Assembly (NCBI RefSeq): GCF_000385335.1
Contig: NZ_ARWA01000001.1
Location: 3,426,001 to 3,490,000 of the forward strand
Source: Methyloferula stellata AR4
GTDB lineage: Bacteria > Pseudomonadota > Alphaproteobacteria > Rhizobiales > Beijerinckiaceae
Length of the DNA stretch: 64,000 nucleotides
Direction of reading: 5' to 3'
The notes beneath the pieces were generated by a model, which was not told where the DNA came from, searched no databases, and saw nothing but the letters and a program-made list of their open reading frames with translations. Both the position numbers and the translations under genes were made by a program. Position 1 is the stretch's first letter; the number at the start of each line of letters is the position of its first letter. Shown here one piece after another: positions 1-64,000 of this stretch.

Positions 1-547
1 TGCCGTCGATTTCGAAAGGCACGATGTCCGGCTCTTCGCCTTCCGGCCCGAAGGTCGCGACGATTCGATGCAGCGGCCGCACCCAGCGCAGAGCATCGCT
101 GCGCACGGAGGCAGCCCCCCAGCGCATGCTTTTCGGCCAGGGAAAGCCGCGGACGATCGACGGAATTAAATCGGCCAGGACGGCGAGCGTTTCGCGCCCC
201 GCCCGCTCGACGACGGCAATATAGAATTCGCCTTTTTTGGCATCCTTCTGGATGGTCGCCTGATCGAGCGAGGTGAGGCCCGCGCTTTTCAAAAAGCCCT
301 GCACGGCGGCCTCCGGCGCACCGACGCGCGGGCCTTTCTTCTCTTCGCGCGTATCGGGCTGGCGCAAGGGAATGCCAGCCACATGCAAGGCGAGCCTGCG
401 CGGCGTCGCAAAAGCGCCTGCCCCTTCGAAGACGAGACCATTCTCCGTCAGGCCGGCCGTCACCAGCCGTTTCAGATCCTCGGCGGCCTGGGCCTGCATG
501 CGGGCCGGGATTTCTTCGGAGAAAAGTTCAAGAAGCAGATCTGGCAT
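1..547 (-). CDS. glyS: Glycyl-tRNA synthetase beta subunit, N-terminal part (runs off left edge)
   Basis: Reading leftwards from an ATG at 547-545, the frame stays open to the window edge, giving 182 residues that begin [20 protein letters not shown]. This opening, with the LLxELxxEEIPA signature, is typical of GlyS, the beta subunit of the bacterial alpha2beta2 glycyl-tRNA synthetase. Later segments such as FPWPKSMRW also fit the family. The protein charges tRNA-Gly in the cytosol together with GlyQ, encoded about 1.8 kb away on the same strand. The full protein is usually near 700 residues, so only about a quarter is visible. The gap between glyQ and glyS holds two oppositely oriented membrane genes and one hypothetical gene. 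Confidence 0.95.
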
Positions 548-584
548 GGGGGATTCTTTTAAGGGGCAAGGACCTGGCGCGCCA

Positions 585-720
585 ACCCTCCCCTTGCGGG
601 AGAGGGTGGCCAGCGGAGCTGGCCGGGTGAGGGGTTACAATCCCTGCGAGTTATAAAAAATCATAACCCCTCATCCGGCCCGACTTCGTCGGGCCACCTT
701 CTCCCGCAAGGGGAGAAGGA
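585..720. repeat. Composite palindromic repeat, family 1, copy 1
   Basis: About 135 bp built as a large inverted repeat. The left half starts with a small hairpin (CCCTCCCCTTGCGGGAGAGGG) and ends in GTGAGGGGTTA. The right half mirrors it with TAACCCCTCATCCG and ends in TTCTCCCGCAAGGGGAGAAG. Two further copies lie at 24623-24749 and 32898-33023. All three are intergenic. It looks like a dispersed structural repeat (REP/MITE-like). No coding content is seen. Confidence 0.9.
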
Positions 721-834
721 ATGCCGACCGCCGTCTATAACTGCCGATCCCGCCGAAAGAAACGAAAAGGCCTGCGACATTGCTCTTTGCCGAAGTTAAG
801 TCCATAAATTTAGTGGATTTAACATGAGAGCGCT

Positions 835-1257
835 ATGACGGAATTCACACCTTTCTCGGCCGCGCTCGGGGGCGCCCTGATCGGGTTTTCGGCTTTGATC
901 CTGTTTCTGCTCGACGGCCGCATCGCGGGCATCAGCGGGATTCTCGGCAACCTCCTGGCATTCCGTCCAGGCGAGATCGCATGGCGGCTGGCTTTTCTCG
1001 CCGGGCTTGTGGCCGCACCTGCCCTTTATGCCGCGGCTGGCGGGCGTCTGCCGCCGCTGACGGTCGCGTCTTCGATCCCGCTTTTGCTGATTGGCGGCTT
1101 TCTCGTCGGATTTGGGACAAGACTCGGAAATGGCTGTACTAGCGGGCATGGCGTCTGCGGCATTGCTCGGTTCTCTCCCCGATCGATCGCGGCGACGCTG
1201 ATCTTCATGGCGGCGGCAGCGGTCACGGTTTTCATCATGCGTCATGTGATTGGGTGA
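835..1257 (+). CDS. YeeE/YedE-family membrane protein, first half of a PmpA/PmpB-like pair
   Basis: The 140-residue protein is very hydrophobic, with about four membrane segments. It carries the family signature GFGTRLGNGCTSGHGVCGIARFS at about residues 95-117; the conserved cysteine in NGCTSGHG is a hallmark of the YeeE/YedE (DUF395) family. Family members take up thiosulfate or move sulfur compounds across the inner membrane. Here the usual duplicated protein is split into two genes, this one and the next, whose GTG start overlaps this stop. No sulfurtransferase or ArsR gene is adjacent, so the cargo is not shown by context. An imperfect TCCA-N9-TGGA dyad at 801-817 could be an operator. 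Confidence 0.85.
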   Translation: MTEFTPFSAALGGALIGFSALILFLLDGRIAGISGILGNLLAFRPGEIAWRLAFLAGLVAAPALYAAAGGRLPPLTVASSIPLLLIGGFLVGFGTRLGNGCTSGHGVCGIARFSPRSIAATLIFMAAAAVTVFIMRHVIG

Positions 1258-1685
1258 GCGAAATGCCGACAATTCTCGCAGCGCTTATCAGCGGCCTCAT
1301 CTTCGGCGTGGGCCTCGTCATTTCGCAGATGATCAATCCTGCAAAAGTGCTGAACTTCCTCGATGTCACGGGAACCTGGGACCCGAGTCTCGCCTTCGTC
1401 ATGGCCGGCGCCATACCCGTCGCCGCGCTCGGCTTTTACTTGGGCCGAAGGCGCGCGGCCCCGGTCCTGGCGCAGAGCTTCCATGGGCCCACGCAAACCA
1501 AAATCGATTTCCGCCTGATCGCAGGCGCAACGCTTTTCGGCATCGGCTGGGGCCTTATCGGCTTTTGTCCGGGGCCAGCGCTCGCCGCGCTTCAATCTGG
1601 CCGGCACGAGGTTTTCATTTTCGTCGCGGCAATGATCGGGGGGATGGTGGTGTTTCGGCTGATGGAAAAAGCCGACACCGCGTGA
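1254..1685 (+). CDS. YeeE/YedE-like (DUF6691-type) membrane protein, second half of the pair
   Basis: A 143-residue membrane protein with about four helices, starting GTG at 1254 inside the preceding stop (GTGA overlap); an ATG at 1263 is an alternative start. It contains the paired signature GIGWGLIGFCPGPALAAL near residues 105-122, whose cysteine matches the second-half cysteine of YeeE-type transporters. The overlap implies translational coupling and a heteromeric channel in the inner membrane. The pair is on the opposite strand to glyQ and glyS and sits between them, which suggests a later insertion. Confidence 0.83.
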   Translation: MSEMPTILAALISGLIFGVGLVISQMINPAKVLNFLDVTGTWDPSLAFVMAGAIPVAALGFYLGRRRAAPVLAQSFHGPTQTKIDFRLIAGATLFGIGWGLIGFCPGPALAALQSGRHEVFIFVAAMIGGMVVFRLMEKADTA

Positions 1686-1720
1686 CGATGAGAACGAGAC
1701 GGTGCTTGTTAGGGCACCAG

Positions 1721-2314
1721 TCAGTTTCCGGATAGCTGCAAATGATTCTCCGCGTACAGCTTCATGTTAGCAGCGTCCTTGGCGTCGAACTCCTTACCCC
1801 TCGATTGAATTTGAACGAACGCCGCGCTGCTTTTGCCAGATCGCAAGAATGTTCCAGCGTTATGTTCCTTTTGGAGTCCCTCACCAATCTCATATTCAAT
1901 GAATAGTCGAGGATCACCATTTTGCTCTGTATAGGTAACTTCACTGACGATCTTTCCGTTGGAGAAGCCTCCTAATAGGCTCGCTTGTATCTTCATCATT
2001 GCATCGCGCTGCGCGTCGGCTGGCTGCGGCAGCGCGTAAACTGTCACGGTCATCAATCTGGTCCATTTGTTTATATCGTCGCCCGCGGGCACGTACTCCA
2101 AAGACATGGATCGTTTCCCTACGCCATAGGCCGCCCAGCGGAATTCGTTACAACCGAAGGTCTTGGCAACCGGTAAGAAGTAATTGCCGTATTCGATCAG
2201 CTTCGGCTTATCGGGGCCACCGTCTTGTCCTGGCGGAATTTCGGGATCGGCGAACGCGGGAAAGGTCAGCATCGCTAAAAATACGAGAACCCTCGAGCAT
2301 CTACGCATTGTCAT
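1721..2314 (-). CDS. Secreted hypothetical protein
   Basis: A 197-residue protein with an N-terminal signal peptide: MRR followed by a hydrophobic core, with likely cleavage after AFA near residue 22. The mature part has no motif I recognise. It contains one cysteine in the FGCNEF segment and a charged C-terminal third. It starts 75 bp after the glyQ stop and could be co-transcribed with it. Base use is less GC-rich than in the neighbouring synthetase genes. Function unknown; probably periplasmic. Confidence 0.7.
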   Translation of the reverse strand: MTMRRCSRVLVFLAMLTFPAFADPEIPPGQDGGPDKPKLIEYGNYFLPVAKTFGCNEFRWAAYGVGKRSMSLEYVPAGDDINKWTRLMTVTVYALPQPADAQRDAMMKIQASLLGGFSNGKIVSEVTYTEQNGDPRLFIEYEIGEGLQKEHNAGTFLRSGKSSAAFVQIQSRGKEFDAKDAANMKLYAENHLQLSGN

Positions 2315-2388
2315 TCCCTATGGCATCGAACGGGAATAGCGAAATTAGGGTATCTTTACGCGTACTGCTGCCGCCGAATAACGAGAAA

Positions 2389-3336
2389 TTACGGAGCGCG
2401 TCCCCCACCTTCCGTCTTCAGCCACGCCGCGCCGCAGGCCTTGGCGAGATCACGCACGCGCAGGATGTAGCTCTGGCGCTCCGTCACCGAGATGACTCCC
2501 CGCGCGTCGAGCAGGTTGAAAATATGCGAGGCCTTGATGCATTGATCATAGGCCGGCAACACCATCAAATGCGTCTTGCCTTTGTCGCCCTTCATCAGGA
2601 GCGAACGGCATTCGGCCTCGGCATCCTTGAAGTGCTGGAATAAGGTCTCGACATTCGCGGCCTCGAAATTATGCCGCGAATATTCCTGCTCGGCCTGTTT
2701 GAACACGTCGCCGTAGCTGACGCGCGCGTCGCCCTCGCAGCCGTTGAAGTTGATGTCGAATATATTCTCGACGCCCTGCACATACATGGCGAGGCGTTCG
2801 AGCCCATAGGTGAGTTCGCCCGACACGGGCGCGCATTCGATGCCCGCGACCTGCTGGAAGTAAGTGAATTGCGAAACCTCCATGCCGTCGCACCAGCATT
2901 CCCAGCCGAGCCCCCAGGCGCCGAGCGTCGGGCTTTCCCAATCGTCTTCGACGAAGCGGATGTCGTGCAACCCCAGGTCGATGCCGATCGCTTTCAGCGA
3001 GGCGAGATAAAGATCCTGCAGATTATCCGGCGACGGCTTCAAGATGACCTGAAACTGATAATAATGCTGAAGACGGTTCGGGTTCTCGCCATAGCGCCCG
3101 TCCTTCGGCCGCCGCGACGGCTGCACATAGGCGGCGCGCCAGGGCTTGGGGCCGAGCGAGCGCAAGGTCGTCGCGGGATGAAAGGTCCCCGCCCCCACTT
3201 CCATGTCATAGGGCTGCAGGATGACGCAGCCTTGTGCCGCCCAAAAGGTTTGCAGGGTCAGGATCAGACCTTGGAAAGACCGTGTCGGGTCGAGAGAGCC
3301 TTGAGACGCCAAAGGCGCGGCAACGGATGTGGACAT
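2389..3336 (-). CDS. glyQ: Glycyl-tRNA synthetase alpha subunit
   Basis: A 315-residue protein. It has the GlyQ core: [19 protein letters not shown] near the N-terminus, GAGTFHPAT, and [20 protein letters not shown]. It joins glycine to tRNA-Gly as the catalytic alpha subunit with GlyS. The ATG at 3336-3334 ([11 protein letters not shown]) is chosen because it gives the normal family length. The frame stays open upstream for 60 more codons, but that stretch is the two hairpin repeats at 3410-3555 and is not expected to be translated. Confidence 0.95.
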
Positions 3337-3409
3337 AGATGATCCTGATTCCAACAGACCGGGCGATGGTGCTTTTGGCACGGCGCCCGGCGAAGCGCGG
3401 CAACCTAAA

Positions 3410-3455
3410 GCATCGGACCGAAAAGTGCGAAGCGGTTTTCGGACCAATCCGATGC
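3410..3455. repeat. Short REP-like hairpin, family 3
   Basis: Inverted repeat with arms GCATCGGA and TCCGATGC around CCGAAAAGTG...GGTTTTCGG. It shares the layout GCAT...GAAAAGT-loop-ACTTTTC...ATGC (or close to it) with hairpins at 3513, 11694, 17713 and 55821. It lies upstream of glyQ. Confidence 0.8.
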
Positions 3456-3512
3456 GATTAAAAAGACCTAAGAACGCCGGACTGATTCGACACCAACGTC
3501 CGGTATTTTGGA

Positions 3513-3555
3513 GCATGACCCCAAAAAGTTGCAGACTTTTTGGGTAGGATCATGC
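3513..3555. repeat. Short REP-like hairpin, family 3
   Basis: Inverted repeat with arms GCATGACCCCAAAAAGT and ACTTTTTGGGTAGGATCATGC around a short loop. It is the second hairpin of this family within 150 bp upstream of glyQ and is intergenic. Confidence 0.8.
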
Positions 3556-3833
3556 GGCGATCATCCTCTAAGCCGCGTTCGGTTCGATTGAAAGCAAACA
3601 TTTTGCAGTAGCGAACGGGCCTTTATTTCAACCGTAACGACGCTTGAGCGACATTGGAAAGGTTAATCGGGCTCCTCCTCTTCATGGTGATGACATAAAG
3701 CTTGGTTCTGCTAATCTCCGCTAGCTGGTCTTCCAGGATGAATACCCTAAATGGCTCTTGGGAGGATTGGGCTCCGCTCGACAATCCCAACCTGGAAACG
3801 AGAGCAAAGGCCATTAGGCCGGAGGAGTGAGAC

Positions 3834-4061
3834 ATGAATTTGAGTCTTAAAGTCGTTTTAACTACGAGTACCCTTCTTGGCACAGCCTTTGGCCTGGTGA
3901 GCCTCGCCAATGCGGCTCCTGCCGGTCTGACCCAAGCTGCCCCCGCCGTACAAGCTGTCGAACAGTCGGCCGGTGAGACGCCGAAGATCGAAAAGACCTG
4001 GTGGCATCGTTGGCATCGCTGGCACCGCTATCACTATTGGCATCGCTGGCACCGCTGGTGA
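3834..4061 (+). CDS. Tiny secreted protein with Trp-His-Arg repeat tail
   Basis: A 75-residue protein. ATG at 3834 is preceded by the strong ribosome site GGAGGAGTGAGAC. Residues 1-28 form a signal peptide ending in LANA|AP. A short Ala/Pro/Gln linker follows, and the last 20 residues are made almost only of Trp, His, Arg and Tyr, with repeated WHR units (WHRWHRWHR and WHRWHRW). The tail is strongly basic, aromatic and rich in histidine, so metal, heme or anionic-polymer binding is possible, but this is inference. The gene stands alone and is followed by a clean terminator. I do not recognise a named family. Confidence 0.8.
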   Translation: MNLSLKVVLTTSTLLGTAFGLVSLANAAPAGLTQAAPAVQAVEQSAGETPKIEKTWWHRWHRWHRYHYWHRWHRW

Positions 4062-4097
4062 GCCCTGCCTTGCGGCATGCATAGCTCATAAAGTTTC

Positions 4098-4122
4098 GGC
4101 CGGTTCACGAACCGGCCTTTTT
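4098..4122 (+). terminator. Intrinsic terminator after the WHR-tail gene
   Basis: GGCCGGTT and AACCGGCC arms with a very short loop, followed directly by TTTTT. It lies 37 bp after the stop codon at 4061. Confidence 0.85.
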
Positions 4123-4133
4123 CATGCAGCCTC

Positions 4134-4200
4134 GGTTCTGTTTTCGACGCGTTTTCTGCACGCGAACCGGTCTCCACTTCGCTCGAAAACGCTTTGGTTC
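4134..4200. repeat. Intergenic repeat of the GTTTTCGAGCGAAGTGG type
   Basis: On the minus strand it reads AAAGCGTTTTCGAGCGAAGT, then GGAGACCGGTTCGCGTG, then AGAAAACGCGTCGAAAAC. From memory, sequences of this form recur between genes in many Rhizobiales genomes. It touches the stop codon of the methyltransferase gene that ends at 4199. Confidence 0.6.
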
Positions 4201-4990
4201 ACCAGTCGATCAGCGCCTCGCCGCGATGGATCGCATCGGCCGGCGGCGTGAAGCGACCCTGGTCTTGCAGCACCAGGGCCGGTGCCAAGGCAAAAGGCGC
4301 CCGGCTGCCTTTCTTGCCGCGCAGAAGGATACGATTGGCCGCTTTGTCCCGCTGCGGATGAATGGGCAAGACCGTCACGGCGCCGATCCGCTGACCGCAT
4401 GCTGTGAGGATCGCGGGCAAGGCTTCCGGCCTATGGATCATCAAAAACGTGCCGCCCGGCGCCAGCAGCGCGAGACAGGCTCTGATCCAACCGCTCAGCA
4501 TTTCGGCGCCGCCGTCCGGCATAAGATGGGCGCTGCGTTTTCCCGCATGCGGCGAAGCCCGTGCGCGGTCGGGATCCTCGAATGGCGGATTGGTGAGAAC
4601 GAGGCTGGCTTCGCTAGGCGCGAGACCGGCCGCGCGGCGGCTCGCGCCCGAGAAAATATCGGCTTCCCGGACGACGCCCCGTCCCGCCAAGCCGTTGAGT
4701 GCCAGATTATCCTTGGCGAGCCTTGCGACGACGGGATCATTCTCGATAAGGCCAAGGCTGACCGCCGGACAGCGCAGCGCAAGGATCAGCCCGGCCGTCC
4801 CGACACCCGCGCCGACGTCGAGTACGAGGCCCGCGGCATCCGGGGGCGCCGCCGCGGCGAGAAGCACCGCGTCCGTTCCGGCCCGATGGCCCTTGCGCGG
4901 CTGATAGAGGCTGAGCCGGCCGCCCAGAATGGCATCGCAACTGACCTCGGCATCATGGCTTGCTGCGAGGTCTGGCAATGGTTCAGCCAC
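4199..4990 (-). CDS. TrmN6-like SAM-dependent adenine N6-methyltransferase
   Basis: A 263-residue Rossmann methyltransferase. The SAM-binding motif VLDVGAGVGTAGLIL lies near residue 55, and the catalytic NPPF tetrad (LVLTNPPFED) near residue 135 marks N6-adenine or glutamine methyltransferases. QPRKGHRAGTDAVLLA near the N-terminus is typical of tRNA1(Val) adenine-37 N6-methyltransferase relatives. The start is taken as GTG at 4990 (VAEPLPDL), which overlaps the end of the DUF2007 gene by 8 bp. The open frame extends further upstream, but only through that neighbour. The RNA substrate cannot be read from sequence. Confidence 0.82.
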   Translation of the reverse strand: MAEPLPDLAASHDAEVSCDAILGGRLSLYQPRKGHRAGTDAVLLAAAAPPDAAGLVLDVGAGVGTAGLILALRCPAVSLGLIENDPVVARLAKDNLALNGLAGRGVVREADIFSGASRRAAGLAPSEASLVLTNPPFEDPDRARASPHAGKRSAHLMPDGGAEMLSGWIRACLALLAPGGTFLMIHRPEALPAILTACGQRIGAVTVLPIHPQRDKAANRILLRGKKGSRAPFALAPALVLQDQGRFTPPADAIHRGEALIDW

Positions 4991-5207
4991 GCCGCAATTC
5001 CATGGCGAGGCCCGCCTCTTCGAGCAAGCTGCGCGCCTCTTTTTCGAGGTCCTCATGCACGAGAACCCGGCGCGGCATGAAGCCTGTCGATCCTTCGAGC
5101 GCGCTCATGAAGGCGTCGGCAATGAAAATATCGATGCCTTCATCGGCAAGGATCGCCTCGACCAGAGAGATCAATACCAGATCGTTGGTCCGCAGAAGTT
5201 CGACCAT
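4983..5207 (-). CDS. DUF2007-family small protein
   Basis: A 74-residue protein starting MVELLRTNDLVLISLVEAIL, with the GFMPRRVLVHEDLEKEARSLL segment expected of DUF2007 (a putative signal-transducing family with a PII-like fold). ATG at 5207 has a good ribosome site (GAGGGTGGA). The open frame reaches further upstream to 5357, but the family length supports this start. It overlaps the downstream methyltransferase gene, implying a two-gene operon. It is divergent from the polyprenyl synthase gene. Function unknown. Confidence 0.8.
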   Translation of the reverse strand: MVELLRTNDLVLISLVEAILADEGIDIFIADAFMSALEGSTGFMPRRVLVHEDLEKEARSLLEEAGLAMELRRG

Positions 5208-5500
5208 TCCACCCTCTAAAGTCGTGTGTCCACGCCTAACGCATTGTTTCCGATTGAGGCTCGCATGGGGCAAAATGTCCTGCAAGGGCGATCGCAGGCT
5301 TTGTTGCCGAGGCCGAGCTCCCCTCTTAAGGTCCGCTTGCCACATAAAGTCCATCAAGGGCAGAAAAGACTGTCTTGGGCCCTATTTTGGATTTTCGCCC
5401 AGGCTTTATAAGTGCATGACGGGCGGAGGCCCAAGGGGTTGCGCGGTCAGGCTGACGGGCAATCCCAAGGCTGAGGTCTTGGTGGCAGCGGAGTACGGTC

Positions 5501-6514
5501 TTGGGCCTTGTGATCCCTCTCGAAGAAAAAGCCAAAGACTCCTCGTTCGACGGGCTTTCGGGTCTGGTCTCGGCCGATATGGAACGGGTTAATCAAACGA
5601 TTCTTGCCCGCGCAGCCTCGCATGTGACGATGGTGCCGGACGTCGCCAATCATCTCATTTCCTCGGGCGGCAAAAGATTGCGGCCGATGCTGACGCTGGC
5701 GACCGCCGGTCTTTGCGGCTACACGGGCGCCGGCCATGTGAAACTCGCGGCCAGCGTCGAATTCATGCATACGGCAACGCTTCTCCACGACGATGTCGTG
5801 GACGAAAGCGATCTGCGGCGCGGCCGGCTCGCGGCGCGCATGCTTTGGGGCAATAGCGCCAGCGTGCTCGTCGGCGATTTCCTGCTCGGCCAGGCCTTCA
5901 AGATGATGGTCGAAGTTGGCTCGCTCGCCTGCCTCGACGTGCTCTCTTCCGCCGCGGCCATCATCGCCGAAGGCGAAGTCATGCAACTCGCTGCTGCCAA
6001 GGATACGCAGACGAGCGAAGACGATTATCTGGCCGTGATCCGCGCCAAGACGGCGGCGCTGTTCAGCGCGGCCTGCGAAGTCGGGCCGACGCTCGCGCAA
6101 CGCCCCAAGGCGGAAATCGCCGCCTGCCGCGGCTATGGCATGAATCTCGGCATCGCCTTTCAGCTCATCGACGACGCTTTGGATTATGGCGGGACCTCGT
6201 CCGCGCTCGGCAAGAATGTCGGCGACGATTTCCGCGAGGGCAAGATCACCTTGCCGATCGTTTTGTCCTTCCGGCGCGGCTCAGAAGCCGAGCGCGCCTT
6301 CTGGCAGCGCACTTTGGAACAGGGCGAGATCGCAGACAGCGATCTCGAGGCGGCGATCGCGCTTTTGCGCAAGCACCGCGCCCTGGAAGACACGATCGAG
6401 CGGGCCCGGCATTATGGCGCGATGGCACGCGATGCGCTCGAGCTTTTCCCCGCCTCGGAGTGGAAGATCGCGCTCAATCAGGTGGTCGATTTCTGCATCG
6501 ATCGCGCGCATTAG
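5501..6514 (+). CDS. Long-chain polyprenyl diphosphate synthase (IspB-like)
   Basis: A 337-residue trans-prenyltransferase. Both aspartate-rich motifs are present: LLHDDVVDE near residue 88 (first, Mg-binding) and QLIDDALDY near residue 218. GGKRLRPML precedes the first. It extends farnesyl diphosphate with IPP to make the ubiquinone side chain, probably C50 in this group, though chain length is not certain from sequence. The start is TTG at 5501, about 7 nt after GGAG, or GTG at 5510; there is no ATG. It belongs functionally with dxs and ispE in this window. Confidence 0.9.
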   Translation: MGLVIPLEEKAKDSSFDGLSGLVSADMERVNQTILARAASHVTMVPDVANHLISSGGKRLRPMLTLATAGLCGYTGAGHVKLAASVEFMHTATLLHDDVVDESDLRRGRLAARMLWGNSASVLVGDFLLGQAFKMMVEVGSLACLDVLSSAAAIIAEGEVMQLAAAKDTQTSEDDYLAVIRAKTAALFSAACEVGPTLAQRPKAEIAACRGYGMNLGIAFQLIDDALDYGGTSSALGKNVGDDFREGKITLPIVLSFRRGSEAERAFWQRTLEQGEIADSDLEAAIALLRKHRALEDTIERARHYGAMARDALELFPASEWKIALNQVVDFCIDRAH

Positions 6515-6663
6515 ATCGGTCAGCCAAGCGGATCTGCCTTGGACTCACTATTCTGATAAGTTGAAAGTAAGTTTCAAAACTATCCTAGTTTTTCAAAGTT
6601 TCGATATTTGCCATGGATCGGTCCGGCATGCTGCTACCGGCAGCCGGATACGAGGCACTCGAA

Positions 6664-7290
6664 ATGACATTGCGACTTTCATTCGCCGCTACAGGCATGG
6701 CTCTTCTGCTCGCCGGCGCGGCCAACGCCCAGGCGCCCGCAGCGCCCAATAAAAATCCTGCAGCGGTCGAAGCCGGCACCTTTCAGGTCGAGCCCATCCA
6801 TACCCGCGTGCTCTTCAAAGTCTCGCATCTGGGCTTTTCCTATTGGTATGGGGATTTCGCCGGAGTGAGCGGCACGCTCGTCCTCGATCCAAAGCACCCG
6901 GCTGCGGCAAAGCTCGACGTGAGCCTCCCCGTCGCCTCGGTCTCTTCGGTCAATTCGAAGCTCGACGACGAACTCAAGGGTGCCGATTGGCTCGATACCG
7001 CGCAGTTCCCGACAGCAACTTTCGTCTCGCGCAAAGTCACGCCAAGCAGCACGGGCCATGCCGATGTTCTGGGCGATCTGACGCTCCACGGCGTCACCAA
7101 GCCCTTGGTGCTTCACGTCACCTTCAACGGCTCGGGGATCAACCCGATGGACAAGGCCTATACGACAGGCTTTGAGGCTCATGGCACGATAAAGCGCAGC
7201 GCGTTCGGCGTGAGCAAATATGTGCCGCTCGTGGGCGACGACGTCGAGCTCATCATCAGCGGCGCCTTCGAACGCGCGCCCTCGCAATAA
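6664..7290 (+). CDS. YceI-family periplasmic protein
   Basis: A 208-residue protein from ATG 6664 (MTLRLSFAATG), chosen because a signal peptide ending in ANAQA follows at once; an upstream ATG at 6613 would add 17 atypical residues. The mature part has YceI features: FQVEPIHTRVLFKVSHLGFS, a GDFAGVSGTLVLDP strand pair, LDTAQFPTATFVS, and a C-terminal GDDVELIISG strand. The family forms a lipocalin-like barrel that binds isoprenoid or other amphiphilic ligands. It lies downstream of the polyprenyl synthase on the same strand, separated by about 150 bp. Confidence 0.88.
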   Translation: MTLRLSFAATGMALLLAGAANAQAPAAPNKNPAAVEAGTFQVEPIHTRVLFKVSHLGFSYWYGDFAGVSGTLVLDPKHPAAAKLDVSLPVASVSSVNSKLDDELKGADWLDTAQFPTATFVSRKVTPSSTGHADVLGDLTLHGVTKPLVLHVTFNGSGINPMDKAYTTGFEAHGTIKRSAFGVSKYVPLVGDDVELIISGAFERAPSQ

Positions 7291-7303
7291 GCGATTCAAA
7301 ACA

Positions 7304-7346
7304 CATGCTTATGAAGGGCGGTGATAATCGCTCTTCATGTAAAGCA
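7304..7346. terminator. Hairpin between convergent genes
   Basis: Nested inverted repeat: ATGAAGGGCG pairs with CGCTCTTCAT (one mismatch), with outer ATGCTT and AAGCAT segments. It fills the space between the converging yceI-like and ispE genes. A T-run is not obvious, so termination is an inference. Confidence 0.45.
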
Positions 7347-8228
7347 TCAGTTTAACAAGCTGACCTTCACCCACCAATCCGGGTGCGCCTTCAAAATCGT
7401 TTTCTTGGCGCGCGCGGCCGCTTTGCAATCGGCAAAAAGCGCGAAACAGGTCGCGCCCGACCCCGACATGCGGGCGAGCTTGCAGCCGGGCGCAGCCGCG
7501 AGCACGGCGAGCACATCGCCAATGATGGGCGCGATCGTACAGGCCGCGTCTTCCATATCGTTGCGGCCTTTGCGCAGCAGCTTGTAGAGCGCATCCGGCT
7601 GCAGACCCTCTGCGATCTCAGGGTGCTTGCCGAAATGCGTCTCCGCGCCTGGCGTGACGTTCATGCGCGCGAAAACCTGTTTTGTCTCGACCGGCACCCG
7701 CGGATTGACGATCAAGGACATCAATGGCGGCAGGCTCAGCACGGGTCCGAGCTTTTCGCCGAAGCCCGCCATCATGCGGCCCTTCGCGGCGAGGCAGACC
7801 GGCACGTCCGCGCCGGTCGCACGCGCGGCGTCCATGAGCCTTGGATCGTCCAAGGCCAGATGATTGGCCCGCGCGAGGAGGCGAAGCGCCGCCGCGGCAT
7901 CGGATGATCCGCCGCCGATCCCGGCCGCCACGGGCAGGTATTTTTCCAGGCGAAAAGCGCCGAGCGTCAGGCCTTCGACCCGCACTGCCAGATTGCGCGC
8001 GGCTTTGCAGACGAGATTATCGCTGCTCGTACCGGCGGCCTCGGCACCCGGTCCGGAGACTTCCAAGGTGAGATCCGGCCCAGGCGTCAGCGTGAGGAGA
8101 TCGCCGCTGCGCGAAAAGACGACGAGGCTTTCAAGCTCGTGCCAGCCGTCGGCGCGCCGGCCAAGCACGTGCAAGGTCAGATTGATCTTCGCAGGCGCGC
8201 GTTCCGAGAGAACTTCAGGCAAAGCCAC
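7347..8228 (-). CDS. ispE: 4-diphosphocytidyl-2-C-methyl-D-erythritol kinase
   Basis: A 293-residue GHMP kinase. The N-terminus (APAKINLTLHVLGRRADGWHEL) carries the substrate-binding Lys/Asn pair. The ATP loop PVAAGIGGGSSDAAAALR is near residue 100, and the C-terminal MSGSGATCFALF motif near 265. It phosphorylates CDP-methylerythritol at the 2-hydroxyl in the MEP isoprenoid pathway, in which dxs (15.8 kb) acts first. Size is normal for the family. It is followed on the same strand, from its upstream side, by a TPR gene only 36 bp away. Confidence 0.95.
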   Translation of the reverse strand: MALPEVLSERAPAKINLTLHVLGRRADGWHELESLVVFSRSGDLLTLTPGPDLTLEVSGPGAEAAGTSSDNLVCKAARNLAVRVEGLTLGAFRLEKYLPVAAGIGGGSSDAAAALRLLARANHLALDDPRLMDAARATGADVPVCLAAKGRMMAGFGEKLGPVLSLPPLMSLIVNPRVPVETKQVFARMNVTPGAETHFGKHPEIAEGLQPDALYKLLRKGRNDMEDAACTIAPIIGDVLAVLAAAPGCKLARMSGSGATCFALFADCKAAARAKKTILKAHPDWWVKVSLLN

Positions 8229-8264
8229 GGGAACTTAAGTCAAGACAAGCAAGAGCAAAGATTT

Positions 8265-10061
8265 TCATCCGCCGTTCTTGCCAGGATCGGCATCGGCCGC
8301 GGCGGGCTTTTCCACATCCGGCAGGCCATGCTCGATCTTATCGAGGATCTTCTCCTTGTCATCCGGCTCCGGGCCAAGATCGCGGGCATGATTCCATTGG
8401 AAATGCGCTTCGAGCTTGCGCCCGACGCGCCAATAGGCATCGCCCAGATGATCGTTGATGACGGGATCCGACGGCTTCAAATCGATCGCGCGCTCGAGTT
8501 CCTTCACGGCTTCGTCGTAATGGCCGAGTTTGTAATAGGCCCAGCCGAGACTGTCGACGATATAGCCGTCCGTCGAACGCAGCTCGACCGCTTTGTGAAG
8601 CATGGAAAAGGCCTGGTCGAGATTCATCCCCTGATCGACCCAGCTATAACCGAGATAGTTCAGGACAAGCGGCTGATCCGGATAAAGCTCAAGCGCATGT
8701 TTGAAATCGGCTTCCGCCAGTGGCCATTTTTTCTGCCGCTCATAGCTGATGCCGCGGAAATAATAGAGCGGCCATTGGGCCTTTTCCGGCTTCGTGGTTT
8801 CGTTGAGCGCCCGCGTGTAAGTCTCCGCGGCTTCGGCGAATTGCTTGCGCGAGCGCTGTAGATTGCCGAGTGCCGAGAGCGCATCCTCGTCCTTTGGATG
8901 TTCGTCGACGATGTTTTTCAGATATTTCGCGGCCTCGTCCGTCCTACCGAGCGCCTCAAGAATCTCGCCGGTCTGGATGTCGGCGGTTGTCCGCAGCGGA
9001 TCCGTTTCGGGGACAGTGTTATAGACGTCGATCGCCTGCTCGTTTTGTTTGATGCGCTCGTAAATATCCGCCAAAGTAATGGTGGCGAGGCCATTCTGCG
9101 GCGCGAGGTAAAGCGACAGCCGCAGATAGATCATCGCGGCAAGTTCGTCACCCTGGCGGCCGCCCGCCGAACCAAGGCCATAGAGAACCTCCGCCGCGCC
9201 CTGCTCCGGCGTCTTGACAAAGGGCTCGAGCGGCTTGCCGGCGCGCAGATCGGCCAAGGCCGCTACGACGATCGGATGATTGGGCAGGATCTGGTCGAAG
9301 GCTTCATAGGCCGCGATCGCGGCCTGGCGGTCGCCGTGCTTCGCCTTGAAACGGGCATAGGCATCGACCAGCCGCAGCGTATTCTTGTCGGCATTATAGG
9401 CGGCCGTCAGCCGCTTCGTCGCTTCCGGAACGTCATTGCCGATGTCGGCGATCAAGCCTTTGTGGTAATCGCGGAAAATGCTGAAATTCTCATCCTTGAG
9501 CTTATCGACGAGCGCAAGTGCCTGCTTGGTGTCGCCGCTTCCCGCATAGGTCCAGGCTGTCAGCAGCGTCGCGGTGACGTCGCGTTCCTGCCCGGCGCCG
9601 CTTTTGGCAAGCTGCTGGCGCGCCAAGACCCATTGCTTGGCCTTGATCGCTTTGATGCCGAGCGCCAGATGGGCGAGGCCATTGTTGGGATCGCGGCCGA
9701 TCAAACGGTCGGCCAGCACGAAACCATCCGCAGTATTGCCATTCGAAATCGCGGCGACGAAGGCGCGCTCGATCAATTGCGCATTGCGCGGATCATAGCG
9801 CAGAGCCTCGCGAAAGAAGGTCGCCGCGGCGACGGTATCGCGTTCCGCTCCGGCAACCAGCGCCGCGAGATAATTGCCGGCTGGGCTCGCGCCGACTTCG
9901 AACGGCGTCGCGACCGCGAGGCTTTCGCGCGCGCGCGCCTCAGCTGGCGACAAAGGCCACGCCAGGACCGAGAGCGCCAATCCCGCCAAAAGCCAACGCC
10001 GTGAATCGAAGCAACGCCGAAGCTCGCCAATATCCCGATAAGCGAAATTGGATATTTGCAC
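8265..10061 (-). CDS. Exported tetratricopeptide-repeat protein
   Basis: About 598 residues. It starts at GTG 10061 (VQISNFAYRDIG), six bases after the ribosome site GGGGAAAGG. The open frame reaches 10259, but no better start is seen there. A signal sequence follows (RRWLLAGLALSVLAWPLSPAEA). The rest is TPR helices, clear in the C-terminal half: YLGYSWVDQGMNLDQAF, DSLGWAYYKLGHYDEAVKELERAI and DHLGDAYWRVGRKLEA. Such proteins scaffold envelope or secretion complexes. The gene sits 36 bp upstream of ispE and may be co-transcribed with it, a pairing I recall from other Rhizobiales. The partner is unknown. Confidence 0.85.
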   Translation of the reverse strand: MQISNFAYRDIGELRRCFDSRRWLLAGLALSVLAWPLSPAEARARESLAVATPFEVGASPAGNYLAALVAGAERDTVAAATFFREALRYDPRNAQLIERAFVAAISNGNTADGFVLADRLIGRDPNNGLAHLALGIKAIKAKQWVLARQQLAKSGAGQERDVTATLLTAWTYAGSGDTKQALALVDKLKDENFSIFRDYHKGLIADIGNDVPEATKRLTAAYNADKNTLRLVDAYARFKAKHGDRQAAIAAYEAFDQILPNHPIVVAALADLRAGKPLEPFVKTPEQGAAEVLYGLGSAGGRQGDELAAMIYLRLSLYLAPQNGLATITLADIYERIKQNEQAIDVYNTVPETDPLRTTADIQTGEILEALGRTDEAAKYLKNIVDEHPKDEDALSALGNLQRSRKQFAEAAETYTRALNETTKPEKAQWPLYYFRGISYERQKKWPLAEADFKHALELYPDQPLVLNYLGYSWVDQGMNLDQAFSMLHKAVELRSTDGYIVDSLGWAYYKLGHYDEAVKELERAIDLKPSDPVINDHLGDAYWRVGRKLEAHFQWNHARDLGPEPDDKEKILDKIEHGLPDVEKPAAADADPGKNGG

Positions 10062-10346
10062 GCGACAGCCTTTCCCCAGGAGAGTCACCCGGGCCTTAGC
10101 CCAAGGCGATGATCGTGCGAACGAAACGCGAAGAACATGGCCGTTTTGCGCTCGTGCGGCAAGCGAATATCGCAAGGCCCTGCCGAGAAAGCGGACAGAA
10201 ATATTCAAAACACCGAAATTTGAAACGGCTGCGCAGGTTACGCGGCAATCCTCGGCCAATTATGCAGCTTTTCGCGAGGTTGCAGCCCGCGGCTTGACGC
10301 GTGAAATCGCGCAAATCGCCGAAGATCCTGAGCGGACTTTAAAAAT

Positions 10347-10378
10347 CCGGCTTTGAAAATTCGCTTTTAAAAAGCCGG
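10347..10378 (-). terminator. Intrinsic terminator for the cell-wall hydrolase gene
   Basis: CCGGCTTT and AAAGCCGG arms with a 16-nt AT-rich loop. Read on the minus strand it is followed by ATTTTT. It lies 20 bp beyond the stop at 10399. Confidence 0.55.
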
Positions 10379-10398
10379 CCATGAAATTCGGACTTGGC

Positions 10399-11697
10399 TC
10401 AGGTTTGGCCTGGCCGCAGCTTGTAGAAAATATGATGTCCTATGACATCCATTTTTTCGAGCCTTCGCGCCCAGCGCGGCCTGACGTAATTGGCATGGTA
10501 ATGCGTCGAATCCCCGACGTCCGCGACATAGGTCTTGCCGTCGCTGACCGCTTCGGCGATGCGCACCGCCGTGTGCCATGACTCCTGGTCGGTGACCCGC
10601 AACGACTTGCCTTCGCAGGCAAAGGAGAATTGGCACGCATTGTAGCGGTTGCGGTTTTGATAGACGACACCGCAGATCGTCGAAGGATAGAGTCCGCTCG
10701 CCACGCGGTTCAAGACGACCTGCGCGACGGCGGCCTGCCCTTCTTCCGGTTCGCTGCGGGCTTCGAAATAAATCGCCTCGGCGAGGCAGCGCTTTTCGTG
10801 GCCGGCTTTATCCTCATCGATCAGCGCGGCGTAATTCGGCCGGTCGCTTTGCGGCATCACGCTCATATTATGAGGCTGCTGCGGTTGCGTCGGCAATGAC
10901 ACGATCTCGACCGGTACCGAATCAGCCGGCGCCGGGGTCGTCGAAGCCAAGGCCGTCGCGCGCCGCACGGAAGGCGTCGCGCCCTGCATCAAGCGCTCAT
11001 TGACGGCGGCGGGGCGCATCGTCAGCGTCGAACCCATAGCCGGGCCTGTCGTACCTTTTTGACCCGGCGACGCATCGATTGCCGAATGCGCCCTGGTCGG
11101 GCTTTCGCCATCCGCCCAAGGCTCGAATGTCTCGACGCTTTCCGGGCCTGCGGTCTCGTCGTCCGCCGGCGAAAACCCGCTCGTCGGCCACGTGTCGTCA
11201 TGATTGAAGATCAAATCCGTCGCACGGACCAATGCGAGACCGCCTGATTGACGCAACTTCGTGTCGAAGGTCGGACGCAGTCCAACCACCGGGTCGCCTT
11301 TGTGCGAGCGGTCGATCTGCGGAAACGCATGCGCATGATTTTTCAAATCGGCGCGCGGCTCTTTCTCGTTGGACACGCGTTTGAAATCGTCGGCCGTGCC
11401 GAGCACCAGACTCGCCTGCTGTACGAGTCCGCCTTCGGCCGCGCCTGACGCCGTACCCGTATAATGGATAAGATCACCGATGCGCGGAGCACTATTCGGT
11501 GGAACCAGAACGCCGGGGCCCTCGATCGCGCGGATGGCAATCGGCACGAAGGATCCGTTGACGGTCGCATCCTGGCCAGCATCGGCCGCAATCGACACGA
11601 CGAGGCCGATGCCGAGGCACCAGGGCGCGACAACCCCCATGGCCCAACCGATGCGCGACCGACCCATACGCGTCCAAAGCCCCTTAAGCCCGAGCAT
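10399..11697 (-). CDS. SleB/CwlJ-like cell wall hydrolase
   Basis: Up to 432 residues. A single N-terminal membrane anchor (about residues 18-39) is followed by about 230 residues of low-complexity, disordered-looking sequence. The C-terminal Hydrolase_2 domain opens at CLAEAIYFEARSEPEEGQAAVAQVVLNRV, where the Glu in YFEARSE is the expected catalytic acid of SleB transglycosylases. QNRNRYNACQFSFAC and HYHANYVRPRW follow. It should cleave peptidoglycan in the periplasm. The annotated ATG lies inside a REP-like hairpin (11694-11739), so a start at 11667 (MGRSRIGW) is also possible. Confidence 0.87.
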   Translation of the reverse strand: MLGLKGLWTRMGRSRIGWAMGVVAPWCLGIGLVVSIAADAGQDATVNGSFVPIAIRAIEGPGVLVPPNSAPRIGDLIHYTGTASGAAEGGLVQQASLVLGTADDFKRVSNEKEPRADLKNHAHAFPQIDRSHKGDPVVGLRPTFDTKLRQSGGLALVRATDLIFNHDDTWPTSGFSPADDETAGPESVETFEPWADGESPTRAHSAIDASPGQKGTTGPAMGSTLTMRPAAVNERLMQGATPSVRRATALASTTPAPADSVPVEIVSLPTQPQQPHNMSVMPQSDRPNYAALIDEDKAGHEKRCLAEAIYFEARSEPEEGQAAVAQVVLNRVASGLYPSTICGVVYQNRNRYNACQFSFACEGKSLRVTDQESWHTAVRIAEAVSDGKTYVADVGDSTHYHANYVRPRWARRLEKMDVIGHHIFYKLRPGQT

Positions 11698-11739
11698 GAT
11701 CTTCCGAAAAGTCGCTGACTTTCCGGACGAAGATCATGC
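11694..11739. repeat. Short REP-like hairpin overlapping a start codon, family 3
   Basis: GCATGATCTTCCGAAAAGT and ACTTTCCGGACGAAGATCATGC form an inverted repeat. Its left end supplies the first apparent ATG of the wall hydrolase gene on the minus strand. Confidence 0.75.
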
Positions 11740-11911
11740 GCCCCGTCGACTTTGAACCGTGTTGCTTTTGACACGGTCCAGTCTTGTCATCGTCTGATGG
11801 CAAGTTATCGCGGCTTAAGCTTGAAGACGGGTTACCTGGCTTTCAGCGGGATGGTTTCAGAATGAACCAAATAGCTGCAATCTTCCTATAAAGGTGAAGA
11901 GAAGCTTAAAC

Positions 11912-14590
11912 TTACGCCAGCCCCTCCGCCTTCAGGCGGAGCGTTGCCTGCGCGGCAGCCAGTCTTGCGATCGGCACGCGAAACGGCGAGCACGAGACAT
12001 ATGTGAGACCGACTTTTTCGCAGAAGGCGATCGACGCCGGATCGCCACCATGCTCACCGCAAATGCCGAGCTTGATATCCGGCCTTGTCTTCCGGCCGCG
12101 CTCGATGCCGATCTTGACCAATTCGCCGACACCTTCCTGATCGATCGTAACGAACGGATCGGCCGGCAAAATGCCCTTGGCGGTGTAGGCGCCCAGGAAC
12201 GAGCCCGCGTCGTCGCGCGAGATTCCAAGCGCCGTCTGGGTCAGATCATTGGTGCCGAAGGAAAAGAACTCCGCTGTCTCGGCGATCTCGCCTGCACGTA
12301 GGCAGGCGCGGGGAAGTTCGATCATCGTGCCGACGATATAGGGCACGCTCTGCCCCGTCTCTTGGCGCACCGCTTCCGCCATCTTGTCGATACTGGCTTT
12401 GACGATATCGAACTCGGCCTTGGTCGCAATCAGCGGCACCATGATTTCGGGCTTCGTCAATTCGCCGGTGCGCTTTTGCGCTTCCAATGCGCCTTCGAAG
12501 ATCGCGCGGGCCTGCATTTCGGCGATCTCTGGAAAAGCAATCGCGAGACGGCAGCCTCTGAAGCCCAGCATGGGGTTGAATTCGTGCAACTCGTTCGCAC
12601 GGCGCGTCAGCTTATCGGGAGAGATGCCAAGGTCCGCTGCGACTTCCGCGATCTCCGCATCCGTCTTCGGCAGGAACTCGTGCAGAGGCGGATCGAGCAG
12701 ACGGATCGTCACCGGCAGGCCCGCCATAATCTCGAAGAGTTCGGCGAAATCCGAACGCTGCATCGGCAGAAGCTTCGCGAGCGCGGCGCGGCGGCCGGCT
12801 TCATCGTCGGCCAGGATCATCTCGCGCACCGCGACGACGCGTTCAGGCGCGAAGAACATATGTTCGGTGCGGCTGAGGCCTATGCCTTCGGCGCCGAACT
12901 TGCGCGCCGCACGCGCATCGGCCGGCGTCTCAGCATTGGCGCGCACGCCCATGCGGCGCACAGAATCCGCCCATTGCATGAGCGTGCCGAATTCGCCTGA
13001 GAGTTCCGGCTGCTGCATTTGCACGGCGCCCTGGATAACCTGCCCCGTGCCACCGTCGATCGTCAGCATGTCGCCCTTCTTGAAGACCTTGCCCGAGGCG
13101 GTCATCGTACCTTTCTCATAATCGATGCGCAGCGTACCCGCGCCGGACACGCAAGGCTTGCCCATGCCGCGCGCGACGACCGCCGCATGCGAGGTCATGC
13201 CGCCGCGCGTTGTGAGAATGCCTTCAGCGGCATGCATGCCGTTGATGTCCTCCGGACTCGTCTCGATCCGCACGAGGATCGCCTTGCGGCCGGCGGTTTT
13301 CATCTGCTCCGCCTCGTCCGAGTTGAAGACGATCTCGCCGCAGGCAGCACCGGGCGAGGCCGGAAGCCCTTTGGCGACGACCGTCAGCGCCGCCTCCGGA
13401 TCGATCATCGGATGCAGCAGTTGATCGAGCGATGACGGATCGACGCGAGATACAGCTTCATCCCGTGTAATCAAGCCTTCGTTCGCCATTTCGACAGCGA
13501 TGCGCAAAGCCGCCTTGCCGGTGCGTTTGCCGGTTCGGGTCTGCAGCATCCAGAGCTTGCCGCGCTCGACCGTGAATTCCATGTCCTGCATATCGCGGTA
13601 ATGCTTTTCGAGCAGGTTCGTGGTCCGCATGAATTCGGCGAAAACCTCCGGAAGCAGAACTTCCATCGACGGTTTGTCGGAGACGGCATTGATCCTGGCA
13701 GCCTCGGTGATATTTTGTGGCGTGCGGATGCCCGCGACCACATCTTCGCCTTGCGCATTGATGAGGAATTCGCCGTAGAGTTCCTTGGCGCCGGTCGAGG
13801 GACTGCGGGTGAAGGCGACGCCCGTAGCCGACGTCTCGCCCATATTGCCGAAGACCATGGCCTGCACGTTGACCGCCGTGCCCCAGCTCGCCGGAATGTC
13901 GTGCAGACGGCGGTAGCTGATCGCGCGCGCAGTCATCCAGGAACCGAAGACGGCGCCGATAGCCCCCCAAAGCTGCTCTTTCGGATCCTGCGGAAACGGC
14001 TTGCCGAGCGCATGCTCGACCTTCGCCTTGTAGTCCACGATGATCTTCTTCCAATCCTCGGCGGCGAGATCGGTATCGAGGATGAAGCCCTTCGTCTCTT
14101 TGTAATGTTCGAGAATGTCTTCGAAATGATGATGCTCGATTCCGAGCACGACGTTCGAATACATCTGGATGAAGCGGCGATAGGAATCATAGGCGAAGCG
14201 CTCGTCGCCGGCGCTTTTGGCGAGAGCCAGCACGGTCACATCGTTGAGACCGAGATTAAGCACCGTGTCCATCATGCCGGGCATGGAGGCGCGGGCACCG
14301 GATCGCACCGAAACCAGAAGCGGATTTTGCTCATCGCCGAAGCTGCGGCCGGTCAGGCGTCCGACCTCGACCAGCGCCGCTTCGACGGCCGCTGCGAGAT
14401 CCGGAGGATAGGATTTTCCGTGATCGTAGAAAAACGTGCAGACTTCGGTCGTGATCGTAAAACCCGGCGGAACCGGCAGACCGAGATTGGCCATTTCCGC
14501 GAGATTGGCGCCTTTGCCGCCGAGCAAATCGCGCATCCCGCTCGCGCCCTCGGCCTTGCCGCCGCCGAACGAATAAACCCACTGACTCAT
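11912..14590 (-). CDS. ppdK: Pyruvate, phosphate dikinase
   Basis: An 892-residue enzyme of full family length. The N-terminal ATP-grasp part has FGGGKAEGASGMRDLLGGKGANLAEM. The swivelling phosphohistidine domain has GGMTSHAAVVARGMGKPCVSG near residue 455, whose His carries the phosphate. The C-terminal PEP/pyruvate barrel ends with GICGEHGGDPASIAFCEKVG, containing the expected catalytic Cys region. It interconverts pyruvate, ATP and Pi with PEP, AMP and PPi. The gene is monocistronic by spacing, with about 190 bp to the next gene upstream. Confidence 0.96.
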   Translation of the reverse strand: MSQWVYSFGGGKAEGASGMRDLLGGKGANLAEMANLGLPVPPGFTITTEVCTFFYDHGKSYPPDLAAAVEAALVEVGRLTGRSFGDEQNPLLVSVRSGARASMPGMMDTVLNLGLNDVTVLALAKSAGDERFAYDSYRRFIQMYSNVVLGIEHHHFEDILEHYKETKGFILDTDLAAEDWKKIIVDYKAKVEHALGKPFPQDPKEQLWGAIGAVFGSWMTARAISYRRLHDIPASWGTAVNVQAMVFGNMGETSATGVAFTRSPSTGAKELYGEFLINAQGEDVVAGIRTPQNITEAARINAVSDKPSMEVLLPEVFAEFMRTTNLLEKHYRDMQDMEFTVERGKLWMLQTRTGKRTGKAALRIAVEMANEGLITRDEAVSRVDPSSLDQLLHPMIDPEAALTVVAKGLPASPGAACGEIVFNSDEAEQMKTAGRKAILVRIETSPEDINGMHAAEGILTTRGGMTSHAAVVARGMGKPCVSGAGTLRIDYEKGTMTASGKVFKKGDMLTIDGGTGQVIQGAVQMQQPELSGEFGTLMQWADSVRRMGVRANAETPADARAARKFGAEGIGLSRTEHMFFAPERVVAVREMILADDEAGRRAALAKLLPMQRSDFAELFEIMAGLPVTIRLLDPPLHEFLPKTDAEIAEVAADLGISPDKLTRRANELHEFNPMLGFRGCRLAIAFPEIAEMQARAIFEGALEAQKRTGELTKPEIMVPLIATKAEFDIVKASIDKMAEAVRQETGQSVPYIVGTMIELPRACLRAGEIAETAEFFSFGTNDLTQTALGISRDDAGSFLGAYTAKGILPADPFVTIDQEGVGELVKIGIERGRKTRPDIKLGICGEHGGDPASIAFCEKVGLTYVSCSPFRVPIARLAAAQATLRLKAEGLA

Positions 14591-14642
14591 TGTATCACCT
14601 CAGGACGCCATCATCGCCGAACTTAAACTGCGTCGCCTCACG

Positions 14643-14777
14643 AGCGGGATGAGGATAGCCGAGATGGGCCTCTTGAAATGATCATATCAGGCAGGCCTGA
14701 TATGATGCGGCCGCATCCCGCTCTAATCTTTGGAATCGATCACGATGATTTTGGATGAATCCAAAATCATCGTGATC
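14643..14777 (-). repeat. Composite repeat, family 4, copy 1 (terminator-like hairpin plus GAGCGGGATG element)
   Basis: On the minus strand it starts with a near-perfect 18-bp stem (GATCACGATGATTTTGGA with TCCAAAATCATCGTGATC), one base from the hdeD-like stop. It continues with GATTCCAAAGATTAGAGCGGGATG and ends in CTCATCCCGCTC. The same plan occurs at 39505-39615 in the other orientation. The inner spacer differs and here holds a second dyad (CATATCAGG/CCTGATATG). It may also terminate the hdeD-like transcript. Confidence 0.85.
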
Positions 14778-15350
14778 TTAAGTCGCCGTCCGCAGCCGAA
14801 GGCCGAAGGCGATCCAACCCGATCCCCAAAACAAGAGATCGAGCCCAAGCAAAATCCCCAAAATGAAAAGGCTGTTTAATGGCCAGCTCGCGACGATCAG
14901 AACGCCGACGACAAATGTGACGACGCCGGCGAGGATCACGAGGCCGCGCAGGCCTTTCGCGAGCTTCAAGCCGAAATAGATGCGCAACAGCCCCGTCGCC
15001 AGCATGGCGATGCCGAGTGCCAGCGTGAAGACGGCCGCCGCCACGAAGGGCTGCGCCAGCGCGAAGGCTCCGGCCACGATGTAGAAAAGCCCGGCGATGA
15101 TCCAAAGGAAGAAATGGCCCCAGTCGCGCGACGTGATCCCCATGGCGATCTCGCCGCCGCCAGCGACGATCATGAAAATCGCGATCATGAAGACAGAAGC
15201 GATCGTGGCCGAAACGGTCAGAACCAGCGCCGCGAGCCCGAAAAGCGCCACGACGGCGCCGAAAAAGACGATCCAGCCCCAACGGTGGCGGAGCCGTTCG
15301 AGCGCGACGGGATCATGCGGGAACGGAATGGGATCGAGCGAATAAGTCAT
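14778..15350 (-). CDS. HdeD-family (DUF308) membrane protein
   Basis: A 190-residue protein with about six hydrophobic helices arranged as three similar hairpins and many Gly/Ala residues, as in HdeD. The last segment, FILGILLGLDLLFWGSGWIAFGLRL, matches the family end. In E. coli HdeD helps acid resistance at high cell density; here the role is not shown. ATG at 15350 has GAGGGC upstream. The stop touches the hairpin repeat at 14777. Confidence 0.85.
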   Translation of the reverse strand: MTYSLDPIPFPHDPVALERLRHRWGWIVFFGAVVALFGLAALVLTVSATIASVFMIAIFMIVAGGGEIAMGITSRDWGHFFLWIIAGLFYIVAGAFALAQPFVAAAVFTLALGIAMLATGLLRIYFGLKLAKGLRGLVILAGVVTFVVGVLIVASWPLNSLFILGILLGLDLLFWGSGWIAFGLRLRTAT

Positions 15351-15788
15351 TAAAAGCCCTCAGAGAGGAGGCAAGGCCGGCCCGGCAAGCTCTGCCATAA
15401 CAGGCCGGCGGGAGGATAGTTCCTGGGTTTTAGGACGTATAGACCGCCGATCGGTTAAGAATAACCGCAGAAAGCGCGGGTCCCCTGTCATTTAGGGGTT
15501 CAGACTGTGTGCTCAAAGGCACAGGTCTCGGTAAAACAACGTGGTTCTCTTGCGGTCGGACAGCGGGAGTGATCCTAATTTCAGGGCACTGACGGTCCTA
15601 CCGAGGCTATTTCGAGACATTTTGGCAGGAGGTAAAGTTTGCTCCCTGCAAATTTCTTAGATATTGACCGAAGTTTGGACCATAGGCCGGACTTTATTGT
15701 CACTTGCCGTCAAGTTTAAATCAAACGCGATCGGATCACGTCCCGTTCCAGTAAAGACGAAGATCCGGACCGCCTGGGAGAGGCTCAC
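15351..15788. other. 438-bp intergenic region between hdeD-like and dxs genes
   Basis: No coding frame is credible here. It contains small dyads, for example CCCCT and AGGGG at 15482-15498, and GGCAGG with CCCTGC near 15623-15645. It must hold the divergent promoters of the hdeD-like gene and dxs, but I cannot point to a convincing -35/-10 pair. A small RNA or leader cannot be excluded. Confidence 0.4.
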
Positions 15789-17711
15789 GTGACGACATCC
15801 TCGAACTCGAAGACCCCGCTTCTCGATACGATCCTGACGCCGGCCGATCTGCGGCTGCTGCCTGAATCGGACCTCGCTCAAGTCGCGGCAGAACTGCGAA
15901 CCGAAACCGTCGATGTCGTCTCGGTCACCGGCGGACATCTCGGCGCCGGTCTCGGCGTCGTCGAGCTGACGGTCGCGCTTCATTATGTCTTCGACACGCC
16001 GCGCGACCGGCTGATCTGGGACGTCGGCCACCAGACCTATCCGCATAAGATCCTGACCGGACGGCGCGACCGCATCCGCACCTTGCGCAAAGGCGGCGGC
16101 CTCTCCGGCTTCACCAAGCGCTCCGAGAGCGAATATGATCCTTTCGGCGCGGCCCATTCCTCGACGTCGATTTCGGCCGGTCTCGGCATGGCCGTCGCCA
16201 ATACGCTGTCCGAAAAGAAGTCCAATGTCGTCGCGGTCATCGGCGACGGCTCGATGTCGGCCGGTATGGCCTATGAAGCGATGAACAATGCCGGCGCCAT
16301 GCATTCGCGCCTCATCGTAATCCTGAACGACAATGAAATGTCGATCGCGCCGCCAGCCGGCGCGCTGTCCGCTTATCTGGCACGCCTCGTTTCGGGCGGC
16401 ACCTATCGCACGGTGCGCGAAGCCGCCAAGCAGCTTGGCAAGCATCTGCCCAAATTCGTCTACGACCGCGCCCGCAAGACCGAGGAATTCGCCCGTAATT
16501 TCTGGTCGGGCGGCACGATGTTCGAAGAGCTCGGCTTCTATTATGTCGGCCCGATCGACGGTCATAATCTCGATCATCTCCTGCCCGTTCTGAAAAACGT
16601 GCGCGATGCCGAAGGCGGCCCGATCCTGGTCCATGTCGTCACGCAAAAGGGCAAAGGCTATGGCCCGGCGGAAGCCGCGAGCGACCGCTATCACGGCGTC
16701 AATACCTTCGATGTTCTCACCGGCACGCAGGTGAAGCCGAAGGCGAACGCGCCGTCCTATACGGCGGTTTTCGCGGATTCGCTCATCAAGGAAGCCGAGC
16801 GCGACGACAAGATCGTGGCGATCACCGCCGCCATGCCGGGCGGCACGGGCCTCGATACATTTGGCAAGGCCTTCCCGGCGCGCACCTTCGATGTCGGAAT
16901 CGCCGAGCAACATGCGGTGACTTTCGCCGCCGGCCTCGCGACGGAAGGCTACAAGCCCTTCTGCGCGATCTATTCGACCTTCCTGCAGCGCGGCTACGAT
17001 CAGGTCGTGCATGACGTCGCGATCCAGAATTTGCCGGTGCGTTTCGCGCTCGACCGCGCCGGTCTCGTCGGCGCCGACGGCTCGACCCATGCCGGATCGT
17101 TCGATGTGTCCTATCTCGGCATTCTTCCGAATTTCGTGGTGATGGCAGCCGCAGACGAAGCCGAGCTCGTGCATATGGTGGCAACCGCTGCGGCCTATGA
17201 TGCAGGCCCGATCGCCTTCCGTTTCCCGCGCGGCGAGGGTGTCGGCATCGACATGCCCGAACACGGCGAAATCCTCGATATCGGCAAGGGCCGCATCGTC
17301 CGGGAAGGCAATAAGGTCGCGATCCTGTCGCTCGGCACCCGTCTCGCCGAGGCGCTGAGGGCGGCGGAAGATCTCGCCGCCTACGGCATTTCGACGACCG
17401 TCGCCGATGCGCGCTTTGCAAAGCCGCTCGATCGCGACTTGATCCGCAAGCTTGCGACCAACCACGAAGTGCTGATCACGATCGAGGAAGGCTCGGTCGG
17501 CGGCTTCGGCTCTTTCGTGTTGCACCAGCTTGCCGAGGACGGGTTGCTCGACGGGCAGCTCAAGGTTCGCAGCATGGTCCTGCCGGATCTTTTCTTGGAT
17601 CAGGATAAGCCCGACATCCTCTATGCCAAGGCCGGCCTCGACGCGAAGGCGATCACCGCCAAGATTCTGGAAACGCTTGGCCAGGACAATAAGAAAACCA
17701 AGATCGCCTGA
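15789..17711 (+). CDS. dxs: 1-deoxy-D-xylulose-5-phosphate synthase
   Basis: A 640-residue transketolase-fold enzyme. GTG 15789 follows GGGAGAGG. Landmarks are [17 protein letters not shown] with the catalytic His near residue 80, the thiamine-diphosphate motif [18 protein letters not shown] near 155, the central [17 protein letters not shown] with the conserved Glu near 370, and a C-terminal transketolase domain with [10 protein letters not shown]. It condenses pyruvate and glyceraldehyde 3-phosphate to DXP, the first MEP-pathway step. In related bacteria dxs is often next to tlyA. Here a MarR/Fe-S pair of genes lies between them. Confidence 0.97.
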
Positions 17712-17712
17712 A

Positions 17713-17757
17713 GCATCGTCCTGAAAAGTCGGTTCGACTTTTCATATAGAGTGATGC
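17713..17757. repeat. Short REP-like hairpin after dxs, family 3
   Basis: A degenerate member: GCATCGTCCTGAAAAGT, loop, ACTTTTCATATAGAGTGATGC. It starts 2 bp after the dxs stop and lies between convergent dxs and marR-type genes, so it may act as a transcript end. Confidence 0.65.
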
Positions 17758-17771
17758 CCTGGTTTGACGCC

Positions 17772-18221
17772 TCAGTCGTTGCGCGCCAGCCGCTCAAGCG
17801 AGCGGTCGAGCGCGCTATTGAGGCTCGCGATGTCGCGCGCCCCGAGCAGCTCAGCGAGCTGCTCCTGCGCTTTCCGCCATAGCGGATAGGCGACCGGGAT
17901 AATGGCGCGGCCCGCATCGGTCAGCGCGATCATGCGGCGGCGGCGATCCTCGGCATCATTGACGGCCTGCAAAAGCCCGCGCTCGATCAACGGCTTCAAA
18001 TTACGCGTCAACGTCGTCGGATCGGTGACCAAGGCTTCTGCCAGTTCCCCGATCGACAGGCTTTCTTCCGGCCACAGCCGCGCCAAAAGACTGAACTGCG
18101 CGACGGTCAATCCCGCAGGCGCAAGCATCTGGTCATAGATCTGCGTAACCCGGCGCGTCGCCTTGCGAAGCCGCAAGCAGGTGCAGCTCGCAATTTCATC
18201 GATCGGTGACCGCTTGCTCAT
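17772..18221 (-). CDS. MarR-family transcriptional regulator (first)
   Basis: A 149-residue winged-helix protein. CTCLRLRKATRRVTQIYDQMLAPAGLTVAQFSLLARL forms the dimer and first DNA-binding helices. SIGELAEALVTDPTTLTRNLKPLIERGLL is the recognition helix, and DAEDRRRRMIALTDAGR the wing. It is divergent from the Fe-S/SCP2 gene, with the candidate operator at 18340-18357 between them. The N-terminal CTC motif is shared in position with CSC in the second MarR protein of this window (48194-48652), and the two are clearly related. The ligand is unknown; the cysteines could be a redox switch. Confidence 0.9.
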   Translation of the reverse strand: MSKRSPIDEIASCTCLRLRKATRRVTQIYDQMLAPAGLTVAQFSLLARLWPEESLSIGELAEALVTDPTTLTRNLKPLIERGLLQAVNDAEDRRRRMIALTDAGRAIIPVAYPLWRKAQEQLAELLGARDIASLNSALDRSLERLARND

Positions 18222-18339
18222 CTTGCTCGCAGCAAAGGTTGGCGCCGGATCGGCAGGGACGCATCTCTTATCACGCCAGTTTGACTGGGCCTATGACGCC
18301 ACAGGCGGCGGTGCCGTCTTGACGCGGATCGATTATTAT

Positions 18340-18357
18340 TATCTGTATATACATATA
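18340..18357. promoter_or_regulatory. Candidate MarR operator, site A
   Basis: TATCTGTATATACATATA, an 18-bp dyad (16 of 18 positions symmetric) in the AT-rich divergent region. It ends 21 nt before the ATG at 18379. It matches site B (47619-47636) at 15 of 18 positions and is related to site C (48731-48748). The MarR gene begins 119 bp to the left. Confidence 0.6.
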
Positions 18358-18378
18358 TTTTCAAGCATGGAGCTAAGC

Positions 18379-19731
18379 ATGGCGCAGCTTGCCGAACATC
18401 CAACGGTGAAGCATTTCCACGCGGTCGCGGCGGCCGGACTTGCGCCTTCACCGCCTGCTATCTTGGACGCCGCATGGCTCAGGAAAATCTGCCTCGATGC
18501 CGGTGCCGACGATGTCGGCTTCGTCGAGATCGGTAGCCCCGACATCGCCTCTCATAAACAGGAGATTCTCGATGCCTTCCCGGCGACGAAGAGCCTGATC
18601 AGCTTCGTCTGCAAGATGAATCGCGAAAATATCAGGACGCCTCAGCGTTCGATCGCCAATGTCGAATTTCATCATACGAATGTTGAGATCAACGATGTGG
18701 CGCGCCACATTGTTTCCGTCCTGGAAGAGGCAGGCATCCGCGCGCTGAACGGGGCGCCGACGGGCTTTCCGATGGAGGCCGATCGCTGGGGCGCAGGCCA
18801 AATGTGGGTCGTCTCGCATAAGCCTGTCGCCGTCGCAGCGGGCCTCGGCCGCATGGGCATTCACCGCAATGTCATTCATCCGAAATTCGGCAATTTCATC
18901 CTGCTCGGAACAGTGCTGGTCGACGCGGAGATTTCGGCCACGGCCAAGCCCATCGATTACAATCCTTGCCTTGAATGCAAGCTCTGCGTCGCGGCCTGCC
19001 CGACCGGCGCGATCGCCCCGGATGGCGCGTTCAATTTCTCGGCCTGCTACACGCATAATTATCGCGAGTTCATGGGCGGCTTCAACGATTGGGTCGAGAC
19101 GATCGCAGAAAGCGGCAACGCCAAGGCCTATCGAGACAAGTTTTCAGACGCAGAGTCCGTCTCGATGTGGCAGAGCCTGTCGTTCGGTGCGAATTACAAA
19201 GCCGCCTATTGCCTGTCCGTCTGCCCTGCCGGCGAAGATGTGATCGGGCCTTTTCTCAAGGACCGCAAGCAATTCACGCATGATTTCGTTGAGCCGCTGC
19301 GCAGCAAAAAGGAGACGATCTACGTGACGCCCGGCTCCGATGCCGAGACCTATGTGCCGCAGCATTTCCCGCATAAGCCGATCAAGCGCGTCGCAAGCGG
19401 CCTCGGACGGCAATCCTCGGTGCGGGCGTTTCTGCGCGGCCTGCCGCTGGTCTTTCAGCGCGGTAGGGCCAAGGGCCTCAATGCCACCTACCATTTCACC
19501 TTCACCGGCCGCGAAGATGTGACGGCGACCGTGACGATCGCCGGCAAGGAGCTGCGCGTCGCCGATGGGCACGAGGGCAAGCCCGATCTCAGCGTGAGCG
19601 CGGATAGCGAGACCTGGCTGCGCTTCTTGCGAAAGGAGGCGAGCCTCCCCTGGTCGCTGCTTAGGCGGCGCATCCGCCTCAAGGGCTCGCCACGTCTGCT
19701 CTTGGCCTTCGGCCGCTGCTTTCCGGCATAG
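18379..19731 (+). CDS. QueG-like Fe-S protein fused to an SCP2 sterol-carrier domain
   Basis: About 450 residues from ATG 18379, six bases after GGAG; an ATG at 18367 is also in frame. The middle has a bacterial ferredoxin-type cluster site CLECKLCVAACPTGAI, then CYTHN and CLSVCPAGED, giving eight cysteines for two [4Fe-4S] clusters arranged as in epoxyqueuosine reductase and reductive dehalogenases. The N-terminal half (LRKICLDAGADDVGFVEIG) resembles the QueG substrate domain. The C-terminal 100 residues (YHFTFTGREDVTATVTIAGKEL...GKPDLSVSADSETWLRFL) fit the SCP2 lipid-binding fold. Cofactor and substrate are unknown. It is probably controlled by the divergent MarR protein. Confidence 0.82.
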   Translation: MAQLAEHPTVKHFHAVAAAGLAPSPPAILDAAWLRKICLDAGADDVGFVEIGSPDIASHKQEILDAFPATKSLISFVCKMNRENIRTPQRSIANVEFHHTNVEINDVARHIVSVLEEAGIRALNGAPTGFPMEADRWGAGQMWVVSHKPVAVAAGLGRMGIHRNVIHPKFGNFILLGTVLVDAEISATAKPIDYNPCLECKLCVAACPTGAIAPDGAFNFSACYTHNYREFMGGFNDWVETIAESGNAKAYRDKFSDAESVSMWQSLSFGANYKAAYCLSVCPAGEDVIGPFLKDRKQFTHDFVEPLRSKKETIYVTPGSDAETYVPQHFPHKPIKRVASGLGRQSSVRAFLRGLPLVFQRGRAKGLNATYHFTFTGREDVTATVTIAGKELRVADGHEGKPDLSVSADSETWLRFLRKEASLPWSLLRRRIRLKGSPRLLLAFGRCFPA

Positions 19732-19796
19732 ACCGTCAAAAACACGTTCATCCGCGCGGGCTCGCTCTCACGGCCCAAAGCGGATAAAAGCCTCTC

Positions 19797-20558
19797 ATGA
19801 TGACAGTCAAACGAGAGGACCAGCGAACGCGCGCCGATCTTCTGCTCGTCGAGCGCGGTTTTTTCGAAAGTCGCGCCAAGGCGCAGGAAGCGATCGCGGC
19901 GGGGCATGTTTCGGCCGACGGACGCGTGTTGCGCAAAGCTTCCGAGACGATCGCCCCTTCTGCCGAAATAGAGGCGAGCGCGCCTTATCCTTGGGTCTCG
20001 CGCGGCGGCCTCAAACTCGCGGCCGCGCTCGAGGCTTTCGCCATTGATCCGTGCGGCCTCGTTTGTCTCGATATCGGCGCTTCGACCGGCGGCTTCACCC
20101 ATGTCCTGCTCGATCGCGGCGCAGTGCGTGTCCATGCCATCGATGTCGGCCATGGCCAGTTGCATATGAGGCTCGCGGGCGATCCACGCGTCGATGCGCA
20201 TGAGGGCTTGGATGCGCGGAAGCTTTCGCCTGCCCTCTTTCCACAGGCACCCCGCCTCATCACCTGCGATGTCAGCTTCATTTCGTTGAAGCTCGTTTTG
20301 CCCGCCGTCTTACCCTTGGCAGCGGAGGATGCCTGTCTCATTGCGCTGATCAAACCGCAATTCGAGGTCGGCCCGGCGCAAGTCGTCAAGGGCATCGTGA
20401 AATCCGACGACGCCCGCGAGAAAGCTTGCGCTGATGTTACCGCCTGCGTCGAAGCGCAGGGCTGGAGCGTGATCGGCCTTATCCCCTCGCCGATCACCGG
20501 CAGCGACGGCAATTGCGAATATCTTTTAGGCGCGCGTGGCAAGGCCGAGCCGCGATGA
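19797..20558 (+). CDS. tlyA: TlyA-family rRNA 2'-O-methyltransferase
   Basis: A 253-residue protein. An N-terminal S4 RNA-binding domain (RADLLLVERGFFESRAKAQEAIAAGHVSADG) precedes an FtsJ-like methyltransferase with SAM motif VCLDIGASTGGFTHVLLDRGA near residue 88 and KPQFEVGP near 195. TlyA enzymes methylate ribose 2'-OH groups of rRNA; some members are called hemolysins. The stop overlaps the ATG of the next gene (ATGA at 20555), so the two are translationally coupled. Confidence 0.93.
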   Translation: MMTVKREDQRTRADLLLVERGFFESRAKAQEAIAAGHVSADGRVLRKASETIAPSAEIEASAPYPWVSRGGLKLAAALEAFAIDPCGLVCLDIGASTGGFTHVLLDRGAVRVHAIDVGHGQLHMRLAGDPRVDAHEGLDARKLSPALFPQAPRLITCDVSFISLKLVLPAVLPLAAEDACLIALIKPQFEVGPAQVVKGIVKSDDAREKACADVTACVEAQGWSVIGLIPSPITGSDGNCEYLLGARGKAEPR

Positions 20559-21868
20559 GTCCCGAGAGCGGAACCATGGATCTTGCCGCCAAACTCACGA
20601 TCGACCGGCTTGGCGATCGCGGCGAAGGCCGGGCCAAGGGGCCGCGCGGCGCGATCTTCGTGCCCTATGCGCTGGCTGGCGAAAACATCGTCGCCGAGGT
20701 CGATGGCGATCGCGGCCATCTTGTTGAAATCCTGACGCCGAGCCCCTATCGTATCCCTGCCATCTGCCGCTATTACGGAATTTGCGGCGGATGCGCCGTG
20801 CAAGCCTTGGCCGATGCCCCCTATCGCGCCTGGAAGCGCGGGCTTCTCGTCGAGGCCTTGCGGCATGTGGACCTTCCCTTCGAGCGTGTCGGCGAACTCG
20901 TCGATGCGCATGGCGAGGGCCGCCGCCGCGCGACATTCCACGCCCGCGTCGCGCCGCAAACCGGCATGAAGACGGATGGCATGAAGGTCGGCTTCATGCA
21001 GGCCCGTGCGCATGAGCTCGTCGAGATCGAGGCTTGCCCCGTGCTGGCACCGTCGATGGATCAGGCGCTTCCGGCCGCCCGCGCCCTCGCCAACGAGTTG
21101 GCGCGGCTGGCAAAGCCGCTCGACATTGTCGTCACCGCGACCCTGTCGGGTCTGGACATCGATATTCGCGGCTGCGGCGCGCTCGATCATGCGACCACCC
21201 AATGGCTCGTCGAAGTCGCCGAGAAAATGGATCTCGCGCGCGTCTCGAACCATGGAATCATCATCATCGAGCGGCGGCAACCGCTGCTCACCATGGGCGA
21301 AACGGATGTGCGCCCACCGCCCGGTGCCTTTTTGCAGGCGACTTTGGCAGGCGAAGAGATTTTAGCCAGCCGCGTCGCAAACGCGCTTCAAAACGCCCGC
21401 CGTGTCGGCGATCTTTTCGCGGGGCTTGGCACATTCGCGCTGCGCCTCGCCCAAAAGGCCGAGGTCCATGCCTTCGACCTCGACCATCCTGCCCTCTCGG
21501 CATTGCATCGCGCGGCGCGCGCCGACACGCGCCTTCGTGCGGTGACCGTCGCAAAGCGCGACCTCTTCAAGCGGCCCTTGAATGCGGATGAACTCAAAAC
21601 CTTCGATGCGCTGGTCTTCGATCCGCCGCGCGGCGGCGCCGAGCCGCAGGCCCGCGCCATCGCGGCCTCTGAGGTTCCGCTCGTAGTCTACGTCTCCTGC
21701 TATGCGCGAAGCTTCGCGCGCGATGCCGCGCTTTTATGCGAGGGCGGCTATCAGCTCGAAAGCGTCGATCCCATCGACCAATTCCGCTTTTCGCCCCATA
21801 TAGAGATCGTCGGCGTTTTCCGCCGCGAGGCGAAGAAGAAGTCGAAGCGGAAAAAGCTTCTGGGATAA
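20555..21868 (+). CDS. RlmD/TrmA-family RNA uracil-C5 methyltransferase
   Basis: About 437 residues from the ATG that overlaps the tlyA stop. An N-terminal TRAM-like barrel (LTIDRLGDRGEGRAK) is followed by the Fe-S cysteines CRYYGICGGC and EACPVL, then the SAM motif GDLFAGLGTFALRLA. The catalytic region has VFDPPRGGAEPQ and VVYVSCYARSFARDA, where the Cys in SCYARSFARD is the expected nucleophile. It forms 5-methyluridine in rRNA or tRNA; which RNA cannot be told. The tail is a basic Lys/Arg run. Confidence 0.9.
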   Translation: MSPESGTMDLAAKLTIDRLGDRGEGRAKGPRGAIFVPYALAGENIVAEVDGDRGHLVEILTPSPYRIPAICRYYGICGGCAVQALADAPYRAWKRGLLVEALRHVDLPFERVGELVDAHGEGRRRATFHARVAPQTGMKTDGMKVGFMQARAHELVEIEACPVLAPSMDQALPAARALANELARLAKPLDIVVTATLSGLDIDIRGCGALDHATTQWLVEVAEKMDLARVSNHGIIIIERRQPLLTMGETDVRPPPGAFLQATLAGEEILASRVANALQNARRVGDLFAGLGTFALRLAQKAEVHAFDLDHPALSALHRAARADTRLRAVTVAKRDLFKRPLNADELKTFDALVFDPPRGGAEPQARAIAASEVPLVVYVSCYARSFARDAALLCEGGYQLESVDPIDQFRFSPHIEIVGVFRREAKKKSKRKKLLG

Positions 21869-21916
21869 GATCTGAGATAGCGCTCAGACGAGCGGAAGAT
21901 TAAAAAAATGCTGAAC

Positions 21917-22123
21917 TCAATGCTCTTTTGCCGCTTGAACCGCAGTCCGTCCGAGGGCAGTGATGGTGTAGATCGTATCCGAGAGGTTGAGTGATTGTTC
22001 AGTCACATAACCAGCTTCAATGAGCCGGCTGAGTCCCTGACGGTTCCTGTTTCCGGATATCGTGCGCTCGCCTTTTTCTAGATCTTGCAGAAGCCTAATT
22101 TCTTCTTTGATGAGCACTAGCAT
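21917..22123 (-). CDS. Small winged-helix-like hypothetical protein
   Basis: A 68-residue protein. The pattern LLQDLEKGERTIS...GLSRLIEAGYVTEQ...YTITALGRTAV looks like a minimal winged-helix DNA-binding unit: helix, recognition helix, two wing strands and TALGR ending. It is not preceded by a strong ribosome site and its base use is less GC-rich than its neighbours. It faces away from the secreted protein gene at 22217. Function unknown; it may be a small regulator. Confidence 0.55.
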   Translation of the reverse strand: MLVLIKEEIRLLQDLEKGERTISGNRNRQGLSRLIEAGYVTEQSLNLSDTIYTITALGRTAVQAAKEH

Positions 22124-22216
22124 CTGTATACTCCCGACGGCCCAATCTCTCTCATGGATAAACTTTGCGCTTTGATCCGCACAGCTTCAACGACAACGCG
22201 GCGATTGTACGGAGGC

Positions 22217-22591
22217 ATGAGCGTGGCTGCTAAGTTTCAGACTAATGTATGCATTACCTTTTTCACCATTGGGCTCAATGCAGGCGTCGCGTTGGCAAAA
22301 GACATCCCGGAGGCTTTCACCGTCTATGGATTAGGAATGGTCTCGTGCGGACAGTATATATCCGACAGGACTCATAAACCTTTTGCTGAAGAAGGTTATT
22401 CTGATTGGTTGGCGGGTTATTTAAGCGCCTTCAATCGCTTCAATATTGGCGCGAACACGCTGACGAAAGACCTCGACATGGCCGGTGCACTCGGCTGGAT
22501 AACGAATTATTGCCGCGACCACCCAACAGAAACCCTACAAAGCGCGACTACCGACTTGCTGTTATTCCTGTGGAAAAAGAAATCCAATTAA
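22217..22591 (+). CDS. Small secreted protein with a Cys pair
   Basis: About 124 residues from ATG 22217. A signal peptide (MSVAAKFQTNVCITFFTIGLNAGVALA) leads to a mature part with two cysteines (MVSCGQY and NYCRDHP) that could form a disulfide. The pattern SCGQY...WLAGYLSAFN...ALGWITNYCRDHP resembles small periplasmic proteins of the HdeA/Rap1a kind, but I cannot assign it firmly. ATG at 22154 is an alternative start; GGAGG lies only one base from the chosen one. The base composition is lower in GC than its neighbours. Confidence 0.6.
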   Translation: MSVAAKFQTNVCITFFTIGLNAGVALAKDIPEAFTVYGLGMVSCGQYISDRTHKPFAEEGYSDWLAGYLSAFNRFNIGANTLTKDLDMAGALGWITNYCRDHPTETLQSATTDLLLFLWKKKSN

Positions 22592-22718
22592 CACGTAAGA
22601 GACGGCAATCCTCGACCCGCCTGTGAGCGGGTCGATGAAGCAGGGGTTTGACGGAACGAAGCGCCGTGTCACCTCATCGTAATCTAAGCTTAAGCCCACC
22701 ATGAGTTAGCAAATCGAA

Positions 22719-24146
22719 ATGGCCCAAACAGCGCTCAGCCTCGCACCCGACCTTCTCCAGCGCTTTGCCGCCATCGCCGGCGAGGCCCATGTGCTAACGC
22801 GTGACGCAGACATGGCGCCCTATCTCTGCGAGCCGCGCGAGCTTTATAGAGGCCGCGCGCTTTGCGTGGTACGGCCCGCTTCGACGCAAGAGGTCGCCGC
22901 CATTGTCGCGCTTTGCAATGAGACCGGGACAAGCCTCGTGCCGCAAGGCGGCAATACCGGGCTTGTCGGCGGCCAGACGCCCGACACAAGCGGCCATGAG
23001 ATCGTGCTGTCGCTGACGCGCCTCAACAGGTTGCGCGAGCTCGATCTGGCCTCCAACACGATGATTGTCGAAGCCGGCATGATCCTCGCCAATGTGCAGG
23101 CAGAGGCGGATCGCGCCGACCGCTTTTTCCCGCTGTCGCTCGCGGCTGAAGGCTCCTGCACGATCGGCGGCAATCTTGCGACAAATGCCGGCGGCACGGC
23201 GGTGATCGCCTATGGTTCGGCGCGCGATCTTGTGCTCGGCCTCGAAGTCGTGCTCGCCGATGGGCGCATCCTGTCCGACCTCTCGAAGCTCCGCAAGGAC
23301 AATACGGGCTACGATCTGAAACATCTTTTCATGGGATCGGAAGGCACGCTCGGCATCATCACCGCCGCGGTGCTCAAACTCTTTCCGAAGCCGCGCGCGA
23401 TCGAAACGGCCTTCGTCGGCTTGGCCAGCCCCGAGGCGGCGCTCGATCTTCTGAGCCTCACCCGCGCCATGGCCGGCCCGGCACTCACCACTTTCGAACT
23501 GATCTCAGCCCGCGCCTTCGATTTCGTGCTGCGTCACGGCGAAAGCGTTCGGCCGCCTTTGCAGGATGGCCATGCCTGGTACGTGCTTTTGGAACTCACT
23601 TCGCCGAATGCGCATGGCTTGAGCGAGTCGATGCTTGCCCTGCTCGAGGCCGCGAGCGCGCAAGGCACGATCGAAAATGCCGCGGTGGCCGCCACGCTCG
23701 ACCAGCGCCAGGATTTCTGGCGCCTGCGCGAACTGATCCCCGACGTGCAGAAGCGCGAAGGCGGTTCGATCAAACATGACGTATCGCTGCCGATCTCAGC
23801 GGTTCCCACCTTCTTGAAAGAGGTCGACAGCGCCGTGACGGCGGCCATGCCCGGCGCGCGGCTCGTGCCCTTCGGCCATCTCGGCGACGGCAATATTCAT
23901 TGCAATGTCTCGCAGCCGGAAGGCGCCGACAAAGCGGCTTTTCTGGCGCGATGGGCCGAGATCAATGCCATCGTCCATGCGGTCGTAACGGCGCATCGCG
24001 GCTCGATTTCGGCCGAGCATGGCATCGGCCAATTGAAGCGCGATCTTCTGCCTTCGGTGAAGGACCCGGTCGCCTTGGATCTGATGCGGGTCTTGAAAAA
24101 GACGCTCGACCCGAAAGGGATTCTCAACCCCGGCAAGGTGCTTTAA
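22719..24146 (+). CDS. FAD-linked oxidoreductase (D-2-hydroxyacid dehydrogenase, GlcD family)
   Basis: A 475-residue PCMH-type flavoprotein. The FAD-binding half has VVRPASTQEVAAIVALC, TSLVPQGGNTGLVGGQTP and GSCTIGGNLATNAGGTAVIAYG. The C-terminal half has FGHLGDGNIHCNVSQP and the catalytic-site SAEHGIGQLKRDLL, ending LDPKGILNPGKVL. Close relatives oxidise D-2-hydroxyglutarate or D-lactate and pass electrons to ETF or a cytochrome. The exact substrate is not shown. The tautomerase gene follows 45 bp downstream on the same strand. Confidence 0.92.
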   Translation: MAQTALSLAPDLLQRFAAIAGEAHVLTRDADMAPYLCEPRELYRGRALCVVRPASTQEVAAIVALCNETGTSLVPQGGNTGLVGGQTPDTSGHEIVLSLTRLNRLRELDLASNTMIVEAGMILANVQAEADRADRFFPLSLAAEGSCTIGGNLATNAGGTAVIAYGSARDLVLGLEVVLADGRILSDLSKLRKDNTGYDLKHLFMGSEGTLGIITAAVLKLFPKPRAIETAFVGLASPEAALDLLSLTRAMAGPALTTFELISARAFDFVLRHGESVRPPLQDGHAWYVLLELTSPNAHGLSESMLALLEAASAQGTIENAAVAATLDQRQDFWRLRELIPDVQKREGGSIKHDVSLPISAVPTFLKEVDSAVTAAMPGARLVPFGHLGDGNIHCNVSQPEGADKAAFLARWAEINAIVHAVVTAHRGSISAEHGIGQLKRDLLPSVKDPVALDLMRVLKKTLDPKGILNPGKVL

Positions 24147-24191
24147 ACCGCGCTTGCAAGACACCTCCGTTAGACAAACCAGGAGCCCAAT

Positions 24192-24572
24192 ATGCCTTTG
24201 GTCCGCGTATCCATTTTGAAGGGTAAGCCGCCGGAATACCGGCATGCCATTTTGAACAATATCTATCAAGCCATGCGCGAGGCCTTCAACGTGCCGGAGG
24301 AAGACCGCTTCATGACCCTGACCGAGCATGAGGAATCGGATTTCGTTTTCAGTCCGACCTATCTCGATATTTCGCGCACATCCGATTTGATCATGATTCA
24401 GATCACGGCCAATAATACGCGCACGCTCGATCAGAAGAAAGCGCTTTATGCGCGCATCGCGGAATTGCTCGTGAAAAACCCTGGCGTGCGGCCTGAGGAT
24501 ATTCTCATCAATCTCGTCGAAGTCGCGAAGGAGAATTGGTCCTTCGGGCACGGCATCGCGCAATATGCGTGA
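24192..24572 (+). CDS. Tautomerase-superfamily protein (Tautomerase_2 type), paralog 1
   Basis: A 126-residue protein. Met1 is followed by Pro, the expected catalytic Pro-1 after Met removal. The segment ISRTSDLIMIQI carries the likely active-site Arg, and the C-terminus is ENWSFGHGIAQYA. It is clearly homologous over its whole length to the protein at 48769-49152. Family members include malonate-semialdehyde decarboxylase-like enzymes. AGGAGC is upstream of the ATG. It probably forms an operon with the FAD oxidase. Confidence 0.88.
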   Translation: MPLVRVSILKGKPPEYRHAILNNIYQAMREAFNVPEEDRFMTLTEHEESDFVFSPTYLDISRTSDLIMIQITANNTRTLDQKKALYARIAELLVKNPGVRPEDILINLVEVAKENWSFGHGIAQYA

Positions 24573-24622
24573 GCTTCCAGAGTCGGATCAAATTATTTCG
24601 TTTCGAAAATCGATGTGTGCGA

Positions 24623-24749
24623 ACCCTCTCCCAATGGGAGAGGGTGCCGCCGGAGGCGGCGGGTGAGGGGTTACGCACCCTCAATTTGGAAATTGCAACC
24701 CCTCATCCGCCTCGCATTCGCTCGGCACCTTCTCCCACAGGGAGAAGGA
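24623..24749. repeat. Composite palindromic repeat, family 1, copy 2
   Basis: 127 bp: the hairpin CCCTCTCCCAATGGGAGAGGG, GTGAGGGGTTA, a short centre, AACCCCTCATCCGCC, then TTCTCCCACAGGGAGAAGG. It lies between convergent tautomerase and SRAP genes. Confidence 0.92.
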
Positions 24750-24813
24750 CGCGCCTCATGTTTGAGACCAACTTGCAACATGGGCATCAATTCCAGGCAG
24801 TGATTTCGGCCGC

Positions 24814-25566
24814 CTAGAACAAGCTCCCCTGCTCCGGCACGTCGCGCTTTTGCGGCTTCGCGGGAGCGGGCGTAGCGCTCGGCGCAGCCGGCTCTTGAAT
24901 ATCCGGCGTGTCGTTTGCCACCTTATTGACGCCCGGGCCGATCTCGAAAAATTCGAGCACGTCGTTTTCAGGCGGACGTAGAAGACGCAGCGCGTCGTCC
25001 ACCCGCTCCGTTTCATTGTCGAGCCAGAGATCGAAACTCTTTTGCTCAAGCACCGCCGGCAGGCGCGGATGGATCGCAGCGGTCGCGCCATTGGCCGCGG
25101 TCGTGACGATGCAGGCCGTGTCCAGCTCCTCGCCGTTTGGGCCCATCCATGTCTCCCAGAGACCGGCGAAGGCCATGAGCGTTCGATCCTGCCGGCGTAT
25201 GAGAAAAGGCTGCGGCGGAATTGTCTTATGGCCCGGCCGCCATTCGTAGAAGACATCCGCGAAGAAAAGACAGCGTCGCCGTTTGACCGCGTTCTTGAAA
25301 CTCGCCTTTTGCAGAAGCGTCTCGCTGCGGGCGTTGAAAATCAGCGGAAAGCCTTTCGGGTCCTTCACAAAACCCGGCAGAAAACCCCAGCGTGCCAAAA
25401 CGAAACGCCTCTCCATCGCGCCTGAAATGTTTCGTTCATGACGAATGATTGGAACCGGTTGGGAGGGCGCGATGTTATAGCGGGGAGGAAAATTGGGCTG
25501 ATCAGTATAGCCGAAGAACAGCCTGACGGCCTGGGGTGTCGAGGTAATGGCGAAGCGTCCACACAT
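24814..25566 (-). CDS. SOS response-associated peptidase (SRAP/HMCES/YedK-like)
   Basis: A 250-residue SRAP protein starting MCGRFAIT, where Cys2 is the nucleophile that links to abasic sites in single-stranded DNA. Other family marks: PRYNIAPSQPVPIIR, the LARWGFLPGF segment, INARSETLLQKASFKNAVKRRRCL, and FYEWRPGHK carrying the catalytic Glu. The C-terminal about 40 residues are Ala/Pro-rich and look disordered. It protects ssDNA abasic sites during replication. No SOS box is evident in its short upstream region. Confidence 0.94.
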   Translation of the reverse strand: MCGRFAITSTPQAVRLFFGYTDQPNFPPRYNIAPSQPVPIIRHERNISGAMERRFVLARWGFLPGFVKDPKGFPLIFNARSETLLQKASFKNAVKRRRCLFFADVFYEWRPGHKTIPPQPFLIRRQDRTLMAFAGLWETWMGPNGEELDTACIVTTAANGATAAIHPRLPAVLEQKSFDLWLDNETERVDDALRLLRPPENDVLEFFEIGPGVNKVANDTPDIQEPAAPSATPAPAKPQKRDVPEQGSLF

Positions 25567-25683
25567 GACAATAAGTCGGGCCTGCTTTGTCTCTAATTCG
25601 TCGATTATTCTGCATCCGTGGAATTGATCGAAACAGATTATTTATTTGCATATGACAAAGTAGGACGTAAGGAATTGGACGAG

Positions 25684-26220
25684 ATGTCAGCCGTGGCGAG
25701 AGAATCTGACCCTTATCGTGTACCGCAAATGACCTCGGAGCGCGCGTCAGCCCTGGTCAATCCCGCCTCCGGGTTAGCCAATGACTATCTCAACCTTTTC
25801 AATGAGATCGTCATGCTCATCGAGCAGCTTCCGGTGATGCCCGACCTTATTCAAGATATTCTAGCCTGGCATCCGGTCAGCTACGCCGATTATTTTTCGG
25901 CATCATCCTTACCAGAGCGGCATCTGGCCCTTGAAGCCTATACCGACCTCGATGCCGAATTTCGCACAAGTTTTGAAACGGTCGTCGACGAGCTCGATCA
26001 GAAGGCTGTCGGCGCGGTCGCGGCAATAAGGCGCATGTATAAGGCCAATGGCGAAGTCGATCAGAACTTGGCCGATATTTGCGCCAGGGCCAGCGAAAGC
26101 TTGCGCAAGACGCTTCTCAAGGCGACGACCCTCGTCAACCACGGCACCCGCCGCGGCCGCGAAACGCCACAGCATCGTGTCGACCGGATTCTCAACCTCA
26201 ATGCCCGCAAGGCCGGCTGA
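25684..26220 (+). CDS. Conserved-looking helical hypothetical protein
   Basis: About 178 residues from ATG 25684 (MSAVARESDP); an upstream in-frame ATG at 25618 adds 22 residues. It is mainly helical, with the distinctive block LVNPASGLANDYLNLFNEIVMLIEQLPVMPDLI near the N-terminus, then acidic and basic helices and a basic tail. No membrane segment or signal is seen. I recall similar uncharacterised proteins in Rhizobiales but no function. Confidence 0.65.
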   Translation: MSAVARESDPYRVPQMTSERASALVNPASGLANDYLNLFNEIVMLIEQLPVMPDLIQDILAWHPVSYADYFSASSLPERHLALEAYTDLDAEFRTSFETVVDELDQKAVGAVAAIRRMYKANGEVDQNLADICARASESLRKTLLKATTLVNHGTRRGRETPQHRVDRILNLNARKAG

Positions 26221-26267
26221 GAAGAATCTCGCTTTCGACCGTCCCGGCTCTTTCACTCTTACAACTT

Positions 26268-28061
26268 TCACAGTGCAAAGGCATCGGCCGCGGCATGGAC
26301 CGAGCCGGCGCCTTCGGTGATATTTCGCTCAAGGCCGGACGCGCCGGTCGCAATATTTTCAGCGAAGAATCGCGCCAAGGCGATGCGCGCGGCGAGCAAT
26401 GGATCGCTCGCTCCCCTGCTCATCAAGCGATGCGCGGAAAGAGCCCCGCGCGCGAGCGCCGTGCCGCCCCGTGCCAAGCCGAACAGCCGCAGAAAAGGCG
26501 AAGCGCCGGCGAGTATGTCTTTCGGCCGTGTTTCGAGATTGGCGCGCATGAAATCCACGGCCCGTTCCAAAGACGCGACCGCTTCGCCAAGCCGAATCGG
26601 CATTGCGCCGAAAGCCTCCGCGTTGATGCTCTCCAAGGCGGCGATGATCTCCCGCATATCGGCCAATTCGGCGCGCATGGCCTCACCGCCCGAAAGCGGC
26701 AATTTGCGCAAAACGAGGTCCATTGCCTGAATGCCATTGGTGCCTTCGTAGATGGCGGCAATTCTGACATCGCGCATCAATTGAGCCGCGCCCATGTCTT
26801 CGATGTAGCCCATGCCGCCATGAACCTGCACACCGAGCGAGGCCACCTCATTGCCTATGTCGGTTGAAAAAGCTTTCGCGAGCGGCGTCAGCAGGCCGGC
26901 GCGCTCGGAGGCCTTTTTGCGTTTCTCCACATCTGGCTCGCGCTGCGACCGGTCGATCGAGTCCGCCGTCATGAGGCAGATGGCGCGCGCCGCCAGAACC
27001 AAAGCCTTCATGGTCATCAGCATGCGCTGCACATCCGGATGCCGGATGATCTCGCTCATCGCATCCGACTTTTCGCCGGGCGCGCGGCCCTGCCTGCGTT
27101 CGCGCGCGTGATAAAGCGCCAGTTGCGTCGCGCGCTCGGCGATCGCAACGCCCTGCATGCCAACATTCAGCCGCGCATTGTTCATCATCGTAAACATGCA
27201 GGCGAGGCCTCTATGCGGCTCGCCGATCAGCCAGCCGCGCGCGCCTTCTTTTTCGCCGAACACCATGGCACAGGTCGGCGAACCATGGATGCCGAGCTTA
27301 TGTTCGAGCGAGATGCAGCGCAGATCATTTCGCGCGCCGAGCGATCCATCGGCGTCAGCCAAAAATTTCGGCACGAGAAACAGCGAAATACCGCGCGTGC
27401 CCTCCGGCGCATCGGGCAGACGCGCCAGGACGAGATGCACGATATTTTCAGCCATATCGTGATCGCCGAAGGTGATGAAGATCTTGGAGCCGAAGATTCG
27501 ATAGCTGCCATCGGCCTCGGGCACCGCGCGGGTTTTGAGACCTGAAAGGTCGGAGCCCGCCTGCGGCTCGGTCAGATTCATCGTCGCGGTCCAGGTGCCT
27601 GCGACGAGCCTCGGCAGATAAAGCGCCTGCAACTCCGGCGAGCCATGAACCCGGAGCGCTTCGATCGCGCCGATCGTCAGCAAGGGACAAAGACCGAAAG
27701 CCATATTGGCGGCGGTCCAGATCTCGATACAGGCCGCGTTGAGCAGAATGGGCAGGCCGAAGCCGCCATGTTCGAGCGGGCCGCTGACCCTGTTCCAACC
27801 CGCTTGCGCCCATTGCGCATAGGCGGCCGGCCAACCCTCCGGCGTGCGGACCTGGCCGCCTATAAGCCTCGCGCCCTCCCGGTCGCCGATGCGATCGAGC
27901 GGCAAAAGCAGATGTTCGGCGAGACGTCCGGCCTCGGTCAGCGTCGCTTCGGCGAAACCATCGGCGAGATCGGCGTAAAGCCCGTCTTCGATACCGCGAT
28001 CGAGGCCCGCCTCATGCAACATGGCGAAGAGGATTTCCGCGACCGGCGCGTGATAGATCAT
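26268..28061 (-). CDS. Acyl-CoA dehydrogenase, large (DmdC/FadE-like) type
   Basis: About 597 residues from ATG 28061 (MIYHAPVAEIL), seven bases after GGGGAGAG; ATG 28091 is also in frame. Flavin-site blocks are TATMNLTEPQAGSDLSGLKT and FITFGDHDMAEN. The C-terminal LGVQVHGGMGYIEDMGAAQLMRDVRIAAIYEGTNGIQAMDL holds the catalytic Glu in YEGTN. The extra C-terminal domain of about 130 residues is as in the 3-methylmercaptopropionyl-CoA dehydrogenase-like branch. It removes two hydrogens from an acyl-CoA and passes electrons via ETF to the ETF-QO encoded at 29321-31003. Confidence 0.93.
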   Translation of the reverse strand: MIYHAPVAEILFAMLHEAGLDRGIEDGLYADLADGFAEATLTEAGRLAEHLLLPLDRIGDREGARLIGGQVRTPEGWPAAYAQWAQAGWNRVSGPLEHGGFGLPILLNAACIEIWTAANMAFGLCPLLTIGAIEALRVHGSPELQALYLPRLVAGTWTATMNLTEPQAGSDLSGLKTRAVPEADGSYRIFGSKIFITFGDHDMAENIVHLVLARLPDAPEGTRGISLFLVPKFLADADGSLGARNDLRCISLEHKLGIHGSPTCAMVFGEKEGARGWLIGEPHRGLACMFTMMNNARLNVGMQGVAIAERATQLALYHARERRQGRAPGEKSDAMSEIIRHPDVQRMLMTMKALVLAARAICLMTADSIDRSQREPDVEKRKKASERAGLLTPLAKAFSTDIGNEVASLGVQVHGGMGYIEDMGAAQLMRDVRIAAIYEGTNGIQAMDLVLRKLPLSGGEAMRAELADMREIIAALESINAEAFGAMPIRLGEAVASLERAVDFMRANLETRPKDILAGASPFLRLFGLARGGTALARGALSAHRLMSRGASDPLLAARIALARFFAENIATGASGLERNITEGAGSVHAAADAFAL

Positions 28062-28150
28062 CGATCCGCTCTCCCCTTCTACCTCGTTCAACGCTAGAAC
28101 AGCTTATAGCGGCGCGACGACCTGCGTCCATCGAGGCACGTTTTCAGTCC

Positions 28151-29113
28151 ATGACTTTAGTCATCACGCTCGACGATCAGAACAGAAAGACCGCGCTTGC
28201 CGAGGCTGCGCGGATTTTGCTGAGCGGCGGTACCGTCGCCTTTCCGACAGAGACCGTCTATGGCCTGGGTGCGGATGCAACCTCTGCCGAAGCCGTTGCA
28301 CGCATCTATGCGGCGAAAGGCAGGCCTTCCTTCAATCCGCTGATCGCGCATGTCGCAAACCTTGAGGCCGCGCGGCAACAAGGGCTGTTTTCAACAGAGG
28401 CGGAGGCGCTTGCCAAAGCGTTCTGGCCTGGGCCTCTCACTCTGGTTTTGCCTTTGGCCGGAAGCGCCACGGTCTGCGGCCTCGCGCGCGCGGGCCTTGA
28501 CAGCGTTGCACTGCGCGTTCCCGATCATCCCGTTGCGCAAGCGCTGATCGCGGCCGTGGGGCGCCCGCTCGCCGCGCCCTCCGCCAATCGATCGGGCCAT
28601 ATCAGCCCCGTGACGGCGGCCCATGTTTTCACGGATTTGAATGGCGCAATCGACATGATCCTCGATGGCGGACCGACCCTTGTCGGCCTCGAATCGACCA
28701 TCGTTGCTTGCCTCGACGACACACCGCGTCTGCTGCGGCCGGGCGGAATCGCACGGGAAAATATCGAAGCCGTCTTGGGACGGCCCTTGAAAGAGGCCGC
28801 GTCATCGGCGACGCCGGCCGCGCCGGGCATGCTGGCCTCGCATTATGCGCCTCGCGCGCAATTGCGTCTCAACGCTGCTGCGCGGGCCGAAGATGAAAGC
28901 GGCCTCGATTTCGGCGGCACCTTCGCGTCAAGCCCGGATGTGCTCGACCTTTCGCCGCGCGGCGATCTCATCGAGGCCGCCGCGCATCTGTTCGATTATC
29001 TGCATAAGCTCGATGCAGCGGGAAAGCCCGTCATCGCCGTCGCACCCATCCCGCATCACGGGCTCGGCGAGGCGATCAACGACCGGCTCGCGCGGGCAGC
29101 GGCACCGCGGTGA
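28151..29113 (+). CDS. sua5: L-threonylcarbamoyladenylate synthase, Sua5 type
   Basis: A 320-residue protein. The YrdC domain (residues about 1-205) has GGTVAFPTETVYGLGADA, IYAAKGRPSFNPLIAHV and the LAAPSANRSGHISPVTAAHV block. A linker leads to a C-terminal Sua5 domain of about 100 residues (PGMLASHYAPRAQL onward). It makes threonylcarbamoyl-AMP for t6A37 of ANN-decoding tRNAs in the cytosol. It is divergent from the acyl-CoA dehydrogenase gene, about 90 bp away. Confidence 0.94.
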   Translation: MTLVITLDDQNRKTALAEAARILLSGGTVAFPTETVYGLGADATSAEAVARIYAAKGRPSFNPLIAHVANLEAARQQGLFSTEAEALAKAFWPGPLTLVLPLAGSATVCGLARAGLDSVALRVPDHPVAQALIAAVGRPLAAPSANRSGHISPVTAAHVFTDLNGAIDMILDGGPTLVGLESTIVACLDDTPRLLRPGGIARENIEAVLGRPLKEAASSATPAAPGMLASHYAPRAQLRLNAAARAEDESGLDFGGTFASSPDVLDLSPRGDLIEAAAHLFDYLHKLDAAGKPVIAVAPIPHHGLGEAINDRLARAAAPR

Positions 29114-29127
29114 ATGGCTCACTCGCC

Positions 29128-29310
29128 CTCGCGCTTCGAGACGCGCTCCTAAAGGAGCGCTCCTCAGCATGAGGGCTTTGATAGAGCGAACCTCTTAGCC
29201 CTCACCCTGAGGTGCGAGCCATAGGGCGTTGCGAAGCGACGCCCGTCGCAAGCGACGGGCTATGGCGAGCCTCGAAGGGCGAGGGCAGCAGCCGTCTCGA
29301 AGTGCGAGGG
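29128..29310. repeat. Intergenic palindromic repeat, family 2, copy 1 (double)
   Basis: Contains CTTCGAGACGCGCTCCTAAAGGAGCGCTCCTCAGCATGAGGG. After that comes CCCTCACCCTGAGGTGCGAG with a central GCGAAGCGACGCCCGTCGCAAGCGACGGGC hairpin, then CCTCGAAGGGCGAGGG. The central hairpin is nearly the same as that at 60690-60735. It lies between convergent sua5 and ETF-QO genes. Confidence 0.85.
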
Positions 29311-29320
29311 CTTTAGATCG

Positions 29321-31003
29321 CTACATCCCGCGATAGTTGGGCCCGCCGCCGCCTTCCGGCGGCAGCCATACGATGTTTTGCGCCGGGTCCTTGATATCGC
29401 AGCTTTTGCAATGGACGCAGTTTTGCGCATTGATGACGAAGCGCGGATCGGCCTTCGCGGCCTCGTTGCCGTAGAGCACTTCATAGACGCCCGCCGGGCA
29501 ATAGAGCCGCGCCGGCTCGCCGTAATTCGGCAGGTTCATCTCGATCGGAATGGAGGGATCCATCAGATGCAGATGGACCGGCTGGTCCTCCTCATGATTG
29601 GTGTTCGAAATGAAAACCGATGACAGCTTGTCGAAGCTGCGGACACCATCGGGCTTGCCATAGGTCAGAGCATGCGCGGCCGAAAGCGGCGTCAAGGACT
29701 CGTAATCGGCTCCGTCATGCTTGAGCGTGCCGAAGAGGGAAAAGCCGAAAAGCTGGTTCGTCCACATGTCGAGCCCGCCGAGCGCGATACCGGCATAGGT
29801 GCCGAATTTCGACCAAAGCGGCTTGGCATTGCGCACCTTGAACAGGTCGCGGCCGATGTCGGATGCCCGCCACGCCTCTTCATAAGTGGCGATCTTGTCG
29901 TTGGCGCGGCCGGCCTTCAAGGCGTCGGTCACATGCTCGGCCGCGAGCATGCCGGAGAGGATCGCATTATGCGATCCCTTGATGCGCGGCACATTGACGA
30001 AGCCCGCAGCGCAGCCGATCAAAACGCCGCCTGGAAAACTTAAAGTTGGCACGGATTGATAACCGCCTTCGGTGATCGCACGCGCGCCATAGGAAAGCCG
30101 CGTCCCGCCTTCGAAGGTCGGTGCGATCAGAGGATGCGTCTTGAAGCGCTGGAACTCGTCGAAAGGCGAGAGCGTCGGGTTCTTGTAATTCAAATGCACG
30201 ACGAAGCCGACCGAGACGAGCCCCTCGCCGAAATGATAGAGAAACGAGCCGCCGCCCGTCTCGCCATCGAGCGGCCAGCCGAAGGAATGCTGCACGAGGC
30301 CAGGCTTGTGCCGCGCCGGCTCGACCTGCCAAAGCTCCTTCAGTCCGATGCCGAATTTCTGCGGCTCGTGGCCCTCGTCGAGCCCGAATGTCGCGATGAG
30401 CTGCTTCGTCAGCGAGCCGCGCGCGCCCTCTGCGAAAAGCGTATATTTGCCGCGAAGCTCCATGCCGCGCACGAAGGAATCCTTGAGATGCCCGTCCCGC
30501 GCGATTCCCATGTCGCCCGTCGCGATGCCGCGCACCTCGCCATCATCGCCGTAAAGCACTTCGACCGCCGCGAAGCCCGGATAAATATCGACGCCTAGCG
30601 CTTCGGCGCGGGCGCCGAGCCAGCGCACGAGATCGCCGAGCGAACCGATGAAATTGCCATGGTTGCCCATCAGTTTCGGCAGCACGGCATTGGGCAGCCG
30701 GAAACTCCAGGTGGCGCCCAGAAGATAAAAACGGTCGTCCGCGACCTTTGTCTTCAACGGGCAGGCCTTGTCGTCGCGCCAATCCGGCAGGAGCCGATCG
30801 AGGCCGACCGGATCGATCACCGCGCCGGACAGAATATGGGCACCGAGCTCGGAGCCCTTTTCGACGACGACAATGCTGATGTCGGGCGAAAGCTGCTTCA
30901 GGCGGATCGCGGCGGCAAGGCCCGCCGGGCCTGCGCCGACGATCACGACATCGAAATCCATGCTTTCGCGCGCAGGCAGATGCGGACGCGTCTCGGCCAT
31001 CAC
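29321..31003 (-). CDS. Electron transfer flavoprotein-ubiquinone oxidoreductase
   Basis: A 560-residue protein. The N-terminal FAD motif is DVVIVGAGPAGLAAAIRL. A long ubiquinone-binding and FAD region follows, with FPGGVLIGCAAGFVNVPRIKGSHNA. The C-terminal [4Fe-4S] site is formed by the Cys in LYCPAGVYEV and the three in NCVHCKSCDIKDPAQN, as in mitochondrial ETF-QO. It takes electrons from ETF, loaded by acyl-CoA dehydrogenases, into the membrane quinone pool. Size is normal and no membrane helix is expected beyond a monotopic patch. Confidence 0.96.
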   Translation of the reverse strand: MMAETRPHLPARESMDFDVVIVGAGPAGLAAAIRLKQLSPDISIVVVEKGSELGAHILSGAVIDPVGLDRLLPDWRDDKACPLKTKVADDRFYLLGATWSFRLPNAVLPKLMGNHGNFIGSLGDLVRWLGARAEALGVDIYPGFAAVEVLYGDDGEVRGIATGDMGIARDGHLKDSFVRGMELRGKYTLFAEGARGSLTKQLIATFGLDEGHEPQKFGIGLKELWQVEPARHKPGLVQHSFGWPLDGETGGGSFLYHFGEGLVSVGFVVHLNYKNPTLSPFDEFQRFKTHPLIAPTFEGGTRLSYGARAITEGGYQSVPTLSFPGGVLIGCAAGFVNVPRIKGSHNAILSGMLAAEHVTDALKAGRANDKIATYEEAWRASDIGRDLFKVRNAKPLWSKFGTYAGIALGGLDMWTNQLFGFSLFGTLKHDGADYESLTPLSAAHALTYGKPDGVRSFDKLSSVFISNTNHEEDQPVHLHLMDPSIPIEMNLPNYGEPARLYCPAGVYEVLYGNEAAKADPRFVINAQNCVHCKSCDIKDPAQNIVWLPPEGGGGPNYRGM

Positions 31004-31313
31004 AAGCTCCCGTTGAGGCCTTGTGTCTTAATCGCTTCCCGAGGCCTGAACCATAAAAAGAAAGTCGCATGACGTGCGATTGACCGCATTTGTCAGAATT
31101 TGTGCATCTCCAGCCAAGAGACAGGCAGCGACGCCGCGCCGCCCGGTTGAAAAATCGAGGTTTCCAAGAATTAACCTGCAAAAGCCCATGGACAGCCACG
31201 CTTCGCGCGCCAGGATTTAAGCGAAGCCCGAAGCGCAACCGGACAGCTGCCAGGTGCTTCAAGCTGCGGATTGCAAAAAGCGGATGGCAAAAGGCGTATG
31301 GAAGGAGAACGAC
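31004..31313. other. 310-bp divergent intergenic region
   Basis: It separates the divergent ETF-QO and alpha/beta hydrolase genes. It carries the hydrolase ribosome site (GGAAGGAG near 31300). A dyad AAGTCGCATGACGTGCGATT spans about 31063-31082. No convincing promoter hexamers or coding frame are seen. Confidence 0.35.
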
Positions 31314-32135
31314 ATGGCATTTGTCACCACCAAGGACGGCACCAAAATTTTCTACAAGGATTGGGGCCAGGGCCAGCCGATCCTGTTTTGCCATGGCTGG
31401 CCGCTTTCGGCCGATGCCTGGGACGCGCAAATGGTGTTTCTCGGCCAGCACGGCTACCGCGTCGTCGCGCATGACCGCCGCAGCCATGGCCGCTCGGACC
31501 AGACCTGGGACGGCAATCATATGGACACCTATACCGACGATCTTTTGGCGGTCGTCGAAGCGCTCGACCTCAAGGACATTGTCCTGGTCGGCCATTCGAC
31601 CGGCGGCGGCGAAGTCGCGCATTTCATCGGCCGCCACGGTACGAGCCGCGTCGCCAAGGCCGTGCTCGTATCCTCAGTGCCGCCCTTGATGCTGAAAACG
31701 GCCGCCAATCCCGGCGGCCTGCCGATCGAGGTCTTCGATGGCATCCGCAAAGGCACGTTCGACAATCGCTCGCAATTCTACATAGACCTCAGCCTGCCCT
31801 TCTTCGGCTACAACCGGCCCGGCGCCAAAATCTCCGAGGGCATTCGCCAATCCTTCTGGCTGCAAGGCATGCTCGGCGGCCTCAAGGGCCAGCTCGATTG
31901 CATCAAGGAATTTTCGGAAGTCGATTATACCGAGGACTTGAAGAAGATCGACAAGCCGACCCTCGTCATCCATGGCGACGACGATCAGATCGTGCCGATC
32001 GCCGCCGCGGGCGCGATGTCGGCCAAGATCGTCAAAGGCGCGGTGTTGAAGGTCTATCCTGGCGCCCCGCACGGATTGCCGATCACGCTCCAGGATCAAG
32101 TCAACGCGGATCTGCTCGCCTTCATCAAGGGGTGA
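31314..32135 (+). CDS. Alpha/beta hydrolase, non-heme haloperoxidase-like
   Basis: A 273-residue protein from ATG 31314, with GGAAGGAG upstream. Family features: [16 protein letters not shown] (oxyanion loop), [16 protein letters not shown], the nucleophile elbow [14 protein letters not shown] (Ser near residue 97), [10 protein letters not shown] with the acid, and the catalytic His in [12 protein letters not shown]. Relatives are called chloroperoxidases or perhydrolases/esterases; the natural substrate is unknown. No signal peptide, so cytosolic. Confidence 0.92.
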
Positions 32136-32202
32136 GACAGATCGCATGATACGCTGGCGAAACGCCGCCCGCATTTAAAGCGCGCCGGCATTCGCCTCGT
32201 CG

Positions 32203-32224
32203 CGCCCGGATTTATTGCCGGGCG
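32203..32224 (+). terminator. Possible terminator after the hydrolase gene
   Basis: CGCCCGG and CCGGGCG arms with an 8-nt loop, followed by TTCGATTTCT. It lies 68 bp after the stop at 32135. Confidence 0.45.
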
Positions 32225-32373
32225 TTCGATTTCTGCATCTGTATTGTCTCAGATATTTTTAACTCTGAATGGACGGATGTTTTTCCTTTTCCGCGCCTCA
32301 CAGGGAAGGTCGCTCATCCGGCAAACGTTCCTTAAGACTCGCCCGCTTATTGGTCCCCGCAGGGGGTGCCTAT

Positions 32374-32742
32374 ATGGGTTCGACGATCACAAGCAGACGC
32401 AAGGCCGAAAGACAAAAATGCATCGTCGAAGCGCGCGTCTACGCCGACGGGCATCCGGCTTTGCTCTGCCGCATCGCGGACCTCACGCCCGACGGCGCGA
32501 AACTCATCGCCTATAGGCCGGTCCCGGCTTTATCGGGCAAGATCATGGTCTTCATCCCGTCGATCGGCGAAGTCTGGGCCGCGCGAATCCGCTGGTGCCG
32601 CGTGCAAAGCCTCGGCGTCGAATTCATCTGCGGCGAAGCCGATTTGGCCGAGCCCGAAACGCCACCCGAGCCGGAGACATTCGCGCTGCGCATGCAAGTG
32701 GCGCAGATCGCCGACACGGCGAAACGCCTGTCGGCGGCGTAG
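32374..32742 (+). CDS. PilZ-domain protein
   Basis: A 122-residue protein from ATG 32374, seven bases after AGGGGG. The N-terminal RRKAERQ gives the RxxxR part of a c-di-GMP site. The second element, IADLTPDGAKL, is a D-x-T-x-x-G form of the usual D/N-x-S-x-x-G. A short beta-barrel pattern follows, then a helical tail. A single-domain PilZ protein probably senses cyclic-di-GMP. It is alone on its strand. Confidence 0.8.
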   Translation: MGSTITSRRKAERQKCIVEARVYADGHPALLCRIADLTPDGAKLIAYRPVPALSGKIMVFIPSIGEVWAARIRWCRVQSLGVEFICGEADLAEPETPPEPETFALRMQVAQIADTAKRLSAA

Positions 32743-32897
32743 AGGCGGGCTCAATCAATGGCCCTCATTGCGAGGAGCTACACTCCGAAGCAATCCGCAA
32801 GGAGAATGTCCGCATCCCACCAGAGCTGAAGCGCCATGTCGAGGCGCTGGCAAAGCGAGGCATTCAACAAGCATGAAGCGCAAATGGGTGGAGCGTC

Positions 32898-33023
32898 TCC
32901 TTCTCCCTGTGGGAGAAGGTGCCGAGCGAATGCGAGGCGGATGAGGGGTTACAATCCCAAACGTCTAAGATCGTAACCCCTCACCCGCCGCCTCCGGCGG
33001 CACCCTCTCCCACTGGGAGAGGG
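32898..33023. repeat. Composite palindromic repeat, family 1, copy 3 (inverted)
   Basis: The same element as 24623-24749 in the opposite orientation: CCTTCTCCCTGTGGGAGAAGG, GGATGAGGGGTTA, a short centre, TAACCCCTCACCCGCC, then CCCTCTCCCACTGGGAGAGGG. Confidence 0.92.
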
Positions 33024-33063
33024 CACGATCAGCATTCTTTATACCCCGCCAATCATCTCTTGG

Positions 33064-33180
33064 CGGCGAGCATGGCGAGCGGATGGCTTTAGTCAATTGA
33101 TTGCTTCGCAACCGCCTCCGGCGGCGAGCCGAAGGCTCGTCATTGACTAAAGCGATCCGTCTCGCCGATCATGTTCGCCG
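33064..33180. repeat. Long imperfect inverted repeat
   Basis: Left arm 33064-33097 and right arm 33142-33180. Read inward, both go CGGCGA(G/A)CATG...GGCGAG-CGGAT-GCTTTAGTCAAT with a few gaps. The loop of about 44 nt contains a smaller CGCCTCCGGCGGCG dyad. No other copy is seen in the window. Nearby short open frames look like chance products. The stretch 33181-33339 shows nothing else. Confidence 0.75.
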
Positions 33181-33339
33181 TGAGATGAATGGGGAAGGTG
33201 TGATAGTATCAGGTGAATACAGCCGGGAACGAACGCTCGCACCAGAATTTTGTAACGGAAATGGCGAGGCAAATCAGCATGTTTCGGTTGGCACATAAGT
33301 CTTGATTTTTGCACGGCAGCCTAGCCATGGGCAGCTGCA

Positions 33340-33876
33340 TTAGCTGTTATCAACGGGGCCAAATATCCATTGCTGAACCCACCCTGGATAAGCCTCTTGA
33401 ATCCATCGCGGCGTCGGCTCCTTTTCTTGGATTCCAAAAACCCAGGCCGAAATAAAATTATCGCCAGCGACGAGGGCCTCTACTTCGCTTCGGACGCGCG
33501 CCAATTGTTCATGAATGTGCCTAGCCGAGATGCTAGATAAAGGTCTCCCGATGTTTGCGTTCTCGTGAGCGATGAAATTTCTGGCATCCTTAGCGCGCAC
33601 AAGAAGTGCAATTTCTTGTGCGCTGAAATCTGGAAACACCTTCATATCCACAATAGTTGCGCCGAGGAACTTGGCCTTTAGAACCTTGGCAAGCGTCTCC
33701 GTCGCTGACAGGTTCCCACCTTCCTTGAAATATTCTGTCAACTTCACGACGCCGAGGACATACTTGCACTTCTCCTCGAAGGCGCTTGCCATATATAGAG
33801 CCTTGCCGATGATCAAGAAGAACTCGTCAAGCAGCTCTGGCTCTTTCAGCTGTTGATGACTGATGGACCAAGCCAT
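33340..33876 (-). CDS. Hypothetical protein with a HEPN-like Rx4H motif
   Basis: A 178-residue, mostly helical protein. RNFIAHENANI near residue 100 fits the R-x4-6-H active motif of HEPN RNase domains. It is preceded by long helices (LLDEFFLIIGKALYMASAFEEKCKYVLG), as in that fold. Codon and base use are visibly poorer in GC than the flanks, and the gene is bordered by repeat elements, so recent transfer is likely. No nucleotidyltransferase (MNT) or other antitoxin gene is adjacent. The HEPN assignment is tentative. Confidence 0.6.
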   Translation of the reverse strand: MAWSISHQQLKEPELLDEFFLIIGKALYMASAFEEKCKYVLGVVKLTEYFKEGGNLSATETLAKVLKAKFLGATIVDMKVFPDFSAQEIALLVRAKDARNFIAHENANIGRPLSSISARHIHEQLARVRSEVEALVAGDNFISAWVFGIQEKEPTPRWIQEAYPGWVQQWIFGPVDNS

Positions 33877-33996
33877 GCCACACCTACGTCGTTACGTCAG
33901 ATATCCGTTAAGTCGCATAGGCCCCAATATCGAACTTGCAGTGGCAAACGTGCAATGGCCTTCTAAGTCCTCCCCTACGTAGCCCCCCAAATCCTA

Positions 33997-34105
33997 CCCT
34001 CATCCTGAGGAGCCGCCGCAGGCGGCGTCTCGAAGGATGGGCAAAGGCACTCCGCAAGCCCTCGTCCTTCGAGACGGCCCTTTGGGCCTCCTCAGGATGA
34101 GGGGT
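33997..34105. repeat. Intergenic palindromic repeat, family 2, copy 2
   Basis: CCCTCATCCTGAGGAGCCGC...TCTCGAAGGATGGG is mirrored by CCTTCGAGACGGCC...TCCTCAGGATGAGGGG. It lies between the HEPN-like gene and the uracil-DNA glycosylase gene. Confidence 0.9.
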
Positions 34106-34143
34106 TGCTTCCATTGAGGCCTGAACGCAGATAATGTGGCGCC

Positions 34144-35028
34144 ATGTCCTCCTCCGACACAATCACCCCCGAAGCGCTTGCGAGCCTGTTGCGCTGGTAT
34201 GCGGACATGGGCGTCGATATGGCCGTCGACGAGGCGCCGCATGACCGCTTCGCGGAAGCGCTGGCGGGCAAGCCCAGCCCAGCGGCCGCATCGGCATCGG
34301 ATGCACCCACTGCGAGAAGCTTGAACCGCGACGCGGCGACAGCCGGCATGTCCGCTCCCAGAACCCTGTCGCGGACGCGCGCGGACACCCAGGCCCTCAA
34401 ACCCGAGGCCGCCTCCGCGGACGCGCTCGCGCAATCGGCTCGGGAAGCCGCCGCTTCCGCGCAAACGCTCGAGGAGCTCCGCGCGCGGCTCGATGCCTTC
34501 CAAGGCTGCGCGCTCAAAAACACCGCGACGCAGCTCGTCTTTTCGGACGGCAATCCGCAAGCCGATATCATGTTTGTCGGCGAGGCGCCGGGCGCCGACG
34601 AAGACCGGATCGGGCGGCCTTTCGTCGGGCGTGCCGGGCAATTGCTCGACAAGATGCTGGCATCGATCGGGCTCGACCGCACCAAGGTCTATATCGCCAA
34701 TGTCGTGCCTTGGCGGCCGCCCGGCAATCGCACGCCGACGCCCGTCGAGACGGCGGCCTGCCTGCCCTTCACGCACCGGCAGATCGAACTTGCCGATCCA
34801 AAAATCCTCGTCTGTGTCGGTCTGCCATCGGCTCAGACGCTGCTCAATGTCACCGAAGGCATCAAACGCGCGCGCGGCAAATGGATGAGCTATGAGGTCG
34901 CCCCCGGCCGCACGATCCCGGCCATGGCCATGCTGCATCCGGCCTATCTTCTGCGCACGCCAGCCGACAAAAAGCTCGCCTGGCAGGATCTGCGGATGAT
35001 CGCGAAAGAGCTGGCCAAGCTCGGCTGA
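34144..35028 (+). CDS. Uracil-DNA glycosylase, family 4/5-like
   Basis: A 294-residue protein. A variable N-terminal third of about 110 residues precedes the catalytic domain. The motifs are [49 protein letters not shown] and [10 protein letters not shown]. It removes uracil from DNA. The N-terminal Cys region has only [13 protein letters not shown], so the cysteine ligands of the classic [4Fe-4S] family-4 enzymes are mostly absent. I recall this from other alphaproteobacterial members. The N-terminal extension is low in complexity. Confidence 0.9.
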
Positions 35029-35102
35029 CGGCGCGGGACCGGCGTTACAGCCGATTAACCCCGATCCGTTAGACTGCGATGATCCGCTTTTCTGGGCTCA
35101 TC

Positions 35103-36611
35103 ATGGCAAGCATTTCGGTCGCGCCGAAATATGGCTTGGATCGCAAGGCCTATCTCAACCTCTGCATCGTCTTGACGCTGCTGGCGGTCGCCCTGGTGAC
35201 GCGCGCCGGCCATTTCGGCGAGCCGTTTCTCTATTACGACGAAGATTTCTATCTGCTCGTCGCCGATCGCATGTGGCACGGGGCTTTGCCCTATGTCGAT
35301 ATTTGGGATCGAAAGCCCATCCTGCTGTTTCTGATCTATGCCGCCTTGCGGCCCCTGAGCCCGGACGGGATCGTCGCCTATCAAATCGGCGCGGCGCTCT
35401 TTGCGACCATGACGGCCTTCGTCATGGTTTTGATCGCGTGGCGCTTCGCCAATCTGCGCGGCGCCTGGCTCGCGGGCATAGCCTATCTGCTTTATCTGCC
35501 TGTGCTGCGCGGCGATGGCGGCCAATCGGCGGTCTTCTACAATCTGTTTTTGGCGCTCGGCGCGCTAGAGGTTTTGCGCGCGGATGAACCGCTCGATGCC
35601 GCGGGCTTCCGCAGGCACGCCTTGTACAGCATGGTATGGGCGGGGCTCGCCATTCAGGTGAAATATACTGCCGCGATCGACGGTTGCGCCTTCGGCCTCT
35701 GGCTCATCGTGCTCATGCGACGCAATGGCGCCTCCCATGCAAGCATCGCGGCTCAGGCCGGGATTTGGATTATGGCCGCGCTCGCGCCGACTTTGCTGGC
35801 CGCAGGCGTCTATGCCGCGATGGGGCATGGTCAAGCGTTCGTGGAGGCCAATTTTCTCTCGGCCTTCCAACGGCACCAGCCGGCGGATTTTCCGGCCGCC
35901 GACGTGCTGTGGCTGAGCGGAATGAAACTCGCGCCCCTCCTCTTCGTCGCGGCCTTTTCGCTGCCTTTGTTGATCCGCCGCCGGGCGGCGGGCGCGCCGC
36001 TCGCTTTCTTGCTGCTCTGGACGATCTTCGCCATCGCCGACTTCTTCGCGATCGGCAATTATTTCGATCATTACGCTCTGCCTATGACCTTGCCGATGAT
36101 GGTTCTATGCGCACCGCTGCTCGGAACCCCCGTCGGCGGCGTCGCGGGCATGGCGCTCTTTGGATGGGCCGCACTGCTTGCCATGAATTTCTTTTCAACC
36201 ACCACGCGGCAAGCGCACGAGCAAGGCGTCGCGGCTATGGTCGAAGCCGCACGCCCCTATGCGGCGCAGGGCTGCATCTACATGCATGACGGGCCCGTGA
36301 TCGTCTATACGCTGACGCAATCCTGCCTGCCGACGCGCTATCCTTTTCCGGCGCATCTCGCAGAACCTTCCGAAGCGGGGGCGACACATGCCATCAGCTC
36401 CATGGCGGATCTCATTGCATCGCGGCCTTCGGCCATTTTCGTCGTGGACAGGCCGCCTGCTCCGCAGACGCCAACAGGCGCTATGCTGGACGACGCCATC
36501 GCGCGCGGCTATCGACGCGTCGCGACCGTGCCGGATGTCATTCCAGGACATCGGCAGGGTCTCTACGCGCGCAAGGATCTGCTTGCGCCACAAAAAGACC
36601 ATGCCGAATAG
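35103..36611 (+). CDS. GT-C (GT39/ArnT-like) membrane glycosyltransferase, tandem copy 1
   Basis: About 502 residues from ATG 35103, which aligns with the start of the next copy (35079 is an alternative). It has about 10-12 membrane helices. The first external loop has the acidic pair in YYDEDFYLLVADRM, then the family block GALPYVDIWDRKPIL. Such enzymes use polyprenyl-phosphate sugars to decorate lipids, glycans or proteins on the outer face of the inner membrane. The start codon of copy 2 follows this stop with no gap. Together with the DPM1-GtrA gene next door, it suggests a lipid-linked sugar pathway. Confidence 0.85.
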   Translation: MASISVAPKYGLDRKAYLNLCIVLTLLAVALVTRAGHFGEPFLYYDEDFYLLVADRMWHGALPYVDIWDRKPILLFLIYAALRPLSPDGIVAYQIGAALFATMTAFVMVLIAWRFANLRGAWLAGIAYLLYLPVLRGDGGQSAVFYNLFLALGALEVLRADEPLDAAGFRRHALYSMVWAGLAIQVKYTAAIDGCAFGLWLIVLMRRNGASHASIAAQAGIWIMAALAPTLLAAGVYAAMGHGQAFVEANFLSAFQRHQPADFPAADVLWLSGMKLAPLLFVAAFSLPLLIRRRAAGAPLAFLLLWTIFAIADFFAIGNYFDHYALPMTLPMMVLCAPLLGTPVGGVAGMALFGWAALLAMNFFSTTTRQAHEQGVAAMVEAARPYAAQGCIYMHDGPVIVYTLTQSCLPTRYPFPAHLAEPSEAGATHAISSMADLIASRPSAIFVVDRPPAPQTPTGAMLDDAIARGYRRVATVPDVIPGHRQGLYARKDLLAPQKDHAE

Positions 36612-38123
36612 ATGGCAACCTCTTCCGCGCCCCTGAAAAGCTCGATCGACCGCACGTCGCATGCGACGGTGTGGATCGTCCTGAGCTTGCTGGCGGTCGC
36701 GCTTGCCACGCGCGCCGGTCTCTTCGGCGATCCGGCCATCGAAACGGATGAACAGTTTTATCTGCTCGTTGCCGATCGCATGTGGCATGGGGCTTTGCCC
36801 TATGTCGATATTTGGGATCGGAAGCCCATTCTTCTGTTTCTGATCTATGCCGCCTTGCGGCCTCTGAGCCCGGACGGGATCGTCGCCTATCAAGTCGGCG
36901 CAACGCTCTTTGCGACCATGACGGCATTCGTCATCGTTCTGATCGCGCGGCGCTTTGCCACTCTGCGCGGCGCCTGGCTGGCCGGCATAGCCTATCTGCT
37001 TTATCTGCCGGTGCTGCGCGGCGACGGCGGCCAATCGGCGGTCTTCTACAATCTGTTTTTGGCGCTCGGCGCGCTGGAAGTTCTGCGCGCCGACGAGGCC
37101 CCCGATGCTGGCGGCTTACGCAAACATGCCTTGTGCAGCATGTTATGGGCGGGGCTTGCCATTCAGGTGAAATATACTGCCGCCATCGATGGCTGCGCCT
37201 TCGGCCTCTGGCTCATCGTGCTCGTCAGACGCAGTGGCGCTTCCTTCACGCGCATCGCATCTCAGGCGGGGATTTGGATAGCTGCCGCGCTTACGCCGAC
37301 TGTGCTGGCCGCAGGCGTCTATGCCGCGATGGGGCATGGTCAAGCGTTCGTGCAAGCCAATTTTACCTCCATCTTTCTGAAGCACGAACCGGCCGGATTT
37401 TCGGATCTCGTCTTTCTGAAAGATAGCGCCGTGCGGCTCGCGCCGCTTCTGCTGGTGATGGTGTTTTCTTTGCCCCTGTTGATGCGCCATCGAGCGACCG
37501 GCGCACCCATCTTTTTCCTGCTGCTCTGGACGATCTTCGCCATCGCCGATTTTTTCTCGGTCGGCGGCTATTATTTCCATTATGCGCTGCCGCTGCTTGT
37601 GCCGGCGACGATCGTCTGCGCGCCGCTGCTGGAAACATCGGTCGCGGGTCCAGCTGCGATCGCATTTTTCGCTTACGTCTGTATCCAAGCGACAGGGTTT
37701 CCCCCGACCGGTTCGAAGCAAAGCGACGAACGGAGCGTTTCGGCCATGGTCGAGGCGGCACGCCCCTATGCGGCGCGCGGCTGCATCTATCTGAACGACG
37801 GGCCGCCCATCGTCTATCTGCTCACCCGTTCATGTCTGCCGACGCGCTATGTGTTCCCGGGGCATCTCAACGAGGCGGCCGAAGCGGATGCGACACATGC
37901 CACTGAGGCCATGGCGGATTTGCTGGCGGCGCGGCCTTCAGCGATCTTCGTCGCCGACAAGCCGCTTGTCCAACCGCGCAATCGCGTCACCGCGGCCATG
38001 CTCGATGCAGCTCTCGCGAGCGGCTACCAACGCATTGCGACGCTGCCCGACGCAGTCGCCGGGCGCCAGCAAGTGCTCTACGCGCGCAAGGACCTGCTGC
38101 CGCGGCCGGGGATGGCCCACTGA
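36612..38123 (+). CDS. GT-C (GT39/ArnT-like) membrane glycosyltransferase, tandem copy 2
   Basis: A 503-residue tandem paralog whose ATG directly follows the stop of copy 1. The DE pair (TDEQFYLLVADRM) and the WDRKP block are kept. Starting at YLLVADRM, 45 consecutive residues are identical to copy 1, and a second 45-residue identical block covers the second helix region. Residues of about 250-340 and the C-terminal part differ clearly, so acceptor specificity may have diverged. An internal duplication is the simplest origin. Confidence 0.85.
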   Translation: MATSSAPLKSSIDRTSHATVWIVLSLLAVALATRAGLFGDPAIETDEQFYLLVADRMWHGALPYVDIWDRKPILLFLIYAALRPLSPDGIVAYQVGATLFATMTAFVIVLIARRFATLRGAWLAGIAYLLYLPVLRGDGGQSAVFYNLFLALGALEVLRADEAPDAGGLRKHALCSMLWAGLAIQVKYTAAIDGCAFGLWLIVLVRRSGASFTRIASQAGIWIAAALTPTVLAAGVYAAMGHGQAFVQANFTSIFLKHEPAGFSDLVFLKDSAVRLAPLLLVMVFSLPLLMRHRATGAPIFFLLLWTIFAIADFFSVGGYYFHYALPLLVPATIVCAPLLETSVAGPAAIAFFAYVCIQATGFPPTGSKQSDERSVSAMVEAARPYAARGCIYLNDGPPIVYLLTRSCLPTRYVFPGHLNEAAEADATHATEAMADLLAARPSAIFVADKPLVQPRNRVTAAMLDAALASGYQRIATLPDAVAGRQQVLYARKDLLPRPGMAH

Positions 38124-38273
38124 AATCGATGGCTATCCTTTTGTTTAAACGCGTGTTTTATTCCAAAAACTGCTCGCCCTGCTTTTGCAGTTGATGTCCC
38201 AAAAACACAGGTTCTGATTAATTCTCCGTCAAGGGCTCGTCCATAGAGTGGCTCCATTCCGTGGAGTTCCTCC

Positions 38274-39398
38274 TTGCTTGCCCTTGCTCCCGCCCAATTC
38301 GTCGCCCTTGCACCGCAATCGCTGCAACTTGCGGTCATTGTGCCGACCTTCAACGAGGGCGAGAATGTCGGACCGCTGGTCGAGCGGCTTGCGGTCGCGC
38401 TGCAAGGCATCGCTTGGGAAGCGATCTTCGTCGATGACGGATCGACCGATGACACCGTCTCGGTCCTCACCGCAATCGCCCTCATTGATCCACGCGTGCG
38501 GATGATCCGGCGCGTCGGCCGCCGTGGCCTTTCGACGGCCGTGGTCGAAGGCATGCTCGCAAGCGTGGCTCCTGTGCTCGCGGTGATCGATGCCGATCTT
38601 CAACATGACGAACGCGTTCTTCCGCGGCTGCTCAAAGCCGTTACCGACGATGGCGCCGACATCGCTGTCGGCACGCGCTATGCCGAGGGCGGCACTACCA
38701 ATGGTTGGGAGCACGCGCGACTCCGGATGAGCCGTTTCGCGACGCATCTCGCGTCCACCCTTCTCAAAGTGCGGCTCAGCGATCCGATGAGCGGCTTCTT
38801 CGCCATTCGCCGCGATGCTTTCTTGGCGTCGCTGCCAAATCTTTCGAGCCTCGGCTATAAGATCATGCTCGATATCGTCGCTTCCGCGCCGAAGCCCCTC
38901 AAGGTCTGCGAGGAGCCCTATCAATTCCGGCCTCGACTCGCGGGCCAGAGCAAGCTCGATGCGGCGATCGCCTTCGAATATGCCCTGCTGCTCGCCGACA
39001 AGACGATCGGAAAATATGTTCCGTTACGGCTGATGATGTTTCTCGGCGTCGGCGCGTTGGGGCTGGTCGTCAATCTGGCCATACTCGCGATCCTCATGAT
39101 CGCGAGCTCATTGCCGTTCTGGGCCGCCCAGACGATCGCCGTCTGCTGCGCGATGACGTTCAATTTCCTGCTCAACAATCTCTTCACCTATCGCGACCGC
39201 CGCCTGCATGGCTTAGCTCTGATACAGGGCCTTTTGACCTTCTACCTCTCCTGCAGCCTTGGCGGTGCCGCCAATGTCCAGGTCGGCTCGATGATCCTGG
39301 CCGGTGGCGGAGAATGGTGGATAGCCGGTACCGTCGGCGCCGTGGTCGGCTCGCTATGGAATTACGTCGCTTCTTCCGTGCTGACTTGGAAGCGCTGA
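38274..39398 (+). CDS. Polyprenyl-phosphate mannosyltransferase-like GT2 fused to GtrA domain
   Basis: A 374-residue fusion. The start is probably TTG 38274, after GTGGAG. Residues of about 15-240 form a GT2 domain: LAVIVPTFNEGENVGPLVERL, FVDDGSTDDTV and the metal-binding VIDADLQHDE. The last 130 residues are a GtrA-like four-helix membrane domain, containing NFLLNNLFTYRDRR. Such proteins load a sugar on undecaprenyl phosphate and flip it to the periplasm, supplying GT-C enzymes like the two encoded just upstream. Confidence 0.9.
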   Translation: MLALAPAQFVALAPQSLQLAVIVPTFNEGENVGPLVERLAVALQGIAWEAIFVDDGSTDDTVSVLTAIALIDPRVRMIRRVGRRGLSTAVVEGMLASVAPVLAVIDADLQHDERVLPRLLKAVTDDGADIAVGTRYAEGGTTNGWEHARLRMSRFATHLASTLLKVRLSDPMSGFFAIRRDAFLASLPNLSSLGYKIMLDIVASAPKPLKVCEEPYQFRPRLAGQSKLDAAIAFEYALLLADKTIGKYVPLRLMMFLGVGALGLVVNLAILAILMIASSLPFWAAQTIAVCCAMTFNFLLNNLFTYRDRRLHGLALIQGLLTFYLSCSLGGAANVQVGSMILAGGGEWWIAGTVGAVVGSLWNYVASSVLTWKR

Positions 39399-39504
39399 GA
39401 AGACCCATTCAAGAAAAAGGCTCGGCTGACGGTGCTCGTCCGGCACCTCGCGCCGGAGGCGACAAAAGCGCTTCGATATTATAATGAAAGGCTCCAGCAC
39501 CTTA

Positions 39505-39615
39505 GATCACGATGATTTTTGATTGAATCAATCAAAAATCATGAACGTGATCGATTCTAATAACTTAGAGCGGGATGCGAGCGGAAAACCGCTCACACTT
39601 TTCCTCATCCCGCTC
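39505..39615 (+). repeat. Composite repeat, family 4, copy 2
   Basis: GATCACGATGATTTTTGATT with its partner AATCAAAAATCATGAACGTGATC, then GATTCTAATAACTTAGAGCGGGATG, an inner hairpin GAGCGGAAAACCGCTC, and the closing CATCCCGCTC. It has the same layout as 14643-14777. It ends 16 bp before the metallopeptidase start. Confidence 0.88.
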
Positions 39616-39631
39616 TTGCCCGGAGCCCGCC

Positions 39632-40567
39632 ATGGAATGGGAAGACTATCGCCGCTCGGACAATGTCGAGGACCGGCGCAACGAACAATATGCGGGCGAC
39701 GGCGGCGGCGGCTTCGGCGGCACCGGGATCGGCACGGGCCATCTCGGCCTTGGCGCCATCGTGGTCTTGGGCCTGATCGGCTGGGCGCTCGGCATCGATC
39801 CGAGACTGCTGATCGGCGGCGCCGAAATGCTGAACAATGCGCGCCAGGGGTCGGTGCAGCAGAGCCAGATTCAACCCGGCCAGAGCACGCACCCGTCGCG
39901 CACGACCGGCGCGCCGAGCGATCAGATCGGCCAATTCGTCGCCGCCATTCTGGCGCAGACCGAAGATGTCTGGTCGGATGTGCTGCCGGCGCAAAAGGGC
40001 ATCAAATATGTGCCGCCGAAGCTCGTGCTCTTCAACGGTGCGACGGATTCGGCCTGCGGCGGCGCCAGAGCCGCGATGGGTCCCTTCTATTGTCCGAAGG
40101 ATCAAAGGGTCTATCTCGACACATCCTTCTTCCGCGACATGAAGACCAAATATGGCGGCGGCGGCGATTTCGCCTATGCCTATGTGATCGCGCATGAGAT
40201 CGGCCATCACATTCAAGATCAGCTCGGGATTCTGTCAAAGGTTCAGGCGGCGGAAGCCCGCTCCGGCAGCAAGACGCAGGCGAATGCGCTTTCGGTGCGC
40301 ACCGAGCTCATGGCCGATTGCCTCGCAGGCGTCTGGGCCAATAATGCCAACGCCAAATATCATGTCCTGCAGGCGGGCGATGTCGAGAAGGCGATCGCAA
40401 CCGCGCAGGCGATCGGCGACGACCGGCTGGAAAAGGCCTCGCAAGGCTATGCGGTGCCTGATTCCTTCACCCATGGTTCGGCAGCGCAACGACAGCAATG
40501 GCTGGAAACCGGGTTGAAGTCCGGCCAGATCGATTCCTGCAATACGTTTTCGCGGGCGAGCGAATAG
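39632..40567 (+). CDS. YpfJ-like neutral zinc metallopeptidase
   Basis: A 311-residue protein from ATG 39632 (MEWEDYRRSDNVEDRR), the usual family opening. A Gly-rich linker and one membrane helix (residues about 34-54) come first. The protease domain contains CGGARAAMGPFYCP, then the zinc site VIAHEIGHHIQDQLG, where HEIGH is the HExxH motif, then ELMADCLAGVWA. It is anchored in the inner membrane with the active part probably outside. The upstream repeat lies in frame but is not expected to be translated. Confidence 0.93.
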   Translation: MEWEDYRRSDNVEDRRNEQYAGDGGGGFGGTGIGTGHLGLGAIVVLGLIGWALGIDPRLLIGGAEMLNNARQGSVQQSQIQPGQSTHPSRTTGAPSDQIGQFVAAILAQTEDVWSDVLPAQKGIKYVPPKLVLFNGATDSACGGARAAMGPFYCPKDQRVYLDTSFFRDMKTKYGGGGDFAYAYVIAHEIGHHIQDQLGILSKVQAAEARSGSKTQANALSVRTELMADCLAGVWANNANAKYHVLQAGDVEKAIATAQAIGDDRLEKASQGYAVPDSFTHGSAAQRQQWLETGLKSGQIDSCNTFSRASE

Positions 40568-40569
40568 GC

Positions 40570-41088
40570 TCAGCCGACCCGGTGCATTCTGGTGCGCAGC
40601 GTGCGGCCGTTGAGGCCGCGCGCCATGCGCTGAAAATCAGTGCGCTCCTGCGCACGCCATAGATCCAGAGGCGCTATGGCCGCGGCGACGGGTGCCAGCC
40701 TCGGCGCAAGCCGCTGGTGCCAAGCGGCCGGCTCAGCGCGGAAGACTCCCCGCGCGTTTGGACGATGTTCCAAATCGCGCAGCTCTTCGATGAAGCCCAG
40801 GCCCGGCACGAAACCCGCCCGCACAAGCAGACAATCTGGCCCTTTGGCCAAGGCCAGGGCCTCGCGCAGCCAATCATCCGGCGCATCCGCCTCGACAAAG
40901 CCGCAGCCGGCGTGATCTGCGATGGTGCCGAGCCCCTGCCGCGGCAATCCCGCGATCGTCACGTCTCGGATGAGCCCAGCCACTGCGGCGGGCACGAGAG
41001 CGCCTAGGCTGCGGGTGAAGGCCAAAGCCGGGTCCTGCCGCCCGCCTTCAGCGTCTTTTCCGCTGAGAAAAACAATTGCTGAGGCCAT
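40570..41088 (-). CDS. Conserved-looking hypothetical protein
   Basis: A 172-residue protein, MASAIVFLSGKDAEGG onward, rich in Ala/Leu/Arg. It contains CLLVRAGFVPGLGFIEEL and a C-terminal LAPRLAPVAAAIAPLDLWRAQ. The order of short strands and helices with an early Asp recalls small glycosyltransferase- or nucleotidyltransferase-like folds, but I cannot name a family. It converges with the metallopeptidase gene, two bases apart, and is divergent from the radical SAM gene. Confidence 0.6.
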   Translation of the reverse strand: MASAIVFLSGKDAEGGRQDPALAFTRSLGALVPAAVAGLIRDVTIAGLPRQGLGTIADHAGCGFVEADAPDDWLREALALAKGPDCLLVRAGFVPGLGFIEELRDLEHRPNARGVFRAEPAAWHQRLAPRLAPVAAAIAPLDLWRAQERTDFQRMARGLNGRTLRTRMHRVG

Positions 41089-41150
41089 TGCCGACTCACC
41101 AAACCGAGCTTGATCGTGACAAGTAATTCCCGTTTTCCACAGGTTTAAAT

Positions 41151-41179
41151 TTGACAGTTCCTATTTTGTTCTATATCTG
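41151..41179 (+). promoter_or_regulatory. Promoter with LexA (SOS) box before the radical SAM gene
   Basis: TTGACA (41151-41156) and TATCTG (41174-41179) are 17 nt apart. Between them GTTCCTATTTTGTTC (41157-41171) is an exact GTTC-N7-GTTC, the known alphaproteobacterial LexA operator. Its place inside the promoter fits repression. Confidence 0.75.
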
Positions 41180-41225
41180 TCCCGTTATGTTACCGGTCCT
41201 TTTGAAGGGCTGGAAAGGATTGATC

Positions 41226-42371
41226 ATGGCATCCAGTCAAGTTCAAGCGGCAAGCCGGAGCACTGGGCCGGTATCGGCCGAACAGGCGGCGGCCGAGCGC
41301 GAAATGCGCGCCGATTCGCGGCGGCGCGGGCGTGGCGCGCTCAGCAATGCAAGCGGCCGATTCGAGCCTTTGTCGCGCCAGCCGGAAGACGACGGCTGGG
41401 ACCTTACGGAGGAACTGCCGCCGCTCAAGACCGAAATCACGATCGAGCGTCCGCGCCATATCATCACGCGAAACGACTCGCCCGATATTTCCTTCGACCG
41501 TTCGATCAATCCCTATCGTGGCTGTGAACATGGCTGCATTTATTGTTTCGCACGGCCGACCCATGCCTATATGGGGCTCTCGCCCGGCCTCGATTTCGAA
41601 ACCAAGCTCTTCAGCAAGGCTAGCGCCGCGAACCTGCTCGAACGCGAATTATCGGCCCCGCGCTATCAACCGAAGGTGATCGCGATCGGCACCAATACCG
41701 ATCCCTATCAGCCGATCGAGCGCGAACAAAGGGTGATGCGCGGGGTTTTGGAGGTCCTGCATCGGACCAAACACCCGGTCGCGATCGTCACCAAGTCGGC
41801 GCTGATTTTGCGCGATCTCGATCTGCTCGCGCCTATGGCCAAACAGGGTCTCGTCAAAGTCGCGCTGTCGGTGACGACGCTCGACCCCTTGCTTGCACGC
41901 AAGATGGAACCGCGCGCGGCGGCGCCCGAAAAGCGCCTCGACGCGCTCAAGCAATTATCGGAAGCGGGCATCCCGACGGCGGTGCTCGTCGCGCCGATCA
42001 TTCCAGCCATCAACGATGCCGAGATCGAGACGATCCTGACGAGAGCCAAGGCGATGGGCGCCACGGAGGCGGGCTATGTGATGCTGCGCCTGCCGCTCGA
42101 ACTCCACGATCTCTTCCGCGAATGGCTGCTTGCGCATTACCCCGGCAAATTGCGCCATGTCCTGTCGCTCGTCCGCTCCGTGCGCGACGGCAAGATCTAT
42201 GATTCGACCTGGGGCAAGCGCATGACCGGCTCCGGGCCCTATGCCTGGATGATCGGCCGGCGGTTCGAGGCAGCCTCGGAAAAGCTGGGCCTCACCCGCA
42301 ATAAGAAAAAGCTGCGCACGGACCTCTTTGTTCCGCCGCAACGCGGGGCGGAACAATTGAGCCTGTTTTAG
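41226..42371 (+). CDS. PA0069-family radical SAM protein (SplB-like)
   Basis: A 381-residue protein from ATG 41226, with GGAAAGG about eight bases before. The radical SAM cluster site is CEHGCIYC (CxxxCxxC), in the block NPYRGCEHGCIYCFARPTHAYMG. TNTDPYQPIER and AIVTKSALILRDLDLLAPMA follow. Relatives are annotated as spore-photoproduct-lyase-like; a true DNA-repair role is unproven. The SOS box in its promoter supports a link to DNA damage. The upstream open frame contains the promoter and is not coding. Confidence 0.92.
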   Translation: MASSQVQAASRSTGPVSAEQAAAEREMRADSRRRGRGALSNASGRFEPLSRQPEDDGWDLTEELPPLKTEITIERPRHIITRNDSPDISFDRSINPYRGCEHGCIYCFARPTHAYMGLSPGLDFETKLFSKASAANLLERELSAPRYQPKVIAIGTNTDPYQPIEREQRVMRGVLEVLHRTKHPVAIVTKSALILRDLDLLAPMAKQGLVKVALSVTTLDPLLARKMEPRAAAPEKRLDALKQLSEAGIPTAVLVAPIIPAINDAEIETILTRAKAMGATEAGYVMLRLPLELHDLFREWLLAHYPGKLRHVLSLVRSVRDGKIYDSTWGKRMTGSGPYAWMIGRRFEAASEKLGLTRNKKKLRTDLFVPPQRGAEQLSLF

Positions 42372-42395
42372 CCGGAGCGTGATCCCGGGGAGGAT

Positions 42396-42926
42396 TTAGG
42401 ACCGCGTCGCCGGCAGGCCGTAGCGGGCGACGAGCCAGACGCCGATCAAAATCGCCGCGGCGAGGATCGCATAAGACAGGACCGAGGAGAGAATCCAGCC
42501 CCAGCCGTGTTTGCGCTGGTCACCTTGCCGCGCAGCGATCGAATTGCTGAGCCATGCGGTCTCGGAAACGGCGTCGGGGCCATTGCCGGAGAGCGTGGCG
42601 CCGGCAAGATGCCGGTAAATGCCTAAGCGGCGCGGCGTGCTCTCGCCGATAATATAAGAATTGAGCTCGGCGTCGGTCGGGCCGCGGCCCAGGGCCTTTT
42701 GAAACGCATTCAGCCAGTCGACTTTGTTTTGCTTATAGATCGAATAGGCGACAAGCCCGATAATATCGCCGTCTTCCCGGACGAGTTTGACGAAGACGGC
42801 ATTACGCTCGCTATCCGCCTTGTCCAGTTGGTCGGGCTCGCTGGCCGGGGAAATCATCACCGCCTGCCCTGCGGTTTTCTCGCCGGCCACCGGCTCAGCC
42901 GTCACGACTTTTTCTTCTTCGCCCAT
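42396..42926 (-). CDS. Hypothetical protein with C-terminal membrane helix
   Basis: About 176 residues from ATG 42926 (MGEEEKVV), six bases after GGAG; ATG 42953 is also in frame. An acidic N-terminal tail of about 45 residues leads to a soluble middle (VFVKLVREDGDIIGLVAYSIYKQNKVDWLNAFQKALGRGPTDAE). One membrane helix lies near the C-terminus (WILSSVLSYAILAAAILIGVWLVA). It is likely tail-anchored in the inner membrane. The middle segment recalls DUF2628-type proteins loosely; function unknown. Confidence 0.68.
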   Translation of the reverse strand: MGEEEKVVTAEPVAGEKTAGQAVMISPASEPDQLDKADSERNAVFVKLVREDGDIIGLVAYSIYKQNKVDWLNAFQKALGRGPTDAELNSYIIGESTPRRLGIYRHLAGATLSGNGPDAVSETAWLSNSIAARQGDQRKHGWGWILSSVLSYAILAAAILIGVWLVARYGLPATRS

Positions 42927-42971
42927 CACAGTCTCCGTATCCGGGTCGCCCACACCGCGTCATCTGGCAGT

Positions 42972-42998
42972 GGAAAACCACATTTTGATTGGTTTTCC
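42972..42998. promoter_or_regulatory. Dyad in the divergent region upstream of rnhB
   Basis: GGAAAACCA and TGGTTTTCC, a perfect 9-bp inverted repeat with a 9-nt spacer. It lies between the membrane-anchored hypothetical gene and rnhB. It could be an operator or a transcript hairpin. Confidence 0.4.
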
Positions 42999-43117
42999 CA
43001 AAAGCTTTGCTTGCGACCCTCTGTCAAATCCGCGAATCTTATTAAGCTCATTTCGTGGCTTTTTGGCAGGTCCAGCCAAAAACATCAAAACGCCGCTGGT
43101 TTTTGCTGCATTTGGCT

Positions 43118-43747
43118 ATGCCGACCCTCAATCCCCAGCCCAAACCCCATTTCAGACGCGAAAAATCGCTCGCGGCGAAGGGCCTGTGGCCGATTGCCGG
43201 CATTGACGAAGCCGGACGTGGACCTCTTGCAGGGCCGGTTGCCGCGGCTGCGGTCGTGCTCGACCCGCGCAACCTGCCGAAGGGTCTAAACGACTCCAAG
43301 CTTCTGCCGCCCTATGTGCGCGAACAGCTCTTCGAGGAGATCATGCGCCGCGCGATCGCGGTCGCCGTCGCCTTTTCGAGCGCCGCCGAAATCGATCGCA
43401 TCAATATCCGCCAGGCGACGCTTTGCGCCATGCGCCGGGCGCTTGCCGCGCTTTCCGTCTCGCCCACTTACGTTCTGGTCGACGGCAATGACCTGCCCGA
43501 AAGCCTCCTCTGCGCAGGCGAAACGATCATCGGCGGCGACGGCTCGTCGCTCTCGATCGCCGCAGCTTCCATCGTCGCCAAGGTCACGCGCGACCGGACG
43601 ATGCGGCGTCTCTGCCAGCATCACCCGCAATATGGTTTCAGCCAGCATTTCGGATATGCGACGAAGGCGCATCGCGCCGCGATCGAGCTGCATGGGCCAT
43701 CGCCGTTCCATCGCATGAGCTTTTCGCCCTTCGTGATCCGGTACTGA
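43118..43747 (+). CDS. rnhB: Ribonuclease HII
   Basis: A 209-residue protein from ATG 43118 (MPTLNPQP). Active-site blocks: IAGIDEAGRGPLAGPV (DEAGRG, two acidic residues), LNDSKLL, and YVLVDGNDLP with the third Asp. IAAASIVAKVTRDR and YGFSQHFGYATKAHRAAI follow. It cuts RNA in RNA-DNA hybrids and at single ribonucleotides. The rnhB-ccrM order is one I recall from other Rhizobiales. Confidence 0.95.
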   Translation: MPTLNPQPKPHFRREKSLAAKGLWPIAGIDEAGRGPLAGPVAAAAVVLDPRNLPKGLNDSKLLPPYVREQLFEEIMRRAIAVAVAFSSAAEIDRINIRQATLCAMRRALAALSVSPTYVLVDGNDLPESLLCAGETIIGGDGSSLSIAAASIVAKVTRDRTMRRLCQHHPQYGFSQHFGYATKAHRAAIELHGPSPFHRMSFSPFVIRY

Positions 43748-43787
43748 CGTAGGACTACGTATCGTTAACGGAAGCTGTCGCGCGCGG

Positions 43788-43825
43788 ACGTCTTGATCGA
43801 AAATAGAAATTTTTAATCAAGACGT
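43788..43825. promoter_or_regulatory. Perfect-armed palindrome between rnhB and ccrM
   Basis: ACGTCTTGAT and ATCAAGACGT, 10-bp perfect arms around an 18-nt AT-rich centre that itself pairs partly (AAAAT with ATTTT). It lies 40 bp after rnhB and about 95 bp before ccrM. It could end the rnhB transcript or control ccrM. Confidence 0.6.
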
Positions 43826-43845
43826 TCGAAAAAGACACATGCTGA

Positions 43846-46359
<2,514 letters not shown>

Positions 46360-46632
46360 GGCATTTTCCTCTCAAAATTATTGTCGCGCGATCTCCTGCC
46401 AACGCGGTCGATCGGCCAATTCTCGCATCCGGTGGAGAATTCTGGCAGCAGCCTGAAAAAAATGAATCAATGCGTCTTTAAGTGGCCTCTGGCATGATCG
46501 ACGCGCGACCATGCCGAAAACGCCGCTCTTCCATTCTCCCTTTTAGCATGACAAGAGCATGATCGAATTTCTTAAACAAGGCGCGGCGCCAAGTGAAACC
46601 GGCCCTACAGCGCGCGGCCGAGTAAGGCGTCT

Positions 46633-47595
46633 TTATCGCCCGTGAAAAACCGGGACGCGATGTTCGGCTTCCGCCCTTCGGCCCTCGTTAAAATCTTCGG
46701 TCCGGTAAAGCGCGCCATATTGCGCACTCAGCCTGTAAAGCGCATCAGCCTCCGCCATGTCGATCGCAAGATGCGCCGAAACCAGACTCGCCTTGATGCC
46801 GAGCGGGCCGCAGCTCGCGATCTTGTTTGCCAAGGCGATCGCGTGCGCAAACGCCAGTTCCGGCGTGGCGGCGACCTCCTGCACGGTCCCCATGCGCAAG
46901 GCTTCCTGTGCCGTCCAATGGTCGCCGGTCAAAATATAGCGCATCGCATTGCCCCATCCCGCCTCGCGGACGAAGCGAACGGTCGAACCGCCGCCGGGAA
47001 AACGCCCGTGCGAGGTCTCGTCCTGGCCGAAGTCGGTATTCGCCGCGGCGATCCTTGTATCTGCGACAAGAAAGAGCTCATGCGCCATATTCCAACAGTC
47101 GCCATGAACGGCGGCGATGAGCGGTTTCGAGAGATTGGGCCTGCGCTTGGCCAGCGGATCGATCACGCCGTCGCCATCGACGCGCGGCTTATCGGCGGCG
47201 ACAAGCGCTTGAAAGGCATCTACGTCGATCCCGCGCGAAAAATGTTCGCCATGCCCGAAGAGAACCGCAGCGCGCAGAGACGGATCGTGATCGTAGTCAT
47301 AATAGGCTTGCGCCAATGATCGGAAGGCTTCCGGGTCGAGGCGGTTGTGGATATAGGGCCGGTTGATCCCGATGAGCACGATCATGTCGCGCCGCTCGAC
47401 CGTGATTTTTGCGCCGAGCCCGAGCGGGATATCTTCCATCCTGGTTTGAACCGAGGCCTCCGGAAGCGGCGCTACGGCTTCTTCCGCCGAAACCGCCGAG
47501 GCAGCGCTCAACATGCCGCGCAATCCAATAAGGCCGCCGACGGCGGCTGCCAATTTGAGAACGGACCTTCTCGCCGGAAATCGTGCCTCGCTCAT
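46633..47595 (-). CDS. Enoyl-CoA hydratase/isomerase-like protein with Tat signal
   Basis: About 320 residues from ATG 47595, behind GAGGGACGA; ATG 47610 would lie next to the operator. The first 38 residues form a twin-arginine signal (ARRSVLKLAAAVGGL...AVSAEE). The rest is a crotonase fold: GINRPYIHNRLDPEAF, LFGHGEHFSRGIDV (oxyanion loop), AAVHGDCWNMAHELFLVADTRIA, and GRFPGGGSTVRFVREAG. Crotonases are normally cytosolic and need CoA thioesters, so export is odd. Operator site B lies 23 bp upstream of the start. Confidence 0.83.
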   Translation of the reverse strand: MSEARFPARRSVLKLAAAVGGLIGLRGMLSAASAVSAEEAVAPLPEASVQTRMEDIPLGLGAKITVERRDMIVLIGINRPYIHNRLDPEAFRSLAQAYYDYDHDPSLRAAVLFGHGEHFSRGIDVDAFQALVAADKPRVDGDGVIDPLAKRRPNLSKPLIAAVHGDCWNMAHELFLVADTRIAAANTDFGQDETSHGRFPGGGSTVRFVREAGWGNAMRYILTGDHWTAQEALRMGTVQEVAATPELAFAHAIALANKIASCGPLGIKASLVSAHLAIDMAEADALYRLSAQYGALYRTEDFNEGRRAEAEHRVPVFHGR

Positions 47596-47618
47596 CGCTT
47601 CGTCCCTCATGCGGCATT

Positions 47619-47636
47619 TATTTGCATATACAAATA
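47619..47636. promoter_or_regulatory. Candidate MarR operator, site B
   Basis: TATTTGCATATACAAATA, a near-perfect 18-bp dyad. Its proximal edge is 23 nt from the ATG at 47595. It matches site A at 15 of 18 and site C at 14 of 18 positions. Confidence 0.65.
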
Positions 47637-47704
47637 ATTACCGCATGCCCTGTTGTGAAATAACGATCGCGTGAGACAAAAAGGCTGAGCTGGAGGCGCT
47701 GCTG

Positions 47705-48166
47705 TCAGGCTTCGCCCGCGGGACTTTTCTTTTCGAGCCCCGTCAACCGCTCGCGCAATGGGCTTGAAAGCCCATTCAGCCATTCATTTTCATGGCCCGG
47801 CACCGGCAGAACATGACCGAACTCGATCATATTTTCGGGCGGCAACTCGTTGAGATAGACCCATAGATCGTCAAGCGTGCAGCCGGCGATTTGGGCCGCA
47901 GCCGTTGCAATCCGGCGCGTCAATCTCAGTTTCTGTTCACCCGTGCGGCCGGCCCGCACATCGGCACGGATCCAGATCTGTCCAGATGGCGCGGGTTGAC
48001 CGCCAATGAAACAGTCGCCCGCCGGAAGCGATTGAAACACGACCTGAACCAGATATCGCGGCGCGTGCATTTCTTCGCTATGCGCCGCCGTGAGCTCTTC
48101 CGCCATGCGGTGCTTCTGTTCGGCCGAAAGCTGTCCGGCGAGGCTAAAGCAGACATAGGTAGGCAT
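47705..48166 (-). CDS. Tautomerase-superfamily protein, cis-CaaD-like
   Basis: A 153-residue protein starting MPTYVCFSLAGQLSAEQKHRMAEEL. Pro-1 becomes N-terminal after Met removal. LDDLWVYLNELPPENMIEFGHVLPVPGHENEWL fits the longer tautomerases related to cis-3-chloroacrylic acid dehalogenase (Tautomerase_3 type). The gene lies 27 bp after the second MarR gene on the same strand, likely in one operon. The physiological substrate is unknown. Confidence 0.82.
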   Translation of the reverse strand: MPTYVCFSLAGQLSAEQKHRMAEELTAAHSEEMHAPRYLVQVVFQSLPAGDCFIGGQPAPSGQIWIRADVRAGRTGEQKLRLTRRIATAAAQIAGCTLDDLWVYLNELPPENMIEFGHVLPVPGHENEWLNGLSSPLRERLTGLEKKSPAGEA

Positions 48167-48193
48167 TGCGAACCTCGAGATGCCGGAGAGATG

Positions 48194-48652
48194 TCAGGCC
48201 CTGCGCCCAAACGATTCCGTGAAATCCTCGGAGACGATGAAGGCGAGTGCCTTTCGCAGCGATAGTGTCTTCGTGGTTCCAAACGCCTTTTCGAAGTTTT
48301 TCTGCGCACGAAGCCAATATTTTTCTGACTCCGCCAATTTGGCTTTGCCGCGCTCGGTCAAGGCGACGATCCGGTTGCGGCGATCGTTCGGGTCGACTTT
48401 CACGCTCAAAAACCCGTCGCGCTCCAAGGGCTTCAGATTGTGAGCGAGCGCGCCGCGATCCATAACCAGGGCTTCGGCCAGTTCCCCCATCCCCGGAGTC
48501 CCTGCGCGTTTGATGTGGTTCAAAATGGCTCGCTGCGTCGTGCGCAATCCGCACGGCGCAAGCGCTTCGTCATAGAGCTGCGACACTTTCCGTGTCGCCT
48601 TGCGCAAGGCGGTACAACTGCACAGGCCCTGCCCGACGTTTTTCTCCGGCAC
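48194..48652 (-). CDS. MarR-family transcriptional regulator (second)
   Basis: About 152 residues from GTG 48652, seven bases after GGAG; a TTG at 48658 is in frame but only one base from GGAG. CSCTALRKATRKVSQLYDEALAPCGLRTTQRAIL and MGELAEALVMDRGALAHNLKPLERDGFLSVKVDPNDRRNRIVALTERGK form the winged helix. It is a paralog of the regulator at 17772-18221, with the same Cys-x-Cys near the N-terminus. It faces the tautomerase gene at 48769 across operator site C. Confidence 0.9.
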   Translation of the reverse strand: MPEKNVGQGLCSCTALRKATRKVSQLYDEALAPCGLRTTQRAILNHIKRAGTPGMGELAEALVMDRGALAHNLKPLERDGFLSVKVDPNDRRNRIVALTERGKAKLAESEKYWLRAQKNFEKAFGTTKTLSLRKALAFIVSEDFTESFGRRA

Positions 48653-48730
48653 TAGCAAGCTCCTATAGGTTTGTTAAGCCGCAATTTGAAGCGCAACTTG
48701 ACTCTTATCAGCACATGCAAATATTTTCAA

Positions 48731-48748
48731 TATATGCGTATGCAAGTA
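48731..48748. promoter_or_regulatory. Candidate MarR operator, site C
   Basis: TATATGCGTATGCAAGTA, the third instance of the motif. Its edge is 20 nt from the ATG at 48769. An extra half-site (ATGCAAAT at 48715-48722) lies just upstream, and ATATTTTCAA (48721-48730) also occurs beside site A (18354-18363). Confidence 0.55.
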
Positions 48749-48768
48749 TTTATGGAAAGGAAACATTC

Positions 48769-49152
48769 ATGCCTATCGTCCGGATCGAGCTTCAAAAAGG
48801 CAAGGATGACGCCTACCGGCGGGTGGCCGGTGAGGTGGTCTACGAAGCCATGGTGTCGGCGACAGGCGTTCCGAGGAACGATCATTTCCAGATCATAAGC
48901 GAACATAGCGCCGAGAATTTCATCTATGACGAGACTTATCTCGGCATCCGCCGCACGAGCGATTTGATCATGATCCAGATATTCTTCAACGAAGGCCGCA
49001 CGGTCGAGCAGAAGCGCACGCTCTACAAGACGATCGCGGACAGTTTGAGCAATAGGCTCAAGCTTCGTCCGGAAGATGTTTTCATCAATCTCATAGAAGC
49101 AAAACCGGAGAACTGGTCATTCGGCCTCGGCATCGCGCAATACGCGCCGTGA
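48769..49152 (+). CDS. Tautomerase-superfamily protein (Tautomerase_2 type), paralog 2
   Basis: A 127-residue protein. ATG 48769 follows GGAAAGG. It starts MPIVRIELQKGK (Pro-1), has IRRTSDLIMIQIFFNEGR with the likely active-site Arg, and ends ENWSFGLGIAQYAP. It parallels the 24192-24572 protein through its full length, especially the RTSDLIMIQI block and the last 30 residues. It is probably repressed by the divergent MarR protein through site C. Confidence 0.9.
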   Translation: MPIVRIELQKGKDDAYRRVAGEVVYEAMVSATGVPRNDHFQIISEHSAENFIYDETYLGIRRTSDLIMIQIFFNEGRTVEQKRTLYKTIADSLSNRLKLRPEDVFINLIEAKPENWSFGLGIAQYAP

Positions 49153-49277
49153 GCGAAGGCCTCGGCCCGCATAGGCATCCACGCCAGTTCATTGCCTTCA
49201 CGGCGGAAATGCTTTACCTGCCGAGAGGAAAGGCCATCCGTGCCAAATCGATGCGCCGCCAATCTAGGATGAGAGCC

Positions 49278-49517
49278 ATGGCTTCAACACCGACGCCAAT
49301 AGAGAACGCCAAATTGGTGCTGACGATTTATAAGCACTTCCGCAAAAGATCAGGCGAAGTCCTGTGGGCTGAAAACTTTCAGACCTATGTGAAGGAAAAC
49401 TCTCTAAACCAAGAAGACGTCAAGAGCGGCTTGGTCTACGGATACGAGAACAAATGGTTCGAAGACGGCCCGAACGGGACGATCAAGCTCACGGCGGATG
49501 GCTTTAAAGAGATGTGA
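49278..49517 (+). CDS. Small hypothetical protein, winged-helix-like
   Basis: About 79 residues from ATG 49278 (MASTPTPIENAKLVL); ATG 49269 is an alternative. The pattern KLVLTIYKHFRKRSGEVL...YVKENSLNQEDVKSGLVYGYENKWFEDG...IKLTADGFKEM resembles a small winged-helix unit with a C-terminal TADG wing. It ends 12 bp before the convergent transporter gene. Function unknown. Confidence 0.6.
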   Translation: MASTPTPIENAKLVLTIYKHFRKRSGEVLWAENFQTYVKENSLNQEDVKSGLVYGYENKWFEDGPNGTIKLTADGFKEM

Positions 49518-49529
49518 TGCGCTTCGGCC

Positions 49530-50720
49530 CTATTGGCTGGCCAAGCTCTTCCGTAACGTGAATTGAGCGACGATAAAAGCAGCCGCCGCGCAGGCGCCGA
49601 TACCGATCAGCATGGGCGCAGGCGTGCCATTCGCAAAGAAGCCGGCAATGGCCATGATCGCGGCGCCTACGACCATCTGCAGGGATCCCATCAGCGCCGA
49701 CGCCGTGCCTGCGATTGCGCCATGATGCTCCAATGAGAGAACGGCGGTCGTCGGGATGACGAGGCCGAGAAACCCATATCCGACAAACAAGAAAGCCATC
49801 ATCATCGGAAGGCTGTCGGCGCCGAAACCCACGAGGACCGCAAGGCTGGTCATGGTTAGGGCAAACCCTATGACCGCGACCCTGATGACCGGCGCAAGAC
49901 CGAACCTGCGTGTGAGCAAACCGGTCAGCTGGCAAAAGCCGAAGAATGAAGCGGCATTGAGCGCGAAGCAGAGGCTGAAACCACTGGGGCTCAGACCGTA
50001 ATAATTGATCAGCACATAGGCCGCGCTGCCGAGGTAGACGAAGAAAGCCGAGACGCCAAGCGAGCCGACGAGCGTCAGGCCGATGAACTCGGGATCTACG
50101 AGCAGGCGTTTATAGGCTTTGAACGCGCCGCGCCACGAGCTCTCGCCCCTTTTCTCCGGCTGATGTGTTTCCTTGAGTTCCGCTACCGCGAGAACAAGAC
50201 CAAGCGCCGCCGCGAGCGTCAGGATGATAAAGACGCCGCGCCAGCCGAAGGCCGCGATCACGAAGCTGCCGGTCAACGGCGCCAGGATCGGAGAGATGCT
50301 GACGACCAGCATGAGCAGCGACATCAGCCTGGTCGCATCGTGGCCCGTGTGCATGTCGCGCACGATCGCGCGCGGGATCACCATGCCAGCGCAAGCGCCG
50401 AAGGCCTGGATCACCCTGAAGCCGATGAGGACTTCGATGTTTGGCGCAAGCGCGCAACCGATGCTGCCTAATGCGAAGATGGCCAGTCCCGCATAAATAG
50501 GCGGCTTACGTCCGACCATGTCGCTCAAGGGACCATAAAAAAGCTGGCACAAGCCGAGGGTCACGAATGAGGCGATGAGGGTGATCTGTACGGCGCCGGG
50601 CGTGGCATTGAGGCTCGCTCCCATTGATGGAAGCGCCGGCAAATACATGTCGATTGAAAAAGGCCCGACGGCGGTGATGAGGCCGAGGACCACGGCCATG
50701 CGCAAGAAGGAAGGTTTCAC
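49530..50720 (-). CDS. Bcr/CflA-family drug efflux MFS transporter
   Basis: A 396-residue protein with 12 membrane helices. Family marks: GPFSIDMYLPALPSMGASLNATPGAVQ in helix 1, PLSDMVGRKPPIYAGL (the MFS loop 2-3 motif), FGACAGMVIPRAIVRDMH (motif C-like helix 5). It exports drugs or other small compounds with proton exchange in the inner membrane. The exact substrate is not shown. It lies 89 bp from the ABC-F gene. Confidence 0.92.
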   Translation of the reverse strand: MKPSFLRMAVVLGLITAVGPFSIDMYLPALPSMGASLNATPGAVQITLIASFVTLGLCQLFYGPLSDMVGRKPPIYAGLAIFALGSIGCALAPNIEVLIGFRVIQAFGACAGMVIPRAIVRDMHTGHDATRLMSLLMLVVSISPILAPLTGSFVIAAFGWRGVFIILTLAAALGLVLAVAELKETHQPEKRGESSWRGAFKAYKRLLVDPEFIGLTLVGSLGVSAFFVYLGSAAYVLINYYGLSPSGFSLCFALNAASFFGFCQLTGLLTRRFGLAPVIRVAVIGFALTMTSLAVLVGFGADSLPMMMAFLFVGYGFLGLVIPTTAVLSLEHHGAIAGTASALMGSLQMVVGAAIMAIAGFFANGTPAPMLIGIGACAAAAFIVAQFTLRKSLASQ

Positions 50721-50809
50721 TGGGAGCGAATTGAACCTGGAACTGTGGCGAAGCGAAGGAAGAAGGCTTCGCCGACGAAAACTAAGGCGATCGCGCCGAT
50801 TTTGCAGGC

Positions 50810-52438
50810 TCAGCTATGCAAGCCCGGCGCCTCCTGGCCCGTGCGGGCCACATATTCCGTATAACCGCCGCCGTAATTGTGAATGCCCTCCGGCGTCAGT
50901 TCGAGCACCCGGTTGGACAAAGCGGCGAGGAAATGCCGGTCGTGCGAGACGAACAGCATGGTGCCCTCATATTGCGATAGCGCCGTGATCAGCATCTCCT
51001 TCGTTGCCATGTCGAGATGGTTTGTCGGCTCGTCAAGCACGAGGAAATTCGGCGGGTCGTAGAGCATCTTCGCCATGACCAAGCGGGCTTTCTCGCCGCC
51101 CGAAAGAAACCGGCATTTCTTCTCCACGTCGTCGCCGGAGAATCCGAAGGCGCCGGCGAGCGAACGCAATGAGCCCTGGTTGGCCTGGGGAAACGAATCC
51201 TCCAGCGACTGAAATATGGTGCGGTCGCCGTCGAGCAGATCCATGGCGTGCTGCGCGAAATAGCCCATCTTCACGCTGCCGCCCACGGCGATCGTGCCTT
51301 CGTCCGGCTGGGCAAAGCCCGTCACCAGTTTCAAGAGCGTCGATTTGCCGGCGCCATTGACGCCCATGACGCACCAGCGCTCCTTGCGGCTCACCGCAAA
51401 GTTCAATCCTTCGTATATGTTTTTGGAACCATAGCTCTTGTGCACGTTCTTCAGACTGACGACGTCGTCGCCCGAACGCGGCGCCGGCTGAAACTCGAAT
51501 AAAACAGTCTGGCGGCGTTTGGGCGGCTCGACCTTTTCGATCTTATCCAGTTTCTTCACGCGGCTCTGCACCTGCGCGGCGTGCGAGGCGCGCGCCTTGA
51601 AGCGCTCGATGAACTTGATTTCCTTGGCAAGCATCGCTTGCTGGCGTTCGAACTGGGCCTGTTGCTGTTTCTCGTTCTGCGCGCGTTGCTGCTCGTAGAA
51701 CTCGTAATTGCCCGAATAGGTCGTGAGCCCGCCGCCATCGATCTCCACCACCTTGGAGACGATGCGGTTCATGAACTCACGGTCGTGCGAGGTCATCAGC
51801 AAGGCGCCCTCGTAGCCTTTGAGGAATTGCTCCAGCCAGATGAGGCTTTCCAAGTCGAGATGGTTGCTCGGCTCGTCGAGCAGCATGGCGTCGGGCCGCA
51901 TGAGAAGGATGCGGCCAAGCGCGACGCGCATCTTCCAGCCGCCGGACAACGCGCCGACGTCGCCGTCCATCATCTCCTGGCTGAAGGAGAGCCCCGCCAG
52001 GACTTCACGTGCCCGGCCTTCAAGAGCATAGCCGTCGAGTTCCTCGAAGCGCCCCTGGACCTCGCCATATCGCTCGACAAGCTGTTCGATCTCGTCGAGC
52101 CGGTCTGGATCGCCCATGGCCGCCTCGAGTTCCGCCAATTCGGCCGCGACCGCGCTCACCGGGCCTGCACCGTCCATCACCTCGGAGACAGCGCTGCGGC
52201 CCGACATCTCGCCGACGTCCTGGCTGAAATAGCCGATGGTGACGCCGCGATCGATCCCGACCAAGCCCTCGTCCGGCTGCTCCTGTCCCGTCATCATCCG
52301 AAACAGCGTCGTCTTGCCAGCCCCGTTAGGACCGACGAGACCCACCTTCTCGCCCTTTTGGAGCGCCGCGGAGGCCTCGATAAAGAGGATCTGGGAGCCG
52401 TTCTGCTTGCTGATGTTTTCGAGGCGAATCATTGGCAC
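50810..52438 (-). CDS. ABC-F family ATPase (YbiT-like)
   Basis: A 542-residue soluble protein with two ABC domains and no membrane part. Walker A motifs are GLVGPNGAGKTTLF and MGVNGAGKSTLL. ABC signatures are ALSGGWKMRVALGR and LSGGEKARLVMAK. Walker B motifs are MLLDEPSNHLDLESL and LVLDEPTNHLDMATK. A charged linker of about 80 residues (residues 245-325, rich in Gln/Lys) joins them, as in ribosome-binding ABC-F proteins. It probably acts on stalled or starting ribosomes rather than in transport. Confidence 0.94.
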   Translation of the reverse strand: MPMIRLENISKQNGSQILFIEASAALQKGEKVGLVGPNGAGKTTLFRMMTGQEQPDEGLVGIDRGVTIGYFSQDVGEMSGRSAVSEVMDGAGPVSAVAAELAELEAAMGDPDRLDEIEQLVERYGEVQGRFEELDGYALEGRAREVLAGLSFSQEMMDGDVGALSGGWKMRVALGRILLMRPDAMLLDEPSNHLDLESLIWLEQFLKGYEGALLMTSHDREFMNRIVSKVVEIDGGGLTTYSGNYEFYEQQRAQNEKQQQAQFERQQAMLAKEIKFIERFKARASHAAQVQSRVKKLDKIEKVEPPKRRQTVLFEFQPAPRSGDDVVSLKNVHKSYGSKNIYEGLNFAVSRKERWCVMGVNGAGKSTLLKLVTGFAQPDEGTIAVGGSVKMGYFAQHAMDLLDGDRTIFQSLEDSFPQANQGSLRSLAGAFGFSGDDVEKKCRFLSGGEKARLVMAKMLYDPPNFLVLDEPTNHLDMATKEMLITALSQYEGTMLFVSHDRHFLAALSNRVLELTPEGIHNYGGGYTEYVARTGQEAPGLHS

Positions 52439-52553
52439 ACGGGATTTGGGCGCGGAGGGAACCTGGAAAAGCTGCGGCGCCCTTATGCCACGTGTCGTAC
52501 CGGATTAAGAGTGCTCCCGACCGCGACAAGACGCGCCACGGCAGCCGACTCGG

Positions 52554-53711
52554 TTACCGTCCAAGCATCGCGTCGCCGAGCCGAAGCGGCATCGCCAAGA
52601 TATCGCCGGCGGAATCAACCTGGAACACACCCGGCGCGCTGCCCCCCGCCCCCGTTTCGCCGTTGCGCGCGATTTGTTCCAGCTCCGGCAGAGCCTCTAT
52701 GAATTTGCTGTGACCGAGAAAATCGCCGCCCTGAACGTGCGACAGATCGACGACCTTCAGATCATATCGCTCGATCGCCGCCTGTGCTCTCGGGTTCTCG
52801 ACCAAGGCGTTGCCGACGCGGGATATGTCGCCCGCGATGCGCTGCGAGGCCGCGAGCGCCAGATCGTTCCGCGACAGCGCGACGATAATGGGCCGCTTCA
52901 ACTTTCCGATCACATCGAGCTGCGACACGAAAACGTCGACATCTATATCCGGTGACAGCAAGACGACATTTCCGAGCTTCTCAAGGAAGGGCGATTTCGC
53001 GCGAAGCTTGGCCTGCCGCAGGGTTTCGACAGCGAGCCAATTGCCCATGCTATGCGCAACGAGATTGATCGTCTTGACCTTGGGAATGCGGGCGATCTCG
53101 TTCAAAACCTGTTCCAGATAATCGCGCGAATAGGTCGAACTCTCCCGGTCCGCCACATAGCCAGTCAATGTCCCGAATGACGGCCATGCAAAGAGAACGG
53201 TCGTTTCATCATAGCCACGGTCGGCCTTGAGTTGCGCCATGCGGAAGACCGCTTCCTGATAATTCGTATTATAACCATGCACGAAGACGAGGACATTGCC
53301 GTCCTCGCTCTTTTTGGCCTCCATCTGTTGTGCGATGGCCGCGGAAAAACTGCCCTCATCCAGCGGGCGCCCGCTGCTGACGACAAAGTCCTTTTGAGGA
53401 TTTCCCGGCGTCTGGGAAGGCCATTCGATCTGGCCCGCGACATGGCTCGGCGGCAGCGAAATGGCATATTGTTCGTAATTGACGCCATGCGCCCGGCCAT
53501 TGGTGAAAAACACCTCCGAGTCTTCCGCGCGCTGGCGTGTGGTGGCGGCTAGGATGGCAACGGTTTTGCCGCCTTCGACCGAGGAAGCGACGGGAATGAG
53601 GACATTGCTCGACGGCCTTGCGGCGCAGCCGGCGGCTGCGAGCCCGATCAAGGTTAACGCAATGACTACATTGAGCCGCGAAGATTTGCTCGCGGCGCTT
53701 CTACTGTCCAT
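52554..53711 (-). CDS. DUF900-type alpha/beta hydrolase lipoprotein
   Basis: A 385-residue protein. A signal peptide ends in the lipobox LAAAGC near residue 28, so it is likely a lipoprotein. The hydrolase part has VFVHGYNTNYQEAVFRMAQL, then the elbow LVAHSMGNWLAVETL with the catalytic Ser. SPDIDVDVFVSQL follows, with an acid and a late His in GHSKFIEALP. These proteins are esterase-like; the substrate is unknown. Confidence 0.88.
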   Translation of the reverse strand: MDSRSAASKSSRLNVVIALTLIGLAAAGCAARPSSNVLIPVASSVEGGKTVAILAATTRQRAEDSEVFFTNGRAHGVNYEQYAISLPPSHVAGQIEWPSQTPGNPQKDFVVSSGRPLDEGSFSAAIAQQMEAKKSEDGNVLVFVHGYNTNYQEAVFRMAQLKADRGYDETTVLFAWPSFGTLTGYVADRESSTYSRDYLEQVLNEIARIPKVKTINLVAHSMGNWLAVETLRQAKLRAKSPFLEKLGNVVLLSPDIDVDVFVSQLDVIGKLKRPIIVALSRNDLALAASQRIAGDISRVGNALVENPRAQAAIERYDLKVVDLSHVQGGDFLGHSKFIEALPELEQIARNGETGAGGSAPGVFQVDSAGDILAMPLRLGDAMLGR

Positions 53712-53796
53712 CGGTGGCCCCCGTGTCCAATCCGATGATTACACCATATTTGTTAAAATAGGCCGCTTGAATTCAGCGTGACGGTCGCAGGCTGCT

Positions 53797-54069
53797 TTAG
53801 TCGAATACCACGCCAAGGCCTTCTTGCGCAAAGACCACTTCGATCGCCTGCAGCAATTGATGCAGATCGTCGATCTCGAAAGGATCCTTGTCGTGCGGCG
53901 CGTCCCAGCCGGTGATGTCGTCGAGATAGACGATCACATCCGTATCGTCGTCTTCCTCATCGAAATCATTGACGCAGCATCTGACCGTCATCGTCCGGTG
54001 GCCATGGGTAATACGGATCGCGCCTTCAACGATGACGACCGCGAAATCGGCCTTCTCGGTTTTCGACAT
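53797..54069 (-). CDS. Acidic hypothetical protein downstream of mutY
   Basis: About 90 residues from ATG 54069 (MSKTEKADF), four bases after the mutY stop; ATG 54096 would overlap mutY. It is strongly acidic, with an Asp/Glu-rich centre (CCVNDFDEEDDDTDVIVYLDDI) and a predicted strand-rich start. Likely co-transcribed with mutY. Function unknown. Confidence 0.65.
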   Translation of the reverse strand: MSKTEKADFAVVIVEGAIRITHGHRTMTVRCCVNDFDEEDDDTDVIVYLDDITGWDAPHDKDPFEIDDLHQLLQAIEVVFAQEGLGVVFD

Positions 54070-54073
54070 AGAC

Positions 54074-55168
54074 TCAAACCTTATTTTGCCGCGCAAGCGC
54101 GACGACCTTCCGCATCAAGCTCGGAAGAGCTTCCCCATCGAGCGCCTCGGCACTCACCCAGCGGCAGCCTTCGGGTGGAGGCGTGTTTTGCGGCACATCG
54201 GCGATAAAGACGGACAGCGTCAAGGCAAAATGCGTGAACACGTGTTCGACCGTCCCTGCGAGCTTGCGATAGGAGGTCAGCACGGGCGCCTCCTGCAGGG
54301 CCTGGGCGATGTCGAAATCGCCCGACCATTGCGTGCCGGGAATTTCCGTCATGCCACCGAGCAAGCCCTTGGGCGGACGCGTGCGCACCAAAACCGCGCC
54401 GTCGGCGCGGCGCAGGAAAAAGGCAGCGCCGCGGCGCGATGGGCGTGCGGGTTTGGGTGCCTTGCGTGGATATGTTTCGGCCTTGCCCAAGGCCTGTGCC
54501 TTGCAGCTGGGCCGCAAAGGACAAAGCGCGCAGGCGGGACTGCGCGGGGTGCAGATGGTCGCGCCCAAATCCATCATGGCCTGCGCATAATCGCCCGGCC
54601 GCACGTCAGGCGTCAGCAGATCGGCTTTGGTTTTGATCAGAGACTTCGCGCCGGGCAGCGGCTCTTCGATCGCAAAGAGCCGCGCGATGACGCGTTCGAC
54701 ATTGCCGTCGACGACGGTGGCGCGCCGGTCAAAGGCGATGGCCGCGATGGCAGCGGCCGTATAGGGTCCGATGCCCGGCAGAGCCAGAAGCGTCTCTTCG
54801 CGATCCGGGAAAACCCCGCCGTGCTGGCTGGCCACCGCTTTGGCACAAGCGTGCAGATTGCGCGCGCGGGAATAGTATCCTAATCCCGCCCATTGTTTCA
54901 TGATCTCTTCCGTAGGCGCCGCGGCCAAAAGTCCGACCGCCGGCCAGCGCGCGAGAAAAGCCAGAAAGTAGGCTTTGACCGCCGCGACGGTCGTCTGCTG
55001 AAGCATGATTTCGGAGAGCCAGACGGCATAAGCATCCGGGCGCTGACCGGGCAGAGCGCGCCAGGGCAAGATCCGGCGATTGCGGTCGTACCAGGCAAGA
55101 AGCTCCGGCGCGATCCGGGCTGCGGCCATGGGCTGATCGGCCAAGGGCCTGTCGGCAAGATCATACAT
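54074..55168 (-). CDS. mutY: A/G-specific adenine glycosylase
   Basis: A 364-residue protein. WLSEIMLQQTTVAAV holds the catalytic Glu. LPGIGPYTAAAIAAIAFDRRATVVDGNVERV is the helix-hairpin-helix with the catalytic Asp. The [4Fe-4S] loop is CTPRSPACALCPLRPSC (C-x6-C-x2-C-x5-C). The C-terminal NUDIX-like domain (LGGMTEIPGTQWSG) reads 8-oxoG opposite A. It removes adenine from 8-oxoG:A pairs. It is the head of the conserved mutY-dciA-dsbA-smc neighbourhood, on the opposite strand to the rest. Confidence 0.96.
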   Translation of the reverse strand: MYDLADRPLADQPMAAARIAPELLAWYDRNRRILPWRALPGQRPDAYAVWLSEIMLQQTTVAAVKAYFLAFLARWPAVGLLAAAPTEEIMKQWAGLGYYSRARNLHACAKAVASQHGGVFPDREETLLALPGIGPYTAAAIAAIAFDRRATVVDGNVERVIARLFAIEEPLPGAKSLIKTKADLLTPDVRPGDYAQAMMDLGATICTPRSPACALCPLRPSCKAQALGKAETYPRKAPKPARPSRRGAAFFLRRADGAVLVRTRPPKGLLGGMTEIPGTQWSGDFDIAQALQEAPVLTSYRKLAGTVEHVFTHFALTLSVFIADVPQNTPPPEGCRWVSAEALDGEALPSLMRKVVALARQNKV

Positions 55169-55321
55169 GGGCCCGGTTTAGCCGCATCGAGCCGATCCGC
55201 ATAGGCCATCCCCCACCGCTCGGGCGGAAGGTTGTGAAAGACGCCTCGCATCTGCTGCCTAAAGAGTGCGCAACGCATTTTACCACATTCGCGGGCCACC
55301 GCTTCGGGTCTATAAAAGCCC

Positions 55322-55846
55322 ATGCAGAAGTTCGACCCGCGCAAATCGTGGTCGCAGCCGCTGGCGGATCTCGTCGGGGCTGCGATGGACCCCGTGCTGG
55401 CACGGCAAGGGTTCGGCCAATCGAATATCATTCTCTATTGGGACGATATTGTCGGCGAGCGCATCGCATCGGCCTCGCAGCCTTTGAAGCTGCAATGGCC
55501 GCCGCGCGGGAAGAACACCAATCCTGGCCGCGGAATCGAACCAGCCGGTCTCGTCATAAGGGTCGAAAGCGGCTTCGCGCTTGAGTTGCAGCATCTGGCG
55601 CCCGTCATCATAGACCGGGTCAATGCGCATCTCGGCTGGAAATGCGTCGGCCGCTTGCTTTTGAAACAAGGGCCGATCGTCCGCCGGGAGACGGCAAAGC
55701 GTCGCAATTTGCCGATCAGCCCCGCGGCGCTGGCGGAAGCCGAAAAAACTGTCACACAGATCGGCGACATTGCCCTGCGCGAAGCCCTGACCCGGCTCGG
55801 CGCGCGGGTCCTAAGCGATCGGACATGTCCCGAGAAAGTTGTATGA
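55322..55846 (+). CDS. dciA: DciA-type (DUF721) helicase-loading protein
   Basis: A 174-residue protein. The DUF721 core reads PLADLVGAAMDPVLARQGFG...LYWDDIVGERIASASQPLKLQW...LVIRVESGFALELQHLAPVIIDRVNAHLGWKCVGRLLLKQGP. DUF721/DciA proteins load the DnaB helicase in bacteria lacking DnaC. The last residues (SDRTCPEKVV) are encoded by the family-3 hairpin at 55821-55868, so the C-terminus is repeat-derived. Confidence 0.87.
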   Translation: MQKFDPRKSWSQPLADLVGAAMDPVLARQGFGQSNIILYWDDIVGERIASASQPLKLQWPPRGKNTNPGRGIEPAGLVIRVESGFALELQHLAPVIIDRVNAHLGWKCVGRLLLKQGPIVRRETAKRRNLPISPAALAEAEKTVTQIGDIALREALTRLGARVLSDRTCPEKVV

Positions 55847-55868
55847 CTTTTCCGACAAGGACATGTCC
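55821..55868. repeat. Short REP-like hairpin forming the 3' end of dciA, family 3
   Basis: GGACATGTCCCGAGAAAGT and ACTTTTCCGACAAGGACATGTCC. The dciA stop lies in its loop region. A second dyad, TGGAGCC-GATA-GGCTCCA (55881-55898), follows closely. Confidence 0.8.
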
Positions 55869-55990
55869 TAACTTCTGATATGGAGCCGATAGGCTCCAGT
55901 GCCGCACTTCACAAAGGTGCGTGAAGATCACATTTTATGCCCATTGCGCCTTCAAACTTGTGCTTTATGCTGCAGCTAGCGCATTCAAAG

Positions 55991-56698
55991 ATGGACGAAA
56001 CCATGCGATTGCCGATCCCGGGCCGCACAATTCTCAAGAGCCACATCGCCTTTATCGAGACCGTGGTGGCGGTCAGCCTGACGGTTCTGGGCCTTTTAGC
56101 CGTGGTGGACGCGGCTCACCCTGCCCAGGCGCAGCAGACGGGCACTGTCGTGCCGGTCGACCAGCTCATGGCCGAAAACGCTTTGCCCGACGTGCCGCTC
56201 GGCAAGGATGACGCGCCGATTACGATCGTCGAATATGCCTCGATGACCTGCAGCCATTGCGCGGCCTTTTACGCCACCACCTTTCCCGACCTGAAGAGCA
56301 AATATATTGATACGGGCAAGGTGCGCTTTATCTTGCGCGAATTCCCGCTCGATCCTTTGGCGACGGCTGGCTTCATGCTGGCGCGCTGCGCCGGGCCGGA
56401 CAAGCGCAATGCCATGGTCGATCTCTTGTTCGCGCAGCAGAAGAACTGGGCCTTTACCGAGAAGCCGATCGAGGCTTTGTCCAATCTCGTCAAGCAGACC
56501 GGCATGACCCAGGAGGCTTTCGAAGCCTGCCTCAAGGATCAGGCGCTTTACGAGAAGGTCAACGATATCCGCAATCGCGCGGCGGAGAAATTCGGCATCA
56601 ACGCGACGCCGACCTTCTTCATCAACGGCCGCAAGCAGACGGGCGAGATCACGCCGGAAAAACTCGACGAATTGCTGCAGCCTATGTTGAAGGGGTGA
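55991..56698 (+). CDS. DsbA-family thiol:disulfide protein
   Basis: About 235 residues from ATG 55991 (MDETMRLPIP); 55937 and 56003 are alternatives. An N-terminal membrane/signal segment (AFIETVVAVSLTVLGLLAVV...AQAQQ) leads to a thioredoxin-fold domain with active site MTCSHCAAFYATTFP (CSHC) and a cis-Pro region in GINATPTFFING. It probably oxidises or reduces disulfides in the periplasm. It precedes smc, with one small gene between. Confidence 0.9.
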   Translation: MDETMRLPIPGRTILKSHIAFIETVVAVSLTVLGLLAVVDAAHPAQAQQTGTVVPVDQLMAENALPDVPLGKDDAPITIVEYASMTCSHCAAFYATTFPDLKSKYIDTGKVRFILREFPLDPLATAGFMLARCAGPDKRNAMVDLLFAQQKNWAFTEKPIEALSNLVKQTGMTQEAFEACLKDQALYEKVNDIRNRAAEKFGINATPTFFINGRKQTGEITPEKLDELLQPMLKG

Positions 56699-56705
56699 AA
56701 CGCGG

Positions 56706-57071
56706 GTGGCGAAAGCCACCGTCTTCGCTTGTCTTGCAAGTGCGCTGATGTCGTTGTGTTTGACTGCAAGCGCGGCTTCGTCTCTTAGCCGATGCGACGA
56801 TAATACCGTCATTTTCAAGCATAAGGCTGAGCTACCCCAGGGTATCTTGGCATCGCTTGGATTTGAAATGGCTGATACCGGTGAGCCATTTCAGGCAACC
56901 GACGCCATTGCGCCCGGCGAAGAAGGCCTTCTCTCAAAACGATTCATTTCGGCGACGCAGAGAGATTGCCATTTGTACCTTTATTATGAGCGCGGCGGCC
57001 GCGGCGCCGGTCGCAATACCGCGCTTTTCGATTATATCGATGGCGTTTGGGTTCTACGCCAGACTTGGTAA
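56706..57071 (+). CDS. Small secreted hypothetical protein with two Cys
   Basis: A 121-residue protein starting GTG 56706, eight bases after the dsbA-like stop. A signal peptide (MAKATVFACLASALMSLCLTASAAS) is followed by a mature part with two cysteines (SRCDDNT and QRDCHLY) and an aromatic end (YIDGVWVLRQTW). Tight spacing suggests it is co-transcribed with, and perhaps a client of, the DsbA-like protein. I recognise no family. It is an extra gene in an otherwise conserved neighbourhood. Confidence 0.65.
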   Translation: MAKATVFACLASALMSLCLTASAASSLSRCDDNTVIFKHKAELPQGILASLGFEMADTGEPFQATDAIAPGEEGLLSKRFISATQRDCHLYLYYERGGRGAGRNTALFDYIDGVWVLRQTW

Positions 57072-57198
57072 GGGCTAGTTGCTCGCAAATCCACAAGTCG
57101 TGGACGATTTTGCCAAAGTGGCAACAATAGCTTGCGCTTACCCCTCCTCTCCCCTTGCTATAGATGCGCAATCGAATCAGCCATGAGGGCTACCCTGC

Positions 57199-60100
57199 AT
57201 GAAATTCAACCGGCTTCGCCTGGTCGGCTTCAAAAGCTTCGTTGAACCCACTGATTTCATGATCGAATCGGGGTTGACCGGCATTATAGGCCCGAACGGC
57301 TGCGGTAAATCCAATCTGGTCGAAGCTTTGCGCTGGGTCATGGGGGAAAACTCCTCCAAGAACATGCGCGCCTCCGGCATGGATGACGTCATCTTTTCCG
57401 GCAGCGGTGGACGCCCGGCACGCAATATGGCCGAGGTCAGCCTCGTGCTCGACAATGCGGACCGCACCGCGCCGGCGCATTTCAACGATGCCGAGAGCCT
57501 CGAGATCACCCGCCAGATCGAGCGCGAGGAAGGTTCGACCTATCGCATCAATGGCCGCGAAGTGCGCGCCCGCGATGTGCAATTGCTCTTCGCCGACGCC
57601 TCGACCGGCTCGCGCTCGCCTTCCATGGTGCGGCAAGGCATGATCGCCGAGATTATCGCGGCGAAGCCTCAGTCGCGCCGCCGCATTCTCGAGGAAGCCG
57701 CCGGCATTTCCGGCCTTCACTCGCGCCGCGCCGAAGCCGAACTGCGCCTCAAGGCGGCGGAAGATAATCTCACACGGCTCGACGACGTCTTGAAGCAGAT
57801 CGAGGCGCAGAGCGACAGTCTCAAGAAGCAGGCGAAACAGGCGATCCGCTATCGCGGGCTCGCGGGCGACATCCGCAAGCATGAAGCTTTGCTCGCCTTG
57901 ATCCATCATACGGATGCACGGAACAATCTCGCGGCCTCCGAACACAAGCTCGAAGCCGATGTGCGCGAGGTTGCCGAGCGCACGCGGCTTCAGGCGGAGG
58001 CCGCAAGGCTTCAGGCGATCGCCGCGCATGATCTTCCGGGCCTGCGCGAGGCCGAAGCCACGGCCGGCGGCGAAATGCAAAAGCTGGTCGTCGCCCGTGA
58101 AACGCTCGACGGCGAAGAAAAGCGCACCAAGAGCCGCATCGCGGAACTCGAACGCCGCATCACGCAGATGAAAGGCGATCTCGCACGCGAAACCGCGGCG
58201 ATCGACGACGCGGCCCAAGTGCTCGCGCGGCTGGCGGCTGAGGAGATCGAACTGACCTCCGCCGATAGCAGCGACGGCGATCTGACCTACGCGGCCGAGG
58301 CTAAAGCGGCGGAGGCCGAAGCCGCGCTCGCTCTCTCCGAAAAAGCTCTGGCCGAGGCACAAAGCCTCTATTCGGATGTCGCCGCGCGGAGGACCGCGCT
58401 CGAAGCCGCCTTGCGCGACGAGACGCAACGTCTCGAACGGCTTGAAGCCGACTTGAACAAGGCGCGCCAGGAACTCGACACCCTGCGGGCCGAACTCGAA
58501 CGCGTCGACGATCGGCCGGCCTTGGCCGCGGCGCATGAAGAGGCTCTTGAATTCCTGCAAGCCTGTGAGGCGGAAGCGACCGACGCCGAGGCCGCTCACG
58601 TGGAAGCGCGTGAGGCCGAAGCGCGCGCTCGCACGCCTTTGGCCGAGGCCGAACGCAAGGCGCAAAAGCTCGAGACCGAAGCTGCAACCCTCTCGAAGCT
58701 TCTGACCGCGGGCAGCGGCTCATTCTGGCCGCCGGTCACCGACGAAATCAGCGTCGAAAAGGGCTATGAGGCGGCGCTCGGCGCGGCGCTCGGCGACGAT
58801 CTCGACGCATCGACCAATGGTGCCGCACCGGCGCACTGGGCGCTGATCGCGCATGAGGACGATCCGGCTTTGCCGGAAGGCGTACAAGCACTCTCGAGTC
58901 TCGTTCAGGCGCCCCCTGCCCTGCAACGCCGCTTGGCGCAGATTGGCGTCGTGTCGCGCGCGTCGGGGCCTGTGCTTCGCGATCAGTTGCGGCCAGGTCA
59001 AAGGCTCGTCTCGAAGGAAGGCGATCTCTGGCGCTGGGACGGGTTTACGCAGGCGGCCGAAGCGCCGACTCCCGCGGCAAGACGGCTCGTCGAAAAGAAC
59101 CGTCTCGGCGATCTGAAACAGGAGGCCGAAGCCGCGCGTCGTGCGGCCGAAGCTCTCAAGGTGCAGGAAGAAGAAGCGCAAGCTCACCTGCGCGGTGCTT
59201 CGGCGCGGGACAATGAGGCGCGCCAAGCCTTTAAGAACGCCACCCGCGAAGCCGACAGCGCACGCGAAAAAATGCTCGCCGCCGAGCGCCGTCACACCGA
59301 GGCGACGGCACGGATCTCGGCTCTGGCCGAATCCGAGACGCGGCTCGCCGCCAATTGCGAAGAGGCACGCGAAAAACGCGCCCGCCTCGATGCCGAACAG
59401 GAAAGCCTCGTGGCCGGCGCCGAACTCAAGGCTCAGCTCGATGCGGCGCGCGCGATTGCCGCCGAACATCGCGCTCAAGTGACGCAAGCGCGTGCCGACC
59501 ATCAGGCGCTGTTGCGGGAGGCGCAAGCGCGCGTCAAGCGGATGGAATCGATCGCCGCCGACCGTCAGTCCTGGGAGGCGCGGCGCGAGCGCGCGACCGG
59601 CCAGATCGCCGAAGTCGACGCAAGGCTCGCAGAGGCGACGGAAGAACATTTGAAGCTCATCGAAGCGCCGGACGAATATATCCGCGTGCGTCGCGTCTTG
59701 ATGAACAATATCGCCGCCGCCGAAGAGATTTGCAGGCGCGCATCCGATCAAAGGGCCAAGGCCGAAACGCATCTCAACGAGGCCGACAAACAGGCGCGCG
59801 CCGCGCTTGAGGCCATGGGTACCGCGCGCGAAGACAAGGCCCGCAGCGAGACGAGGCTCGAGGCCGCGCGCCAAAGGCTTGAAGAAATCCTGCACGCCAT
59901 CGCGCATGATCTCGAATGCCAGCCCGACGATCTTTCCGCACTCGCAGGTGTCGCGCCGGGTGCGGATCTGCCCGGCGCCGAGGCGACCGAAAAGCGGCTT
60001 GAGACGCTCAAGCACGACCGCGAGCGGCTCGGTGCCGTCAATCTGCGCGCCGAAGAGGAATTGAACGAGGTCGATACGTCGAAGCAAGGGCTTACGACCG

Positions 60101-60654
60101 AAAAAGACGATCTCATCGAGGCGATCCGCCGCTTACGGACCGCGATCCAAAGCCTCAACAAGGAAGGCCGCGAGCGGCTGTTCGCGGCTTTCGATACGGT
60201 CAATGCGCATTTCAAGGAGCTTTTTACGAGCCTCTTCGGCGGCGGCGCGGCGGAGCTGCAATTGGTCGAGTCGGACGATCCGCTCGAAGCCGGGCTCGAA
60301 ATCCTCGCCTGTCCGCCCGGCAAGAAACCGCAGGTCATGACGCTGCTCTCCGGCGGCGAACAGGCTTTGACGGCCATGTCGCTCATCTTCGCCGTGTTTC
60401 TCACCAATCCCTCGCCGATCTGCGTGCTCGACGAGGTCGACGCGCCGCTCGACGACGCCAATGTCGAGCGTTTCTGCAATCTGCTCGATGAAATGAGCAA
60501 GCGGACCGAAACACGCTTCGTCACGATCACGCATAATCCGATCACCATGGCGCGCATGGACAGGCTCTTCGGTGTGACCATGGCCGAGCGTGGCGTCAGC
60601 CAGCTTGTGTCGGTCGATCTCGCGGAAGCCGAGCGCTATCTGGAAGCGGGTTAA
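57199..60654 (+). CDS. smc: Chromosome segregation protein SMC
   Basis: A 1151-residue protein. The N-terminal head starts MKFNRLRLVGFKSFVEPTDF with Walker A GPNGCGKSNLVEALRWVMGE. Two long coiled coils (about 170-500 and 670-1000) flank a central hinge near 510-640. The C-terminal head has the signature LLSGGEQALTAMSLIFAVF and Walker B ICVLDEVDAPLDDANVERF. It organises and separates the chromosome with ScpA and ScpB, which are not in this window. The long coiled coils explain large chance open frames on the other strand. Confidence 0.97.
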   Translation: MKFNRLRLVGFKSFVEPTDFMIESGLTGIIGPNGCGKSNLVEALRWVMGENSSKNMRASGMDDVIFSGSGGRPARNMAEVSLVLDNADRTAPAHFNDAESLEITRQIEREEGSTYRINGREVRARDVQLLFADASTGSRSPSMVRQGMIAEIIAAKPQSRRRILEEAAGISGLHSRRAEAELRLKAAEDNLTRLDDVLKQIEAQSDSLKKQAKQAIRYRGLAGDIRKHEALLALIHHTDARNNLAASEHKLEADVREVAERTRLQAEAARLQAIAAHDLPGLREAEATAGGEMQKLVVARETLDGEEKRTKSRIAELERRITQMKGDLARETAAIDDAAQVLARLAAEEIELTSADSSDGDLTYAAEAKAAEAEAALALSEKALAEAQSLYSDVAARRTALEAALRDETQRLERLEADLNKARQELDTLRAELERVDDRPALAAAHEEALEFLQACEAEATDAEAAHVEAREAEARARTPLAEAERKAQKLETEAATLSKLLTAGSGSFWPPVTDEISVEKGYEAALGAALGDDLDASTNGAAPAHWALIAHEDDPALPEGVQALSSLVQAPPALQRRLAQIGVVSRASGPVLRDQLRPGQRLVSKEGDLWRWDGFTQAAEAPTPAARRLVEKNRLGDLKQEAEAARRAAEALKVQEEEAQAHLRGASARDNEARQAFKNATREADSAREKMLAAERRHTEATARISALAESETRLAANCEEAREKRARLDAEQESLVAGAELKAQLDAARAIAAEHRAQVTQARADHQALLREAQARVKRMESIAADRQSWEARRERATGQIAEVDARLAEATEEHLKLIEAPDEYIRVRRVLMNNIAAAEEICRRASDQRAKAETHLNEADKQARAALEAMGTAREDKARSETRLEAARQRLEEILHAIAHDLECQPDDLSALAGVAPGADLPGAEATEKRLETLKHDRERLGAVNLRAEEELNEVDTSKQGLTTEKDDLIEAIRRLRTAIQSLNKEGRERLFAAFDTVNAHFKELFTSLFGGGAAELQLVESDDPLEAGLEILACPPGKKPQVMTLLSGGEQALTAMSLIFAVFLTNPSPICVLDEVDAPLDDANVERFCNLLDEMSKRTETRFVTITHNPITMARMDRLFGVTMAERGVSQLVSVDLAEAERYLEAG

Positions 60655-60672
60655 AGGCACCGCCGCCCCAAA

Positions 60673-60766
60673 CCCTCATCCTGAGGAGCTTGCCATAGGG
60701 CATTGCGAAGCGACGCCCGTCGCGAGCAACGGGCTGTGGCAAGCGTCTCGAAGGACGAGGGTTTGA
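60673..60766. repeat. Intergenic palindromic repeat, family 2, copy 3
   Basis: CCCTCATCCTGAGGAGCTTGCC, the central hairpin GCGAAGCGACGCCCGTCGCGAGCAACGGGC, then TCTCGAAGGACGAGGG. It overlaps an open frame upstream of the next gene, which argues against translation there. Confidence 0.88.
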
Positions 60767-60828
60767 GGGAAAGTGAGGGATCAGGTAGAGCTCCTTCGTT
60801 CATCCAATCAATGAGGTCATTCGTGCCC

Positions 60829-61431
60829 ATGCGCAAGGCGCGGGTCATTCTCGCTCATGGCTGGCTCGGCCACCATTATGAGCTCGCGCCGATTGGCGAC
60901 GCCTTGGAGAGCGCCGGCTTCGAGGTCAAGCACGTCAAGCTCTATACGCTGTTTGGCCGGTTCGAAGCGGCGGTCGACGCGGTGCTAGAGGCTGTGTTGG
61001 CGCAACCCAATCGTCGCGTGCATCTCATCGGATTCAGCTTCGGCGGGCTTGTGATGCGGGCTGTCGCGGACAGGTGCCCAAGCCGGATCGAGTCGCTTTT
61101 GTTGATCGGTGTCCCGAATACCGGATCGCCTTTCGCGGATCTCTTGAGCATTATTTTTCCGACTTCGGCCGTACGGCGTCTTGCCCGCGCCGCGCCGTCT
61201 CTGCCGGAGCCGCCACTGGGTCTTCGCGTCGGCTGTATCGCCGGCACGCGCAAGGGACTCTTGGGACTGTTCCTTCGCCGTCCAAACGATAGCCGCGTGA
61301 CGGCCGCCTCAGCCTTCGCGATCCCGCATGACTTTGAGGCCACAGTCCATTGCAAGCACGAGGTGCTGCGCGGCCATCCAGAGGTCATCCGTCACGCCGT
61401 CGCCTTCGTTGAAAGAAGCACCGGTTGTTGA
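60829..61431 (+). CDS. Lipase-like alpha/beta hydrolase
   Basis: About 200 residues from ATG 60829 (MRKARVILAHGW); 60811 is an alternative, and the frame further up is repeat sequence. VILAHGWLGHHYELAPIGDAL is the oxyanion-loop region. LIGFSFGGLVMRAVADRCP is the nucleophile elbow with Ser near residue 67. A late DFEATVHCKHEVLRGHPEVIRH holds His candidates. It resembles PGAP1/EstA-like lipases or thioesterases. Substrate unknown. Confidence 0.78.
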   Translation: MRKARVILAHGWLGHHYELAPIGDALESAGFEVKHVKLYTLFGRFEAAVDAVLEAVLAQPNRRVHLIGFSFGGLVMRAVADRCPSRIESLLLIGVPNTGSPFADLLSIIFPTSAVRRLARAAPSLPEPPLGLRVGCIAGTRKGLLGLFLRRPNDSRVTAASAFAIPHDFEATVHCKHEVLRGHPEVIRHAVAFVERSTGC

Positions 61432-61549
61432 AGGAAACGCAGGCGCGGTACTCCCATTGCCTATATAACAGCCGCCTGTCTTTTCATTCTCATCCACACT
61501 TTGCATTTTCTTTCATCACTTCAAGAGCTTGCTGCTTTGCGGCTCAATC

Positions 61550-61578
61550 TTGACATAAATACACCTCGTCCATATGGT
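61550..61578 (+). promoter_or_regulatory. Probable sigma-70-type promoter of the F0 operon
   Basis: TTGACA (61550-61555), 17-nt spacer, TATGGT (61573-61578). It lies about 185 bp before the atpI start, in the 332-bp region 61432-61763. That region holds no credible gene and would include a leader of about 180 nt. Confidence 0.6.
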
Positions 61579-61763
61579 GCCGCCGGCTCGCTGGGGATAT
61601 CGGCATCGAATTCTCCTTCTGCTGTCCGTTCAGGCGTTCGCCCGTCCCGCCATCTGCGTTTTCTCGCAATGCAAAGACCGATCGCCTTTAGTCCCCGAGG
61701 TCGCTCTTTGGCGCGCTTCGGACTATAGAAGCACTCGTCGATCCACTTTCGTGGGAGTGCGCG

Positions 61764-62108
61764 GTGGCAAAGGACGAAAACGATGACGACCTGCGGGCGC
61801 GGCTCGATTCTCTTTCGACCGCGCTCGACGCCCAGCAAAAAGCCTCGCAGGACCAGAAAGCCCATAGCGGCCAGACGGAAGAAGCAGGACGTTCCATAGG
61901 CCGGGCCATGAGCCTCGGCTTTCGCGTCCTGACCGAATTCGTCGCGGCGGTCGTCGTCGGCGGACTGATCGGATGGAAGCTCGACGATTGGTGTCACACC
62001 TCGCCGCTCTTCCTTATTCTCTTTCTCGGCGTCGGTACGGCGGCGGGGTTCTGGACCGTCTATCGCATCGCCGTCAAGCCGCCAGGCTCGCCCGGCAGCT
62101 TGACGTAG
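61764..62108 (+). CDS. atpI: ATP synthase assembly protein AtpI
   Basis: A 114-residue protein starting GTG 61764. A hydrophilic, partly disordered N-terminal half (residues 1-45) precedes two membrane helices (FVAAVVVGGLIGWKLDDW and LFLILFLGVGTAAGFWTVYRI). AtpI helps assemble the c-ring and may take part in Mg2+ handling. It heads the F0 operon in the usual place. Confidence 0.88.
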   Translation: MAKDENDDDLRARLDSLSTALDAQQKASQDQKAHSGQTEEAGRSIGRAMSLGFRVLTEFVAAVVVGGLIGWKLDDWCHTSPLFLILFLGVGTAAGFWTVYRIAVKPPGSPGSLT

Positions 62109-62170
62109 AAGCGGTCCGGACCGGTTATTAAGTTGCATCGGCGCAAACGCGCAAACGAAGGAAACAGACG

Positions 62171-62926
62171 GTGGCTGAACAGGCGTTGGACCCGATCCAT
62201 CAGTTCCACATCGAGCGGATCGTCGATTTTCATCCTTTCGGCATCGACGCCTCCTTCACCAATGCCGCGCTGTTCATGGTGATCATCGTTCTCGCGGTCT
62301 CGTTTTTGATGATTCTCGGAACGAGTTCGCGCTCGATCGTACCAAGCCGCCTGCAATCGGCGGCCGAAATGAGCTATGAGTTCGTCGCCAATACGGTGCA
62401 TATGTCGGCCGGCCACGATGGGATGAAATTCTTTCCCTTCGTCTTCACGCTTTTCATGTTCGTGCTCTTCTCGAACCTGATCGGGTTGGTGCCTTATGCC
62501 TTCACCGTCACCAGCCAGATCATCGTCACCTTCGCCTTCGCGCTGGGCGTGATCCTGCTTGTCATCCTCTATGGCGTCTTCCGCCATGGCGTGCATTTCC
62601 TGAAGCTCTTCGTCCCCTCGGGCGTCTCGATCTTCCTTGTGCCGTTTCTGATCCTGATCGAACTCATCTCCTTCCTCTCGCGTCCGATTAGCCTCTCGGT
62701 GCGTCTCTTCGCCAATATGCTCGCGGGCCATATCACGCTGAAGGTCATGGGTGGTTTCGTCGTCGCGCTTCTCGGCGCCGGCGCCTACGCGGTGATCGCG
62801 CCGCTGCCGCTGATCATGGTCGTGATCCTCACCGCTTTCGAGCTTCTCGTCGCAGTTCTGCAAGCCTATGTGTTTGCGATCCTCACTTGCGTCTATCTGA
62901 ATGACGCAATTCATCCGGGCCACTGA
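62171..62926 (+). CDS. atpB: F0F1 ATP synthase subunit a
   Basis: A 251-residue protein from GTG 62171, with five to six helices. The key region [26 protein letters not shown] holds the essential Arg ([12 protein letters not shown]), which faces the c-ring. The N-terminus ([15 protein letters not shown]) is typical of alphaproteobacterial AtpB. It forms the two proton half-channels. Confidence 0.96.
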
Positions 62927-62973
62927 ATAAATATCTTAACAACAGATCGGTGCCCTACCTTTTGGAGTTATAA

Positions 62974-63204
62974 ATGGATCCTGTTGCAGCAAAATATATT
63001 GGCGCGGGTCTCGCCGCCATCGGGATGGGCGCGGCGGCTATCGGCGTCGGCCTGATCTTCGGTAACTTCCTTTCAGGCGCGCTTCGCAACCCGACAGCCT
63101 CGGATGCGCAGTTCGGCCGGGCCTTCATCGGCGCGGCGCTCGCGGAAGGTCTCGGCATTTTCGCCTTCCTCGTGGCGATCCTCCTGCTCTTCGTCATGAA
63201 GTAA
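62974..63204 (+). CDS. atpE: F0F1 ATP synthase subunit c
   Basis: A 76-residue hairpin of two helices. Helix 1 ([26 protein letters not shown]) leads to the polar loop [14 protein letters not shown]. Helix 2 holds the proton-carrying Glu in [22 protein letters not shown]. It has the family size. About ten or more copies form the rotor. The stem-loop at 63211-63244 directly follows the stop. Confidence 0.97.
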
Positions 63205-63210
63205 GAATTC

Positions 63211-63244
63211 CATGCGCTCGAGCGGCCAAGCCCTCGAGCGCATG
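63211..63244 (+). promoter_or_regulatory. Strong stem-loop after atpE
   Basis: CATGCGCTCGAG and CTCGAGCGCATG, a perfect 12-bp stem with a 10-nt loop, 6 bp after the atpE stop. No T-run follows, so it is more likely an mRNA-stabilising or partial stop signal within the operon than a full terminator. Confidence 0.7.
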
Positions 63245-63312
63245 TTCGCTTTCGGGCGCAGCTTGCAAAACCTGCCCCGCGTTGTAGATCTTAAACTTTG
63301 TCAGGGATGACC

Positions 63313-63864
63313 ATGGCCACCACGCACGAAGGCCATATTGCGGAAACAAAAGTGCCGTCGGGCGGCGAGTCCGATACCGGCACGTTCCCGCCTTTCGACT
63401 CGGCCAATTTCGTGCCGGTCTTGATCTGGCTCGCGCTGAGTTTCGCGGTGCTTTATTTCTTGATGTCGAAGATCGCGCTGCCGCGCGTCCACGACATCCT
63501 GACGACGCGGCAAGGCAAGATCAACGAAGATCTGAAGAACGCCAATAAGATGCGTGCCGAGGCCAATGCCGCCGCGTCAGCGCACGATAAGATGCTGGCT
63601 GAGGCCCGGGCCAAGGCTCAGGGTCTGGCGCAGGAAACCCACGCGCGCCTCAATGCCGAGACGGACGCCAAGCGCCACGCGATCGAAGCCGATCTCAGCG
63701 CCAAGCTCGCCGCGGCGGAAGCGCAGATCGCAGAGACCAAGGCCAAAGCCATGAGCAATGTCGAAACCATCGCTCAAGAGGCCGCAACCGCGATCGTCCA
63801 GCATTTGACCGGCAAGCCAGCCGATGCCGCGGCCATTACCGCCGCTTTTGCCAAGAAAGCCTGA
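63313..63864 (+). CDS. atpF': F0F1 ATP synthase subunit b'
   Basis: About 183 residues from ATG 63313, six bases after AGGGA; ATG 63307 and TTG 63298 are also in frame. A hydrophilic start of about 35 residues is followed by one membrane helix (FVPVLIWLALSFAVLYFLMSKIALP). A long charged helix rich in Ala/Glu/Lys follows and makes the peripheral stalk. Two different b-type subunits (b' and b) in tandem are usual in Alphaproteobacteria. Confidence 0.93.
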   Translation: MATTHEGHIAETKVPSGGESDTGTFPPFDSANFVPVLIWLALSFAVLYFLMSKIALPRVHDILTTRQGKINEDLKNANKMRAEANAAASAHDKMLAEARAKAQGLAQETHARLNAETDAKRHAIEADLSAKLAAAEAQIAETKAKAMSNVETIAQEAATAIVQHLTGKPADAAAITAAFAKKA

Positions 63865-63868
63865 GACC

Positions 63869-64000
63869 ATGGAGTTCAACGAGGAATTTTTCGTCGCTCT
63901 CGGCTTCATCATCTTCGTGCTCGGCGTCGGCTATCTCGGCGTGCACACGAAGATCGCCGCAGCGCTCGATCACCGCGCCGAGCGCATCAAGGCCGAACTT
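63869..64000 (+). CDS. atpF: F0F1 ATP synthase subunit b, N-terminal part (runs off right edge)
   Basis: ATG 63869 opens a frame of 44 codons to the window edge (MEFNEEFFVALGFIIFVLGV...). It has one membrane helix followed by the start of a charged helix (AALDHRAERIKAEL), as in the b subunit of the stalk. It begins four bases after the b' stop, with no separate promoter. The rest lies outside the window. Confidence 0.92.
   Translation, partial: MEFNEEFFVALGFIIFVLGVGYLGVHTKIAAALDHRAERIKAEL

Follow-up and report, generated by a model that had tools for sequence, protein, structure and literature searches.

A family of putatively exported mini-proteins with lysine-free, aromatic-cationic tails at a conserved locus in Beijerinckiaceae

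BA14K-like proteins (PF07886) are exported and carry a signal peptide, an APLAG-type start, a short linker, a VEK-like motif and a basic, aromatic stretch, followed by a glycine-rich segment and, at the C-terminus, a Cys-bearing PF07886 domain of 30 residues. In HxsA proteins (TIGR03979), a signal peptide is followed by a tail of His-Xaa-Ser repeats. Antimicrobial peptides rich in Trp, Arg and His make up a third point of comparison, and antimicrobial peptides that depend on pH have been described as a class (PMC5198042). The gene analysed here resembles each of these in part. It lies on the forward strand of our window, a stretch of 64,000 nucleotides from Methyloferula stellata AR4, as an open reading frame of 75 codons at 3834-4061, the very limits given in the first-pass annotation. 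The 75-residue product reads MNLSLKVVLTTSTLLGTAFGLVSLANA (signal peptide), APAGLTQAAPAVQAVEQSAGETPKIEKT (linker) and WWHRWHRWHRYHYWHRWHRW (tail), and the locus has the following features.

2389-3336, minus strand: glyQ, glycyl-tRNA synthetase alpha subunit (PF02091, E 2e-144)
3676-3833, plus strand: leader and promoter region with the ribosome site (GGAGGAG, 3822-3828), unusually conserved in the congener
3834-3914, plus strand: signal peptide, residues 1-27 (Lys in the n-region, hydrophobic core, AxA/AP; read by eye)
3915-3998, plus strand: Ala/Pro-rich linker, residues 28-55, the start of the mature protein (from alignment)
3999-4058, plus strand: tail, residues 56-75 (from composition, the congener and all profile matches)
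4098-4122, plus strand: terminator-like hairpin GGCCGGTTCACGAACCGGCC followed by TTTTT, kept in the congener
4199-5056, minus strand: small-domain methyltransferase, the constant syntenic partner (PF05175, E 3.2e-10)

The signal peptide, short linker and 20-residue tail of Trp, His, Arg and Tyr are all present as first described. Signal peptidase I probably cuts at ANA/AP, A27 and P29 being invariant in 26 aligned relatives, and we infer export via Sec. The linker ends in a motif of the family, (V/I)EK(A/T), visible in the alignment. The tail is composed of 7 W, 6 H, 5 R and 2 Y and nothing else, for which the chance in a random 20-mer is about 1e-18 if average residue frequencies are assumed. 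The DNA pattern TGGCAYNNNTGGCAY has five matches in the 4.24-Mb genome, three of which fall inside this one gene's tail, and the WHR tail is therefore not a genome-wide feature. For the mature protein, the computed charge is about +4 at pH 7 and +10 at pH 5, with a pI of 10.4. Two more small exported proteins with tails rich in W, H, R, Y and G are encoded elsewhere in the genome (C1:2048601-2048867, L019; C1:2497993-2498175, L010), the latter with an ortholog in the congener (L011).

The strong ribosome site reported earlier is borne out by GGAGGAG 6 nt upstream of the ATG, identical in the congener (G001, the one other genome of the genus compared), and GGAG-type sites stand ahead of most family members. 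The leader (3676-3833) is 92% identical to that of the congener, whereas identity is 82% in the sequence before it and 81% over the codons of the linker; of the first 33 coding bases, 32 agree. Because the leader and early codons are far more conserved than their flanks, the start region is under extra constraint; 3676-3866, the leader plus first 11 codons, is much more conserved between the two species than the remainder. The leader has a possible small hairpin at about 3760-3790, with a loop that varies between species, and its RNA fold is not clearly better than those of shuffled sequences (z -0.7 to -1.5). It has not been found outside the genus, and 3676-3833 contains no sigma-70 match. 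An Rfam search gave no family for the leader and merely weak matches to palindromic intergenic repeats upstream of glyQ (3405-3465 and 3512-3558); the first of these weakly resembles the Brucella CI408/CI27 sRNA models and is probably an interspersed Rhizobiales repeat. As for the clean terminator previously proposed, the hairpin and its T-run stand and are kept in the congener, but about one such site is expected by chance in a region of this size.

The congener ortholog is 80% identical, with dN 0.093, dS 0.453 and dN/dS 0.21. It retains a W/H/R-type tail, YRWHRWHRWHRWHRW, ending AWYRWHRWHRWHRWHRW, as expected by the first-pass annotation of a close relative. The tail codons of this pair differ by two synonymous and five non-synonymous changes, the tail being too short for a verdict. 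Judged by codon-level selection in the congener and other relatives, which speaks for translation, and by its conserved locus, the gene is real and coding, as had been proposed.

The adjacent genes are housekeeping genes, glyQ, the methyltransferase, DUF2007 and a polyprenyl synthase. ORFs in the neighbourhoods came from a crude script, and most of them were identified by eye. Scanning the neighbours of the methyltransferase showed that the same gap in several other genera holds a small ORF with a signal peptide and a W/H/Y/R-rich end. Eight such proteins were made into a profile (A1), cut two residues into the tail and otherwise excluding it, and searched against 199 Beijerinckiaceae genomes at E<=1.3e-4; weaker matches than this shade off into chance. 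Looking for short secreted relatives, as first advised, proved productive: the search returned 28 matches in 22 genomes, 7 of which had supplied the profile and 15 of which are independent of it. All 28 have a W/Y/H/R-rich or His-rich tail, short or diluted in two (G021, G069). A copy adjoins the same methyltransferase gene in 22 of 22 genomes. GlyQ is on the opposite flank in 18 of the 22; one contig ends too early, and in genus g9 an SppA-like gene, recognised by reading, takes its place. The synteny of the family seems positional.

Genera g64 and g9 have tandem second copies, and a single copy, in G208, sits at another site (L099). A g21 member is identical to a record from a metagenome-assembled genome (MAG) of Methylovirgula sp., also Beijerinckiaceae (L016, JARLIV010000232.1). 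Any match was seen in 20 of 43 Beijerinckiaceae genera and a convincing one in 5; with most genera lacking the family, its role is dispensable. Outside the family, an order-wide N-terminal profile reached E 5e-6 at best; of these weak matches a few are similarly built and several are clearly unrelated. A plasmid search gave no match. A contig from a MAG labelled Gammaproteobacteria (L017, PMHN01000278.1, 3664-5195) has a homolog adjoining glyQ. The first 30 or so residues of that glyQ product are Beijerinckiaceae-like and the remainder foreign-looking, as is glyS (37% identity to G195), so that either horizontal transfer by recombination within glyQ or a chimeric contig is indicated. In two g64 genomes an exported, His/Tyr/Gly-rich low-complexity protein is encoded between glyQ and glyS (L088 7710-8489 and L091 7663-8283).

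The repeat units of the tails differ by group: WHR in the own genus; WHH, HYW and CWHCWHR in g21; YYHPYYHR, RRYYH and WHR blocks in g64; and YYRPRYY in g9. Pooled from 31 members, the tail residues are 29% Y, 23% H, 22% R and 11% W, with no Lys among 1168 and about two Asp or Glu, and the use of Arg without Lys sets tail apart from linker (Fisher p 2e-27). Arg is absent from some members, those with WHH tails, and the tails of some tandem partners consist almost wholly of His. All 24 non-redundant members end in an aromatic residue (10.1 expected, p 6e-10), which in 18 of them is Trp (3.7 expected, p 1e-13). The expected counts follow from the composition of the individual tails; two partner peptides of almost pure His, with Met and Gly as last residues, are not among the 24, and the p-values are too small because the members share descent. 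Where tail codons can be aligned, changes are mainly synonymous, indicating purifying selection. The clearest case is that of G153b and G185 of g9, whose tails are under strong purifying selection and differ by 19 synonymous and 2 non-synonymous changes (dN 0.022, dS 1.72). At the level of the gene, four further diverged pairs of members have dN/dS of 0.06-0.14. The tails have in common not the WHR unit but an aromatic and Arg/His composition and an aromatic residue at the C-terminus. By these comparisons the tail is under selection, with composition and last residue constrained while order varies.

Our preferred reading, held tentatively, is that the product is a Sec-exported, envelope-associated, unstructured and sticky cationic-aromatic peptide. 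Cleavage at ANA/AP would leave a mature protein of some 48 residues, in which a flexible neutral arm precedes a Lys-free, acid-free tail where aromatic (W/Y) residues alternate with cationic or protonatable (R/H) ones. Such a tail could work as a multivalent "sticker" on anionic envelope polymers (lipid A/LPS phosphates, the membrane surface), where Arg and protonated His would form salt bridges, Trp and Tyr would insert at the interface, and His would make binding stronger at acid pH. Composition rather than order may be kept because such binding is multivalent. The property left in common is that of an exported chain, aromatic and cationic, free of Lys and closed by an aromatic residue, and this favours an envelope-binding peptide; that the tail binds the envelope is a reasonable guess. 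The similar front architecture of BA14K-type exported proteins lends support, as does the computed charge of the mature protein. The absence of an adjacent functional partner gene speaks against it, and so do the lack of the family in most genera, the Arg-free members and the nearly pure-His tandem partners. In the AlphaFold2 model (mean pLDDT 66 overall, pTM 0.26) residues 50-74 form a helix of moderate confidence, which would argue for some structure and against an unstructured sticker, though such models of low-complexity sequence are unreliable. A bolder and quite unlikely version would have the family as a new envelope component, a Lys-free Arg/His/aromatic sticker that must end in an aromatic residue and that either condenses pH-dependently on anionic envelope polymers or is read by outer-membrane quality control, while order and length drift.

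The first-pass annotation had suggested that the tail could bind metal ions or heme. A periplasmic binder or buffer of metal (Cu, Ni, Zn, lanthanide) or heme would suit the 6 His among 20 tail residues and the nearly pure-His tails of some small exported peptides encoded in tandem with a g64 homolog (HTHHHHYHHHHHHG, HCHKGKSHHHYHHHHEHH; L069, L063, L066). However, the orthologs that occupy this locus in g9 carry 0-1 His in the tail (YYYFVRRRYYRPRYYYRPRYY, for example), and these tails are nonetheless under purifying selection. Ligands are thus not conserved across orthologs, no metal transporter or regulator gene was seen by eye in the 13-kb neighbourhoods, and no Pfam or NCBIfam metal family was matched. 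As several g9 tails lack His, we reject the binding of metal or heme as a function common to the family, leaving this explanation unlikely overall; the WHR form on its own could bind metal.

Outer-membrane assembly or stress proteins of the SurA, BamA and DegS/DegP type recognise C-terminal aromatic residues. The C-terminal Trp and Ar-X-Ar pattern might accordingly be read by SurA, BamA or the PDZ domains of DegS/DegP, with the peptide as client, decoy or stress signal. We regard this as a serious rival, if one with a rather small chance: an aromatic end in 24 of 24 non-redundant members, 18 of them Trp, is far above what tail composition provides, but outer-membrane proteins are not Arg-rich and the family lacks the alternating beta-signal. 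An exported, pH-activated antimicrobial peptide directed at competitors in acid soils would account for the cationic-aromatic composition and the pH-dependent charge. The stable synteny of the gene, and the lack of any adjoining immunity gene, protease or dedicated exporter (by eye), make this improbable.

Cross-linking of W, H and Y by a radical SAM (SPASM) enzyme in a RiPP precursor, as in HxsA-like repeat proteins, is very improbable and was set aside: two relatives match TIGR03979 weakly (best E 3e-4), but PqqE (TIGR02109, E 4e-162) was the sole protein detected in a genome search covering the SPASM-domain type, and no maturase was seen by eye near any copy. A non-functional low-complexity ORF retained by chance, which the repeat-rich tail and patchy distribution might suggest, is largely refuted by dN/dS of 0.06-0.21 in five diverged pairs and by conservation of locus, ribosome site and last residue.

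Mini-proteins that are exported and end in an aromatic-cationic tail are a recurrent, mostly unannotated feature of Hyphomicrobiales genomes. The present family offers a clean handle on them, with a fixed locus, many species, and composition and C-terminal aromatic residue conserved over order; through it, a compositional sticker function in the bacterial envelope could be directly tested.

The protein had been said to belong to no described family. Consistent with this, sequence searches of the protein and its relatives against Pfam, NCBIfam and PDB gave nothing meaningful and no fitting model, and literature searches of titles and abstracts found no description of the family. Antimicrobial peptides rich in Trp, Arg and His are alike in composition and charge, whereas this family is stably syntenic, with no immunity or export genes seen. 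Compared with HxsA, its repeats are without Ser, no HxsB/C maturases occur among the SPASM proteins, and scores are far under the TIGR03979 cut-off of 121.65 bits (16.8 and 13.3 bits for relatives, no match for the M. stellata protein). The BA14K-like proteins, compared by alignment and reading alone at two loci (L120 and L008), go on to their PF07886 domain (E 5e-9 and 1e-9), whereas the present family stops at the aromatic-cationic stretch. Neither our protein nor 18 relatives match PF07886, and membership is rejected for want of that defining C-terminal domain. Taken together, the family is a new variant within a loose known kind, the small exported low-complexity proteins of Hyphomicrobiales. 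No name had been given to it before, and by the look of the N-terminal half the BA14K-like exported proteins are the described kind that comes closest.
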